Shown: positions 1 through 64,000 of the stretch, piece after piece
How the letters are laid out: each line of letters opens with the position of its first letter
Numbering within the stretch: the first letter of the stretch is position 1
Assembly (NCBI GenBank): GCA_961205875.1
Contig: OY540816.1
Span: 21,400,701-21,464,700 of the forward strand
Reading direction: 5' to 3'
DNA: 64,000 nucleotides
Source of the DNA: Sialis fuliginosa
Lineage: Eukaryota > Arthropoda > Insecta > Megaloptera > Sialidae
Translations under genes and position numbers: made by a program
Notes under the pieces: model-generated
What the model saw: only the letters and a program-made list of their open reading frames with translations
What the model was told of the DNA's origin: nothing
Database searches by the model: none

Positions 1-1117
1 AAGCTCAGATTAGTCTTAAAATGATTGTTCTACAGTCGAGTTGTACTTAGTAAAATTTTAAATTATTTTGATAGATCGATTAGGAGTTACAGCCTTTTAA
101 GTAAAAAAAAATAAAATAGTGGAAATAGTTAAACCTTAAACTCGAATTATTATTAGTGAATTTAATTAAACAATCCATCTATTTAAAAAGTTATATTGTG
201 TTTGAGAGGACAGAACTGACGGTGAAAAGGAGGAAGGGAAGGGGGTGCAACGTTGACGGCACTTGATGACATTTCCAGATAATGCGGTAACAAAAATTCT
301 ACACGCTAATATTTCATTTTGCTATAAAGGGAGACTCGAAATAATTTGTGACCGGTATGGTGACATATATACACACACACAAAAGTGGTGGGGGTGGGGG
401 GGTTAACTTAATAAACTGAATAATTAGTTGTGTTGTATTACAAATCGCCAGATCTTATCATAGGCGTTTTTTTAACGTCGTTTAACGAAATGGTATATTA
501 TAATTTGTAATTTTTTTGTGTGTGTTGGGAATATATATTTTTATGGTTTGTGTGCATTAAAATTAAAAGAAGAATTATTTCTTTTTTTGTTATATATGAA
601 ATTGTGCTGATAAAATAACTTAATAAATATAAGGGGAATTTTACATATTACCCTAGTTAAGAATTATTTATTTAATTTTTTTGTGGCGATATGAACCAAG
701 TGCTAAGATATTCAGAACTGGTAGATTTTAAATAAAAAGTTATGATTTATTTGCACGGTATTTAAAATTATTTCTTCAAGAAGCAGTGACGTAACCATGA
801 TTTTTTCCATGATGATTAAATGACTTATTTTGGTTTTCAGTTTAAAAAAAAATATGGTTTCGTTGTTTCAAAACTTTCAAATTAATTTATATGGATGTAT
901 ACTTTAGTTTGTAAAAGCCCTCTCCCCCACACTTTTTCAATTTTCAAAAATATTTTACATGGCCTCTTACTACTATCACCATTGCTGGATGGAAAGCCCC
1001 CCCCTGACTCCCCTCTTGGTTACACTTCTGGTCAGGAGCCAACATTTAAAATTTATTTTATATATTTTATAAACGAGAGATACAAAAATTAACGAACAAA
1101 CAAATCTAAAAAAATAT
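1..1117. other. AT-rich stretch, nothing recognised
   Basis: No gene or repeat relative was recognised here. It holds a short (AC)n run near 369-381 followed by G-rich sequence, and C-rich patches near 920 and 1000. The 65-residue frame at 895-1092 is low-complexity and not credible as a gene. Confidence 0.5.
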
Positions 1118-1430
1118 TTTCTTAAGGGGGCAGACCCAATTAGAATTTTGAAAAAATCATTTTTTTTTGCATTTTCTCAAAGTAGAATATTTCAAAAGTA
1201 TTCTCTGAAAATTTCAGACAAATGTCCTGTCCGTAGACGATTCAGTGTAAGTTCCAAAATAAATTTTTTATCTGCATGCAAATCGTACTCAAAACTTTAA
1301 ACGCGTTTTTCTCGAAACCATGTTTTCGAAGTCGGTGATCGCTGTAACTTGAGAACGGCTTTGCCGATCGGTTTGAAATTTTTCTCACTTATTCTATACA
1401 TAATTAGCCGATTGTCATCAAATTAAGCCG
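1118..1430 (+). repeat. Dispersed repeat L, copy 1
   Basis: Begins TTAAGGGGGCAGACCC and contains a 'CGTTTTTCTCGAAAC' block near 1302. A similar block with the same surrounding pattern (CTTTAAACGTG then TTTTTCTCGAAAC) recurs at about 23430-23470, so this is a dispersed family. The other copy ends ACTGCCTTAA, which could be the inverted partner of the TTAAGG start. That suggests a DNA-transposon terminus, but superfamily is not determined. Confidence 0.4.
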
Positions 1431-1569
1431 TTCTACAGTTAAGTGTCTATAGAGATTATGATTCAGTAATTGCAGTAGTAATCAAATATCAACAAATATT
1501 TCTAATTCAGTACATTTAATTAAACAAAAGTCCAACACTGGGGTATTATCCATGACTGGTGCCAGTACC
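1395..1569 (+). mobile_element. GGTACTGG-type MITE, right-end fragment
   Basis: Ends GACTGGTGCCAGTACC and is followed by TTA. The inner part (GCCGATTGTCATCAAAT, then AATCAAATATCAACAAATA) matches the right half of the copy at 29917-30410 and, inverted, the left part of 46785-47327. The left terminus is missing, so this is a truncated copy. The intact copy at 6440-6678 with TAA on both sides points to a PIF/Harbinger-like family. Confidence 0.65.
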
Positions 1570-1939
1570 TTATAAGCAAATTGATATTTGCTTACTGTCA
1601 TTGAAAATGAAATACAACCGTAGTGAATGAATTAAATTTTAAAATTAATTAAGATTCACAGAGTAACCAGTCAATAAAAGTGTAGCAAATATAGGTAAAG
1701 GCAATATATCAAACGTGGCCACCGTTCCCCGCGCGAACGGTTGATTTATAACCCCGCAGGGGGCGTGTTCTGTAACAGGTATCTGGTACACACACACGCA
1801 CGCACTCACGCACACGCCGGCGTGCTAAAAATAAAAGTAGCAATTAGCATAAAATAATTTTCAATACGCTATTAGTCGAGTTTTTGTAGGAGGAAAAAAG
1901 TTCTATTAGGTAAGGTTACCTTTCAACGAATTATAGGCA
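1570..1939. other. Unassigned stretch with GC-rich patch
   Basis: Holds a GC-rich patch at about 1715-1825 (CCCCGCGCGAACGG, then a CA/CACG microsatellite near 1790-1815), unusual against the AT-rich background. It could be a regulatory or exonic island, or a simple-sequence expansion; nothing decides between these. Confidence 0.3.
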
Positions 1940-2871
1940 CATGAGCGTTGTATTTGAAATTAGTAGGGGATACTTAAAAATTAAAAAACGTTTTATTTCG
2001 TACTGGAAATTTTTAGCAGCAATTTGGTAGAAAATAATATAGTTCATTGTATATTAAATCTATGCATTTTTATTTTATCTGTCCTTCGTCCTTTACAGTC
2101 AATGTAAAATGCATCGTAAACTAGAAACTTGAAATTTGTACTAAACATGTAAATGTACCCTCTAAATCTAGACAAAGATGTAAGGAGTGGGGGTTATAGA
2201 ACTAAAGCTAGTTTTTTTTATTCTATGGAATGTGGCATGTCAAAATGTATATTCAAATCTATCTTATTTTTTTCTTACTCAAAAATGGTAAAACATTATA
2301 CCAAGTTATGTGGGGAATCTTGTTAGAATTCGACCTAAAAATGGCACCTGCAAGAGGCTCTTAACAGTAACTACCCCCCTCCCCCCCATGAGCGTTGTAT
2401 TTGAAATTAGTAAGGGTTACTTAAAAAAAATTATTTCGTATTTGAATTTTTTAACAGCAATTTGGTAGAAAATAATATAGTTAATTGTATATTATCTATG
2501 CATTTTTATTTGATCTGTCTTTCGTCCTTTCCAGTCAATATAAAACACATCGTAAACTATATAAGCTAGAAACTTGAAATTTGTAGTAAACATGTAAAAA
2601 ATGTACCCTCTAAATCTAGACAAAGATGTAAAAATTTTGCAAAAAAAAAATCAGGGGAGTGGGGGTTATAGAACTAAAGCTAGTTTTTTTATACTGTGGT
2701 ATGTGGCATGTCAAAATGTATATTCAAATCTTTCTTATTTTTTCTTACTCAAAAATGGTAAAAACTTATACCAAGTTACATGGGGTGTCAAAATTTAGAT
2801 CTTTATTAGAATCTTGTTATAAATGGCACCTGTAAGAGGTTCTTAACAGTAATTACCCCCCACCCCCCCCG
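1940..2871 (+). repeat. Tandem duplication of dispersed repeat F
   Basis: Two direct copies: 1940-2386 and 2387-2871. Both start CATGAGCGTTGTATTTGAAA, carry a CTTTCGTCCTTT block, then TAGAAACTTGAAATTTGTA, then ACTCAAAAATGG, and end at a C-run (ACTACCCCCC or ATTACCCCCC). The second copy has small insertions, including TATATAAGC before TAGAAAC. Relatives of the same family lie at 41500-41970 and, with ends intact, at 62628-63354. The frame at 2601-2798 lies within this repeat and is not a gene. Confidence 0.75.
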
Positions 2872-3734
2872 TGAAACAGTATAGATTTTTTTTAAGAACC
2901 AACTTCAAGTCTTGTTCAATTTTACATTTTGTGACTTATGCAGACATAATACATTCTATGGAAATATAAGCTATATATGTTAAGTACAACCTTTCCAGAC
3001 GAGAGTCACTTACTGTAATATACCTACTGCATATACAAATACCTATTTAATTTCTCTCTTTTTACATTAACAAGGCACTGCACTGTTGTATGGTAGTTAC
3101 TGGTAAACAATTTGAACTTTTTAATGTTCTTTCAGACTTACTTTACATAAAGTTTCTCGAGTACGCTGCAGCTAGCGGGGTATTTGAGAGCAGCTAATGG
3201 GGGTGGGGTAGGGGGTGTGGGGTAAAAGGAAAGACGGTAGTTTGGTTGCATTAAGTTATTTTTAAATATACATTGTTATTTTTAAATTACAGTGTTTACA
3301 GCCAATGTTATGCGTGTAAAATATTAGTACAGTACATGATATTGGGAAATATATGGCTGTAATATTTTTTGGGGGGAAGTAAATCAAGGTCAGTTTTTGA
3401 CAGTCTATTAATTTTATCGGTTTGTGATCAAAATGGCTTTTTATGAAGACATATTTAATTTAAAAATGGGGTGTGTATTTTTATACAATGTACACGCGTT
3501 AGAAGTTATACTTCTTTCGCGTGGTTAAAAAACAACTAGGAAAAATTAACCTCAAATATTTTAAAACACTTTTTGAAATTTGATTACACGATTTTTAATT
3601 TAATTTATGTATTTTAAATATATTTGATGTATAGAATATTTCTTTCAAATATTTAAATAAAATTATGTTTCGGAAAAAACCATACCTATTTGAATCAAGA
3701 AAATATTTATTTCGCCATATTATGTTTTATGTGC
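2872..3734. other. AT-rich stretch, nothing recognised
   Basis: No coding or mobile signature was seen. A G-rich patch at about 3175-3235 (GGGGGTGGGGTAGGGGGTG) is the only compositional feature. Confidence 0.4.
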
Positions 3735-4140
3735 ATTGGCGTTGAATTTTTCTATATTTTAGCGAATTTTAATGTTTAAATACATGTGATTTAAAAGGAA
3801 AATTAGATGAAATATAATGAAAATGATTATTTTTTTGTAGAGTTTTGAAGTATTTTACATGTCATTATATAGATTTTGACACTCTGATTTCAAATTCGTC
3901 AACTAAAAACAATTCCGACCACGCATTCAAAATTTACAGCTATTTTTCTCCAAATTTTTGATAAAACTGAAACTTTGAGAGGCCATATATCGAGAACGGT
4001 TTGAGATACAGACCTGCGGTTTTAATATTTCAACTTTTCACATTATTTTCTATATAAAAACATTTTTGACGAAATCTAAAACTCAAAATTTTTTTGTCAA
4101 ATTTCATGCTTCAAATTTCAAAAAGATAAGACTATTTACT
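3735..4140 (+). repeat. Half copy of the foldback family
   Basis: Matches one arm of the foldback elements at 4962-5621, 11531-12266 and 54959-55704: TACATGTCATTATATAGA, then a CAATTCCGACCACGC block, then TATATCGAGAACGGTTTGAG and CAGACCTGCGG. The opposite arm is absent. The outer sequence (GCGAATTTTAATGTTTAAAT) is shared with the copy inside 48065-49099, so these two form a subfamily. Confidence 0.7.
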
Positions 4141-4149
4141 ACATAATTT

Positions 4150-4345
4150 TATTCAATATTTAACGGTTTAGGCAGGGTATTGTAAAAGAGCGCACTGGCG
4201 GAAAACTTTTTTCCGACTTGATTTACTATTATCGTTACTGCTTATTTCTTACGTTCCCAAACGTAACGAAATATATTCTATAACCTGTGGTTCTCGAGTT
4301 ATAACCGCACTAACGGACAGACAGATAGAGCTTTATAATATTTAT
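4150..4345 (+). repeat. Retroposon-like tail fragment, family R
   Basis: Contains AACGGTTTAGGCAGGGTATTG-type sequence, TTTTTTCCGACTTG and a final CTAACGGACAGACAGATAGAG before GCTTTATAATATT. The same order is seen at 12420-12560, 27600-27900 and 53950-54090. The GACA microsatellite followed by GCTTTA marks the 3' end of a dispersed retroposon-like family; its class is unproven. Confidence 0.55.
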
Positions 4346-4935
4346 TGGTTATGTTATACTGCGAATATAATAATTATATTTTACCGCAAAAGCCTTAATT
4401 ATTCTACAAACCGTATATATTATGAGGTCTGTTTATAAATTCACATTTCCACAAAACGCACGGTTATTTTGACAATGTTTGAACTATCAAAGCTAACTAG
4501 ATTTGTATGAGTTTGAGTCGACTTCCAGGAATATTGTTTTATGTTGTCTAATGGGGACCTCGATCAATTAGTCGAATCGAATCGATATTTGACTCATGGC
4601 AACTGTAGAAAAGTTAATTAACATTATTATGTTGCACACACTGGTAATAATTAACGCTTTGTATGTACATCTGTTTGACGACAAACTTGTTGGTGAGTAT
4701 GTGTTAAACATCGTGTCACATACATACATACATATAGGGGAAAGTATGGTAAATTGGACCACCCTTATTTCTCGAAAAGTAGTTTTCTGATTTCTTAAAT
4801 GGCAACACCGTGCGATAGGTCCCCTAACTTCATTGCATATCGGCTATATATTGTTTTCCTTGACAATTTGAATGTTATTGTTTTGCTTCCATTTAACCGA
4901 AAATAAAAATATAAAAAAATTAATATTAATTTACA
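4346..4935. other. AT-rich stretch, nothing recognised
   Basis: No supported element. Frames at 4568-4762 (minus) and 4596-4790 (plus) overlap each other, have no recognisable domain and look like chance frames. Confidence 0.4.
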
Positions 4936-5660
4936 AGTTCAATTATAAAACTATAATACCTCTACTAAAAAAAATTTAGAATTGTTGATTTCGTTAAAAG
5001 TATGTTTATTTTATAGAAAATGACGTGAAAAGTTGTTTGTTTCAAACCGCAGGTCTGTATCTCAAACCGTTCTCGAGATATAGTCTCTCAAAGTTTTAGT
5101 TTTATCAAATTTTTGGAGAAAAAAGACCATAACTTTTGAACGCGTGGTCGGAATTGATTTTAGTTGACGGATTTGGAATCAGCGTGTCAAAATCTATATA
5201 ATGACATGTATAATACCTTAAAACTCGAGAAAAAAATTTTCGCGAGAAATCGAAAAAATTCAAAGGGGTATACCTTAAAAAAATGTCGATTTTTGACGAA
5301 AATTTTTTTGTCGGATTTTAAAGTATTATACATGTCAATATATAGATTTTGACACACTGATTTCAAATCCGTCAACTAAAATCAATTCCGACCACTCGTT
5401 CAAAAGTTATGGCCTTTTTTCTCCAAAAATTTGAAAAAACTAAAACTTTGAGAGGCTATATCTCGAGAACGGTTTGAGATACAGACCTGCGGTTTGAAAC
5501 AAACAACTTTTCACGTCATTTTCTATGCAATAAACATACTTTTAACGAAATCAAAAATTCAAAATTTTTTAGTGAAATTTCCTGCAATATATCGACTAAA
5601 ATACAAGAAAAAAAGACGTAGAATCATTTAGATTTGATTTCCACACATTAAGGAGTTATA
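4936..5660 (-). mobile_element. Foldback element, copy A
   Basis: A long inverted repeat of about 660 bp (core 4962-5621) centred near 5270. The left arm (ATCTCAAACCGTTCTCGAGA at 5058) is mirrored on the right (TCTCGAGAACGGTTTGAGAT near 5461). The right end reads ATACAAGAAAAAAAGACGTAG. The left end lacks the corresponding outer segment, but the flank AACTATAATACCTCTAC is the reverse complement of copy B's right flank, so copy A lies in the opposite orientation to B. Because the arms are complementary, near-identical 62-residue frames appear on both strands; these are symmetry by-products, not genes. Confidence 0.85.
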
Positions 5661-6436
5661 AGATTATTTAGTAAATAAAATACAATCATTTTTTGGGGTA
5701 AGAGAAAAAAAAAATCTCTTAATTTAATTTGAAAGCTTCAAAATACCTTTCTATAGATTTTACTAGCGATTTTTGTCTCTTAAAGCGGCCAGGACTTACC
5801 CTTTTCACGTCAAAGAAAAATAGTTGCGCTGACATTTTGTCCTATGAATACCATTTAACATCTTTTAAGCCATAACCTATAAAAACTAAATTTAAATTAA
5901 TTTGAAACTATCAAAAAAAAATTCCTACATTTTGATACTATCCATATTATTATCACCTACCAAAAAACTGAATCGTATATGTAAAGTAGGTTTAAAATAC
6001 TGTATACCCTACTGCGAAGCAATAAAAATAAATTACATCGCATCCAGGACACTATGACGGGGAATATCCGGCTTATTATAACGCCTTTAATACTTTTTTA
6101 AACGTGACAAACTTGCTAGTTCAGTGATTAACGTTAAGTATTACATAGACTCACTTAAAATATAATATTTTTTTCATATTTTCTTTTTATACAGACATTA
6201 AAAACTGCGCATAATACCTGGAGTTTAGTCACGAAACTGTGGGGCTTATTTATAATATATATTCATGTTTAATCTCATTAGGTTAAGAAAGTAATTGACA
6301 GGTAAACAATTTTATGTATTCAATTTCTATGCAGATTCGTATATTTTCTTCTTTTTGTAACAGTTTAAAAATTTAATAATAATAATATGTCTTCTCCCTC
6401 AAAAGTTTACCCCTGATCTATAACATTATTTTATTA
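5661..6436. other. AT-rich stretch, nothing recognised
   Basis: AT-rich sequence with no coding region and no repeat relative that I recognised within the window. Confidence 0.4.
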
Positions 6437-6681
6437 TAAGGTACTGGCACCAGTTATGGCCGCTATAAGAGCAAGGTTTACTGTTTTTGTGATTGTCGGA
6501 ATTCTTTTTTGTAATTCTGATGAATTAATGTTATTAACAAAACAAGTAACTCTTTATTTAATCAATTTAATTACCAAATTATAACCATTTATTTTGTTTA
6601 TGTTTTTTCTCCAGTAATGGATAAAGTAAAACTAAAATATTCATTACTGGGGTCATATCCAAGACTGGTGCCAGTACCTAA
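6437..6681 (+). mobile_element. 239 bp MITE flanked by TAA, intact
   Basis: The element spans 6440-6678, with inverted termini GGTACTGGCACCAG and CTGGTGCCAGTACC. The trinucleotide TAA flanks both sides (6437-6439 and 6679-6681). A TAA/TTA 3 bp target duplication and GG-starting inverted repeats are typical of PIF/Harbinger MITEs. The interior (AAGTAACTCTTTATTTAATC, then TCCAGTAATGGATAAAGTAA) is shared with copies at 19801-20027, 29917-30410 and 46785-47327. It is too short to encode a transposase. This is the best-preserved copy of the family here. Confidence 0.85.
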
Positions 6682-7117
6682 GATATTGATAAAATATCTA
6701 ACCATTTTTTTTCCAATACGTCCTAAAATTTCGATGGAACCATGGTCAAAAATATTTTTTTGGTTCGTCACATCGAGGCTCATAACTTTGTAATTTTTAA
6801 TTATTTTTCAATAAAAATTTGTAATGAATAAGTTGAATATATACTAATTAAAATGTCCTTTACTCGATCCTAAAATAATTAGGTATACCTGTGAAAAAAA
6901 ATCCCAAACATTGACAATTTTTTGACCCGTCACAGAGGTACTTTAAAAAACATTCGACTATTTATAGAAACTACTGCATATGTTAAAAACTTAATGTAAG
7001 GAAAACTCGTAGAACACATATACGGCATAAATCGAGGTACACACTAACGTCCTTCCCACACACATACACTCACACACACACCCGTATTAACGAATTATGT
7101 TAATTAGATAATTTTAC
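6682..7117. other. AT-rich stretch with (CA)n
   Basis: No gene seen. A CA-rich simple sequence occupies about 7060-7083 just before the GC-rich patch that follows. Confidence 0.4.
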
Positions 7118-7290
7118 GGTTTGTTCACTGGCACGACGCTAGATGTCCCGTGGGCGAAGGGGCAAAGGGGGGGGGGGGGGCGTGTGCGGGATGGGGAGGG
7201 TAGCGCACGCGGACATAATTCAGCAGCGGCGGCGCTACGCCCCCCGAGGGCCCCCCCCGGCAGTAGAGTACGTTGTAAACAGTCACCCGG
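7118..7290. other. GC-rich patch with G and C tracts
   Basis: A sharp GC-rich island in AT-rich DNA, with a 12-base G run near 7169, GGCGGCGCTACG at about 7227, and C tracts near 7240 and 7253. CpG dinucleotides are frequent. Overlapping frames on both strands read as low-complexity proline/glycine-rich peptides and are not convincing. It could be a promoter or first-exon island of an unseen gene, or a decayed GC-rich element. There is no TATA box, initiator or splice evidence strong enough to choose. Confidence 0.35.
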
Positions 7291-8812
7291 GGATTTGATA
7301 ATTTCCTTATTATACAAACATCATCGTTTGTAATTTTGTGTATTTTATTTATTTTGTCCAACACGGTGTTCAAGTTTTTGTGGGGTTTGGGGCGCTGAAA
7401 GTAAATATCGTATTCTGAAATATGGGATTAATTATTTATTTGTTTATATATGAACCTTTGTGCATCTTCTAATAACTAACTGTAGAATAAATGTGTATTG
7501 GGTACCTACAGTAAAAGTAGAATAAAAGTAATCGATTTTTTTTCAAGATACACCTAAATTATCTTAATTCCATGTTCTGAAAGAAATTGAAGTACTGTTA
7601 AAGTAGGCCAGGAAAAACAAAAATCACAATAACAACAATTAAAATAACAAATGAATATTTGAAAACAATAAACTATTACAAAAAAATGCCCTTACTTTTT
7701 TTTCGATAATACGTATGATAAGTTACATAGGGCTTGTAACTTGAAAACTAAAAGTGATATAAAAATTCTAAATACACCAATCAATTCTACACAAAAAGTG
7801 CTTTAAGAAATCGCAAACAAAAAGTACCTATCTACTTTGACAAAAAAGTTATATCCATTTAAAGAATTTCCGAATTTTCAGATTTTTGGTTATACTGTCT
7901 AGACCACATAGAATTAATTATCAATAATTTTTGATGCAGTAATCTCACCTCTTCCTTACAAATAATATCTTATCGTTTAGGGAATCTCTATGCATTTCAC
8001 GTTTATCTTGGACACCCTGTATAAGAAAAACTAATATTAAAAATATTTTAAATATAAGAAACATATTATGAAACATGGAAGTCATATATGTTTCAAATAA
8101 TTTCATATTTTGAAAACGAGATAATTTTATTATTTTTGTAAATAATTCCGTAGTTTCCAAAAATCGGTAAAATAGAAACGCACAAGCATTAAGATGTGGT
8201 TATAAAAATTCACATTTTAGAGACCGGTGTTTAAAATTTACAAAATGATTAATTCACTGAATATTTTTTGACCCTACTGAAAAAATATAATTTATTAACA
8301 TAAAAAGAATTTTATATAGAAGGATGTTTTTAAAAATAATTAATGCTAAAAGCAAAATAATATATACGTATCTATTAAAAAAATATACATATGTAAATAT
8401 AAAGTCCTGAGATATACATTATAATAATTAAATATTTAAAATTCATGTATTTTTTTAAATTCATATGACATATATATCAAATACGAGCACGTATTTCTCA
8501 TATCGTTTGTAAGTTTTTATGTAACGAAAATTTAACATAAATAAATAACAAATACAATCCAACATTGTGTTTTGTGAAGTAGGCACATTAAAAAACAATT
8601 CATATTTATTAATCTTCGCATATTTGCAAAAAATATGCAATCTTTTCTATATTTCTATGTGTATTCTCCTGGAAAATAAAGATAATTAATTTTTTACTCC
8701 TGATTAGGTTTTTGTATGTAAAAAATTATCCTGATTTAAATTTTTTGTTTATTTATTTTTTATATTAATTTAAATTTGCCCCAGGGTGAATCTCTTATCC
8801 ATATCTGGTGAT
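7291..8812. other. AT-rich stretch, nothing recognised
   Basis: No element with ends was found. The phrase ACATGGAAGTCATATATG near 8074 resembles a short dispersed motif also at 22733, 44426 and 60500. The minus-strand frame at 7945-8160 is not credible as a gene. Confidence 0.4.
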
Positions 8813-9060
8813 CAGCGCCGGCTTTAGGAGGGGAGGGGCGAACCAGGGTGACTGCCCGGGGCATCAGGTCAGGTAGAGCGGCACACAATGGGGCATAAGT
8901 GATTTTTTGTTTCAAATTGTAAACTTTTTTAAATCTTTTATTTTTTTTGTCGATTAGTAAAAAATATTGCAAAAAATAAACAATTTTAATTTTTAAAAAT
9001 TCTAAGAAAAATCCTTGTCCGCCTGAGAGCGTTCTGAATCTAGTATTTTTGAAATATTGC
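8813..9060 (+). mobile_element. hAT-like terminus (CAGCGCCGGC)
   Basis: CAGCGCCGGCTTTAGGAGGG at 8813 has the CAG-N-GCCGG form shared with the hAT termini at 31540, 36831 and 20254. A GC-rich subterminal block (GACTGCCCGGGGCATC) follows, as at 31540. No matching right end or 8 bp target duplication was found, so only one end is supported. The 100-residue minus-strand frame over this region contains no recognised domain. Confidence 0.45.
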
Positions 9061-9101
9061 ATATCTTAGAAAGTTTTTTGAGATATTTTCTGTATATTGT
9101 A

Positions 9102-9395
9102 TAACCATGCAGTGGCGTAGATAGGGGGGTGATTAAGATGATCAAATCCATGAGTTTACTTCATGAGAAAATTCAAAGATATTTTTTTTAAACTTCCCAA
9201 GTATGAACAAAATAGTAGAAGTAAATAGAAAAAATTTGGTAAATTAAGAGTAAAAAAAAAGGTCATTCAATTTAAAATTACATTAATAATTTTTTTTTTT
9301 TCGCATATTTTAGAGGCCCCTCAGCCACCACTTGCCTCGGGACCTGGTCATATCGCCCCCCATCGCAAAAAGCTATCTACGCCACTGTAACCATA
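9102..9395 (+). mobile_element. hAT MITE, 278 bp, with TSD
   Basis: The element spans 9110-9387. A perfect 15 bp terminal inverted repeat, CAGTGGCGTAGATAG at the left and CTATCTACGCCACTG at the right, is flanked by TAACCATG (9102-9109) and TAACCATA (9388-9395), an 8 bp target duplication with one mismatch. A CAG-starting repeat plus 8 bp duplication is diagnostic of the hAT superfamily. The interior is AT-rich and noncoding, so it depends on an outside transposase. Subterminal C/G-rich blocks (GATAGGGGGG and ATCGCCCCCC) pair with each other. Confidence 0.92.
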
Positions 9396-10039
9396 TAGTG
9401 GCCACACTAATTCTTGACAGATATTAATTACAAATTAATGGTCTTCTATATTATTATCACAACACGATTTTTAACTCAAACAGATTTACCTCCTTTAATG
9501 ACGGTTTGTGTAATATTGTTACGTATAAAAAACACCCCTATTACCAAGATATTATCAGTCTACAATACTACATGAAAGTATTTCTTTATAACACTGGGTA
9601 ATGGATTTTAAACACATTTTATCACGAACTCAAATAAAAAAAAATGCACTGTCTGATTTAACATACGTGCATTTTTTTTTTTGAGAAAATTATGATTTTT
9701 TTTCATAACAATTATAATAGTTATTTGTATACCTAGTATGTAAAATGATACTTAATTGGTTGATAATCGAGGCGCCAGTCAAAATCGTAAGGAAGTGTAG
9801 GGATTTTAGGGGAAAATGTACCCTTATTGGAACCGAGATATTTATGAATAAATACAAAAAAAAATTCAATATTTTACCCCCTGTCACAGATGAAGGGTTG
9901 TTATTGGTTTAATTCGATCTGGCAGTAACAGTGTAGGGAATTTAGAGGAAAATCTTATGATTTAAAATATTGAATAAGTAGCGAAAATGGTTATACATGA
10001 TTTTTGTTAAGAATACAAATGTCACATATACCTTTTTTT
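9396..10039. other. AT-rich stretch, nothing recognised
   Basis: No element ends or coding signal recognised. The 65-residue minus-strand frame at 9690-9887 has no recognisable features. Confidence 0.4.
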
Positions 10040-10185
10040 ATCTATTAAATTTTTCGGGATAAAATTTCCAGAATACAAAGTAGCCTATGTACTTCTTCAG
10101 GATGCAAGCTATCTCTCTGCCAAATTTCATCAAGATCGGTTAAGCGGTTTAGCCGTGAAAAGGTAACAAGACAGTCACAATTTCG
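10040..10185 (+). repeat. Retroposon-like segment, family Q
   Basis: Contains TACAAAGTAGCCTATGTA, then AGGATGCAAGCTATCTCTCT, then GCCAAATTTCATCAAGATCG and GCGGTTTAGCCGTGAAAAGG. The same chain, in one orientation or the other, occurs at 26280-26430, 37850-37960, 39590-39770 and 57225-57370. It resembles the 3' segments of retroposons that are abundant in insect genomes, often ending near GTCT microsatellites. The link to a specific clade is inference. Confidence 0.6.
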
Positions 10186-10241
10186 TATGAATTATTCGAT
10201 AATAATCTATGAATTTAGCACAGATATTTTTGGTTTATTGT

Positions 10242-10906
10242 TAGCCCGATCATTTTAGATCAAATTTAGTCGAAACTTTTGACGCAGTTGTGTGTCCCCG
10301 GCGGAGTAGATGATGAAATCACATTATTGCCCATAAATTAATTACCGGAAGTGTCCGCCATCTTGGATTTTGTGTTTTTGTCAATTTGAATGCGTATTTT
10401 TCATTTCTCGATAAAAAAGTTAATAACAATTTTATAGAGAATTTAATTCTCTACAATCTTTATACAGTCAATATTGTTGAAAAAAAATTATTTATTGTTT
10501 GTACAAAAGCTGTTGGGAATTGAGTCCTCTACAACTTTACCATTTAAATATGCCACTTATTTTCAATAAAAATGGCATAAAATTTGAAAAAACTGCGGCA
10601 CTCTTCTAATTTTTAACACTTTTTGCTATTATTAGCAATAAATAATGTTTTTTCAACAATATTGACTGTATAAAGATTGTAGAGAATTAAATTTTCTATA
10701 AAATTGTTGTTAACCTTTTTATCGAGAAATGCAAAATACGCGTTCAAATTGACAAAAACACAAAATCCAAGATGGCGGACACTTCCGGTAATTAATTTAT
10801 GGGCAAGAATGTGATTTCATCATTAACTCCACCGGGGACACACAACTGCGTCAAAAGTTTCGACTAGGCAGTTTTTTTCGTGAAAAAATCTAAAATGATT
10901 GGGCTA
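10242..10906 (+). mobile_element. Foldback element, 661 bp, TA-flanked
   Basis: The element spans 10244-10904. Arms of about 260 bp (left 10244-10500, right about 10637-10904) are complementary: GCCCGATCATTTTAGAT starts the left arm and ATCTAAAATGATTGGGC ends the right arm, with TA on each outer side. A central unpaired segment of about 130 bp remains. Each arm carries ACCGGAAGTG (ETS/GABP-like) and CCGCCATCTTGG (YY1/Pho-like) in tandem. It is noncoding. The TA flanks fit a Tc1/mariner-type or similar integration, but no transposase is present, so the class is open. Confidence 0.85.
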
Positions 10907-11530
10907 TCTTAGGACAATACTGTAGTTGTTTTAATTTTGTCTCTTACATACAAAACCACAACATAAATTAAATCAAATGATCTCATGCAAAAGCTAACAA
11001 ATTATGGCACACAATCAACTATTTTCAATCAGAGTATGCTATGACTATAGCATCCATATACATTGTACACCAGCCGACTCGACGGTGGTTAAAGCCAAGA
11101 GTAACTTAACTGTGAAACTTAATTTAGATGTAATATAACTTTACACAAACCATGTTAATAAACGTTTGGTTAGTATGTGTCGCTTGAGGACGGAACTAGA
11201 AGAACTCTGTGCTACAATAAGATGTGTTTGCAGCATGCAGCTGTAATATTAATACGACAGGGATTTGGCTGTGTGGTCATCGGTAGAAAATGAATTTAAA
11301 TGTACTGTAGAGGTTTGGAATTAATTTCTCTGTGTTATTGTATGAAGGGGACATTACTCTAGTAACGTATATACTAGAGGTGTGACCGGAATTCACGTCT
11401 AACGTCACCACTATTGTATTTTAAATATAAATACATAGATTATTATCTTATATTAATATAACATTGCTTTAGTTCAAGCTTTTACTTTTTAAAATAATTT
11501 ATTATATATTTATATAGTAACTAAATGATT
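10907..11530. other. Mostly unassigned stretch
   Basis: No coding region or complete element. The end (AACTAAATGATT at 11520) is the left flank shared by copies A and B of the foldback family, so the larger host repeat of that foldback begins somewhere in this stretch. Confidence 0.4.
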
Positions 11531-12266
11531 CTACGTCTTATTTTCTTGTATTTTAGTCGATATTTGTATGACGAGTTGAAGGAAATTTTACTTAAAAAAT
11601 TCGAATTTTTGGTTTCGTTAAAAGTATGTTTATTGTATAGAAAATGACGTGAAAAGTTGTTTGTTTCAAACCGCAGGTCTGTATCTCAAACCGTTCTCGA
11701 GATATAGCCTCTCAAAGTTTTAGTTTTTTCAAATTTTTGGAGAAAAAAGGCCATAACTTTTGAACGCGTGGTCGGAATTGATTTTAGTTGACGGATTTGA
11801 AATCAGCGTGTCAGAATCTATATAATGACATGTATAATACTTTAAAATCCGACAAAAAAATTTTGGCCAAAAAGCGACATTTTTTTAAGGTATACCCCTT
11901 TGAATTTTTTCGATTTTTCGCGAAATTTTTTTTTTCGAGTTTTAAGGTATTATACATGTCATTATATAGATTTTGACACGCTGATTCCAAATCCGTCAAC
12001 TAAAATCAATTCCGACCACGCGTTCAAAAGTTATGGCCTTTTTTCTCCAAAAATTTGAAAAAACTAAAACTTTGAGAGACTATATCTCGAGAACGGTTTG
12101 AGATACAGACCTGCGGTTTGAAACAAACAACTTTTCACGTCATTTTCTATACAATAAACATACTTTTAACGAAATCAAAAATTCAAAACTTTTTAGTGAA
12201 ATTTCCTGCAGTGAACTTCAACTCGTCATACAAATATCGACTAAAATACAAGAAAAAAAGACGTAG
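11531..12266 (+). mobile_element. Foldback element, copy B (736 bp)
   Basis: The most complete copy of the foldback family. It starts CTACGTCTTATTTTCTTG and ends CAAGAAAAAAAGACGTAG. Both arms carry the ATCTCAAACCGTTCTCGAGA block and the GGCCATAACTTTTGAACGCG block; the centre is near 11898. Outer flanks (AAATGATT left, AGGTATTATAGTTTTATA right) match copy A inverted, so the foldback is the core of a longer dispersed unit. Mirrored 62-residue frames on both strands follow from the symmetry. No transposase is encoded. Confidence 0.88.
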
Positions 12267-12420
12267 AGGTATTATAGTTTTATAATTGAGCGTGTAAATT
12301 AATATTAAATACTATTTTTGAATTATTTATTAACTGAAAACACAGATTTGTATTAATTTACCCATAAAGTAAGGGAAGCACTGCTTCCCCTGCTTCCATG
12401 GACTCTTCGTCACTACTTAT
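12267..12420 (+). repeat. Outer flank of foldback unit, hAT-like end
   Basis: Contains GTGTAAATTAATATTAAATA, also right of copy C (55730), then TGCTTCCATGGACTCTTCGT ending near 12412. Read on the minus strand this is GACGAAGAGTCCATGGAAGC, nearly matching the sequence just left of copy C (GGCGAAGCGTCCATGGAAGC). It resembles a hAT terminus (TGGCGAAG form), so the foldback core may sit inside hAT-type ends. No target duplication was confirmed. Confidence 0.4.
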
Positions 12421-12560
12421 TCCTTATGTTACCATATTAAAATGTATCCTATAACATATGTATGAATTAAACAAAGAATACACGTAAATCGGATAAGTGG
12501 TTCTTGAGTTATAAGCACACTAACGGACAGATAGATAGACAGACAGACGTCGAGCTTTAC
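12421..12560 (+). repeat. Retroposon-like tail fragment, family R
   Basis: Shows CGTAAATCGGATAAGTGGTT, then ACTAACGGACAGATAGATAG and GACAGACAGACG followed by TCGAGCTTTA. It matches the tails at 27800-27890 and 4290-4335. Confidence 0.6.
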
Positions 12561-12959
12561 ATAATCCACAGAATAATTGAAATATGAAGTTTGTATATAA
12601 TACATAGATATTTCAAAGTACAATTTTATTTTTATATGAATAAACATACAAAATTTAAATAACTTACCCTACATCAAACAAAATTGTATATATATTTTTT
12701 CGTTTTGTTCTTTCTGACATATTTCATGATAAAAATGCGTATATATGTTTTTTATTTAATAACTTTAGTATCATTCTTAATTTAATTCTCAGAAAAAACC
12801 TTTGTTAGGTATTATGTCATTTTAAATTGACAGGGGATGTGAAAATGGTGATAATTTATTTATTTTTATTATTATTTAAACGGATTATGGTATTAAAAAA
12901 ATTTTGTTTTCACGAATTTTTTCCGACTTTTCTGGCTTGATAAAAAAAAATTAATTGAG

Positions 12960-13240
12960 TTAAAAAAAATCCTACATAGCGAAGGGCATCATACCTACAA
13001 CTTCTAAGAAAATCTTTGAAAAGTTCTGTTTCAGGGAATCGTATTGAGGGACATGTTTTACATCGACCACGACAGTAGCGCTCCCAGTAGATATATAATC
13101 ATACAAAAAATTATAAACATACCTCAATATATACACTTTCGAATAAAACAAACCTGGATCAAATCGAATAACTAGTTTTTGAGATAATAATTCCCAAAAT
13201 TCGCTGATTTTTTCCACTGTCTACTCACATGTAAGATTAA
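12960..13240 (+). repeat. Dispersed repeat J, copy 1
   Basis: GCGCTCCCAGTAGATATATA, AACATACCTCAATATATAC, AATAAAACAAACCTGGAT and GAGATAATAATTCCCAAAAT occur in the same order and orientation at 38575-38735. It is an interspersed family of unknown class. The minus-strand 81-residue frame here is not preserved in the second copy as far as I can see. Confidence 0.65.
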
Positions 13241-14361
13241 AATAAAGTTTTCTATGTGCGCATTTGTAAATTAAAATGATCAATATTTTAATCTGTATTT
13301 CGAGAGAAAGAGAGAGAGAGAATGAATATATTAGTATTCAACTCGTTTTTGTTTTTTCATCCTTAATGCTTATTAAAAATTCCAGCTTGCTATTGAAATT
13401 CTTATGACACAGAGATGATAGTATTAAAAGAAATATTGATGTAGAAAAAAACCAACAACGGCTAGCCGCACAAAAAGTGCCATTATGTATATTTAAGGTT
13501 ATTCAATTATTAGATGGATAATAAAAAATATATGGATAGCTCATATATTTTACTATTTAAAAAGAATTATATTAGACGTATAGTTTTTATATAATTCGAT
13601 ATTAAAAATAGATTTAATACACGGTAAAAGTGTTTCATTTATTGAAATTCTATACAGAGACGTTTTAAACACTGAGTATTCGAAACTTCAACCCTTTTAA
13701 ATACTAAAAAAAGTATAAAACACATAGGTACATTCACGTGTAGTTTCAGAACCAAGTAATGAAAAACTGAAAAACTAGAAATACATGTTTGTAAAGACGC
13801 GTGAACAAATCATCTGTAACAGAAATAGAGTGCGACTTACAGGCAAACAACGTGTGCGAGTGCAACAACTAGAGTCGGCGATGTCATAGTATATAATAAA
13901 GATACAGTCTATATACTGCTATCCTCAAATTATATCTGTTTTTTTTTGTTTTAATTATTAATAAAAAATACCATATGTACTTATATATAAATTATTTAGA
14001 TCTAGATCCAAAAACCTGTTACTTCCAAATACTTTTTTAATTTTTTTGAAAATAAAAAAATAATTACATATTAAACTCGTCGAATGAAATCGAAAAAGGT
14101 ACACGGGTACCTATCTATTAACACAAGGGTTAAAAAGTTTTCAAATAAAATTTTATGTACTGTTAGCAGATAAAATCACAAAGATCAAAAAACATTTATA
14201 AAATGCTCTCATTGTTTATTGATGATAGCAATCGAATTTAATCATGTTTGATAATTATAAAAATAATTAAAAATGTAATTTTTTTCCAATTTTTTTACAT
14301 TAAAGCAAAAACTACACCACTATCACGTCATCAAATCAATTGTCACGTATGAATTTGTTAA
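13241..14361. other. AT-rich stretch with short (GA)n
   Basis: Contains a short GA microsatellite (about 13303-13320). Nothing else could be supported on either strand. Confidence 0.4.
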
Positions 14362-14449
14362 TTAACCCTTTACTGACTAATGTCGAGTAAAGCATAGTTC
14401 GAAATAAAAATTAATAATTGTCATTGAAAGAAATTTTATAGCATGTAAA

Positions 14450-14770
14450 CTAAAAATCTGTTATATCGACTATCATACAGAAATCTGTATTATCTATCGG
14501 TATTATTTACCTAACCTAACTTCATGGTGTTGTTTTCACTCAAGGTATGTAAAGTACAAGGTAGCCTCAGTAGCTCGGCGAGACAGAGGGAAATAAGTCA
14601 TCTAGGGTGCCCAAATGTGAAGAGGGGGAATGATACGCCCAATCATAACAAAATAGCCTTGTAACTTGGCGTGAGAAGGGGAAAATACGTCATCTGGGGT
14701 GCCCAAGCTGATTGGTCAAAAGCAACTGAGGTAACCTGTATATTTACTAACCTAAATTCCACGCGAACGA
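14450..14770. repeat. Dispersed repeat K
   Basis: Contains TATCGACTATCATACAGAAA, ACCTAACCTAACTTCATGG, and GGGTGCCCAAGCTGATTGGTC, ending at TCCACGCGAACGAAGTCACGG. Pieces recur inverted at 36900-37000 (TGACCAATCAGCTTGGGCAC) and at 37670-37800 (CTTCGTTCGCGTGGAATTTA), and another at 57385-57425. It also has an internal near-repeat: GTCATCTAGGGTGCCCAA and GTCATCTGGGGTGCCCAA. Confidence 0.6.
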
Positions 14771-14881
14771 AGTCACGGGTAACATCTACATAGTTTATCA
14801 TAGAAGTCGAAATTTTATACCCAGAAACCAATAACTACCATATTTTCCTTTAATTGGTACCTAGTAAAATGATTGAATTCC

Positions 14882-15292
14882 TAAGGCGGCTACTACACTA
14901 TCAAAGAAATATGACAGTGTAATAAGTCAACTTTTATAATATTTATATGATCATAGTTAATGACAGTCTCTTATATTTGATCAAAGTTTTTTGATGTCAA
15001 AACCAAAATGGCGACTACCAAGTTATCACTGACAGTTACAGTTACATAATTATTAATATATGAATATCAACAAAATCCAGTATTATATGATAATCTTCTT
15101 ATTGATTATAAAAACCACAATACACGATTGTAAATTCAAACCTCGATCGCGTCAATTTGCGAACATCCACGCACTGATATTCAAAAGGCACCAAAAAAGA
15201 AGAAAATCTCCCTAGATAATATTGAGAAAATATTATCAAATCTTTGTCAAAGATATTTGACATATTTATTTGATAGTGTAATAGCCGCCTAA
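14882..15292 (+). mobile_element. Harbinger-like MITE, 405 bp, TAA-flanked
   Basis: The element spans 14885-15289. The left end GGCGGCTACTACACTATCAA and right end TTGATAGTGTAATAGCCGCC form an imperfect 20 bp inverted repeat, flanked on each side by TAA. The whole element is present in inverted orientation at 42024-42529, which is a second copy with the same TAA flanks. A 3 bp TAA duplication and GG-starting termini are typical of PIF/Harbinger. It is noncoding. The 79-residue minus-strand frame at 15099-15338 lies mostly inside it, and a similar frame appears in the other copy, but it matches no transposase that I know. Confidence 0.9.
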
Positions 15293-15457
15293 GTAAATAC
15301 AAAATACGTGTGTAGAGATAACACCAATAATAACTCAAAGTAATTTAAAAATAAAAGAGTTCTTAAGATATTCCATGTAATGTATATCGAAACGTTGGTG
15401 GAAATAATGTTGGTATAACTGGTAAAAACATAGTAAAGCTACTAGCTAAAGGGTTAA

Positions 15458-16249
15458 CAATCTCATCTGCATATCCACGTAAATTAATTAATTTAAAAAA
15501 TCAATCGTGTTTTGTTTTTCAAATTAACCAGTCAGTTAACACAAACAGAGTGCTGTAAATACTGGAATCTGACACATAAACATTGATTAACGCCTGAGGC
15601 GGGTCATGGCTAGCCCGATCGCTACCAATTTTTCATCTATGGTATGATATATTGGCAAATAATTGCAGCTGAAATATTGGCAGATAAAAACCACGTAATA
15701 TCCAAATATTAACACGTTGTTGTAGTTGTACAGAGAGACGTGATGAAGTGCTGAAATAAATCCCGTTATGGTGGGAGTGTGTGAGATGGAAACTAAAAAT
15801 GGCAACAGTGTATTGAACTGTATTGAGGTGAAAAATGGTTAATTTACTTTAGATTTTAGATTATTTTATCTATGAAGTATATATGTGAAACCGTGGAATA
15901 GACTTATTTGGAAATAGATCATGGGCGTATAGGGGGGGGGGGGGGGTCACAAAAACCTTTGCTTATTAGTTATTTTAAAAGGTTTACGTTAATTGAAATC
16001 AGTTTTGGCTGTTTTAATTACTTTTTCGTATATTGTGGGTCAGTCATTTTTTTTTAACTAACGTACTTCGCCACTTCTATACATATAACAAAAATTGACG
16101 TATGGTCAGTTGGGGGGGGGGGGGGGGGGGGGGAGTCACCTTATCCTTACAAGGAGGGAGGAGGGTCGAAATATTTCCAAAAACGTTCCTTGTGAAAATT
16201 TTCTTAGATAACATGTTTTAGACATCATAGGGAGTACGTAATTGAAATC
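15458..16249. other. Unassigned stretch with G runs
   Basis: Mostly unique-looking sequence to 15900, then ATGGGCGTATAGGGG with a 15-base G run near 15933 and another run of more than 20 G at 16111-16133. GGGCGTATAGG resembles hAT MITE termini of the kind at 9110, but no partner end was found. Confidence 0.35.
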
Positions 16250-16890
16250 TTTATGCTAGGCGACTTCCGTAAGGTATTTTTTATACCTTTTTTTTTTAAA
16301 AAAAAGGCCTTTTTACGTGTTTTGAATAAAATAATAATATCTGGTTCTTTTTGTTAAATTACAAAAATAAAAATCGATTTTGTTTATTATGAATTAGAAA
16401 CAAATTCAAGCAAGTTACATTTTGGGACTTCCCCTCCTTCTCCCCCCCAAAAACCAAACATAATTTTGTTTTAGTAGAAAAAAAAATCGCATCAATTTCT
16501 CTGACAAGTGTAATTGAAACTGAATACATATAAAAAAAATTAAAATCAAATAAAATCGACGCCTTTTCTTGTACAGTATCCGATATAAACCGACTTCCAT
16601 AAGGTATATTATATACCTTTTTAAAAAAGGACTTTTTAGGTAAAATAATATTCTGGTTCTTTTTGTTAGATTATAAAATTTAAAAAATAATTTTTTGAAT
16701 TAGAAACAAATCTAAGCAAGTTACATTTTGGGACTTCTCTCCTCCCCCCCCCCCCCCCCCCAAAAAAAACAAACATTATTTTGTTTTAGTAGAAAAAATC
16801 TGACAAGTGTAATTGAAACTATACACACAAGAAAAAAATTAAAATCAAATAAAATCGGCGCCTTTTCTTGTACAGTATCCGATATAAACA
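16250..16890 (+). repeat. Tandem duplication, about 300 bp unit
   Basis: Two adjacent similar units, roughly 16250-16585 and 16590-16890. Each contains CGACTTCC(G/A)TAAGGTAT, then AAGCAAGTTACATTTTGGGA or its near match, a C-rich run, TTTTGTTTTAGTAGAAAAA, CTGACAAGTGTAATTGAAAC, and finally GCCTTTTCTTGTACAGTATC. The C-run has expanded in the second unit. The start of the 203-residue frame beginning at 16728 lies in the second unit, which is one reason not to call it a gene. Confidence 0.7.
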
Positions 16891-16899
16891 AAACCTCGG

Positions 16900-17340
16900 T
16901 TGTTTATCCAGGGTATGTAAGCAGACCACATCATAATCTTGAAAGGGTAAATATAAACACAGAGCAAAGTGCAACAAAAGATGAACGGCGCCGTCCGGAG
17001 AGTTTTCGCGGTCGGGTAACCGTGACGTCATTGAATGCTACAGTGTGTGTGTGTATGTATGTGTGTGTGACGCGCCAGGCTTTCCTTCCGCCCGACCACG
17101 TGTTCCGTTATCGTTGTGTGACCTCTACACTACCAAAGCTCACCCGTCGTCTCTATATTCTTACGCCCCTTTCCCCCCACCAGTGTCTCTGTCTCGTTCT
17201 TGTGCAGTTGTCTTGCTCGCACTTTGTCGCTCATGACGTTGTACTTGTCCCCTTGATGTGGTTTTGTATTTTGATACCGTGCGAAGTATTTTTTATCCGG
17301 GATGTTAAAACTGGCGTGGATTATTTTTGGAGGTATTGAT
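16900..17340 (+). other. GC-rich patch, possible regulatory island
   Basis: A region richer in CpG than its surroundings, with CGGCGCCGTCCGG near 16987, a CRE-like TGACGTCA (17022-17029), a GT microsatellite (17042-17070), CACGTG (17098-17103) and pyrimidine-rich C/T blocks to 17230. It sits in a 203-residue plus-strand frame (16728-17339) whose peptide starts in duplicated C-run sequence and crosses the GT repeat, so I do not accept it as coding. A promoter or 5' exon of a gene outside the window is possible but unproven. Confidence 0.3.
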
Positions 17341-18539
17341 GATGCGGTGCATATGTTCTAGAAAACTTTGTATGTATTATTTATTATGTGCTGTTTGCGT
17401 ATTCTTTACCATGTCAATAATATGTCTTCTTTTTTAAACTTACCACCTGAATATTTCTGAAATTAAGCATTTAAAAAAAGTGTGTATGCGTACACTGTAG
17501 CATAGTGACATCTAGCGTGCCAATACAAAACGGAAAACCTGTTTTAACGACTATTATAACAGAAATCTATATTATCCACACTAGGGTGTGTGAAAAAAAT
17601 CATTTTTTTCCTCGCTCTCGTTGTGAAATAAGATAGTTTATGACTCAAAATAAATCCCCCCATAAGGATTACCCTGTGGGGGATCTAGTTTTTCATTTAA
17701 ATAACATGGAAAAATTATTCACCTAATTTTATATAAAATTAATTTTCAAAGTAATGCCCATTAATGTTTTTGGAATTATAATTTAAATTGAACTTAATTT
17801 TATCTTCTTTTCGAATTCAAAATGCAAAAAAAAATTTCAACCGCAGTTTGCTCATAAAAAACGTTTAATTGTACAAAAATATCGAAAAGAAGATAAAATT
17901 TTCTTTAATTTCCACCCCCTATAAGTCCAAAAACGATCATATTTGCCCGTTAACTCTACTTTGAAAAATGAGTAATTTTTCGATAAAATAAGGTTTTCCA
18001 ACGGACATACATTTTTCCTAAAAACAAAACACAGATGGCCGTGCATGTATAATTCGACTAATCATAAATTATAACAATACCCTTCGTGTTTTCTCCCCCC
18101 CCCCTCTGGTTTTCGGTCTTGCATAACCACCTCAGCTAAACCTATGTAAATACGAATTGTCTGAGCAAACGGCGAACTAAGATTGTTTTCATTTACATTT
18201 CATAAACGAGATTCAACACAGTTGCAAAACACCCACTTGCCCCATGAATTGGATAAACCCTTTGCCACCGTCTATGCCCCCACTGTGCTGTTTTCGCGGA
18301 GTAATAGAGTGAGAGAAATTGACTGTTTAAATATTTCTATCTTTGTTATTACTCCGGTGGCAATTTGTGAAAATTGTTATTATGTATGTATGGATGTGTT
18401 GTTCCCAAATAAAACCGATTAATTTTTGTATATAGGTTTTCACAAATATTTTATTTATTTTTCAGTATAATACCTAATAATAACAATATATTTTATTCTT
18501 TCAGTAGGTACAGTCACCTGCATTAATGGTATTGCAGTT
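17341..18539. other. AT-rich stretch, mostly unassigned
   Basis: ACGACTATTATAACAGAAAT near 17547 is a fragment of repeat K. The rest has no relative that I recognised. The 79-residue plus frame at 18183-18422 lacks recognisable domains. Confidence 0.4.
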
Positions 18540-18880
18540 TGTATTCATTTTCGTTTACCACAAACTTAGTAGACTCCTCCCATTTGATTATTATAATATT
18601 TAAATCATTTCTCCATGTATCAAACAAAGAAAGATATTTTGAAATTCATTTGCTAGATAAAGAACTACTCTTCGTTTATAATAGGTACTCATATATATTT
18701 GTCAATTAAATATGTAATCTATTGAAAATTGTATACGTAAATTTTGTGGCAATAAATATTTGATACTCCGAATTTTCGTATTTAAATATATTAAACTTGA
18801 TAGAAAAAGATAACCGATGATGTTTGTCTTTAAATTTGGAATCTGTTGTAAGCGATTCTAGCCTTTAGGGTGCCAGACGA
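18540..18880 (-). repeat. Dispersed repeat I, copy 1
   Basis: Read on the opposite strand it matches 50860-51360: CACAAACTTAGTAGACTCCTCC here corresponds to GGAGGAGCCTACTAAGTTTG near 51339, and AATATTTGATACTCCGAATT here to AATTCGGAATATCAAATATT near 50897. Class unknown. Confidence 0.55.
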
Positions 18881-18949
18881 GTTCTGCAGGCGACTGTACA
18901 TTATTTATTATATAATAATTTAAGAAAAAAATGTAAATGCAAGTAAAAA

Positions 18950-19080
18950 ACATCTGCCAAGTAAATGCACAGTGCTTCCTCGTGCTAAATTCATCAAAGG
19001 TAGTTAATTATTGAACAATTTAAATAAAAACCGATAAAGTTTAGATAAATAGCCTGAAATTTTTGACAGATCATTTCATG
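18950..19080 (+). repeat. Dispersed repeat M, copy 1
   Basis: GTAAATGCACAGTGCTTCCT, AGGTAGTTAATTATTGAACA and TTTAAATAAAAACCGATA recur at 24505-24600 in the same orientation with few changes. Class unknown. Confidence 0.65.
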
Positions 19081-19129
19081 CATAGGAAGTAAAATTAAAG
19101 ATTTGTAGGTAAAGTATATTTACTAAAGT

Positions 19130-19268
19130 GTAGTTACTAACCTTGAGTAAAAACGGTAAAAAGCAACTTTCTGCGTTTGCAAATATCTGTTAAAAACTTA
19201 AAGAGAACTGCCATATAAGTTTGATACCTCATTTGAGAGTGCTTGCTAGCTCCTTTATAATACCGGAC
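19130..19268 (+). mobile_element. Half copy of foldback family 2
   Basis: Matches the foldback at 22131-22415: GAGAGTGCTTGCTAGCTCCT, TTTATAATACCGGACAT and GCAAATATCTGTTAAAAAC are shared. Only one arm plus part of the loop remains. The minus-strand 111-residue frame (19137-19472) runs through it and is not a credible gene. Confidence 0.65.
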
Positions 19269-19800
19269 ATGATATTTTGCCCACTCGATTCTATTGGAAC
19301 ACCCTGTATACAGTAGATCCCACTTTCTTTTATCGTTTTTCCGGTATAACATATAAGTCTCAGGTGACTTTTCTGTCTTCTCACATCGATAAGTCTGCCG
19401 TGAAGTTGTTAAAAACAAAACAGAAACAAAACTCTTAACGCACCTGTTTTTTTTTATAAATATATTGCGCACGCCACACTTTAAAGCGACCCCATATGAA
19501 AAACCGAAAAATGAAAAGATTTCTCATGTTAATAGTGCAATCTTTCATGAAAATCTACATAACTTGCTCATGTATGACAGTTTCCACGATGAAAAATGTT
19601 ATTTCTATATTTTTTGCGTTCGGATATATGTTTCAAGTTTCAAATATCGACGTCGATAAGAAATCACTAAAAGTTTTGCATGCGCCCTTTTTATACTTAC
19701 ATGAAGCAAAAAGGAAAAAAATATGCAATAAAAATATATGTACACACAGTGATAAATATTTCATTACAATCACTCAATTTTTTAAGATATATTACGAAAG
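19269..19800. other. Unassigned stretch
   Basis: Nothing supported. Overlapping short plus frames (19465-19659 and 19496-19846) are lysine/phenylalanine-rich; the longer runs into a MITE and ends in a T run, so both look like chance frames. Confidence 0.4.
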
Positions 19801-20027
19801 TAAATGCACCAGTTATGGCCGCTATAAGATTTTTTTTTTTTTTTAATTAATGGGCTTGTTTTTTGTTATTCTCATGAGCTCATGTTAAGTAACTCTTTAT
19901 TTAATCAATTTGATTACCAAAGTCTGCAAATGAAGTTTGCTATGATAATATAATAATTAATAAATAAATTATACTAATAATTAGTTTAAATGTCCAATTG
20001 GCCTATTGTCATCAAATCAGGAGGTCT
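19801..20027 (+). mobile_element. GGTACTGG-type MITE, truncated
   Basis: Starts within the terminus (GCACCAGTTATGGCCGCTAT) and carries the family interior (AAGTAACTCTTTATTTAATC, GCTATGATAATATAATAATT, TTATACTAATAATTAGTTTA). It breaks off after CTATTGTCATCAAATCA, where a hAT-derived segment begins, so it is truncated at both ends. Confidence 0.7.
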
Positions 20028-20254
20028 CGTCTTAGGACATTTGATAGTCTTAAAGTTAATGATGTAAGCTATATTTAAAAAAAAAGTTTGAGTCTGTAGG
20101 ATCGCGCCAAGCTGAGATATGAGTTATTCAACTTATTTGTTAATTTATCTATTTTAATTGACATTTTCGGTGATTTTTTAACATTTTTTTTAGAGGTGAG
20201 AGGGCGGAAAAATAAATTTCACCCAGGGCGCCAAATTTGCTAAGGCCGGCACTG
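20028..20254 (-). mobile_element. hAT terminus carrying a satellite-like unit
   Basis: Read on the minus strand it begins CAGTGCCGGCCTTAGCAAAT with a GGCGCCCTGGG block, close to the hAT termini at 31540 and 36831. About 110 bp inside, at 20048-20140, lies ATATCTCAGCTTGGCGCGAT followed by a T run and TAGCTTACATCATTA. This is a diverged version of the 184 bp satellite monomer at 32321-36184. The other end is missing, cut where it meets the MITE at 20027. No target duplication can be tested. Confidence 0.75.
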
Positions 20255-20890
20255 CTTACAACTTTACTGGTTTATAAGGGGAATTAAAAACGCATAAATA
20301 ATAGTTTGTTAGAAATAAATAAATGACAACAAGAACAAGAATAAAATAACAAATTCGACTGTCAAATAATATAAAACAATGTATTTAATTTCCCGTATTA
20401 ACATAAATAAAAAATATGACCTAGAGTTGTCGATCTATCATAGCTAATCCTTTATATGCCTACATTAAAAATTGATAAACATAAATAACGAATTTCATCT
20501 GACATGAAAACCCCACGTCGAAAAAGCGGCTAACATTCGACCTTTGCTCGTGTGTTGTTTGTTGTTAGCTAATACAATAAATAATGTAAATAACTGGTGC
20601 CATCTATCGTTCAATACATAAATCAGTGTACGTACATTACATAAAAATCTGTAACTGCCAACGGAGATTGAATATATGATTTATTGTCACTCAACCAGCA
20701 AGCCAATGTGAGTATGTACGTACTCACCCCCCCCCCCTCCCCTCTCCCCACCACAAACATTGTGTGGCGGAGGAGAGGTTTTATGTAGTTGACAGTTTCT
20801 AGGTATTTTGAATTATTCTTTATTGAATTACATACATTAAAAAAGTTGTGGTATAATTTATCAATATTAATAATAATGTTGTTTTTTATG
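20255..20890. other. Unassigned stretch with C run
   Basis: No element with ends was found. A C-rich tract lies at 20728-20740. The minus frame at 20623-20928 overlaps the next MITE and lacks recognisable domains. Confidence 0.4.
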
Positions 20891-21368
20891 TAAGGTGCAG
20901 TGGGGTAAGTGCAGATCGGTTTTTGCATAGTTGGACTTGGAACCCATATATTTTTAATCTGTTATATAAATACTTAATATTTTCAGTATCAAATGATTGT
21001 GCAGTTATTACTGACTAGTTTAAATTGAATAGGATGCCAATTTTCTTTGTATATTTGCATTATGTTAGGAAATTGTAAAAAATGTCAACTACAGTGCACT
21101 TGCCCCATTTTCGAGGCAAGTGCATTACCGGTAGTTAAAAACGCTTTGAAGCATTATTTCATATGCTATGGGGCAAGAGCAGAATTGTGAATACGCCTAG
21201 TGTAAAATGCTTTTTACCGCATCAAGATACGTTGTTTAGTTTTGGAGTAGTGAACTTTTTAAACAAGTTGGTATTAACTTTTAGTAGTTCACTACATATT
21301 AGCTATTACAATTTCATTTGTATTATAATAAAAAGAACCCGTTATTGCACTTGCCCCACTGCACCTTA
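20891..21368 (+). mobile_element. MITE, 474 bp, TA-flanked
   Basis: The element spans 20893-21366. The inverted termini AGGTGCAGTGGGGTAAGTGC and GCACTTGCCCCACTGCACCT match at all but one base and are flanked by TA on both sides. The terminal motif is iterated inside: GTGCACTTGCCCCATTTTCG at about 21092, GGCAAGTGCA at 21115 and TATGGGGCAAGAGC at 21167. It is noncoding. The TA flanks suggest a Tc1/mariner-like mechanism, but the repeated internal binding-site-like motif leaves the class open. Confidence 0.85.
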
Positions 21369-21489
21369 TTAGGATCTTTGGAAAGTTACAAAAAAGGGAA
21401 AATAAACTGACCTGGTCGGCATAAGACTTAAATATAAAATAAAAACAAAATAATTATTTAAACGTTAAAATTTAATAGAATAAAAAATA

Positions 21490-21530
21490 TTCGCGCAAGC
21501 TATCGATTCACAGAATCATCGTCAGGCTAA
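21490..21530 (-). ncRNA. Degenerate hammerhead-like motif
   Basis: Read on the minus strand it gives CTGACGA (21519-21525), a stem GATTC/GAATC with loop TGT, then GATA where a hammerhead needs GAAA. The motif order is hammerhead-like, but the GATA change alters a conserved core adenosine and no complementary stem I is evident. It is a relic at best, or chance similarity. Confidence 0.2.
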
Positions 21531-22130
21531 AATATAATAAATAACAATTAAATACAATTAATATAATGAAAAATATTGATATTTTAAAATAAAAATTCAG
21601 AAAATATACTTATTATTTAAACAATAATTTTGTTTTTATTTCATATATTAACGTCACTATATTTTATTTATTAAATATAAAATATTTAGTAACATGCAGT
21701 TCGGTTTACGAAAACAGTATTTAAAATGGCAGAGATAATTTACGCAAGTTAGTATTTCCGCTTGGATTGTTCTTGATTTATTTTAATAATTCTTCGTAAT
21801 CTGTAAAGTTTTTGACAATAAGACTTATAGGTTCAATTTCTTACACAAATCTTCAGTGAAAGGACACGAATATAATGTCTAGACTATTAACTCTGTTTCA
21901 TTGAAACTTGGGGCAATGAAGGGTATCTAAGTGTGCTGCTCGAGCTTCATAATAAATAGCCTGCTGCGATCTACAGTCGGCCATCGGTTTCATGTGACTA
22001 ATTCAAATTTTATCTATAATTCTTGCAACTAAAATTATCTTTATAAAGCTGTTATTAATTTCCCATCAGGAAATCTTAATCAAAAATGTCAACATATTTT
22101 TATGTTTGAAGGTCACTGTAGTATATTTAT
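21531..22130. other. AT-rich stretch, nothing recognised
   Basis: No supported coding region, RNA gene or element ends. The sequence looks unique within this window. Confidence 0.4.
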
Positions 22131-22415
22131 GTCCACTATTATAAAGGAGTTAGCAAATTTACTAGCTAGCAAGCACTCTCAAATGAGGTATCGATCTTAT
22201 ATGACAGTTTTTTTTGAGTTTTTAACAGATATTTGCAAGCGTAGTAAGTTGGTTTTTACCGTTTTTACTCAAAGTTAGTAAATACACTTTAATTTGACTT
22301 CCAATGCATGCAATTATCTGTCAAAAACTCCAATAAAACTGTCATATAAGTTTGATACCTAATTGAGAGTGCTTGCTAGCTAGCAAATTTTGCTAGCTCC
22401 TTTATAATACCGGAC
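22131..22415 (+). mobile_element. Foldback element, family 2 (285 bp)
   Basis: The left arm starts GTCCACTATTATAAAGGAG and the right arm ends CTCCTTTATAATACCGGAC. Inner arms also pair (AGCAAGCACTCTCAA against TTGAGAGTGCTTGCT; TTTTAACAGATATTTGC lies near the loop). A half copy is at 19130-19268. The sequence CTAGCTAGCAAAT beside each terminus is itself palindromic. It is noncoding; the target duplication is ambiguous. Confidence 0.75.
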
Positions 22416-23379
22416 ATTACACTATTTTCACTATTAAAAGGGGGTGTAAATGTTTGTGTGGGTAAAAATATTTTTTTGGTCGGATTTACTTGAAACTTAG
22501 CATAAATATTCTACAATACAAATAATGAAACATGTATTTCAGTATTTATTTATTTTATAGATGCCTAAAAAAACAGCTATTGAAGGGGTGAAAACTACTC
22601 TCAAAATTTGAATTTTAAATACTAATTAATACGTTAGGATATTAGAGAATTAATATTTATAATACAAAGATGAGTTTTATTTCTGACAAATCTCATATAT
22701 TAAAAATTATGTAAAAATATATTAAAGAACATGGAAGTCATGTATGGTTCTCCATACCGATAATTTTTTGTTGCAAAACGTTGAAATATTCGAAGTTGAA
22801 CTGTATTTAGTGTTAAATTAAAGTTTGGCGAAGAGATTCATTGGCAATAATACAGAGTATTTCTAATAATGGAAACATAAAAAAAATAATACGAAAATAT
22901 TCTAATTGTCTTTACGAGCGAACTCACAGTAACTTGTAGAGAAGTTGAACTGCAAATTAAATTACGCCAACTGTAATGAATAAAAGTACGCAGGCTTCAT
23001 CAGTAAATTGAGTGAAAAGCACAATGGCATTCTAAAATTGTCACGGTGCAGAGAAAAATTGACATTGTCTTTGGTTTTGTTAATTCTTTTGTAGAGATAC
23101 TACTAGTAGTTTTTTAGTTGGTCGCGTAGTTTCTTTAACTTTACCGGAAGAATGGATTCGAGATCGGTTTTTATCATATCATAGTTTTTGTAAACAGTGT
23201 TGAATCTTGAGACTTTATTCCGTAAGAGGAACTGAACATTTTAAAGTTTTAGATGAAAAAAATAATTTCTTGGGAAAGGATATTTTTAATAGAGATCAGA
23301 TGAGACCGAGAATATAAATATTTTTAAAGTATAATAATTGACAGTATACTGTAAAAATTGTAAACTGAAATTCAAAGTA
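22416..23379. other. AT-rich stretch with short shared motif
   Basis: ACATGGAAGTCATGTATGG followed by TTCTCCATACCG near 22730 recurs inverted at 44405-44435 and 60479-60510. Nothing else was identified. Confidence 0.4.
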
Positions 23380-23870
23380 TTTACGAAGTTATAGCACAAA
23401 GAAGAGTTAGTGTAACATTTGTTACTAAATCTTTAAACGTGTTTTTCTCGAAACTACTTTTTTTCGGTTGGTGGGAAGCAGAACTGAAATTTTAATCAAC
23501 CGATCGGGTTATAATTTTAACACGTTTTTCTAGACAATAATAGTTATCGTATTACCTAAAATAATTTATTTTTATTAATAATTTCTTATTTTTTTCGATT
23601 TTCAATTTATTAATGTAACAAGTCTAATATGAATTTTTTGTTTCAAATCACTACAAGTGATGAGATATGCTTCCCACTTCGAGCAGTCCATTTTGACCCC
23701 AAAAAACACAAACAAAGTATTATAAAATTTACTACAAAATTTTTTTTTTGTATAATTTAAGATGCGAATAAAAACATATAAAAAGATTGTATTTTATTTT
23801 GTTACGAAAAAAAATCCTGAAATAAGCTTAAAATTTGAGGCGTCGCACCACAATACTGCCTTAACCTGCT
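23380..23870 (+). repeat. Dispersed repeat L, copy 2
   Basis: Shares CTTTAAACGTGTTTTTCTCG (similar to 1296) and the following CGATCGG context with 1118-1430, and ends CACCACAATACTGCCTTAA, a possible inverted counterpart to that copy's TTAAGGGGGCAG start. The boundaries are approximate. Confidence 0.4.
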
Positions 23871-24480
23871 CCAATTATTAAGCGTATATAACCACTGATT
23901 TAATTGTTTACTAGACATCGGTTAAGTTCGGTTAGTTTCAATTTTCACCACTAAAGGCGTCGCGTCGCTACCATCGACAACACATACCAATATTCGAAGT
24001 TTCACTCTGTACTTTAACTGTTTTTGTTTCACGATCTAGTATAGCTAATATATAAAGTAGACCATCGAATGCTCCCCCCCTTCCACAACCCCCTCTTTCC
24101 CACACACACACACACCCAAGGGACGCACTCCTTTAGTTTTAGTAAAGGTAAATCAGATGTTACTTCGGACAATCCCATGAGCAGGTCGAGTAAACGTGCC
24201 TCAATACAAACCCTTTGCTTGTGCTCTCGTAGATAAGTTGTCTGTGTGGGGAGGGGGGGGGGGGGGGGGGGTGTTTGCGCTGACCAAATCTTGTACTGGC
24301 CACGGTGTTTACAGCCGCTGTTAGCCCCCATTAAACATTTGTGGGTCTCCTTGCATGACAAAGGTCGGCAATGATTTTGCTGAGGAGATTGCACGTGGAG
24401 ATTTGAGATATGATGCTGTCGTGTCGAAATTGTGTTTGCTATAATGATTTTTTGAGTGGTTAAGAGCACATGCGATTTAA
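23871..24480. other. Stretch with GC-rich patch and G run
   Basis: C tracts at 24073-24095, a CA run at 24102-24115, then a 20-base G run near 24251-24271. The minus-strand 172-residue frame (24029-24547) passes through all of these simple sequences and into repeat M, so it is rejected as a gene. Confidence 0.35.
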
Positions 24481-24615
24481 TATTTAATAGTCGCATCAAA
24501 AAACATCTGTTAAGTAAATGCACAGTGCTTTCTCGTGCTAAATTCACTAAAGGTAGTTAATTATTGAACAATTTAAATAAAAACGGATAGTGTTTATATA
24601 AATTGCCTGGAATTG
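24481..24615 (+). repeat. Dispersed repeat M, copy 2
   Basis: Near-identical to 18950-19080, including AAATGCACAGTGCTTTCTCG and GGTAGTTAATTATTGAACAA. Class unknown. Confidence 0.65.
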
Positions 24616-24839
24616 GTGAACTATTTAATTTTTATATAATTTTACTAAAAAATATTTCTTCGAAATTTGTCTCTTAAAACGCACCTGAATATTTTTTCAT
24701 ATATTTTTAATTTTTTGACAATTTCAGTCTAAATCTAAATTTATGCAAATGTCAAAATGACATTAAAAACGTCTAAATGACATTTAATATATCCAAGCAA
24801 ATTTTAATATCAATTTAGAAAAACAAAACACGAATTTTT

Positions 24840-25290
24840 AAAATAAATTAAGATAAATCTTTGTAAGGGAATATTTTACAACAATCATTGTATTGTGGTG
24901 ATATTATAGAAAATTGAATGCTCTACAAAAAAGATTCGATACAATTTCCACGTAACATGTGTCGTTCTTGAGATATCTTGAAAAGATAAATATTTTCAGA
25001 TGTCACCCCTCCCCCTTATACACGATTTTAATAATTTTGAAATGGGACCGTCCTCAAGCCAGACTCAACCAACAAAAAAAAAATATCGGTTCAGTGGTTC
25101 ATGAGTTATGCGTGTGACTAGGATTCAGCAGACAGACAGACAGGCAGACACGGAATCAAAAGTGTTTGTCTTGACCTGAAACGAAAAGATCAAGTTAAAA
25201 TTTTGAAATTGGAGAACAATTTTTTGTGTAATTTTAAAACGATCACAAAGTTTCTCGTATCTTCGATATTGCGAGAAAGCAAAATATTCA
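24840..25290 (-). repeat. Dispersed repeat G, minus orientation
   Basis: Reverse complement of 43310-43720: TTTCTCGTATCTTCGATATTG here corresponds to CAATATCGAAGCTACGAGAA there. Shared blocks also include the GACA/CAGA microsatellite (25132-25150), AGTGGTTCATGAGTTATGCG and TAGAAAATTGAATGCTCTAC. A second partial unit repeats at 25375-25420. Further fragments are at 52075, 55890, 60735 and 60870. The class is not clear; the microsatellite inside recalls retroposon tails. Confidence 0.7.
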
Positions 25291-25977
25291 TTCAAAATCT
25301 TGAAATAATTCATCACCTGCCAGCAAAAATATCTTGAAAATAAAATCAATAAATTTAACACTAGCTGTTACTGTCATTTTAAAACGATCACAAAGCTTCT
25401 CGTATTTTCGATATGGAAGCAAAAATAACTGATTTTAATTATTTGGCGAGAACAAAATTAAATGCAATTAAATAGCTACAATTTGAATTAAAAATCATTA
25501 AACCTACACCAATCTCGTATTACATGTCTAATCTAAACTGACCGCATTTTCCTCCGATACTTTTGTATTTCTTTAAGTCATTGTACATCTCTAAGGGTAA
25601 CGTTTTAATGGCTGCCAAGGATTTACATCCCTTAAACACGGTCTGGGGGTTTCTTCCAATACATATATCTCTTTAACTTGGCTTCCTTTCGGTCGGTTTT
25701 TTATTCGGGTTAAAGGCGATCGTTAGAGATGTCACATTCGAGTACAATATACAGTCTGGATGGCCTTTTATTAAGGACCGGGATCCTGATTAGAATGCGT
25801 TTTAAGGTTTCACAACTGAATTGCATTTCGAAGTCCCCTAAATGCATTTATTTATTTCTTTTGGCGTTTTGATTTGTTACAGCAATGAATTTTAAATGGG
25901 GGCGAGTTGTATTTTGTTTAATTAATTTATTGATATTTATTTCTAAATCAGAAGGCTTTTGCGATGTTCTTGAAATA
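25291..25977. other. Mostly unique-looking stretch
   Basis: The part 25500-25870 has less simple sequence than its surroundings (for example GTCTGGGGGTTTCTTCCAAT and AAGGACCGGGATCCTGATTA) and no relative in the window. It could be single-copy noncoding DNA; no frame of useful length crosses it. Confidence 0.35.
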
Positions 25978-26243
25978 AGATTAGAAAAATAGTTTTTCAA
26001 CTTTTGCGTAAAAATTATTGCATTTATTGTAATTTTTATTACATATCACCATCGTTTTCAGAAAAATGGTTTAGTTTGCAACTATCTTTCCAACTATTTT
26101 TAAACTATTTGCGATACGTTTTACTACTTCGTTTGCACTAATTATTATTAAATCGTAACAAAACTATTTACCAACTATTTTCCGAAAAAAAATTCAACTA
26201 GTAAGTATTTCATTGAAAATTACAACTATTTTTCCAATCTCTA
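25978..26243 (+). mobile_element. hAT-like MITE (TAGAGATTGG family), copy 1
   Basis: Ends TTTTTCCAATCTCTA and starts with a degraded TTAGAAAAATAGTTTTTC. The interior (TTTATTGTAATTTTTATTAC, TTCGTTTGCACTAATTATTA) matches 52997-53218. TAGAG-starting ends occur in some hAT groups. The left end has decayed and the target duplication is unclear. Confidence 0.6.
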
Positions 26244-26279
26244 GAAATAACCTAGAAGCTTACAGGTATCTTGAATGTT

Positions 26280-26435
26280 AATTTATACTTATATTATAAA
26301 TGCGAAAGTGTCTGTCTGTCTGTTTGTTACATTCTTACGGCTAAACTGCTGAATCGATCTTGATTAAATTTGACAGGAAGATAACTTGCATCCCGAGGAA
26401 GGATATAGGCTTCTTTGTATTCCGAAAAATTTATT
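26280..26435 (-). repeat. Retroposon-like segment, family Q
   Basis: Starts ATTATAAATGCGAAAGTG with a GTCT microsatellite, then CGGCTAAACTGCTGAATCGA and AAATTTGACAGGAAGATAAC. This is the family Q chain in reverse orientation to 10040-10185. Confidence 0.65.
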
Positions 26436-26439
26436 AGAT

Positions 26440-27004
26440 AAAAATATAGAAAAAATAATATTAACTACAATTTTTAACTTAACCATTTTTCTCTAATTCG
26501 CACAGTTTCAAAGTAATTCGAAAAATTCAAAAATAGACGTCAGTAAACATTCGTATCGGGTTGAAAGATTGTTTTCAAAAATAGGAGGTTTTCTTCCCAG
26601 ACAAAAATTAATCTTAAATGTGTATAAAATTTGACCCTTCTACGATTTGTTATATTTGAGTTACAGCGCTTACAGACAGATAGACAGACATCATGGCGAA
26701 ATTAGTCAGAATCATAGACATAGAAACATGGACTGCGTATTCTGTATTATCGTAATGTGGAAAATTTGGTTCATATAAGTGAAGATAGAGATATATTCCA
26801 AACAATACTCTATCTTTCTTACACTCTTGTTTAAATAAAGACAAGAATACAGACCTAACGTACGCTCTATCTCTTTCTCTTGTGACTATGTTTTAGAATC
26901 AGACGCGCGGTCCATGCTTTATGTCAATGGTCAGAATGGATTCAGGGAATGTCAAAATGGATAATTCCATCAAAATTCGAATTTCGAAAAAAATACTATA
27001 TTTT
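26440..27004 (+). repeat. Dispersed repeat P interrupted by a MITE
   Basis: AACCGGTTGAAAGAT-like blocks, CTTCTACGATTTGT, GAGTTACAGCGCTTACAGAC and CATCATGGCGAAA lie left of the insertion; GGATTCAGGGAATGTCAAAA continues right of it. The uninterrupted order is seen at 40660-41070, where GTCAGAAT occurs once. Confidence 0.75.
26705..26937 (+). mobile_element. 217 bp MITE with perfect 8 bp TSD
   Basis: The element spans 26713-26929. The ends are CATAGACATAGAAACATGGA and, inverted, CATTGACATAAAGCATGGAC (14-15 matches of the first 20). Perfect duplicates of GTCAGAAT lie at 26705-26712 and 26930-26937. Repeat P at 40660-41070 shows the same site once and uninterrupted, so it acts as a paralogous empty site and fixes the element boundaries exactly. 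An 8 bp duplication with CA-starting ends fits hAT or P superfamilies. It is noncoding. Confidence 0.92.
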
Positions 27005-27836
27005 ATACTAGCTGGGCCCACGCGGCTTCGCTCGCGTAGACTACGGAATTATTGTTTAGGATTTTTGAAAAATATAGTTTAATTAATTAAGTACAAACAC
27101 GATTAGTTATTATTGTAATAATAATTTATCAATACCTAAATTACCTAACAAAAACGAATCAGAAGAAAAAAGTACAAATAATTTGTGTTCTGTTTAAATT
27201 TAAATGTTAATTATTGAAAACAAAATTAACTCAAACGTCAGCCGAGGGACTCCGAATATCTACCGAACGTAAGCGAATCCAGTCTGATGTACATCGCTTC
27301 GATGCGGCACGACACCATACATTTAAAATGTTACCTTTATAAATATATTTTAAGATATTTTCTAAACTATACGACCAAATTGGATGCTGTAAATGGCAAA
27401 CTATATCTACATTAAGTACTTATGACGATGAAATCATTTATTTCGATAAGGATTAATGTTTTGCAGGTCATAAGTCCATGTAAACAAAACCCAAATATTT
27501 TATGTTTTTTTTGTAACATAAAAGCAGTCATTGTGGCTTAAATATAAAAGTTAGACATATCGTGTCGCTGACTTAATTGTAGAACTTTTGATTCTACACA
27601 ATTCTTTAATACATTATTTTGTTCTATATTGAACGGTTTAGGCAGCGTATTACAAAACAGCGCGCCGACGGCAAAATTTTTTCCGACTTGATTTACTATT
27701 ATCGTCACTGCTTTGTTGTTATGTTACCTAACGTAAAAAAATATAGCCTATAACCTGGCCAGAGAACGTACCTATGAATTAAAAAAAAAAACTCGTAAAT
27801 CGGATAAGTGGTTCTCGAGTGATAAGGTAACTAACG

Positions 27837-27874
<38 letters not shown>

Positions 27875-27905
27875 GAGACGTTGAGCTTTATATATATTAA
27901 GGATA
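27005..27905 (+). repeat. Retroposon-like element, family R, longest copy
   Basis: Begins CTAGCTGGGCCCACGCGGCT with TTCGCTCGCGTAGACTACGG, and ends in CGGACAGACAGACAGACAGA (27837-27878), then GAGCTTTATATATATTAAGG. A shorter relative with the same start lies at 53855-54175, and tail fragments at 4150-4345 and 12421-12560. CGCGGCTTCGCTCGCG-type heads and microsatellite tails are common in arthropod retroposons. No reverse transcriptase is visible. Confidence 0.6.
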
Positions 27906-28791
27906 CATGGGTATAAGAAAGTAAAAATAGTTGTACTGGCTGCCGAACTATTACAAATGTTCTATTTATTCATCTGAGAAATGTATATAAATATTTTAAT
28001 TCGCTGTGAACGTGTTAACTAACAGTATACGTACACACACATATAATATAATATTGAAAATGACATTCCAATTATAAGTTTAATAATATTATACCATACC
28101 CACTTATTTTTCCGGCCGCCAAACAAAATTAAATCCATAATGAGAATCACATTATTATCTTCTCGTATTCAGTGGAATGTCTGACGTCATGTAGGATAAT
28201 AAAATTAATGAATACCAACATAAATATATATATATATATATATATATATTTCAGTTTGAATATTGATCGAAATTTAAATAAATAAAATTTTAAGCAAATT
28301 TTGTACCGTCGTCAGGAAGTTAGCGCGGACTAGTAGAAAACGAAATTTTTGTAACTCAAAAAATTGTTCCAGAATGGTCTCTACTTTGTTTTTCAAAATT
28401 ATTGATATTTTGAAATCAAAATTAAAAATATTTTTTTACTTTTTATTAACGTTCCGTAATAAAGATAATTTTACAACAATAAAAGTGAGAAATTTTGATT
28501 TTGTCGTAAAAATATTGATAATTTTGAAATGTGGTATCAAACCTATTTGACTGTTCCCTTGAAGTTTCATGAAGTGTTTGACAAGTTCCACGTACGCGTG
28601 GTAAATAAATACGAACGGTATTAAAACAGTGGTGATATTATGAAAATTATTTTGTGCGGTCAGAGTCGCCAACTGTGTTATAATAAGTTAAAGTATCACT
28701 GCTCTAAATTGCATAACTAATTTATAGATACTATCACAGAGTTAATACCCAATTTGAAAAATATGTTAGCTTCTTTAAAATACCGGAGATC
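27906..28791. other. AT-rich stretch with (TA)n
   Basis: A TA dinucleotide run occupies about 28225-28250. GTCAGGAAGTTAGCGCGGAC near 28312 is a small GC-richer island. The minus frame at 28436-28672 has no recognisable domain. Confidence 0.4.
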
Positions 28792-28974
28792 AGGGTCGTA
28801 TTTAGAGGCCCTGGGCAGCAAATCCACGTTTTTACGCTTGTTAATTTTAATGACCTTTATTTTTTGTTCCTCATTCTTTCCGACTTCAATTTTTACGCTG
28901 CTGTTGGGGGGGGGGGGGGGGGGAAGCTATACTCAGGAGATCCGAGGCACTGTCCCGGTGGTAGTTACGGCCCT
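28792..28974 (+). mobile_element. Possible hAT-like MITE around a G run
   Basis: CAGGGTCGTATTTAGAGGCC at 28792 and GTAGTTACGGCCCTG at about 28960-28974 can pair as CAGGG(T/C)CGTA ends. A 16-base G run (28907-28922) lies inside. Flanking 8-mers do not match, so the assignment is tentative. Confidence 0.35.
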
Positions 28975-29916
28975 GGTAGAGAGCATTGTGGGAGCAATTG
29001 ATTGACCATAAGAATTATTACGAAAACCGATTCGTTTTTGAAGAATACCATATTAGGATTATTTTTGTTTGTTTAATTAATAACACTTGTTTATATTTTA
29101 TTAGAGTTAGAGCAATTTCTGATGTATGAGGAGTAATTAAAGAGCAATTTTTTAGTTATAAAAAAATTGTGTTTTCCACTAACTTCCTACGATAAAAAAC
29201 ATTTCCAAAATGTTGCAATAATGCTCTCACCGAGAATAGATATACCGTCTAAGTTTGATAGAATTGAGAGGGGTGGGTGAAAAAAGTGTGAATTTTGGTC
29301 CTCTATCTATCCAGTTACCATATCTATGAGTAATTACTTTCGGATTCGACAAAATCAACTTTTGGCTAACTTTTTGGTACAATGTGCGATGGCCCCCACA
29401 AAATGACATACCCTTGTCGTGCCTGGTATACTGCACCGTGCTGGGTTTGATAGGGTACAAGCGAAGGGGGAGGGGGTGCGGGGGAGTATTCTAAATCGAA
29501 GTCGGGTGCGCACATATAGCCGGTGCGGCGGCCACTTAGTAAACTTCATTTCCATATTAATTAAGGTTATTTGTAAGATTGACATTATGTGCGCCAGCTT
29601 GGCATTAGATTGTGTGCCGCAGCCACTCTCTTTGTGGTGTCGGAGGGGGCTTGCGGGGTGAGAGGAGTCAATACGTGAATGGCTTTGCAATGTTGTTGTA
29701 ACCTTCTTCTTCTTCTTCCTCGTGGTGCCATGTATCTGTTTGTTTTTATTCGGGTGGGATTTAAAAAAATGTTTTAGGTGTTGATACCTTTGTTGAGTTA
29801 TGTACACAATGAGAAAATTGTACTACCAGAAACATGATTTTATACTCCCTCAAGGAATAGTGAAGTGACTACCTTATTTTGTTTCTGATAATTAGAAAAT
29901 ATTACTATAGTAATTA
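28975..29916. other. Unassigned stretch with GC-rich patch
   Basis: A GC-richer part at about 29460-29665 contains GGGGGAGGGGGTGCGGGGG and CCGGTGCGGCGGCCAC. Overlapping plus (29419-29661) and minus (29355-29807) frames contradict each other and show no domain. Function is unknown. Confidence 0.35.
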
Positions 29917-30410
29917 GGTACTGGCACCAGTTATGGCCGCTTTACTTTAATTTTCATGAACTGTTATGTTATGTTACTAATAAAACAAGTAACTCTTTAT
30001 TTAATCAATTTAATTACCAAAGTCTGTAAATATAGTTTTTTTTTATTTTTTATTTTCTTTATTTATTTCCTCCAGTAATGGATAAAGTAAAACCAGTAAT
30101 GAGCACGCAGTAATGATAAGTACTATGCACAAAAGATATAAAAGAAAGAATCGTCAAGTTTGAAACAATGTAAAGCAGTTGCTATGATAATATAATAATT
30201 AATAAATAAATTATACTAATAATTAGTTTAAATGTCCACCATTTTGACACCTATTGACCGATTGTCATCAAATCACGCTGTAAGACAGTTAAATGTATAT
30301 AGATTAATATTCAGAAAACGTAGTAATCAAATATCAACAAATATTTCTAATTCAGTACATTAATTAAAAAATAGCCAATACTGGGGTCATATCCAAGACT
30401 GGTGCCGGAT
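29914..30410 (+). mobile_element. GGTACTGG-type MITE, longer copy
   Basis: Starts GGTACTGGCACCAGTTATGG after TTA (29914-29916) and ends within TCCAAGACTGGTGCC, where the last bases of the right terminus are changed (GGATA instead of AGTACC). About 490 bp. It contains all internal blocks of the family, including AATCAAATATCAACAAATAT and GATTGTCATCAAATCA, which the 239 bp copy at 6440 has lost. Confidence 0.8.
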
Positions 30411-31531
30411 ATACTCGGACAATTAATTATAATTATAACAAAAATTTTACATTAACATAATACATATATTATGAGGTAAAATAAATTAACATTTTATCCT
30501 TTTTTCTTGGTATATTTTGATCCTTAAATTTTTTTGATTAGTGTAAAATATTAAAATTAAAAAGGGTCAAGTAATACGTATATTATAATATACATTATTA
30601 ATATTAAATACCCATTATAATTTTTAAAAGGTATTTTATGTTCTTTATAACTATATATATACCAACATTTATTAGTATTTATTTCACATTAAATTTAATA
30701 TTACCTCGAAACACATAAATATTATTTTTTTATCATCCCATTTATTACGCTTCATGAGGGTAATTAAAAGATCTTTATTAATATTTCCTTTTTTTTATTT
30801 CCAGGTGAGTCTACCTTCTATTATAAATTTGTAAGTAAGTACTTTATATTATAATTTTATATTACAATTAATAAATTTAGTTTATTATTAAAATTATGAT
30901 AAACTTAATATCCTAAAAATGTTTTCCTTTTTAAATAATCTAACCACAAAATTCGGAGTTAATTAAAACAAAAAACAATTTAAAAATCCTTTGACAGAGA
31001 CAAAGGCAAAAAATTAAATTACGACGCACTAATATTAATATTAATATGAAATATTTAGAATGAGTTTTTGTAATTATGTTCCGGAAATGACACACAATGG
31101 AGGCTGGTTTAAACCTATTTCCGGTTATCTTGAACACAATCGTTGTGTTTGATCTATGGTTACCTCTATTCATTTGCAGACGTTTATTCTATTCATGTTA
31201 AGAGATGTGCTGCAACTCTATTTAGTTATTTTAATCTATCAATGTAATTAGTTCTATGTGTCGATTCTTAGCAGTCAGCTGATTTAGCTTATCAGTCAAA
31301 TATTTCAGGGGAAGAAAATTCAGATGTTGGTAAAAAACAAATTTTGAAAATTAATTAATATCGAGTAGGTTTTCCATATAAAATGTTTATACTTTTTAGG
31401 GTTCCGTAGAAAATTAGGTGTAGACGAGATATAACTGTTGCCAAAATCATAATAATGTATCTAATAAACTTCGAACTTGCAGAGAAATGTCGTAAAAGCT
31501 GTAAGAGAATGACACTCATGAGTAGCGTTAG
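30411..31531. other. AT-rich stretch, nothing recognised
   Basis: Very AT-rich to about 31000. TTTAGGGTTCCGTAGAAAAT at 31398 matches the terminal motif of repeat F (62628). The minus-strand frame at 30940-31173 is not credible. Confidence 0.4.
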
Positions 31532-31780
31532 GTTAGCATCAGGGCCGGCCGAACGGCCAGGCGACCCAGGCGACAGCCTGGGGCGCTAATTTCGTGGGGG
31601 CGTCAATTATTTTAAACTTTTTTTCTATGTTCTGTTCTAGGGCGCCAAATTTAAGCTATATATATTTTTTGAATAATAGTTTTGATTTTTTCTGCAAAAT
31701 AATTCATTTTACTTAATAAAATGCTTAATATCAAAAATAAATTATTTATTAAACATTTTTTTTTACTAAACTTGAAAAGC

Positions 31781-32029
31781 ACAGTGCCAAATCTGTGGGT
31801 GGCTTTGCTAATTCTTGTAACAATTCCGGTTAGTGTAGCTAGTGGTGAAAGAAGTTTTAGTAAATTAAAATAATTCATAAAAACTTATTTGCAATCGGCT
31901 ATGATAGAAGATAGGTTGAATAATTTGGCTATTCTTTCAATTGAAAATAAGGTTGTAGCAAACCTCAATTTTGAGACAGCAATCGATAATTTTGCAGATA
32001 TGAAAGCCAGGAAGAAATCTTTTATATAA
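31781..32029 (+). pseudogene. hAT transposase C-terminal dimerisation remnant
   Basis: The reading frame from 31781 ends at TAA 32027-32029 and is interrupted by one in-frame stop, TAA at 31871-31873. Before the stop it reads TVPNLWVALLILVTIPVSVA then SGERSFSKLK; after it, FIKTYLQSAMIEDRLNNLAI then LSIEN. This is the conserved C-terminal hAT dimerisation domain: the SGERSFSKLK motif, the (I)KTYL segment and the RLNNLAILSIE helix. The N-terminal zinc finger and the RNase H-like catalytic core are not visible upstream, so only the last 80 or so codons survive. The frame agrees with the orientation of the surrounding element (31540-36831). It cannot supply transposition activity. Confidence 0.9.
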
Positions 32030-32176
32030 TTTTAGTTATATTATATATTATTTATCAATTATATGTTATATTATATTATTATATTACACTAATGAATTAA
32101 TAACAAGATAATTTTCTCACGCTTTTTTTTTTTTTTGTGCGGATAATTTTTAATGATCGTCACTGTGGCGGTGGAA

Positions 32177-32197
32177 AGGGGGGGGGGGGGGGGGGGG
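32177..32197. repeat. Poly-G run
   Basis: About 20 consecutive G just before the internal right-end-like sequence at 32198. Similar runs occur inside other hAT-like elements here (28907, 56668). Confidence 0.9.
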
Positions 32198-32239
32198 CGT
32201 CAAAAGAAATCTCGCCTGGGGCGCCAGAATCGCAAAGGC
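32198..32239 (+). repeat. Internal duplicate of the hAT right end
   Basis: CGTCAAAAGAAATCTCGCCT followed by GGGGCGCCAGAATCGC and AAAGGC matches 36781-36823 almost exactly. The true end continues CGGCTCTG, whereas here TAAAAAATATT follows, so the last eight bases are missing. It marks where a 0.7 kb hAT relic apparently ended before 4.5 kb of further sequence was added. Confidence 0.85.
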
Positions 32240-32305
32240 TAAAAAATATTGTACATTTTTGCTAATAGATACCTCTGAAAACATTGTTCACGAATGTTAA
32301 CAAGA

Positions 32306-32321
32306 TGCAATTAAGGGTTAA
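32306..32321 (+). repeat. Inverted repeat bounding the array, left
   Basis: TGCAATTAAGGGTTAA is the exact reverse complement of TTAACCCTTAATTGCA at 36182-36197. The pair brackets the satellite array, with TTAA at both array-facing edges. Confidence 0.9.
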
Positions 32322-35300
32322 GAGCATCACGCACTTAAAGACCTTCGCGTGCTACTTCCCTTTTTAAAAACAAGTTAAAACTAAAAAAACAAATAAAAAC
32401 TCATACGCTAACAAAGAAGTAAATTGAATAGTTAATATCTCAGCTTGGCGCGATCGAAGAGACTCCAGTTTTTTTTTAAAATGTAGCTTACACTATTATC
32501 TTTAAGAGCATCACGCACTTTAAGACCTTCGCGTGCTCCTTCCCTTTTTTAAAACAAGTTAAAACTAAAAAAACAAATTAAAACTCATACGCTAACAAAG
32601 AAGTAAATTGAATAGTTAATATCTCAGCTTGGCGCGATCGAAGAGACTCCAGTTTTTTTTTAAAATGTAGCTTACACTATTATCTTTAAGAGCATCACGC
32701 ACTTAAAGACCTTCGCGTGCTCCTTCCCTTTTTAAAAACAAGTTAAAACTAAAAAAACAAATTAAAACTCATACGCTAACAAAGAAGTAAATTGAATAGT
32801 TAATATCTCAGCTTGGCGCGATCGAAGAGACTCCAGTTTTTTTTTTAAAATGTAGCTTACACTATTATCTTTAAGAGCATCACGCACTTAAAGACCTTCG
32901 CGTGCTCCTTCCCTTTTTAAAAACAAGTTAAAACTAAAAAAACAAATTAAAACTCTTACGCAAACAAAGAAGTAAATTGAATAGTTAATATCTCAGCTTG
33001 GCGCGATCGAAGAGACTCCAGTTTTTTTTAAAATGTAGCTTACACTATTATCTTTAAGAGCATCACGCACTTAAAGACCTTCGCGTGCTCCTTCCCTTTT
33101 TAAAAACAAGTTAAAACTAAAAAAACAAATTAAAACTCATACGCTAACAAAGAAGTAAATTGAATAGTTAATATCTCAGCTTGGCGCGATCGAAGAGACT
33201 CCAGTTTTTTTTTAAAATGTAGCTTACACTATTATCTTTAAGAGCATCACGCACTTAAAGACCTTCGCGTGCTCCTTCCCTTTTTAAAAACAAGTTAAAA
33301 CTAAAAAAACAAATTAAAACTCATACGCTAACAAAGAAGTAAATTGAATAGTTAATATCTCAGCTTGGCGCGATCGAAGAGACTCCAGTTTTTTTTTAAA
33401 ATGTAGCTTACACTATTATCTTTAAGAGCATCACGCACTTAAAGACTTTCGCGTGCTCCTTCCCTTTTTAAAAACAAGTTAAAACTAAAAAAACAAATTA
33501 AAACTCATACGCTAACAAAGAAGTAAATTGAATAGTTAATATCTCAGCTTGGCGCGATCGAAGAGACTCCAGTTTTTTTTTAAAATGTAGCTTACACTAT
33601 TATCTTTAAGAGCATCACGCACTTAAAGACCTTCGCGTGCTCCTTCCCTTTTTAAAAACAAGTTAAAACTAAAAAAACAAATTAAAACTCATACGCTAAC
33701 AAAGAAGTAAATTGAATAGTTAATATCTCAGCTTGGCGCGATCGAAGAGACTCCAGTTTTTTTTTAAAATGTAGCTTACACTATTATCTTTAAGAGCATC
33801 ACGCACTTAAAGACCTTCGCGTGCTCCTTCCCTTTTTAAAAACAAGTTAAAACTAAAAAAACAAATTAAAACTCATACGCTAACAAAGAAGTAAATTGAA
33901 TAGTTAATATCTCAGCTTGGCGCGATCGAAGAGACTCCAGTTTTTTTTTAAAATGTAGCTTACACTATTATCTTTAAGAGCATCACGCACTTTAAGACCT
34001 TCGCGTGCTCCTTCCCTTTTTTAAAACAAGTTAAAACTAAAAAAACAAATTAAAACTCATACGCTAACAAAGAAGTAAATTGAATAGTTAATATCTCAGC
34101 TTGGCGCGATCGAAGAGACTCCAGTTTTTTTTTAAAATGTAGCTTACACTATTATCTTTAAGAGCATCACGCACTTAAAGACCTTCGCGTGCTCCTTCCC
34201 TTTTTAAAAACAAGTTAAAACTAAAAAAACAAATTAAAACTCATACGCTAACAAAGAAGTAAATTGAATAGTTAATATCTCAGCTTGGCGCGATCGAAGA
34301 GACTCCAGTTTTTTTTTTAAAATGTAGCTTACACTATTATCTTTAAGAGCATCACGCACTTAAAGACCTTCGCGTGCTCCTTCCCTTTTTAAAAACAAGT
34401 TAAAACTAAAAAAACAAATTAAAACTCATACGCTAACAAAGAAGTAAATTGAATAGTTAATATCTCAGCTTGGCGCGATCGAAGAGACTCCAGTTTTTTT
34501 TAAAATGTAGCTTACACTATTATCTTTAAGAGCATCACGCACTTAAAGACCTTCGCGTGCTCCTTCCCTTTTTAAAAACAAGTTAAAACTAAAAAAACAA
34601 ATTAAAACTCATACGCTAACAAAGAAGTAAATTGAATAGTTAATATCTCAGCTTGGCGCGATCGAAGAGACTCCAGTTTTTTTTTAAAATGTAGCTTACA
34701 CTATTATCTTTAAGAGCATCACGCACTTAAAGACCTTCGCGTGCTCCTTCCCTTTTTAAAAACAAGTTAAAACTAAAAAAACAAATTAAAACTCATACGC
34801 TAACAAAGAAGTAAATTGAATAGTTAATATCTCAGCTTGGCGCGATCGAAGAGACTCCAGTTTTTTTTTAAAATGTAGCTTACACTATTATCTTTAAGAG
34901 CATCACGCACTTAAAGACCTTCGCGTGCTCCTTCCCTTTTTAAAAACAAGTTAAAACTAAAAAAACAAATTAAAACTCATACGCTAACAAAGAAGTAAAT
35001 TGAATAGTTAATATCTCAGCTTGGCGCGATCGAAGAGACTCCAGTTTTTTTTTAAAATGTAGCTTACACTATTATCTTTAAGAGCATCACGCACTTAAAG
35101 ACCTTCGCGTGCTCCTTCCCTTTTTAAAAACAAGTTAAAACTAAAAAAACAAATTAAAACTCATACGCTAACAAAGAAGTAAATTGAATAGTTAATATCT
35201 CAGCTTGGCGCGATCGAAGAGACTCCAGTTTTTTTTTAAAATGTAGCTTACACTATTATCTTTAAGAGCATCACGCACTTAAAGACCTTCGCGTGCTCCT

Positions 35301-36184
35301 TCCCTTTTTAAAAACAAGTTAAAACTAAAAAAACAAATTAAAACTCATACGCTAACAAAGAAGTAAATTGAATAGTTAATATCTCAGCTTGGCGCGATCG
35401 AAGAGACTCCAGTTTTTTTTTAAAATGTAGCTTACACTATTATCTTTAAGAGCATCACGCACTTTAAGACCTTCGCGTGCTCCTTCCCTTTTTTAAAACA
35501 AGTTAAAACTAAAAAAACAAATTAAAACTCATACGCTAACAAAGAAGTAAATTGAATAGTTAATATCTCAGCTTGGCGCGATCGAAGAGACTCCAGTTTT
35601 TTTTTAAAATGTAGCTGACACTATTATCTTTAAGAGCATCACGCACTTTAAGACCTTCGCGTGCTCCTTCCCTTTTTTAAAACAAGTTAAAACTAAAAAA
35701 ACAAATTAAAACTCATACGCTAACAAAGAAGTAAATTGAATAGTTAATATCTCAGCTTGGTGCGATCGAGGAGACTCCAGTTTTTTTTTTAAATGTAGCT
35801 TACACTATTATCTTTAAGAGCATCACGCACTTAAAGACCTTCGCGTGCTCCTTCCCTTTTTAAAAACAAGTTAAAACTAAAAAAACAAATTAAAACTCAT
35901 ACGCTAACAAAGAAGTAAATTGAATAGTTAATATCTCAACTTGGCGCGATCGAGGAGACTCCAGTTTTTTTTTTAAATGTAGCTTACACTATTATCTTTA
36001 AGAGCATCACGCACTTAAAGACCTTCGCGTGCTCCTTCCCTTTTTAAAAACAAGTTAAAACTAAAAAAACAAATTAAAACTCATACGCTAACAAAGAAGT
36101 AAATTGAATAGTTAATATCTCAACTTGGCGCGATCGAGGAGACTCCAGTTTTTTTTTTAAATGTAGCTTACACTATTATCTTTA
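32321..36184 (+). repeat. 184 bp satellite array, 21 copies
   Basis: Units begin AGAGCATCACGCACTTAAAG and contain TCGCGTGCTCCTTCCC, ATCTCAGCTTGGCGCGATCG, a T run and ATGTAGCTTACACTATTATC. Unit starts are 32321, 32505, 32689, 32874, 33057, 33241, 33425, 33609, 33793, 33977, 34161, 34346, 34529, 34713, 34897, 35081, 35265, 35449, 35633, 35817 and 36001. Most are 184 bp; lengths of 185 (10 T) and 183 (8 T) recur eight units apart. Inner units are nearly identical. Edge units 1 and 19-21 differ most (GCTACTTCCC in unit 1; GAGGAGACTCC in 19-21). Each unit holds a small stem, GAGCA...CGC against GCG...TGCTC. No frame is conserved as coding. Confidence 0.97.
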
Positions 36185-36197
36185 ACCCTTAATTGCA
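36182..36197 (-). repeat. Inverted repeat bounding the array, right
   Basis: TTAACCCTTAATTGCA, exact inverse of 32306-32321. The TTAA-CCC form recalls piggyBac termini, but here the two copies face away from the array, so the array is not itself a piggyBac element. Confidence 0.9.
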
Positions 36198-36339
36198 TGA
36201 TTTTTTTTATTTTAACGAAATATTAATTTTTTGAAGCAGAAGTAGGCTAGATTTAAGGGAAAAATAGTAAAAAAAATCTTTTTTTGAAAATAAAAGTTTA
36301 TTTCATTTTTTTGACTTTGTAAACAAATGTTAACGTCAT

Positions 36340-36745
36340 GCAATTTTATTATAATTCAAATGGTTCATAACAGAGGAGAAATATCTGCCATGAGTGTCAT
36401 GGGACTTTCTTATACGTAGTACAGAGATTAAACAGTGTGCTTGTTTGCCATAGGTACCATGGGACTTTCTTATACGTAATACTGATAGTGAACAGTGTAG
36501 GTGAATCTAAATAATTACATAAAAAATTTCTTTCTGGCTAAATTATAAATGTTGGAAAAAAATGTATAGGGAATAAATTATAGATAATAACATACTCGAC
36601 ATTTTTTATCTAAAACATTTTTTCTTAATTCAAAAATAATTCGTTAATTCAAAAATTTACAAGAGTAAACATCTGATTTCAGTTATTACGTTAAAAAAAA
36701 TCACTTGTTATATAATGGAGAGAATAATATTACCTTTTTTTTATT
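36340..36745 (+). repeat. Dispersed repeat N, copy inside the hAT
   Basis: Carries ATGGTTCATAACAGAGGAG, then two short related units each with ATGGGACTTTCTTATACGTA and AACAGTGT, then TTGGAAAAAAATGTATAGGG, ATACTCGACATTTTTTATCT and TCACTTGTTATATAATGGAG. The whole block occurs inverted at 40190-40605, outside the hAT element. Confidence 0.85.
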
Positions 36746-36839
36746 ATTAAAATTATATTTTTATAAATTATATAATTATTCGTCAAAAAAAAATCTCGCC
36801 TGGGGCGCCAGAATCGCAAAGGCCGGCTCTGGTTAGCAT

Positions 36840-37576
36840 TGCGCTAAAGAGTGTTAAATGCGTTTTCTAACCTTATTAGCCAAAATCAAGGTTAGTAAAT
36901 GCACAGTTTGCCTCAGTAGTTTTTGACCAATCAGCTTGGGCACCCCATATGACGTAGTTCCCTCTCTCTTGTACTTTAAATACCTTGAGCCAAAATAAAA
37001 ACGTGTTTAATGTTTTTCGATGCACTACTTGTGAGCAAAGTTTCAAGAATATCGGCAAATGGCGTTTGAGTAGTATTACTTGTAAGCTGCCAAACATAGG
37101 ACATATTTTTTTAACCACCCAGTAGATTCTAGATCATTTATCTTACATCACTTATTATTTCGACATATGTTTTTCTTAATACCTCCTTCCACTTTATTTT
37201 ACATACCTTTATATAGAAACTTTTTATTTTTCTTGCACAATGGTATGTTTTATTCCTTTTAAAATAACATTTTCACGAGTTTTCACTCGTCGTGTTCACA
37301 CGTGAGAAAAGGATCAATATGATCCATGCACTCGTTATAAATGCGGAACCATCTGCAAAGTAATGTATTTTGTAAAGGTATTCCTTGCTAACAACATCGG
37401 TAGGTAGGCAGGCACTACACTGTACCTATATTTGTACAAAATTCTACAGGACTGGCTTTATAGGGCCCTAAAAAAATTAAAAATGTTAATTTTCTTGAAT
37501 TATTTTTTGATCTAAAGTCACTGAATGTAATCCACAGCATCCTATTTTCTGAATTTTACTAATAACTAAGTGTTAA
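36840..37576. repeat. Repeat K fragment then unassigned DNA
   Basis: GCCTCAGTAGTTTTTGACCA, ATCAGCTTGGGCACCCCAT and CTTTAAATACCTTGAGCC (36910-36990) match parts of repeat K at 14540-14730 in the opposite orientation. From about 37010 to 37570 nothing was recognised. Confidence 0.5.
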
Positions 37577-37674
37577 GGCTTCTATACACGACCTAATCTG
37601 CAGTACCCCCACTCTACCTTCCGACAAATCGGCCCTGCAGATTGGGTGTTGTCTAGAGGCCTTTACCCGCAACT
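37575..37674 (+). mobile_element. Short hairpin MITE, about 96 bp
   Basis: GGCTTCTATACACGACCTAA plus TCTGCAG pairs with CTGCAGATTGGGTGTTGTCT plus AGAGGCC (27 bp arms with mismatches) around a C-rich loop of about 40 bp. It is flanked by TTAA on the left and TTTA on the right. It is noncoding; the superfamily is undetermined. Confidence 0.6.
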
Positions 37675-37840
37675 TCGTTCGCGTGGAATTTAGGTTAGTG
37701 AAAACATCATTAAGTTAGGTTAGGTTAATAATTTATAATACCGATAGATGATATTCGATAAAACATTTTTTATAGATGTCTACGCCAAAAAAAGTATTAC
37801 CTTCGCGCGTACAAATGTCACACACCCATTTTTTTAAATG
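37675..37840 (-). repeat. Repeat K fragment
   Basis: CTTCGTTCGCGTGGAATTTA, AGGTTAGGTTAATAATTTAT and ACCGATAGATGATATTCGAT match parts of 14460-14770 inverted. Ends near CGCGTACAAATGTCACACAC, also near 57372 inverted, which links repeat K to family Q. Confidence 0.6.
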
Positions 37841-37849
37841 TAATACATT

Positions 37850-37960
37850 TTTAGGGATACAAAGTAGTCTATTTCTTTCTTCAGGATGCAAGCTTTCTCC
37901 CTGCCAAATTTAATCAAGATCGGTTTAACGGTTTAGTCGTGAAAAGGTGACGAAATTACA
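37850..37960 (+). repeat. Retroposon-like segment, family Q
   Basis: TACAAAGTAGTCTATTTCTT, AGGATGCAAGCTTTCTCCCT, GCCAAATTTAATCAAGATCG and TTAGTCGTGAAAAGGTGAC match 10070-10165. Confidence 0.65.
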
Positions 37961-37965
37961 AGAAA

Positions 37966-38005
37966 AAACCTTGCTCTTATAGCGGCCATAACTGGTGCCA
38001 GTACC
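37966..38005 (-). mobile_element. GGTACTGG-type MITE tip
   Basis: CTTGCTCTTATAGCGGCCAT then AACTGGTGCCAGTACC, followed by TTATA: the left terminus of the MITE family on the minus strand, about 40 bp long. The rest of the element is absent, replaced by the family Q segment. Confidence 0.75.
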
Positions 38006-38559
38006 TTATATAATTAGACTCATTAATTAATTTCACCATCAGGAGAGTTGTATTACTTCCCCCCCTCCATCACCCTGAATTCCTTACTGCCCGTAGCAAA
38101 AATTACATAGATTTTTTACTCATAGTCCAATTAAATGAAAATGTTTGTATATGATAAATGGTAATGATATTCCAGTGGTACCCAACCTGCGGCTCAACTA
38201 TTTTGTTCCACTTTATAGTTGTATGAGCAAATAAACTCCACACAAAAATTTTTTTTGGGATCTCATACAAAATATGAATATGAAAATGGAGAAAGTCGAA
38301 AAAGTAGGTATGTTAATTCTTACAAAGAATTCGATATTCATTTCGATTACTACGTCAATCGAAAACAAAATGTCTTAGATAAAATATTATATGCTGTCGA
38401 AAGAAATCGATTTGTTTTATAGACAACCCACCTTTTATTAAAACAAAAATATGGAAAATGCATCGCTTCACCCTCCTGGGAAATACATATACACAAAAAA
38501 CGAAAGACGTTTAAAAAGCTTTAAGCTTCGTTGCAATTTGCAACGAATACGATGTGAAA
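38006..38559. other. Unassigned stretch with hAT-like tip
   Basis: CCAGTGGTACCCAACCTGCG near 38174 resembles hAT ends that start CAGTGGTnCCCAACCTG, but no partner was found. The 67-residue plus frame at 38219-38422 is not recognised. Confidence 0.35.
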
Positions 38560-38740
38560 TAGAGTAAAAGCGCTCCCAGTTGATATATATTCATAAAATT
38601 CTAAACATACCTCAATATATACCCTATAGAATAAAACAAACCTGGATGAAATCGAAAGAACAGTTTTTGAGATAATAATTCCCAAAATTCACCTATTTTT
38701 TTTCCACCGTCGACTGATATGTTCTCTCTTAAGATTTTTA
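38560..38740 (+). repeat. Dispersed repeat J, copy 2
   Basis: AGCGCTCCCAGTTGATATAT, AACATACCTCAATATATACC and GAGATAATAATTCCCAAAAT match 13077-13200 in the same order. Confidence 0.65.
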
Positions 38741-39264
38741 ACATTTAATTAAAATGTATCAGAATTAATTCTACATAAAGTTTAGGACGCATCCCTCGGG
38801 GCACAAAATCCCCTTAACCCGGAACTGCACGTATACACACACACACATTTTAAATTCACAGCCTCTTCGACCTCGCGATGCTTGTAGTCTGTATTCATGT
38901 CAGGCCCCGAAAACTCCCAACAATGTGAGAGGAGATCTTAAAGTTTTCAAAAATTAGATTTCACCGAGACCGTGCGCGCTCTGTCGTTGTCGAGAACGCC
39001 GGCATGGAGGGGGGGGTCTTGGGGGGGGGGGGGGGAAGCACGTGGTTTGAATGTACGTGCGTGCGTGCATGCGTGCGTGTGTTATTTAAATAGGTTTTAT
39101 TTAATTTAATCGAGGAAATCGAGTTCGGTTCCTTGTTATGCAGATTTCGGGGATTTTGGGCTTCCGTGGTCGGTTTTTGGATGATTTTAATTCGGAATAA
39201 TTTTGTTGAGAAGGTGGCAAATTCATTTACCCAGAACTTTCTTATATATTCATTCAATTATTAG
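38741..39264. other. Stretch with GC-rich patch and G runs
   Basis: 38960-39085 holds GAGACCGTGCGCGCTCTGTC, two G runs (39009-39034) and a GTGC microsatellite (39055-39080). The minus frame at 38961-39257 crosses both simple repeats and is rejected. The composition resembles the islands at 7118 and 16900. Confidence 0.35.
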
Positions 39265-39590
39265 CGAAATAAACTAATACTTTCTGGAAAGTCAGGGAAT
39301 TTATTTAAAATTCTGAAAAGTCAGGGAAATTATTAATTTTTTTAGAAAGTCAAGGAAAAAGTTTTATAAATTTTAATTGACGAACAAAAAAAGAGAAAAA
39401 GGTAATTGAATTGAAACTAAGTAACAAGTGTAAAATTTTCAAGTTATGACCAAAAAAAAGTCTTCAAATTTTATTTCTGCACATTCTTGCCCCGGGGCTC
39501 CCCGAGTCAGGGAATTTTGAATCTGTGGTCAGTGAAAGTCAGGGAAAAGTCAGAGAATTATATTTCCAAACACCAGTGGACACCTGTAAT
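39265..39590 (-). mobile_element. hAT-like relic with iterated TCAGGGAA
   Basis: AAAGTCAGGGAA or close variants occur at about 39288, 39318, 39345, 39504, 39537 and 39549. Read on the minus strand the right edge begins CAGGTGTCCACTGGTGTTTG (from 39588), a plausible hAT terminus. The left terminus is not identified. Confidence 0.4.
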
Positions 39591-39770
39591 ATATAAATGC
39601 GAAAATTATTATGTCTATTTGTTACCTTTTCACGGTTAAACCACTGAACCGATCTTGATAAAATTTGACAGGGGGGTAGCTTACATTCTGAAGAAAGGCA
39701 TTGGCTAAAAAAACCCACAAATTCCGAGCGCGGACAAAGTCGCAGGTAACTGCTAGTGTTATATATTTTT
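39591..39770 (-). repeat. Retroposon-like segment, family Q
   Basis: TATAAATGCGAAAATTATTA, ACCTTTTCACGGTTAAACCA, CCGATCTTGATAAAATTTGA and GTAGCTTACATTCTGAAGAA match family Q; it ends GACAAAGTCGCAGGTAACTG. Confidence 0.65.
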
Positions 39771-40066
39771 CTGTAAAATTAAAATTTCCTTTAGGCATTT
39801 TTTGTCGAGCAAATGCAAAAAACTAGTTTACTGAATGTCTGTCTGTGCACGATTTTCTCAGTAACTACTGAACGGATTTTCATCCGGTTTTTGTATAAAT
39901 TAAGCGATAAGTGAAAACAATGTTTAATAGGTTTATTGCAGATTAAATTTATATCTCCGGGTATTACCGGATCCAATGCCCTAGTTTACAATAAATATGA
40001 AAGTAAAAAGAGCAAAATAATAATGATTTCTTGATGAAATATCCAATATTTCATCATAGAAATATC
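39771..40066. other. AT-rich stretch, nothing recognised
   Basis: Nothing supported. The minus frame at 39791-39976 is short and unrecognised. Confidence 0.4.
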
Positions 40067-40605
40067 AAGTATCTTCGATCTAAATGTAAAATATCTGCCT
40101 TGGGAACCACGGGACTTTCTTATACCTAACCTAACCTAACAGTAAATTGTATACGTGATTCTTTGTTTATTCAAACATTTCTAACAAAATAAAACAAAAT
40201 GAATAATATAGGTAATATTATTCTCTTCATTATAAAACAAGTGATTTTTTTTAACGTAATAACTGAAAACGGATGTTTACTCTTGTAAATTTTTGGATTT
40301 TTGAATTATTTTTGAAATAAGAAAAAAAATGTTTTAGATAAAAAATGTCGAGTATATTATTATCTATAGTTTATTCCCTATACATTTTTTTTCAACATTT
40401 ATGATTTAGCCAGAAAGAATTTTTTTATGTAATTATTTAGATTCACCTACACAGTTCACTCTCAGTATTACGTATAAGAAAGTCCCATGTTACCTACGGC
40501 AAATACACACACTGTTCAATCTCTGTAATACGTATAAGAAAGTCCCATGACACTCATGGCAGATATTTCTCCTCTGTTATGAACCATTTGAATTATAATA
40601 ATTTT
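40067..40605 (-). repeat. Dispersed repeat N, inverted copy
   Basis: 40190-40605 is the reverse complement of 36340-36745 (TACGTATAAGAAAGTCCCAT twice, then CTCCTCTGTTATGAACCATT). Left of it, 40095-40140 holds a further GGGACTTTCTTATACC unit followed by three CCTAA units. This copy lies outside the hAT element, showing that repeat N is an independent family or that part of it was captured. Confidence 0.8.
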
Positions 40606-40872
40606 TTTTTTCAAAAATTCGTTTTTACAAAAAAATGAATAGAACATAAATTATAGATATAGATATTACCTACATTTTTTAACTTGACCATTTTTCTTTA
40701 TTTTGCACGGTTTCAGAGTAATTCGAAAAATTAAAAAATCGACGTAGGTAAACATCCGTATCCGGTTGAAAGATCGTTTTCAAAAATAGGACGTTTTCTT
40801 CCCAGCCAAAAATTAATCTTAAATATAAAATATCAGCCTTCTACGATTTGTCGTATTTGAGTTACAGCGCTT

Positions 40873-40910
<38 letters not shown>

Positions 40911-41075
40911 GGACACACAGACATCATGGCGAAAATAGTCAGAATGGATTCAGGGAAGGTCAAAATAGATAATTCCGTCAAAATCCGAGGTTCGAAAAAA
41001 ATCGGCTTCACTATACTTACTTATACTAATGTATATTTCATATACATGGTATAAGAAAGTAAAAAGTATAATATA
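40606..41075 (+). repeat. Dispersed repeat P, uninterrupted copy
   Basis: ATCCGTATCCGGTTGAAAGA, CTTCTACGATTTGTCGTATT, CAGCGCTTACAGACAGACAG with a CAGA run (40873-40912), then CATCATGGCGAAAATAGTCA and GAATGGATTCAGGGAAGGTC, ending ATACATGGTATAAGAAAGTA. It carries the empty version of the site interrupted at 26713-26929. The 68-residue frame at 40848-41054 runs through the microsatellite and is not a gene. Confidence 0.8.
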
Positions 41076-41490
41076 AAATTCAATATTGAAAAAGTGACCT
41101 AAAAACCGCAGAGTCCAATTGAGATATGAATTTGATTGAATTTATTTGTAAAATCGATTTACAAAAACAACAACGAATTCCCGGCAAAACCGCAGCAGTG
41201 TGGTGCATTCAAGAACTGGCAACAATGCATTGAAACAAAAGAAAAATGAAAAATTGATGTTCATTAAATGTTTCTTTCTGACAAAAACACATCGCAGCAT
41301 GAATAAACAATGGCCGGTCGAGGATTGTTATTATTTCAGAATATGTTCATGTGCGGGAGTGCACATTGGCGCCGAATGTTTGGGGGGATTTTTTAATCAG
41401 TTGATAAACAAATTCATACTAATATTCTACCTTGTTAAGCACAAATAAATAAGGTATCTGCATTTAGATGAAAGAAGAAAAAATTCAGTT
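41076..41490. other. Unassigned stretch
   Basis: Unique-looking; the 82-residue plus frame at 41200-41448 has no domain that I recognise and no supporting splice or codon evidence. Confidence 0.4.
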
Positions 41491-41995
41491 TATATTTTTT
41501 AATTGTTGCACTGCATTTAATACTTGCTAAAAATTATAAATGAAGTTTTTATCTAAAGTATGTTTTTTAGGTGAATTCATTTTTACGTAAAATGATGTCC
41601 TCTAATAAAAGATTTAAAAATTTGTTGAAAAAATAATTATTCAGGAGGGGGGGCACTATGGAGTTAAAACTATGCAAAACAATATTTTTTTATACAAAGG
41701 CATGTGGCACGTTAAAATGTATAACCAAACTAGTGGAATCTTACCCATTTTCGGGGCTTTAAAGTCGTGTGGGGTATCAAAATGTAGATTTCAATCAGTA
41801 GAATTTGACCCTATATTTTTTTTTCTTACTCAAAAATGGCACCTGTACCAGTATTTCACTTTCGTATGTAGGCATATGAGTTGTCGAAATGTAGATCTCA
41901 ATCAGTAGAATATGATCCTATTTTTTTTTATTTCTCATTTAAAAATGGCGCCTGTGGGAGACTCCAAGCAGTAATTTATTTTGTCAAAAAAAATC
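41491..41995 (+). repeat. Dispersed repeat F, copy
   Basis: GAAGTTTTTATCTAAAGTAT, GGCATGTGGCACGTTAAAAT, then two units with AATGTAGATTTCAATCAGTA and AATGTAGATCTCAATCAGTA, and ACTCAAAAATGGCACCTGTA. It is the reverse complement of parts of 62750-63260 and related to 1940-2871. The frames at 41672-41908 and 41881-42066 are repeats of each other for this reason. Confidence 0.7.
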
Positions 41996-42020
41996 ACAAG
42001 TCATCAAAATCCTGTCATCC

Positions 42021-42532
42021 TAAGGCGGCTATTACACTATCAAATAAATATGTCAAAGATCTTTGACAAAGATTTGATCATTTTTTTTGGATAAAATACG
42101 AGATTTTGTTTTATTACACTACATAAAATATTTGATAATATTTTCTCAATATTATCTAAGGGTATTTTCTTCTTTTTTGGTGCCTTTTGAATATCAGTGC
42201 GTGGATATTCGTCAATTGACGCGATCGAGGTTTGAATTTACAACCGTGTATTGTGGTTTTTATAATCAATAAGAAGATTATCATATAATACTGGATTTTG
42301 TTGATATTCATATATTAATAATTATGTAACTGTAACTGTCAGTGATAACTTGGTAGACGCCATTTTGTTTTTGACGTCAAAAAACTTTGATAAAATATAA
42401 GAGACTGTCATTAACTATGATCATAGAAATATTATGAAGGTAAATATTATAAAAGTTGACTTATTACACTGTCATATTTCTTTGATCAAAGAAATTTTAT
42501 CATATTTCTTTGATAGTGTAATAGCCGCCTAA
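42021..42532 (-). mobile_element. Harbinger-like MITE, 506 bp, TAA-flanked
   Basis: The element spans 42024-42529: GGCGGCTATTACACTATCAA at the left, TTGATAGTGTAATAGCCGCC at the right, a perfect 20 bp inverted repeat, with TAA at 42021-42023 and 42530-42532. It is the second copy of the family at 14885-15289 in opposite orientation and about 100 bp longer, with extra inverted blocks near each end (AAAGATCTTTGACAAAGATT; TTTGATCAAAGAAATTTTAT). The perfect terminal repeat suggests fairly recent activity. Confidence 0.92.
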
Positions 42533-43309
42533 TACACAATTCTATCAGACGATTTAGGAATCAAATTTCCTATATAGCAGTAAAAAAGACGTATGTACTA
42601 AATACACGAGTATTTTGCGGTAAATTATAATACTCTCTATATAAACAAACTCGCGAGCGCCACTGGCTGCGTCCAACCACATCAATCTGATGCAATGATG
42701 ACGACAAACAAACAAACAACAACAGAAAACAAATGCGTGTCGCGAGCAATCATAGCCAACTATTCGTACGTACATTACCTGGAAATTAGGAATAAATACG
42801 CGGCCAGCACGCCATTGCCAAAGTACAAACACTTGTAATGTAATGTCTTAATTACTCTACGCTGCCGTTTGGTGCTTTTATTTTGCTTTTTGATGTTGGT
42901 ATATCAATTGTGTGCTAAATGATAAATACACTCAAACTCATTTGCTTTGAAGTTGAAGTTTTCAATGGATGTATTATATATATATATACATATATATGTT
43001 TGGGTGTTAATTTATTTCATGATGATTTTGAACCGGTTGTAAAAGTTAGTGTTCCGTTTCAAAATCGGAAAAATAGAACAGTGTTTCTCTATGTCTGTCT
43101 GTTTGTCTAGCTTCTAACTATTGAGCTATATACCAATAATATTCCAGGCTATGTAGGCTAAAACAAGTTTTAAAAAATTATTTGTATATAATATTTCATA
43201 ACGTGCTACAGGAATGATAGTGGGGAGAGGAGAGGGCATAACTAACATTTCCCCCTGAGCCCCAATCTTCCTTATTTCGCCACTGAACCTTGTGACTCCT
43301 AGGTTTTTG
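42533..43309. other. Unassigned stretch
   Basis: Looks single-copy to about 43000, then a short TA run near 42976. CCCCTGAGCCCCAATCTTCC then TATTTCGCCACTG at 43251-43286 resembles a right-hand hAT MITE end (CGCCACTG), without a partner. The minus frame at 42554-42832 is unrecognised. Confidence 0.35.
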
Positions 43310-43725
43310 CTTCATCGCAATATCGAAGCTACGAGAAGCTTTGTGATCGTTTTAGAATGAAACAGAAAAATTGTTCTCCGATTTCAAAATTTTAATTTGA
43401 ATTTTCCGTTTCACGTCAAGACAAACACTTTTCGTTCCGTGTCTGTCTGTCTGTCGAGTGAATCCTTGTCACACGCATAACTCATGAACCACTGAACTGA
43501 TATTAATGAAACTTGGGTAGATGGTTGGGTGTGGCTTGAGGACGGTCTCATTTTAAAATCATCAAAATCGTGTGTAAGGGGGAGGGGTGACATCCCAAAA
43601 TATTTTTTTCAAGATATCTCATGAGCGACACATGTTACGCGAAAATTTTATAGAATCTTTTTTGTAGAGCATTCAATTTTCTATGATATAGACCTACAAC
43701 GTTTGTTGTAAAATATTCTCTTTTG
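43310..43725 (+). repeat. Dispersed repeat G, plus orientation
   Basis: GCAATATCGAAGCTACGAGA, GCTTTGTGATCGTTTTAGAA, TTTCACGTCAAGACAAACAC, GTGTCTGTCTGTCTGTCGAG, ATAACTCATGAACCACTGAA and GTAGAGCATTCAATTTTCTA are the exact counterparts of the minus copy at 24840-25290. Confidence 0.75.
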
Positions 43726-43816
43726 CATTAAAAAATCTTTTTTTTAATGAGGATCTTATAAAGATTCTGAAGTTTTCTCTTGTAAAAAATAGATAGCGGG
43801 TAGTGGCATAACTAGC

Positions 43817-43818
<2 letters not shown>

Positions 43819-43905
<87 letters not shown>
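43819..43905. repeat. (AT)n microsatellite, 87 bp
   Basis: Uninterrupted AT dinucleotides, the longest simple repeat in the window apart from the satellite. Length may be inexact in the assembly. Confidence 0.97.
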
Positions 43906-43908
<3 letters not shown>

Positions 43909-44275
43909 AACTGTAAGTCAAATTAATATTTGACTCCCATTGAAAAATAAATAACACAATTTACTCCATCAGTATAACCATTTATATACAGCTAATGAAA
44001 AATTGAATCGGATACAAATAAAAACGATCTGTTCCGATATCACTGACAAGTTTATATCCCCTAAGAGCGATCATCGCGGAAGCTCAGACAAGAGAGAACG
44101 CTCGCAGCTCTTTGTTCGCACCCCTGGGAAAAAGATAAATGTGTATTACATTTATAAAATATGACCTAATTTCTGTAGCTCTCGCTAAAACGTTCCTGTA
44201 ATGATGCGTAGAGAACATTTGTATAAATCAAAAATAAATTCTTGTATAGCACGCATATGTAGAAAATCAAAAAAC
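43906..44275. other. Unassigned stretch
   Basis: No element recognised. AGCGATCATCGCGGAAGCTC near 44067 is a small GC-richer patch. Confidence 0.35.
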
Positions 44276-45240
44276 GTACAAGATGTCGCATTTTATAATA
44301 CTTCCATGTTCTGAAAGAAATGGAAGTGCTATATTACCGTCGAAAAATCGTGTCAGAGATAAGAGCAAATTCTGATTGTATTACCTTCAATACTTAAAGA
44401 ATATCCGTATGGAGAACCATACATGACTTCCATGTTCTTTCTATCTTTTTATATAATTTTTAAATATTTTATTTATATGAATATAAATTTCGTAATATAT
44501 AAAAAACATATATACTTACTACGGTTACAGCAGTTATTGCCATTTGTATATAAATATTAGTTTTCTAATGTCCTAAAATCAAAAATATAATACACATTCG
44601 ATAATTTGAATTTAGTTACATTTGTTTCCAAGGCAACATGAATTAATAACGTATTAATTAGTATTTAAAATTCAAATATTGAGGGTGTTTTTCACCCCTT
44701 CAATGGCTGTCTAGGCACGTACAAATAATAAATGTCACTTATGTTCAATTGAACAACAAATGGACTAAGTCTTATCAAAATGAGTGAGATAATACTCGCA
44801 ACGTTCACTTTTTAATTGATAAAAATCTGGAGTACTCACTGAGACAGACATTTTTCCCAAAAATAATTCAGATCGGTGCATTTTTACAGTGTTATCGTGA
44901 ACGAAAGAAAATTCTACATCCAGACACACGGACACACGCACAAATCAACTTTTCTTTACGTTTTGAAGGTAGTACAATCAGAATTTGCTCTTATCTCGGA
45001 CACGATTTTTCGACGGTATTACAATACTTCCATTTCTTTCAGAACATGGACGTAAAATTTTACAGTGTTATCGTGAACGAAAGAAAATTCTACATCCAGA
45101 CACACGGACACACGCACAAATAAACTTTTCATTAACTTTTGAAGGTAGTACAATCAGAATTTGCTATTATCTCGGACACGATTTTTCGACGGTATTACAA
45201 TACTTCCAATTCTTTCAGAACATGGAAGTAAAATCATTTG
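44276..45240 (+). repeat. Dispersed repeat H with inverted and tandem parts
   Basis: The plus unit (44520-45058) runs from ACGGTTACAGCAGTTATTGC through TTCAGATCGGTGCATTTTTA and GACACGATTTTTCGACGGTA to CAATACTTCCATTTCTTTCA. A second copy of its last 176 bp follows directly (45061-45236). At 44282-44440 the terminal part is present inverted (ACTTCCATGTTCTGAAAGAA). The same unit sits inside the hAT element 61336-62133, so repeat H is very likely derived from that hAT. The 108-residue frame at 44985-45311 spans the tandem copies and is not a gene. Confidence 0.75.
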
Positions 45241-46784
45241 AAAGCTTAAGCACTTATTGCGAGATCTGTATGATTATTTCGGCATGTGTAATCAGCGGCA
45301 ATAAGTTTTAAGTAAATTCCGAAACACATAACATACTTTTTCATTAGCAATAAAATCACTCTGGCAATATTCATAAAGCCCGTGTAAAATTCAACCACAC
45401 CTCACTTAATAAATAATTAATTTTAAATTACTTTCGTTTTTACCACACCTTTCTCGTTTACGACTTTACGGGAAAATGTTTTTAGTTTATTAGAACAAAA
45501 ATTGTTATTCGGTATTACACCCGTTTAAAATATATATTCGCTTTACATTCTGGAATAGGTAATTTCAACTAATGGAACGCGCTACTAATTAGAAATAATA
45601 TTTGTACTGAATAAAAATAACTTGAATTTTAATGCGCTCGTGAAATTGATATAATAAATAATATTTTTGTTTTAATCTGTGAACGAACTAACATATAACG
45701 AGCAGGTTTAAACAATATTGTTTGTTATAATTTGCAATGTTTTATTTATAAGTAAGGTACCTGCGGCAAATATGGCCCATGATGTAATAAGGTCCATGTG
45801 AAAAAAAAAACACATTTGCAATAGTTGGATCGGTCTGTATTTTTATATACACATAGAAGGTACTTATACAAAGCTAACTACACACCGACTAGTCTCTCGC
45901 CTCGCTAACTTTTCGGTACCTCTGAGTTTGTTGCGAGAGATGGTGACGAATGCTCAATTTTTTAAAAACAACCAACAACAAATAATCTCAATTTTTGTAA
46001 TTTTTTTTTATGTATTATATGTTTCTTATTTATTCAGGTAATAGTTCGATCCTTAAAGTTTATGGTAAAAAGTTGATTGCTATTGTTTTTAAGTTTCTGC
46101 TTTATAAAAAAAATATATACTGTAGTTCCTTATGGATAATAAAAACCCACCAAATCTAAGATTCGACTTTTTATTATTTAGAGAAAAAAATTTAATTTAT
46201 TTTTGCTATTTATTCTATTTAAAAAAAAATCTGAAATAATTTTCCAATTTTTTTTAACATCAAAATGAACATTTTTAAGTTAAAAAAAAACAAACTAATA
46301 AATCTAATTCTTGAATCTAGGTGAATAAAACCCGGCGAAAACCCCATACACAGCAGTAAAAAATAAACTGTTTCATTTTTAAAGTTGCACACATTAAATA
46401 AAATCGAAGAAGCAGGAAAAAAAAGAAAATTAGCATTCAACTCGCGATCATTCTTTAGTTACCATTAAGTTTGTGGCGGGCTGGAAAAAAAATGAAGGAA
46501 AACGAGCGCGTAGATCATGAAAAATCACCGCGGGGGTGGTCCATACAAATGGGCTTTTTATGGTGATAAGTTTTGAATCATGACAGAATGGTTCGATTTT
46601 TTTCCTGTATAGTATATCATAATTAAGATGGCTTTGTTGGAAACATCCACAGGTGTTGAAAAATGTGTGAATGTGGAAAAATAGTCTTTTTTCATGTGAT
46701 TTATTTTCATTTTACTTTATTAGATATATTTTTATGTACTGTATATTTGAATAAGAATTATTATTTATTATTATGTCAAAAATA
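45241..46784. other. AT-rich stretch, nothing recognised
   Basis: No supported feature in about 1.5 kb. A GC-richer patch, AAATCACCGCGGGGGTGGTC, lies near 46522. Confidence 0.4.
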
Positions 46785-47327
46785 GGTACTGGCACCAGTC
46801 TTGGACTATACCCCAATGTTGAACACTTGTTTTGTTTAATGCACTAAATTATAAATATGTGTTGATATTTGATTATTTACTGCCATTACTAAATCATAAT
46901 CTATAGACACTTAACTGCAAAACAGCTTAATTTGATGACAATCGGCCAATGGGTGTCAAAATGGTGAATTTTTAAAATAATTATTAATGTAATCTATTTA
47001 TTAATTATTATATTATCATAGCATCTGCTTTATATTGTTTCAAATGTTACGATTCTTTATTTTATGACTTTTGTGTCGTAGTACTTATCTTTTTGTAATC
47101 ATTAGCAAGTGTCCATTGCTGGTTTTACTTAGTTCATTACTGGAAAAAAACATAAACAAAATAAACGGTTATAATTAAAAAACAAACTATATTTGCGGAC
47201 TTTGGTAATTAAATTGATTACTTGTTTTATTAGTAACATGACTTCATGATAATTACAAAAAGGAATCCCATCAATCCCAAAAACAGTATACCTTGCTTTA
47301 AAAGCGTCCAAAACTGGTGCCAGAACC
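46785..47327 (-). mobile_element. GGTACTGG-type MITE, 543 bp
   Basis: Left end GGTACTGGCACCAGTCTTGG, right end AACTGGTGCCAGAACC. The internal order is inverted relative to the copy at 29917: the segment with ACAATCGGCCAATGGGTGTC near 46938 lies to the left and TTTGGTAATTAAATTGATTA near 47200 to the right. Flanking trinucleotides are ATA and TTA, so the expected TAA duplication is not exact here. Confidence 0.8.
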
Positions 47328-48064
47328 TTATACATATATTGATCTATAATTAGAAATAAAAAAATAAAATAATTTTAGAAGTGACATTTTTTTTTGTTTC
47401 CTGCAATTTGCGAGTCAAAATTAAGGTTTTAAACATTTTTCACGAAACCAACATAAATTAAAACATACCCAGATGAATTATCTACCCACTGGTGAAAACC
47501 GCATTAAAATCGGTTCAGTAGTTTTCATGTAGGTAAATCTATAACAAATATAAAATAAAATGAATTCAAAGATTTAAAAATCATACAACAGTTAATTGTT
47601 TTGGCAAGTGAACGTCTCACATATATAAAAACCAGAAGTACCCCGCACATGATGACCATAAAAACATCTATGAGGCATGTGTATTTCTTATTATTATTGA
47701 ATGATTGGTTGTATGATTGCACCAGCATTTTGTCCCGGGAGTACGAGTAGCTGATTGCCCCGGGATCCTCTGTGAAGTTTTTCCGAAGATAAATTAGTTC
47801 GTGCAACAGAACACTGTCTTACCGACTTGTGTATCTTACTGTAAACTTTATAGTTTTATTGTTGTTATTATAATATACGTAACATACTGTGCTACAGCAG
47901 ATAATGATACTGTGCTTCGAAGAAGAAAATCATTGTCTTTAAGTTATCGTTGAAAATACTTCGTGTACTATAGTTTTCAGGAAATATTTTTATCTATTTT
48001 TAATGGTCTATAAAATTAATTCTTCATGAAAAGTATCAACATATAATAAAATATTGTTATGGAT
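47328..48064. other. Unassigned stretch
   Basis: No relative found. GTCCCGGGAGTACGAGTAGC near 47731 is GC-richer. The 93-residue minus frame at 47525-47806 has no recognised domain. Confidence 0.35.
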
Positions 48065-49099
48065 CAGGGGTCGGCAAACTTTTGAGGGAGAAGACATATT
48101 AAAGCTGGGCTCGGGCCGTGAATTTTTGTATATGGGGGTGCGGGTCTTGAATTTTTCGGGTCACGATTGTGATCCGACGTGAGCGTAAGTTATTTTCTGT
48201 TTTTGATGTTCGCGCATTTTAATGTTTAAATATATGTGATAAGAAAAATTAGATGGAAAATAATGAAAAATATTATTTATAAAGTAAGTTTTAATATTCT
48301 TATCTTCAAATTGATTTTTCTAAAGAAAGTTGAAATTTGAAGCATGAAATATGACTAGAAAATATTGAAAATGTTGAAATTTTCAAACCGTAGGTCTGTA
48401 TCTCAAACCATTTTCGAGATATGACCTCTCAAAGTTTCAGTTTTTTTTTTAAATTTTTGAGAGAAATAACCGTAACTTTTGAACTGATTTTAGTTGATAA
48501 ATTTGAAATCAGAATGTCCAAATCAGACAAATTTTTTTTGAATTTTTTCGATTTTTCGCGAATTTTATACATGTCAATATTTTACATGTCATTATACAGA
48601 TTTTGACACGATGATTTCAAATTCGTCAAGTAAAATCAATTCCAACCACGCGTTCAAAAGTTACAGCTATTTTTCTCAAAAATTTTGATAAAACTGAAAC
48701 CTTGAGAGACCATATTTCGAGAACGGTTTGAAATACAGAGACAGATCTGCGGTTTTAAAATTTTTAAGAAAGAATGATTTAAAAAATATATACAATGTTT
48801 TATATTTAATTAACCAAAAAAATACCAAATTACGTTTTGTTACAAAATCATAAATCTACTTTTTATACGCATCAAAAACGTTCATATCTCAAAATAAGCT
48901 TTGTGAGGGTTGATACATCACTGCAAAACATAGTCCAATTATTGTATTGAATTCGATGATTATGTTTTGTTCTATATATATATGTATGTGATACGCTTTA
49001 TATAATACATCATCTGACGTGAGATCTAGTGGGCCGTTGTTCATCTATTTCTCAATTCCCCAGACAATAATCAGGCCGTGTTAAAGCGGCCTACCTCTG
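48065..49099 (+). mobile_element. Probable hAT element with foldback core
   Basis: CAGGGGTCGGCAAACTTTTG at 48065 is a typical hAT end; AAAGCGGCCTACCTCTG ending at 49099 can be its partner (CAGAGGTAGGCCGCTTT when inverted). Flanking 8-mers (TTATGGAT and GGCCATAC) do not match, so pairing is unproven. The interior, 48215-48765, is a diverged copy of the foldback family (AACCGTAGGTCTGTATCTCA near 48385; CGAGAACGGTTTGAAATACA near 48717). Confidence 0.5.
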
Positions 49100-49388
49100 G
49101 GCCATACACGAACTAGCGACTAAAGTCGATTGTACGGATGATTAGACATGATTCCTGATAACTGATTGTGAACTCTAACTTTACTCTGATGGATCGTTCG
49201 TGTTTGCCTGTTGTTTTAGCAGTGGGGGAAAGGGGGGAGGAGATCTTCTCTCTCTCTCTCTCTCTGTCTGTATGTTGTAGTAGTTCGGTCATTTATGTAG
49301 GTATTAGGTATGTGATTAAAAAAAACGATTAACAATTATATTCTGATACAAATGAAAACGCTAAAATATGAAATTTATAATCAAATTT
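49100..49388. other. Short unassigned stretch with (TC)n
   Basis: ACACGAACTAGCGACT (49118) and GATCGTTCGTGT (49193) form a weak inverted pair. A TC run occupies 49245-49264. Confidence 0.4.
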
Positions 49389-49723
49389 TTATTCAATTCT
49401 TAAATGTATTGAAAAGTGTTTTTTCCCTTTAATAACTGGCTTCAATCTTCTTTCAAATTCATTGCAAGCGGCATGCACTGTTTCCATTGGCATTTTGTCC
49501 CAAATTTTGAGAATAACATTCTTAAATTGCAAATTTGTAATCTGAGAGCTTAGACAACATATTATATGACCATAGAAAATAATTAAAGGATTGCAATCGA
49601 GAGTTTCTTCAACAAAAAATCAACCAAATTATCCTTATACCATGCTTGAATAATGTTTGCTGTGTGGGAGGGGGCTCCATCTTGTTGAAATCAATAATAA
49701 TCATCTTCAAATAAATTTTTGGC
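49389..49723 (-). pseudogene. Tc1/mariner-type transposase fossil
   Basis: On the minus strand one frame reads NLFEDDYY, a stop, then FQQDGAPSHTANIIQAWYKD and NLVDFLLKKLSIAIL; after a frameshift another frame reads CNPLIIFYGHI, SSQITNLQFKNVILKIWDKM and PMETVHAACNEFERRLKPVI, ending at a stop near 49389. The QQDGAPxH motif surrounds a catalytic aspartate of the DDE/DDD domain of IS630/Tc1/mariner transposases, and WDKMP...ERRLKPVIK is the usual C-terminal tail. The N-terminal helix-turn-helix half is absent. The stop and the frameshift make it inactive. No inverted repeat ends were found close by. Confidence 0.88.
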
Positions 49724-50759
49724 ATTTATCAAATGAAAGCTACCAATTCAAGAAATTATGTATTATCAAAATCATCGTTGTTCAAATTTTCAAAAAAAAT
49801 TGTAAAAGTATTTTCCCCGTCCATATCTCCGGAAGTATTAACGAGAAATATCTGAAAAAATAAAAAATATGAGAATCGAAAAAAATTATCAGAACTTTTC
49901 AATGGGTAGTCCCCCCCCTCACCCCGCCAAATAGTAATAGTAAGTAAAGCCACGATATGTTCGAGGAAGGAGGGGGTGTCAGATAAAGTTGAAAGTCTGT
50001 TACATTGGGGTACGTAATATAGAGTTTTACTGTATCTAAAAAAAAAGGATTATAAACGCAGAGCTATATATCTCGGCCTGGATTAAATTTCAGCTTGCGG
50101 TTAAGATGCACGCCAAATTTGTGATAAATTGCGTCGAGTTTTACAGTTTTTAGTATTTAAAATTAAGAACACCCCCTCCCCCCTTTCGGATTATACATGT
50201 ATCGATATTTTATTCTGTTACTTTGAATATATTTTCTAAGAAAAGTTTTTCCAAAGATTAACATTTTTCTTAATAACTGTTTTGAATTCGAGTTCCTATT
50301 ATCTATAAAGCTTTTAATCCGTAGTACTTGCAAACTAAATTCTCTTTTTACAATAAACTTTCTATGTATATTGCAGTGAACGTTATCGAAAATGTATTCA
50401 AATTACTTTGCTATTTGTTAAAAAATATGTACAGAATTCTTGTACCTAATGAATATTTATATCATTTATATTGCATTATATTGTAATTTGGATTTAAAGT
50501 TTGGAGATATTTTATTGCAGTTTTGTACGTATTTATTTTTGGATTTAAGGATATTTTTTTCGTAAAAAAAGACAGGTATGAATTACTGCTTAAATATTTT
50601 AGATATTTTACATACTATAGTCCGTTTCATTTAAGATTGCAGTAGTGGGCGGGGATTAAATGGTACGATTCACTCAGGCACTATTTTATGATTTTTTTTT
50701 TAATATGAATATGAAAAATTTTAATGAAATTTGTAAGAAATAAAACCCACTTTTGTATT
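49724..50759. other. Unassigned stretch
   Basis: C-rich tracts near 49910 and 50170. The two overlapping frames at 49657-49863 and 49756-49953 are not recognised. Nothing else supported. Confidence 0.35.
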
Positions 50760-51365
50760 ATGAATATTAGATTTCTGTTATCCTAATGCCAAGAATACAA
50801 TACACATTTTTAGCTTATATAGTTACATCATTTTAAATAAAAACACAAATATACGTCTATTTCATTCTATACCAAGTTTAACATATTTAAATACTAAAAT
50901 TCGGAATATCAAATATTTATTACATTAATTTTCGTTAAAATACCTAAAAATATTTAAATAAACTGCAAATTTCCTTACTTCTAGTCATCCGATTTGGCTG
51001 AGTTCTAATGAGGTTCTATTCTGCAAATAGATGAAGCGAATTCAAAAGGTTTAATGTTAATTTATGCAGTTAGTTACCGTGGTGTAAAAATTGGTCTAAA
51101 ACGACAAATTGAACTTTGTTTATATTTTTATGACAGAAAATTAAAACCTATCGATATTAAATTAAGTGAATATGGAGACTGTTATGTTCTCATTTAGAAA
51201 ATGTAAACATGCAAGGGGGTTACTGAAGAAATTTAATATATAATGCTCATTTTATCATACGAAAAAATTAATGGGACGAGAGTAATACCACACTGCAAAG
51301 CATGCTTTGGGTGTGTTAATATTGTAACAATCAAATGGGAGGAGCCTACTAAGTTTGTGATAAGC
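50760..51365 (+). repeat. Dispersed repeat I, copy 2
   Basis: Matches 18540-18880 inverted (see TTAACATATTTAAATACTAA near 50878 and GGAGGAGCCTACTAAGTTTG near 51339); boundaries approximate. Just beyond, GCGATGGATATAAGAAAGTG near 51403 resembles the end of repeat P. Confidence 0.5.
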
Positions 51366-51494
51366 GAAATTGAATGAAAACTGGTCGACCACTTCTGCAT
51401 GCGATGGATATAAGAAAGTGAAAATTACTATATAGTAGAACATACAATGATTTATCAAATACAAATCCCCTAACCATAAAAATTGTAAGAGTTT

Positions 51495-51539
51495 AGACTT
51501 ACACGTGTTTCAATAGCAATGCTATCATCATCAGTGTCT
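51495..51539 (-). ncRNA. Hammerhead ribozyme-like motif, minus strand
   Basis: Mirror image of the plus-strand motif. On the minus strand the core CTGATGA is at 51528-51534, GAAA at 51508-51511, stem II GATAGC/GCTATT between them, and the predicted cleavage site follows the base at 51500. Stem I uses AGACA (51535-51539) against AGTCT (51495-51499): the innermost pair is A-A, so stem I is weaker than in the plus-strand version. Confidence 0.6.
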
Positions 51540-51542
51540 TTA

Positions 51543-51587
51543 AGACTCTGATGATGATAGCATTGCTATTGAAACACGTGTAAGTCT
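51543..51587 (+). ncRNA. Hammerhead ribozyme-like motif, plus strand
   Basis: All conserved parts are present in order: stem I 5' strand AGACT (51543-51547); core CTGATGA (51548-51554); stem II GATAGC and GCTATT with loop ATT (within 51555-51570); core GAAA (51571-51574); a very short stem III, ACACGTGT (51574-51581); UA with predicted self-cleavage after A51582; stem I 3' strand AGTCT (51583-51587). Hammerheads with a tiny, self-complementary stem III are known from Penelope-like retroelements and retrozymes, where they may act as dimers. No reverse transcriptase or GIY-YIG domain is visible nearby. In a transcript covering the whole palindrome the long hairpin would compete with ribozyme folding. 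Confidence 0.78.
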
Positions 51588-51630
51588 AAACTCTTACAAT
51601 TTTTATGGTTAGGGGATTTGTATTTGATAA

Positions 51631-52098
51631 GTCATAACCATAGTTTTTGTCTGTTGTTTGTTATATATATACAATGATTCCCATATATACATATACTTAC
51701 CACTCTGCCAGATTCCGTAGGATAACCCAATCTCACTGGAACGAAACTCCGGGCGTTAAAAATGTCATAGAGAACTTGACGCACGTTCCCCCCCCCCCCC
51801 CTTCACTTGTACTTGCTCCATTGAATCTACTCTCTCATTCCGAACGTTTTAGATAAAGCATTCTTTGGCTTCCTGTTCTTCGTGCGAACTTCACATGTGG
51901 TACGGGGTTTAGACGTTTATTGTATACATATTATTACATGTATGGTATTTACTTATACATATATTGTGTGCACTTTTGGTAATTTGTTTTTGAATGGATT
52001 ATGTATAAGATGGTATTGATTTTAAAGCTATAGTAGTTTGAGAAAGAGACGCATTATTGCTTTTTGGCCATACCGAAGATACGAGAAGCGTTGTGATC
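51631..52098. other. Unassigned stretch with C run, then repeat G
   Basis: A C run lies at 51789-51801. CATACCGAAGATACGAGAAG near 52070 starts a fragment of repeat G that is interrupted by the hAT MITE following. Confidence 0.4.
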
Positions 52099-52355
52099 GT
52101 TTAAATCAAGCTTGTCCAACCCGCGGCCCTCGAGGACCCTTGGTGCGGCCCGCGAGCATAATTTAAAAAAATAAAAAAATTTATAGTATCTACGACTAAA
52201 AAAAAAAAGGTCTTCCTAATCAAACTCTCTATTTATATATTATGTTTATAATAAAATTAGGAATTGAAATTGACGCGACAAAAAAAAGGTCCTCAGTTTT
52301 ATATTATAACCTGCGGCCCGAAAGATTCAAAAGGTTGTACACCTATGGTTTAAAT
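52099..52355 (+). mobile_element. hAT MITE, 241 bp, perfect 8 bp TSD
   Basis: The element spans 52107-52347. It starts CAAGCTTGTCCAACCCGCGG and ends AAAGGTTGTACACCTATG, with a perfect duplication GTTTAAAT at 52099-52106 and 52348-52355. CAAGCTTGTCCAACCCGCGG resembles hAT (Charlie-like) ends. A subterminal pair, AACCCGCGGCCC and ACCTGCGGCCCG, also appears near both ends. It sits in repeat G (GAGAAGCGTTGTGATCG), so it post-dates that repeat. It is noncoding. Confidence 0.92.
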
Positions 52356-52750
52356 AATTCGGGCAAGACATGCACGAGTGTATGCCATAAGGGTTCCGAA
52401 GTACGTACTACGTGAAATGTTTGAAACCACTTACACGTGTCAAGTTCTACTAATTGAGATCTATATTTTGACACCCCACTTGTCTAGATATCAAAATAAA
52501 AAATTCTATGGCGTCTCTCCCTATAATTCCAAAATTTAAAATTATATTGTTGACTTTAGTATTTGTCGTTGGTAGTCCCAAATTTTTTTCAGATTTTTTG
52601 AGCCGGTAGTTACAGAGTTAGAGGGGGGGGGGGACAAAATAAAATACTGCTTTTAGCCCCCTACAGGCGCCATTTTTAAGTTAGAAAAAAAATAAAAAAT
52701 ATGGTCAAATTCTACTAATAGAGATGTACATTTTGACACGCTAGCACACT
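52356..52750 (-). repeat. Dispersed repeat F fragment
   Basis: AAGGGTTCCGAAGTACG at 52388, TTGAGATCTATATTTTGACA, AGCCGGTAGTTACAGAGTTA, a G run, and CTACAGGCGCCATTTTTAAG match 62700-62960. The G run at 52623 corresponds to GGGG at 62738. Confidence 0.65.
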
Positions 52751-52996
52751 CGCTTGTAATTATTTTAATAAAAGAGTTATAAATTATTTTTTGCGTACTA
52801 AATTAGCATTAAATAGGCTGTAATTTAGTACTCTTCTCTTATCGATGTGTGCTACATTTGTTTTGCTAATTTAATGTACCTCAGAAACGTATGATCACTT
52901 GTAAAATTTGAATTATTTTTTATGAAGTATTAAATATCTGTTTTTAATTAGCCAGAAATATTAGTTTTATATAAGTACATTTACTTTAGTTATCTC
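52751..52996. other. Short unassigned stretch
   Basis: Less than 250 bp of AT-rich DNA between a repeat F fragment and a MITE; nothing recognised. Confidence 0.4.
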
Positions 52997-53218
52997 TAGA
53001 GATTGGAAAATAGTTTTTCAACTATTGCGTAAAAATGCATTTATTGTAATTTGTATTACATATCTCCACCGTTTTCAGAAAACTGATTTCATTGAACACA
53101 ATTTGAAATCAACTATTTGCAACTACCTTTCCAACTATTTGCGACACTTTTTACTGCTTCGTTTGCACTAATTATTATTAAATCGTAAAAAAACTATCAA
53201 CTATTTTTCCAATCTCTA
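52997..53218 (+). mobile_element. hAT-like MITE (TAGAGATTGG family), copy 2
   Basis: TAGAGATTGGAAAATAGTTT at the left and CTATTTTTCCAATCTCTA at the right form the inverted termini. The interior is shared with 25978-26243 (CGTTTGCACTAATTATTATT). Flanking 8-mers GTTATCTC and AAAATCAG do not match, so the superfamily is suggested only by the termini. Confidence 0.7.
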
Positions 53219-53854
53219 AAAATCAGACGGATAGACGCGGCTCGGGACTGTTTTTACTATGTATAGATAATGAACGTGTTTTTTAATTTTATCTGTGAAA
53301 CATATATTTATCAATTTGTAATAAATCTTTTCTAGACATCCATAAAATATAAAATTTGTTTATTCAGTGTCAACATACATATTGGACAGATGAAAAAAGT
53401 TGTTCGCGATGGTAAATAAATATTTGTTTTTATATTTCTGATACGTATTTCATATAAAAAGAAGTTCTTTATACATGTGTGTATATTGTATATATCTATG
53501 CATGAGCCATTTTTTTATTTCGCAAATATTGTATTTGAGTCGAACGAATATATTGAAATAATAAAGTTTTGTAAAGATATTCTTATATTGTTTCTGTCTA
53601 TATATTTTGTATTTGATTTTGTCGAATTTTATCTATATATGTATTGGGAAAAAGAAAAAAAAAGGTACCGAATAACTGATAGATTTTAACAGCTTCGAAG
53701 CAAAAATAATTAATTTTACTTTAACTATTTTTAAATTTTGTATCGTTTTATCAAAATAACCTTTAATGAAAGAGATTTTAAATTTAAAATGTTTTTATCA
53801 CGCATTTTCTATGAGAGTCTAACATTTAACTAAATATTGTTTTAAATATATTTA
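53219..53854. other. AT-rich stretch, nothing recognised
   Basis: Nothing supported; the 70-residue frame at 53477-53689 is composed of AT-rich codons without a domain. Confidence 0.4.
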
Positions 53855-54180
53855 GCAGTGCCCATGCGGTTTCGCTCGGGTAGACTACGGAATTTAGGTT
53901 TTTTGAAAAATATAGTTGAATTATTTTATTTTACATATTTTTATTCTACACAGTTCTTTAGGCAGCGTATTGCAAAACTTTTTTCCGACTTGTTTAACTA
54001 ATATCATCACTGCTTCTTTCTTATGTTACCTAACGTAAAAAAATATATACTAAAACCTGGGGAAAGAACATATCTTATGAATTAAAAAAAAAACGTAAAT
54101 TATTATACATATATATATTTTAGAACAGCCAGTTGCGCATTTGAGGATTTTGAAAAATACTCGGACGAAGCCGCGGGGAA
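53855..54180 (+). repeat. Retroposon-like element, family R, short copy
   Basis: CAGTGCCCATGCGGTTTCGC at the start, GGGTAGACTACGGAATTTAG, then CAGCGTATTGCAAAACTTTT, TTCCGACTTGTTTAAC and AACCTGGGGAAAGAACATAT. It matches 27005-27780 with internal deletion and lacks the GACA tail. Confidence 0.6.
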
Positions 54181-54914
54181 ATTAAAATGAACAAATAAAA
54201 AAGACAAGCGAAAATAATAAAAAAATTCACATATTCAGAATATTTAAATTTCCTTTCTTCGTAGCTTCCGGTAAAAAATGAAAAACATTTCTGAGATTAA
54301 AAATAAACAACACTGAAAATAAAATAAATAAACATTTTACAAGACTGATATATGTTTGGTTTCTTTATAAATAAATAACTGTATATCTGTCTATGTATAT
54401 AATATGTTTTATTTTATTTTCTATTTTGTGAGTACGTTTTCTTTCGGTGCAAAAAACGTGATACATATAAAGTATAACATATATATGTACATAGAAAAGG
54501 CTTTTAAACCTTTCATTCATCGAATACCCCCTCACCCCCCCCTCCCCGACAAACACATATACATATATATATACCAGTGGTATGGTGAATTTAGTATTTC
54601 GAATTTCTTAACCCATTACTTCCCAGTGTCTTATTTATAGGACATCATATTTTAATTTTTTTTCCTCTGACACAATAACATTGTTCATTTGATTTACATT
54701 ACTAATATGTTGTTTAACTCTCACTACTTACAATATATTTCATGGACACTTCTAGAGTTCATTCAATGACAAATGACAATCCTTTTAGAGTAATCGTATT
54801 CTTCGCTAAAGTAGTGGGCCCCTAGGGAGCCGTGGCCTTCCCACAAGGGGGCCACGAAGAGCTGCAAATATAACAAATAAATATATTATTGTTAAATATT
54901 ATATATATTATGAA
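54181..54914. other. Unassigned stretch
   Basis: A C-rich run near 54529-54545. TTAACCCATTACTTCCCAG at 54608 recalls the TTAACCC ends at 14362 and 63795. CCCACAAGGGGGCCACGAAG near 54840 is GC-richer. No gene. Confidence 0.35.
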
Positions 54915-55760
54915 TTGTACATCGGTGGCGAAGCGTCCATGGAAGCAGGGGAAACAGTCTACGTCTTATTTTCTTGTTTTTTAGTCGATATTTGTATGAC
55001 GAGTTGAAGTTAACTGCAGGAAATTTCACTAAAAAATTTAGAATTTTTGATTTCGTTAAAAGTATGTTTATTGTGTAGAAAATGACGTGAAAAGTTGTTT
55101 GTTTCAAACCGCAGGTCTGTATCTCAAACCGTTCTCGAGATATAGCCTCTCAAAGTTTTAGTTTTTTAAAATTTTTGGAGAAAAAAGACCATAACTTTTG
55201 AACGCGTGGTCGGAATTGATTTTAGTTGACGGATTTGAAATCAGCGTGTCAAAATCTATATAATGACATGTATAATACCTTAAAATTCGAGAAAAATTTT
55301 TTCGCGAAATATCGAAAAAATTCAAAGGGGTATACCTTAAAAAAATGTTGATTTTTGACCAAAATTTTTTTGTCGGATTTTAAAGTATTATACATGTCAT
55401 TATATAGATTTTGACACGCTGATTTCAAATCCGTCAACTAAAATCAATTCCGACCACGCGTTTAAAAGTTATGGCCTTTATTCTCCAAAAATTTGAAAAA
55501 ACTAAAACTTTGAGAGGCTATATCTCGAGAACGGTTTGAGATACAGACCTGCGGTTTGAAACAAACAACTTTTCACGTCATTTTCTATACAATAAACATA
55601 TTTTTAACGTAATCAAAAATTCTAAATTTTTTAGTGAAATTTCCTGCAGTGAACTTCAACTCGTCATACAAATATCGACTAAAAAACAAGAAAAAAAGAC
55701 GTAGAGGTATTATAGTTTTATAGTTCAGCGTGTAAATTAATATTAAATACTATTTTTGAT
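54915..55760 (+). mobile_element. Foldback element, copy C (core 54959-55704)
   Basis: The core starts CTACGTCTTATTTTCTTG and ends CAAGAAAAAAAGACGTAG like copy B, with all inner blocks preserved in both arms (746 bp). The right flank (AGGTATTATAGTTTTATAGT) is the same as in copy B; the left flank is GCGAAGCGTCCATGGAAGCA instead of copy B's AAATGATT. Copies B and C therefore share one side only, which suggests the foldback core and its carrier can be separated. The 62-residue minus frame is the usual symmetry product. Confidence 0.88.
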
Positions 55761-55879
55761 TTTTGGTTAAAATGTTATTGTTATTAATATTAATTATTTA
55801 TTATTAATATTTTCTACTTTTCAAATTATATCAAGTATATATATAAGATGAAAAACGAATATTTGTTCAGTTTTCTTCT

Positions 55880-56040
55880 TAAATTGCTTCCTCGCAATAT
55901 CGAAGATACGAGAAGATTTGTGATCGTTTTAAAATGAGATAAAAATATTGTGATCCGATTTCAAAATTTTAAATTGATCTTTCCGTTTCAGATCAAGACA
56001 AATACTTTTCGTTCCGTGTTTGTCTGTCTGTCTCACCCTG
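55880..56040 (+). repeat. Dispersed repeat G, partial
   Basis: CGCAATATCGAAGATACGAG, GATTTGTGATCGTTTTAAAA, TTTCAGATCAAGACAAATAC and GTGTTTGTCTGTCTGTCTC match 43315-43450; then the repeat stops. Confidence 0.7.
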
Positions 56041-56533
56041 AACGCACCTAAAGAATTATAACTTCAAAATGCACTTAAAGAAGTTTATCTTTTTTTGTAT
56101 TATATATTGTCCTTGTATCCACGCCACTGTTGCATGGATTTTAGGTTAAATGCATAATATATAAATATACACTATATATAGTACAGTGTATTCAGTATTG
56201 AGAATGGTTGTAGAACCTTTTCTTTTTTTGTTAATTCCCATCAGACCCTATGTATGTGTGTTTTTTTAAGATATTTCTTTTATCGTGCTAAATGTGACAA
56301 GGAAGCACGCTTACACATGATCTGTAACGTATTTTTTATGTCCTTATGTATATTTTTTTCTTCCATGCTTCTTTTTATTTATTAACTTTTTGTGTATCTC
56401 GTTTCTTGATATTTATGTTTGTATTATGTAAATTAAAGGCTTGTATAACATAGTTTTACTTACTTTACTGTACAATAAGTTATGTATTACTTAACTACAT
56501 ATATGTATGTGTATTCCACACAAATTAGAAATT
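56041..56533. other. Unassigned stretch
   Basis: GTATCCACGCCACTGTTGCA near 56114 resembles a hAT MITE right end, unpartnered. Nothing else. Confidence 0.35.
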
Positions 56534-56569
56534 CCTAACCTAACCTAACCTAACCTAACCTAACCTAAC
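56534..56569. repeat. Interstitial telomere-type repeat (CCTAA)7
   Basis: Seven consecutive CCTAA units, the complement of the insect telomere repeat TTAGG. Its position between ordinary dispersed repeats shows that it is interstitial, not a chromosome end. Shorter runs are at 14510-14520, 37715-37727 and 40127-40139. Confidence 0.9.
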
Positions 56570-57224
56570 GGTATCTGTGAGGTGTTGAATTTTTATGAAT
56601 TTACTTATATGTAATTATATGTATAATAATGTACAGTGGCGCCAGAACCAAATATTTTCTGGAAGAGGGGGGGGGGGGGGGTAGTACGAACTTCAAAAAT
56701 TAAACTGATCTAACTTTACTTGGCGGTCTTAAAATTCAAAATTGATTTCAATTTTCTTTGGTTTGATTAATATCATATTATTTGTTTAAAAAAAATAGAA
56801 ATACAGTGGAACCTCGTTAAAGGGACTGATGGAAAACACGTATTAACGAAATATCTTATTTTAACGGCATACATGCCATGCATTTCATGATGTACACTTG
56901 TCGACTGATTTTAGATCGTTGATTTCTACTTAACGCGCATGCGTCAAGGGCATTCATATTTATAAACTACACCATTCATTACAACTGTCAGTGGGTTGTC
57001 ATTAATATTTAACCCAATCGTGCCCAGCGTTACATATATGTATACATATGAATACATCAACAAAGCAATTACCAACGTTCTGAAGTTTTAGTATATTTAG
57101 ATTGGTATGAATTGATGACAGAAAAATCAGCAATATTGGTAACAAAAAAAAACCTTGGGAACGATTGAGTTAATATCTCGCAGATAGCGTTAACTTAATT
57201 TTCACTCGGGAACAAATTCTTTAA
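56570..57224. other. Unassigned stretch with two transposon tips
   Basis: CAGTGGCGCCAGAACCAAAT at 56634 followed by a G run (56668-56681) resembles a hAT MITE end. CAGTGGAACCTCGTTAAAGG at 56803 closely resembles pogo/Tigger ends (CAGTnGAACCTCG form). Partner ends were not found for either. Confidence 0.4.
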
Positions 57225-57425
57225 TATTATAAATGCGGTAGTTGTTACCTTTTCACGGCTAAACCACTGGACCGATCTTGACGAAATTTGGCAGGGAGGT
57301 AGCTTACATCCTGAGGAAGGACATATGCTACTTTGTATCTTGAAAATTTATTAAATAAAAAAATGTGTGACATTTGTACGCGCAACCTGTTTTATCGACT
57401 ATCATAACAGAAATCTGTACTATCT
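57225..57425 (-). repeat. Retroposon-like segment Q joined to repeat K
   Basis: AATATTATAAATGCGGTAGT, CACGGCTAAACCACTGGACC, TCTTGACGAAATTTGGCAGG and TAGCTTACATCCTGAGGAAG match family Q; then CATTTGTACGCGCAACCTGT and TATCGACTATCATAACAGAA match repeat K. The same K-Q adjacency is seen at 37675-37960, so K and Q are probably parts of one element. Confidence 0.65.
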
Positions 57426-58074
57426 AACTTTCTTCGTGGGTTTTATGTTTGAAAGAAAATTATTTTCCCACTTCTGGTAACTGTATTCCATAATCCTTCA
57501 CAAAACAAAGACGCTACTTTTACCCATGTACCTGACACAAAAGAATCCACTTAACAGCGAATAATAGGAGTGCACATTATAGTATCTATTAACACTCAAT
57601 AAGGTTTATTTATCCGAAAGTTATCTTATCTAGAAAGTTTCCTCGGTCGGTAATTTAGAAAACTGTCACGATCTAGATACACTACACTGATTTTCATTTC
57701 GCTGGGACGCAGATGGTTGCGCCGTTAGCGGTGGGTGGGTGAAGGGGTTAGGGGGGGGTAGGGTGCGTTAAGAAGACGCAGCAGACAAGGGTCAGAAAAG
57801 CTCAAATAAAAACAGGTATTGGGCCGTTTCGATTGTGCTAGATAACGATGAAGGTATGAATGTGTAAATAATCTTTTGTTTGTTTGTGAAAATGCGCTTT
57901 TCCTAGTTTGGAAAACGTGTGTGAAGACAGATTATTTGAAAATTATATAACAACACATAAAAATGTAAATTATTTAAATTTGATTTTCGAAAATTTGCTT
58001 TTTTGAGGTTATTTTTATAAACGAATCGGATAAGGTTCTATTTTGACCTCAAATTTGGATTCAGCGCCTCAAAA
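57426..58074. other. Unassigned stretch with G-rich patch
   Basis: GGTGGGTGGGTGAAGGGGTT and a further G run lie at 57730-57765, beside GACGCAGATGGTTGCGCCGT. No other feature. Confidence 0.35.
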
Positions 58075-58605
58075 TACATATAAATACGGACGCTCTGATA
58101 ACATTTAAAAGCAAATATATCGTGACTGAAGGGTTAAAATCAAAAGGTCTTATAACATTTTTTGTTGCATTTTAGGAAACCTATCCAAAGAAAAAAGATG
58201 AATACACTTTTCAGTCTATGGTAGGGTGTTAGAAAATTCTTTGACAGTGTTTGTTATAATATTCATTGAAAGTACTAATTAAAAGTTATTTTCAGATTTT
58301 TTAAAATTAATGTTCTGATAACGATTTTGAACGCAAATATATCGTGACTGAAGGATTAAAATCAAAAGGTCCTAAAATATTTTTTCTTGCATTTTAAAAG
58401 ACCTATCTAAAGACTCTCCACTTTTTTTTAATATACTTTTCAATCGATGGAAAAAGGTCCAGATTTGTTTTTTAATTTGGGTTATCAATCTAAGTCCGTA
58501 TACCAAATTTCATCTTAATCGGTGTAAAATTTAAACAGACAGACAAACGGGTAGACAGAGCGAAACTATAAGGGTTCCTAGTTTCCTACGAACCCTAAAA
58601 AGTCA
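58075..58605 (+). repeat. Repeat with internal tandem duplication
   Basis: ATATATCGTGACTGAAGGGT with AAATCAAAAGGTC (58117 on) and ATATATCGTGACTGAAGGAT with AAATCAAAAGGTC (58337 on) are copies about 220 bp apart. The 3' part has a CAGACAGACAAACGGGTAGA block and ends AAGGGTTCCTAGTTTCCTAC then GAACCCTAAAAA, an inverted match to TTTTTAGGGTTACGTAGAAA at 62627. Confidence 0.65.
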
Positions 58606-59284
58606 TCCTTTTTAACAGATTTACCCTATAATATTTATCCAGCATAGCATATGTATACTTATACAGTACAAAATCTTGAAGCGACTAAACGTATGTCGAA
58701 TACTTTAAACCCGGACTAAAGCGGGTATGTACATATATGTATACACGTGTGTGTGAGAGAGAGAGAAAGAAAGACAGAGAGAGAGAGCGGTGATTCAGCG
58801 CACGCTTCTGCGACATCTATCGTCTACATGAAAAATATCTAATGAGCTTTGTGCGAATGTTGGATTGGAAAAAGTTACTGGTTACATTTTTCTCGCATGA
58901 AATATACATGACTCCGGTACTACCAGGGGGGTGGTGTTACAGGCGCGGGGCGGAGGAGGGGGTGAACCTGAGACACACGGCTTTGCTTACTAAACAGGGC
59001 CTGTAGATTTATTGTTGCGGTGTATTACGTTTGTTTGTTTTAGGTGGATGTTGGATATGTATTGGTTGATGATTTTTTTGTGTGAAAAGCGGAAAAAAAC
59101 GGAAAATTAGTTTGGTGTAATTTTTTAAGGTTCTTTCTTGACTTTTATGTGTAAGTTGTGTTTTATTGAATGTGGAATGGAGCAAGTGATATTTTATTTG
59201 TTGCTCAGAAGCTGTAATACAAAAAAAAAACAAACAGCAACATCGTGTATTTTTGACAAACGTGCAAAGGACCCTATACATTTT
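58606..59284. other. Unassigned stretch with (GA)n and G-rich patch
   Basis: GA-rich simple sequence at 58752-58787; GGGGGGTGGTGTTACAGGCG and GGGGCGGAGGAGGGGGTGAA at 58926-58967. The 90-residue minus frame at 59009-59281 is low-complexity. Confidence 0.35.
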
Positions 59285-59720
59285 TAAATACGAAATCTTT
59301 TTAAATAATTTTAAAATATTTTATTTATATAACTTACTACTATGTACCTATTTATATACATATATCGTAATACATAAAAAAATATTTGAATTAATGAAAT
59401 ATTAATTAGTATTTAAAATTCAAATTTTAAGTGTGTTTTTCACCCTTTTAATGGTTGTTTGGGCACGTACAAATAATACTCACCGAGACAAACATTTTCC
59501 CCAAAAATAATTCAGATCGGTGCATTTTTACAGTAGTGGTTATCGTGAACGAAAAAAAATTCTACATCCAGACACACAGACACACGCACAGCTACCATGC
59601 GGAAATTAACTTTTCTTTACGTTTTGAAGTTAGTACAATCAGAATTTGCTCTTATCTCGGACATGATTTTTCGACGGTATTACAATACTTCCATTTCCTT
59701 CGGAACATGGAAGTAAAAAT
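59285..59720 (+). repeat. Dispersed repeat H, copy
   Basis: GGCACGTACAAATAATACTC, TTCAGATCGGTGCATTTTTA, ATTCTACATCCAGACACACA, TTTTCGACGGTATTACAATA and CTTCCATTTCCTTCGGAACA match the interior of the hAT at 61336-62133. The 94-residue plus frame here is part of the repeat. Confidence 0.75.
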
Positions 59721-60475
59721 AACTGTTAATAGTTCGTGAATGTTTCTTTTACGAAATCGTTTAGTAAAGAAACTGAAACCTTCATTTTTCTTAAACTCTT
59801 GTTAATCATTTTAATTAATTAACGAAAATCAGGTGTCTTAATAAATTCCAAATAATAACAAAGAAGCAAGGCATGGTGGCATATTTCATCAATCATGTTA
59901 TATTAATCAGGGTAAATGTATTTTTTCTTTATATTAAAATCGTGTCAGTAAATACATACGGATTCATGTAACAATTTATAATTTTGTCGGTGTTGTTCTG
60001 TTCCTATAATTAATCAATGTCTTATAATGCTATATATGTAATTAATTAGTCCAAGTAAAGTGTAATTACTTTATGTTGTTTTATTAAACACGACAAATTG
60101 GCTCGAAATTAAATCCAGTAATTTTCAATTATGCTGGCTTGTAAATCTTAATTAGATAGATGAATGTATGTATGTTATTATAATATATATATATATATGT
60201 ATGTGTTTAAGTAATTATTTTGTAGATTTATTTAATTAATAATTAATGAAACTATGTCAATCAAAATGTAGTTTTTATCCAATTCGTTTGTGTCCATTGC
60301 AATATGTAATCACCTGGATTGTGACAAGACTACAAAAATACCTTTGTGAACTTTGAAAGTTTGTACAGCAAATATTTTTAGATAAATGGATTTAATATAA
60401 ACAATTATTGCTAATAAGAAATTCTAATCTGACTTTATTTGAATAGTGGAAATTGTTTTTAAATTAACTTCAAAA
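59721..60475. other. AT-rich stretch, nothing recognised
   Basis: A short TA run near 60183-60199. No other feature. Confidence 0.4.
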
Positions 60476-60915
60476 TATCGGTATGGAGAACCATACATGA
60501 CTTCCATGTTCTTCTTAAATAATTTTTAATATATGAAAAATTTCAATGGGTTAAATTGGTTAACCATTTAATTTTTATATAATTTTATTAAAAAATATTA
60601 GATCAAAATTTTCGTATATTTTTAATTTTTTAACAATTTCAATCTAATAGATTTAGATAGATTTTTAATAAAATTGTACAAGTCAAAACGACATTTGAAA
60701 CGTCAAAATGACATTTAATATGTAAATATTTATTATAAGATTCTCGTATCTTCGATATTGCGAGGAAGCAAAAACTTTTTAAGAAATAAAAAAATAAAAC
60801 CAACTTAAAAAACTGTAAAATTTAATTATTATATACTTTTCAGTGTTTTTAGATTTTATAAGTTCCTCGCCATATCGAAGATTTCGAAAAGATTTGTGAT
60901 CGTTTTTTTTTTATT
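60476..60915. repeat. Fragments of repeats G and H
   Basis: GGTATGGAGAACCATACATG near 60480 is the short motif also at 44408 (and inverted at 22733). TCTCGTATCTTCGATATTGC (60742, minus) and CATATCGAAGATTTCGAAAA with TTTGTGATCGTTT (60871, plus) are the head of repeat G in opposite orientations about 110 bp apart. Confidence 0.55.
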
Positions 60916-61327
60916 TTCTTAAAAATTAATTTTTTTATAACTATTTTTTGTCGAGTTAGTCATCGGCTTTATATTTCAATCTATTTAAAGTCGACTGAAG
61001 AGTGTAGGTATATAAAAAAAATCTTTCTTAAGTAAATAAAGTTAAAACTACTGTCTTTAAACATTGATTTCTCTTGGTCTCGTTGTTAAAAATAATCTTA
61101 TTTAAAATTTAAATTCTCCGCTCAGACTTTAGAACAACACGGCGAAAAAAAATTATATATTCATTCAAACTAAAAAAAATATATATATATTCAAAAGTCT
61201 ATGAATGTCAAATTTTCTAAACGGTGGGAAAGAGAACCAATGTAAAAATTATCAATGTAAATATACGAGTGAAATTTGAAAAACAATGGAGATATTTTTC
61301 CAAGCAAATTTCTTCTGAATAAATGCA
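60916..61327. other. AT-rich stretch, nothing recognised
   Basis: Very AT-rich, no coding region or element recognised. Confidence 0.4.
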
Positions 61328-62141
61328 TTCCGAAGCAGGGCCGGATTAAGTCAGCGGGGGGCCTATTACGACGGTTACAGCAGTTATTGTCATTTGTATT
61401 TAAATATAATCTAATGCCCTAATGTCAAAAATATAATACATATTCGTAAAAAAACAAATTTGACAATCTGAATTTAGTTGCATTTGTTTCCAAGGCAACA
61501 TGAATTAATGACGTATTAATTTGTATTTTAAATTCAAATTTTGAAGGTGTTTTTCACCCTTTCAATGTCTGTTTAGGCACGTACAAATAATAAATATCCC
61601 TTAGGTTTAATTGAACTACAAATGTACCAGATCTTATCAAAATTAGTGAGGTAATACTCGCAACGTTCACTTTTTAGACGATAAAAGTTACAAAATTTCG
61701 AATATTTCCAAAACGCCTAATCCGATTAACACCAAACTCAATAGGTCTTGAGTACTCACTGAAACAAACATTTTCCCCAAAAATAATTCAGATCGGTGCA
61801 TTTTTACAGCAGTTATCGTGAACGAAAAAAAATTCTACATCCAGACACACGCCATGCGGAAATAAACTTTTCTTTACGTTTTGAAGTTAGTACAATCAGA
61901 ATCATTATCTCGGACACGATTTTTCGACGGTATTACAATATTTCCATTTCCTTCGGAACATAGAAGTAAAAATCGTTTTTTCGATTAAAACAAATAGAGA
62001 TTGGAAACCCTAAAATTAAATTATTAATAACTGTAGATTTGGACACCCCGTATCAATCAGAGATGTTTTTCCGTAAAACCACGGGGCCTCCAGAGACGCG
62101 GGGCCCGTAGCCTACATGGTTGATCCGGCACTGTTTTGAAG
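61328..62141 (+). mobile_element. hAT element, non-autonomous, 798 bp
   Basis: The element spans 61336-62133: CAGGGCCGGATTAAG at the left and TTGATCCGGCACTG at the right, with flanks TTCCGAAG (61328-61335) and TTTTGAAG (62134-62141), 6 of 8 identical. Subterminal GGGGGGCCTA and GGGCCCGTAG blocks are also inversely related. The interior is repeat H, also found at 44276-45240 and 59285-59720 without ends. No transposase fragment is visible. It is older than the MITEs with perfect duplications, judging by the decayed flanks. Confidence 0.8.
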
Positions 62142-62627
62142 TGATCCCACGGCTTGCGAAATTATGAAATTTCGGAAGAATACGCCGAAGTTACATCCAA
62201 GTGAATTTGCATAAAACAATAAAGTCCGACTGAATGGCGAATCAGTAATTGTTAAGAAGTCCTTTATACTCTATGTATTTTATTTCTAAATGTATTTTTA
62301 ATGATGAATTATTGTACTTTAAATACTTTCTCCCTCTGTTTCGTAAGTTTTCATCAGAAAAGTATCTAGAATTGTTCGTGTATATAAACAAATGTTGTTA
62401 TGTTATCCTTACAGTAATAATTATTTTTAAGGAGGCGCCGAACCGGGCTTGGGCTGAATACTGAATATTCGGCCCAAGGATTAAACTCCTTGTGTTATTT
62501 TTAAATTTAATATTTTTTGATTAGTTGAGTTGGTGTCTTATGAAAATAAATTAAATTAAATTGAAATATAATGGGTTATGTCAAATTATTGAAATTTTTA
62601 TTGTTTCTGATTTTAAAGCTCGAGTTT
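62142..62627. other. Unassigned stretch with a small hairpin
   Basis: TTGGGCTGAATACTG and AATATTCGGCCCAA (62449-62478) form a near-palindrome enclosed by AAGGAG (62431) and CTCCTT (62486). Its role is unknown. The 71-residue frame at 62249-62464 is not recognised. Confidence 0.4.
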
Positions 62628-63354
62628 TTAGGGTTACGTAGAAAACTAGGAACCCTTATAGTTTCTGCCAGTCCGTATTTCTATCTGTCTGTTTATAAGT
62701 CACAGGGCCCCCTGAGCCAGTAGTTACTGAGTTAAAGGGGGGTGGACAAAAAAACTACTTTCAGCCCTCTACAGGCGCCATTTTTGAGTTAGAAAAAAAT
62801 AAAAAATATTTCTACTAATTGAGATCTACATTTAGAAATGAAAACAAAAATAAAACATTCTGACACCCCTCCCTATTATTCCAAAATTTTAAATGATGTT
62901 GATTTTAGTATTTGTTGTTGGCAAAAAGATTTTTTGAACCAGTAGTTACCGAGTTACCATATAGTCATATTTTACTAATTGAAATCTACAGTATTTTACC
63001 CCACATGTCTTGGTATACAGTTTTTGTGTTTTTTTTTTTGGATTTGTTTTAAAGCGTCCATTTTTAATTTAGAAAAAAATAAGAAAATGATCAAATACCA
63101 CTGGTTTGGTTATACATTTTGACGTGCCACATGCCTTGGTATATAAAAAAATATGTTTTACATAGCTTAAGCTCCTGAGCGCCCCCCTGAAGAATAATAT
63201 TTTCAACAAATTTGTACATCTTTTACTAGAAGGCATCATTTTACATGTTCAGTAAAAACTTCAAGTTTCTAGCTTATATATTTTTCTTTGAGTGAAAAGG
63301 ATGGACAGACGGAGGACAAAGTGAGATTAATCGGGTTTCTTCGGAACCCTAAAA
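62628..63354 (-). mobile_element. Repeat F with both ends, about 727 bp
   Basis: TTTTAGGGTTACGTAGAAAA at the left and TTCTTCGGAACCCTAAAAAA at the right are inverted counterparts. The interior holds two or three related units with AGTAGTTAC(T/C)GAGTTA, TTTTGAGTTAGAAAAAAATA and TACATTTTGACGTGCCACAT, then TTCAAGTTTCTAGCTTATAT and GGACAGACGGAGGACAAAG. This is the only copy with both termini, and explains 1940-2871, 41491-41995 and 52356-52750 as partial copies. Superfamily undetermined; the GGGTTCCG end motif is common in insect repeats. Confidence 0.65.
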
Positions 63355-64000
63355 AAGAATTTTAATAACCGAAACTCGTAATTTAAAAAAAGTTTTTCGT
63401 AATTAACGTTTTGGATCCCCCTCTTACCCATTACGTAATATTTGACTGAACCTCCTCCTCTCAAAAAAATCTTACGTATTATAATTTATTAATGAACGTT
63501 TACTAATTGGTGTTAAATTATCCAACATTATCGACATTAAATGAAATGAAATTCAAATAATAAATACACACTGTTTGATTCGTTTGTGAACCAATTCAGA
63601 AATGATAACATGACATCTTCAACTCTCGACTGCCAACTGCGGTGGCATCAGCTTGGTAAAGCGTGTTTTTAAGAGCAGATTATAATATCAATATGATTAC
63701 GTATTCCGTACTCGTCATCGCCGTGTAATGTATGCGCCAGTGATGAACGTTCTGGCGTAGTGTTTGGGCGTGACACCACGGTAGATGTCGACTATTAACC
63801 CTCTACTGACGACCGGCATAAATACATATCACCGTATTGTATTTTCCTATGATGCGTATGATGCACACATTTAAACATGTTGGATATTCACGTGATAGGG
63901 TTCCGTAGGTATTCTCACTAACATTCTCTATTATTTCGAAATTAACTGCTATATTTTTACAATATAAAGTAAAAAAAATTCTATACCTATTAAAAACTAC
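63355..64000. other. Unassigned end of window
   Basis: TTAACCCTCTACTGACGACC at 63795 resembles the TTAA-CCC end at 14362 and could start an element that runs out of the window. GATAGGGTTCCGTAGG at 63894 matches the repeat F end motif. The part 63600-63780 is less AT-rich and looks single-copy. Confidence 0.35.

Follow-up and report, generated by a model that had tools for sequence, protein, structure and literature searches.

A short Penelope-like insertion of two head-to-head pseudo-LTRs with predicted hammerhead motifs on both strands in Sialis fuliginosa

The window, which refers here to the whole stretch of 64,000 nucleotides analyzed from the genome of the insect Sialis fuliginosa, contains a 216-bp insertion derived from a Penelope-like element (PLE) at 51453-51668, in which two pseudo-LTRs (pLTRs) stand head to head and a 34-nt tail is present on one side only. 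The features recognized at this locus are listed below, with bit scores obtained with a covariance model (R1) that is described later.

51442..51452, no strand: target-site duplication, left copy (ATACAATGATT), an 11-bp exact direct repeat flanking the element
51453..51540, minus strand: tailless pLTR arm in inverted (head-to-head) orientation, with 98% complementarity to the right arm; the arm recurs in other genomic copies
51495..51539, minus strand: mirror-image hammerhead motif, 14.1 bits with R1, with an A.A closing pair in stem I
51533..51541, plus strand: arm join, AGTGTCTTT, native upstream sequence of the direct pLTR according to PLE locus L191
51542..51630, plus strand: direct pLTR of the PLE (monomer 1-89), 100% identical to the pLTR of PLE loci L191 and L192
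51543..51587, plus strand: minimal hammerhead motif, found by a relaxed descriptor (one extra nucleotide), 15.6 bits with R1, covarying with a sister family
51631..51664, plus strand: 34-nt PLE tail, followed by ATAT up to 51668; it lies directly 5' of AAGC-ATG of the PLE ORF in L191 (ORF start seen in L179 and L191)
51669..51679, no strand: target-site duplication, right copy (ATACAATGATT), an 11-bp exact direct repeat flanking the element

The two arms form a palindrome (51447-51540 and 51542-51635) whose 94-nt halves are 98% complementary and are separated by a single base in the centre. L191, a tandem PLE locus of the host genome, matches the window from 51533 to 51665 at 100%, which identifies the join AGTGTCTTT as sequence native to the direct arm, and the inverted arm's own sequence probably ends at about 51532-51534. 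This origin of AGTGTCTTT accounts for both the arm mismatch at the centre and the A.A pair of the minus-strand motif, whose stem I 5' strand probably derives from the upstream sequence of the other arm. In an alignment of the window with seven further copies, all share a common left end (TATCAAATAC), and the right arm always leads into the 34-nt tail ending in GTTTGTTAT and then into target sequence; three of these seven copies were inserted in the opposite orientation.

On the plus strand, the motif consists of stem I AGACT (51543-51547), CTGATGA (51548-51554), stem II (51556-51561 with 51565-51570), GAA (51571-51573), the palindromic stem III ACACGTGT (51574-51581), A17 (51582), and the closing strand of stem I, AGTCT (51583-51587), with the predicted cut at 51582/51583. 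The type I hammerhead core (CUGANGA / GAA, with A15.1-U16.1 and H17) is present, but A9 and stem II are separated by one extra nucleotide, the U at 51555, and the first pair of stem II is G.U. The sequence-only reading of this DNA had placed the hammerhead elements at the same coordinates and had overlooked the extra U, the G.U pair and the A.A pair closing stem I on the minus strand. The stem III that it described as palindromic, ACACGTGT, is unable to form a 4-bp hairpin and, alone, gives only 2 bp with a 4-nt loop. The plus and minus motifs should not be counted as independent because both lie in one palindrome.

Due to the extra nucleotide after A9, a strict descriptor found nothing in the window; it also gave 0 hits in the 32 loci scanned (L191-L222). 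A relaxed descriptor allowing one extra nucleotide detected the plus-strand motif as the only match in the window, and the same descriptor matched in 1 of 60 Markov sequences (64 kb, with the make-up of the window). The pattern CTGATGA-N4..30-GAAAC occurs three times in the window compared with 0.13 expected, and the resemblance of the motif to a hammerhead exceeds chance. The third occurrence (62338-62357, minus strand) is unrelated to the arms and apparently fortuitous.

The parent element was sought in the host genome (392 Mb in 20 contigs), which contains 352 copies of the exact 40-nt motif and none of the reversed control pattern. With the palindrome as query there were 1160 candidates, the 40 scored of which yielded 84 matches, while the right arm with its flank (127 nt) gave 1243 candidates, the 40 scored being full-length or nearly so with 99-100% identity. 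In several genomic loci, coding sequence was found upstream of the same right arm. In L191, a 783-aa ORF occurs in tandem with the same pLTR and matches the RVT_1 family (E 2.5e-13). PLEs encode a telomerase-like reverse transcriptase (RT) in a single ORF, and the L191 ORF beside the pLTR, with an RT assigned by this family match, agrees with the single-ORF arrangement. The ORF also has a GIY-YIG match (E 0.0021, 18.7 bits, below the Pfam cut-off of 22.6), and both IRYVDDIF and GIYKI..YIGQS are legible in it; a PDB sequence search with this ORF returned no match. L191 is organized as two tandem units, one of them 5'-cut, and an inverted stretch that ends in an inverted pLTR. Tandem units and inverted pLTRs (L191 and 51 palindromic copies), a tail on one end (34 nt, within the 30-40 nt typical of PLEs), and short target-site duplications (11 bp in the window) all correspond to published PLE anatomy (PMC3846280, PMC11167929), and by most of the sequence features compared the insertion is that of a PLE. 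Zigzag copies, in which several plus and minus pLTR pieces alternate, were observed at L163, L168 and L150.

A sister PLE family, known from eight loci with 47-60% protein identity (~54% for L199, a full-length copy), carries a hammerhead 52 nt behind the ORF in L199; the window-family hammerhead in L191 is located ~115 nt behind the upstream ORF. The sister motif (633 exact occurrences in the host genome, reversed control 0) has the same core, the same ACACGTGT and also one extra nucleotide after A9, while its stems I and II differ in sequence and yet pair. Covariation was counted over five rows, i.e., three of the eight sister loci and the two window arms, four of the rows being distinct; this alignment replaced one of seven rows with L223 and L224, whose cores had been misplaced by MAFFT. 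Pairing was observed in 94.2% of cells, with six pairs changed on both sides, and fell to 22.9-42.0% when the partners were slid by 1-3 columns. In shuffles of the 3' letters, none of 500 trials reached the observed pairing, doubly changed cells or covariation score, but 101 of them reached the count of pairs changed on both sides and 369 the number of pair types. Compensatory changes thus exist in stems I and II, in the form of a single contrast between two families. Since the two stems covary between these families, the hammerhead is regarded as real on the evidence of covariation, one contrast that would be hard to explain without a structure. The minimal type I hammerhead of Penelope kind proposed from the sequence alone has therefore gained both a PLE in the host genome and stems that covary between two PLE families.

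Two more distant PLEs, L224 and L223, possess a CTGAAGA-T-..GAAACGTC motif with a short stem I and were left out of the count. In L224 (31% identity), the start ATG of the ORF (943-3867, minus strand) begins at A9 of the CTGAAGA..GAAACGTC motif, and its stop TGA falls within the core of the following motif copy; an ORF start inside a hammerhead resembles that of Poseidon of Anolis. L223 has the CTGAAGA..GAAACGTC motif twice, and its longest ATG-started ORF begins elsewhere.

The covariance-model hit above threshold that had been envisaged for the motif was not obtained from Rfam, which reported no hammerhead for the window at gathering, nor, at E<=10, for 51200-51900, for a single arm alone or for five PLE loci. 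The library also proved insensitive on phage loci: at gathering, a hammerhead was reported in none of the 14 descriptor-positive loci among 20, and the sole one (L062) belonged to the other six. Because nothing was reported in those 14 loci, the silence of Rfam is weak evidence. A scan of IMG/VR with a simple type I pattern yielded at least 120 viral stretches (L001-L120), 79 of which hold a full hammerhead descriptor match somewhere in the stretch, not always at the searched pattern; an exact-sequence scan of viral contigs gave no match. The model R1 was constructed from 44 phage hammerheads and, as the phage search pattern demanded G10.1 and C11.1, it favours canonical hammerheads. It recovered 9 of 9 held-out phage loci at 22.1-62 bits, some of which resemble its training loci, and a second hit at 15.0 bits in L108 is probably due to chance. 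The window arms scored 15.6 (plus) and 14.1 (minus) bits, and the sister PLE family 15.8-16.6 bits. With default filters, a larger R1 search listed only the minus-strand motif of the two window arms (14.1 bits, E 0.19), and the plus-strand motif was likewise unlisted in L191. Judged by R1 scores only, the motif of the window would be inconspicuous.

Folding was examined by prediction. For a single window arm, the hammerhead fold is predicted at -5.6 kcal/mol against -8.2 kcal/mol for the best fold, and for a single sister motif at -7.4 against -11.2 kcal/mol. When two copies of the window motif are folded together, the predicted minimum-energy structure is precisely a double hammerhead whose stem III has 8 bp; in the sister self-dimer, stems I-III form as well, and each core gains two additional predicted pairs. 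The energies of these self-dimers are unexceptional (25 and 73 of 300 shuffles were as low). Stem III is self-complementary in both PLE families. Small PLE hammerhead variants reportedly cleave as dimers (work attributed to Lunse et al. 2017 and to Cervera & de la Pena 2014). The nucleotide after A9 resembles the extra core nucleotide of a viroid hammerhead. In PMC7761336 hammerheads are noted in PLE pLTRs, and dimeric action of PLE hammerheads is reported there and in PMC6466107. The extra nucleotide after A9 and the self-complementary stem III would fit such dimeric hammerheads. With the small PLE variants the window family shares the minimal type I form and a tiny stem III, whose self-complementarity fits dimeric action (PMC6466107, PMC3088659); its own sequence differs.

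A different situation is predicted for the palindromic copy. Read-through RNA is predicted to form one long hairpin of -152.2 kcal/mol, in which the pairing probability of stem II is 0, whereas in RNA starting at the palindrome centre stem II is kept at a probability of 0.84-0.98, a value that concerns stem II alone and not stems I and III. Given this predicted hairpin, the earlier suggestion of an active ribozyme from transcripts of both directions appears unlikely. The hammerhead in the palindromic copy of the window is probably a passenger, since read-through RNA would be expected to fold arm to arm.

To understand how the palindrome formed, 51 palindromic copies were compared, 40 of which had been selected for similarity to the entire palindrome and 11 for similarity to the complete direct arm with tail. 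The direct-arm search covered 30 loci, 18 of which had an inverted arm; seven duplicates were dropped, and the 12 others were without an inverted arm within 60 nt. The direct arm was required to reach monomer 121 and no locus failed; arm ends were taken from BLAST alignments, and junctions were considered distinct when the spacer or either arm start differed. Duplications of at least 10 bp were detected in 43 of the 51 copies (1 of 300 in swapped-flank controls), 12 bp being the commonest measured length, which may include a few element-end bases, and no duplication of 10 bp or more was found in the remaining 8 of 51. The palindrome query included no more than 12 nt of the tail; among the 40 copies found with it, one arm nevertheless extended to monomer 122-123 in all 40, and the other stopped at 84-97 in 39; L146 carries a tail on both arms. 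Over the whole set, the inverted arm stopped at monomer 84-97 in 48 of 51 copies. With one arm tailed and the other stopping at 84-97, the starts of the two arms are ~34 nt apart.

The 51 copies contain 43 distinct junctions, so most palindromes arose at insertion and do not descend from a parent that was already palindromic. Upstream PLE sequence absent from the direct arm is present in the inverted arm of L186 and L166; a simple snap-back of one cDNA would be insufficient here unless bases were lost later, while two cDNAs on two templates would suffice. None of the 102 arm ends in the 51 copies falls at monomer 40-44, around the predicted cut site, a count weakened by the fact that the sample favours complete arms. 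For the 11 inverted arms not chosen for completeness, the inner ends are at monomer 1 in eight cases and otherwise at 47, 51 and 55, with none at 40-44. Head-to-head arrangement also prevails among adjacent pairs less than 300 bp apart, which comprise 14 head-to-head, 2 direct and 0 tail-to-tail pairs in the first 100 of the 352 motif places listed, and 8, 3 and 0, respectively, in 98 of the 633 places of the sister motif (contig 1). A single-copy palindrome generated by a replication template switch, as outlined in PMC8794818, was also considered and was ruled out by the dispersed family in the genome.

We therefore favour, with a probability of roughly 90%, the reading that the window locus is a short PLE insertion made of two head-to-head pLTRs with a 34-nt tail and an 11-bp duplication, whose hammerhead was inherited from the parent element. 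The high copy number of the family, its RT-encoding relative, the tail, the duplications, the distinct junctions and the covarying stems can all be read from the sequences themselves. As to the mechanism, we infer two-sided priming. The PLE protein would nick the two target strands at positions roughly 10-15 bp from each other, and reverse transcription would begin at two nearby internal positions of the RNA, only one of which would yield the tail. On either side of the break a copy would then be extended as far as the RNA 5' end near GTGTCTTT, where the two copies would be joined head to head. In tandem PLE RNA, two copies might pair through ACACGUGU into a double hammerhead that could cut after UA. 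Although the pair itself is a by-product of an element of known kind, the many recent insertions of this family provide a natural record of where reverse transcription starts (two sites 34 nt apart), where it stops, and how two copies are joined, a record that bears on PLE insertion and on the formation of inverted repeats, both of which are poorly understood.

Several of these properties have counterparts in other PLEs. The Pen families of Adineta vaga (PMC3846280) have head-to-head inverted pLTRs with a 31-bp tail on one of them, duplications of 8-10 bp, palindromes at the pLTR 5' end, and solo pLTRs, all of which resemble the window family. Unlike Pen, the insertion of the window family is the pLTR pair alone, with the internal ORF absent and in many copies, and its measured duplications are slightly longer (12 bp commonest). 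The authors of PMC3846280 favour self-priming on an antisense template. A second counterpart is Poseidon of Anolis carolinensis (PAc), for which PMC11167929 describes a hammerhead located at the pLTR. Its RT has two nearby internal start sites on the RNA, which account for the tail, and its protein both cleaves and extends the two target strands where the target is AT-rich. The window family likewise has a pLTR hammerhead, and the two RT start sites of PAc would explain its tail. The two differ in that the start codon of PAc lies inside the hammerhead while the ORF of the window family starts after the tail, and in that RNA cleavage was measured for PAc, where it was seen only with protein added, whereas the hammerhead of the window family is predicted from sequence. 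According to the same study, the PAc hammerhead is dispensable for insertion in vitro and uncut RNA is the main substrate; the absence of arm ends at the predicted cut site agrees with this without proving it. The inverted arrangement, which the sequence-only reading had regarded as unusual and did not know to be described, turns out to be ordinary PLE anatomy (PMC3846280), and hammerheads in PLE pLTRs are known as well (PMC7761336, PMC11167929). Both ingredients have thus already been described, and among the literature matches listed no paper is devoted to a head-to-head hammerhead pair.

Four other explanations were weighed, two of which keep the PLE. The hammerhead resemblance could be a chance match inside a PLE pLTR, so that the element stands and there is no ribozyme, which might be argued from the silence of Rfam, the extra core nucleotide and G.U pair, the low R1 scores, the single arm not predicted to fold as a hammerhead, and the two covariation measures that are not above shuffles. 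We consider this improbable in view of the sister family, in which stems I and II show compensatory changes and the pLTR lies behind the ORF, of the chance rate of the relaxed descriptor (about 1 in 60 windows), and of published reports of hammerheads in the pLTRs of PLEs. Conversely, the inverted pair might be a functional two-way ribozyme device that was selected as such. The exact core-to-stem-III motif does occur on both strands in 24 of the 51 palindromic copies, and stem II would be kept in RNA starting at the centre; however, the copies examined were the most alike and nearly identical, so that their sameness is no sign of selection, the 43 distinct junctions speak against a conserved two-way design, stem I of the minus motif in the window is closed by A.A, and read-through RNA is predicted to collapse into the single hairpin with no stem II. 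A selected device is accordingly very improbable, even less likely than a chance resemblance.

The other two explanations replace the PLE altogether and seem the most far-fetched. A foldback or MITE-type DNA transposon with long inverted ends would be palindromic, numerous and flanked by duplications, and other large palindromic repeats are present in the window, but matching inverted termini and a duplication of fixed length, as expected of such elements, are not what was found: the tail is on one end only in 39 of 40 copies, the measured duplication length varies, an RT ORF is found in tandem with the same pLTR, and solo pLTR copies with duplications were recognized by eye (L172, L173 and L189). 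It is equally hard to believe in a microRNA or hairpin-siRNA gene, for which the near-perfect long hairpin and weak Rfam miRNA matches could be cited, as every one of these matches is below its gathering score (the best, MIR4374, reaches 69.9 bits where 105 are needed) and the family has hundreds of dispersed copies with many distinct junctions. The PLE insertion with an inherited hammerhead thus remains the preferred reading.

The relation of this PLE family to retrozymes deserves separate consideration. Metazoan non-LTR retrozymes (PMC7229834) carry a type I hammerhead and consist of direct tandem repeats, whereas in the window copy the two units are inverted and each strand has its own hammerhead; direct tandem hammerhead monomers of about 150-450 bp are absent from it, and direct tandems were found at L225 and L226. 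One of the hammerheads in that source, HHR_Amex2, is similar to the window motif in having a 2-bp stem III with a tetraloop and a weak stem II base. Hammerheads on both polarities are documented for viroids and viroid-like RNAs in PMC9608096, and the window copy resembles them in having one hammerhead per polarity, the two facing each other in a rod; viroid-like RNAs are replicating circular RNAs, whereas the window copy is a DNA insertion formed by reverse transcription.

L226 (host genome C3:32444600-32445200) is a single PLE insertion with duplication ACAGTGTTCG, an inverted arm and a tail, in which three direct hammerhead units are found at 183, 255 and 327 (72-nt spacing). Both joins between the units are identical (monomer 1-68 + CTTA), and the units could have arisen from a 72-nt circular template or by later tandem expansion. 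L225 (host genome C1:39236000-39237150) contains three 176-bp direct units between an inverted and a fuller pLTR and is retrozyme-like. Each unit consists of 82 bp of sister-family pLTR with the hammerhead and ~94 bp of another dispersed repeat; the non-pLTR part alone matches many places, while the whole unit was matched only in its own array (40 scored of 1462 candidates). The 72-nt and 176-bp direct hammerhead units in PLE ends offer a starting point for studying the connection that has been proposed between PLEs and retrozymes. Perhaps the PLE hammerhead cuts out small RNAs that are circularised and become templates around which the PLE RT runs, head-to-head pairs arising if each target strand is primed on an RNA of its own. 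We put this forward tentatively and consider it rather unlikely as a whole; if true, PLEs would both generate and mobilise retrozymes.

Besides the insertion, the window contains other repeats. Large palindromic repeats at 4969-5570, 11530-12267 and 54958-55705 belong to one family, and a palindromic repeat at 10267-10866 is unmatched to those three among the self-comparison matches listed. At 32318-36185, a 184-bp unit is repeated 21 times in a satellite-like array, its copies being 99% alike. Seven CCTAA units are present at 56534-56569, inside the contig, and presumably represent a telomere repeat of the arthropod type.
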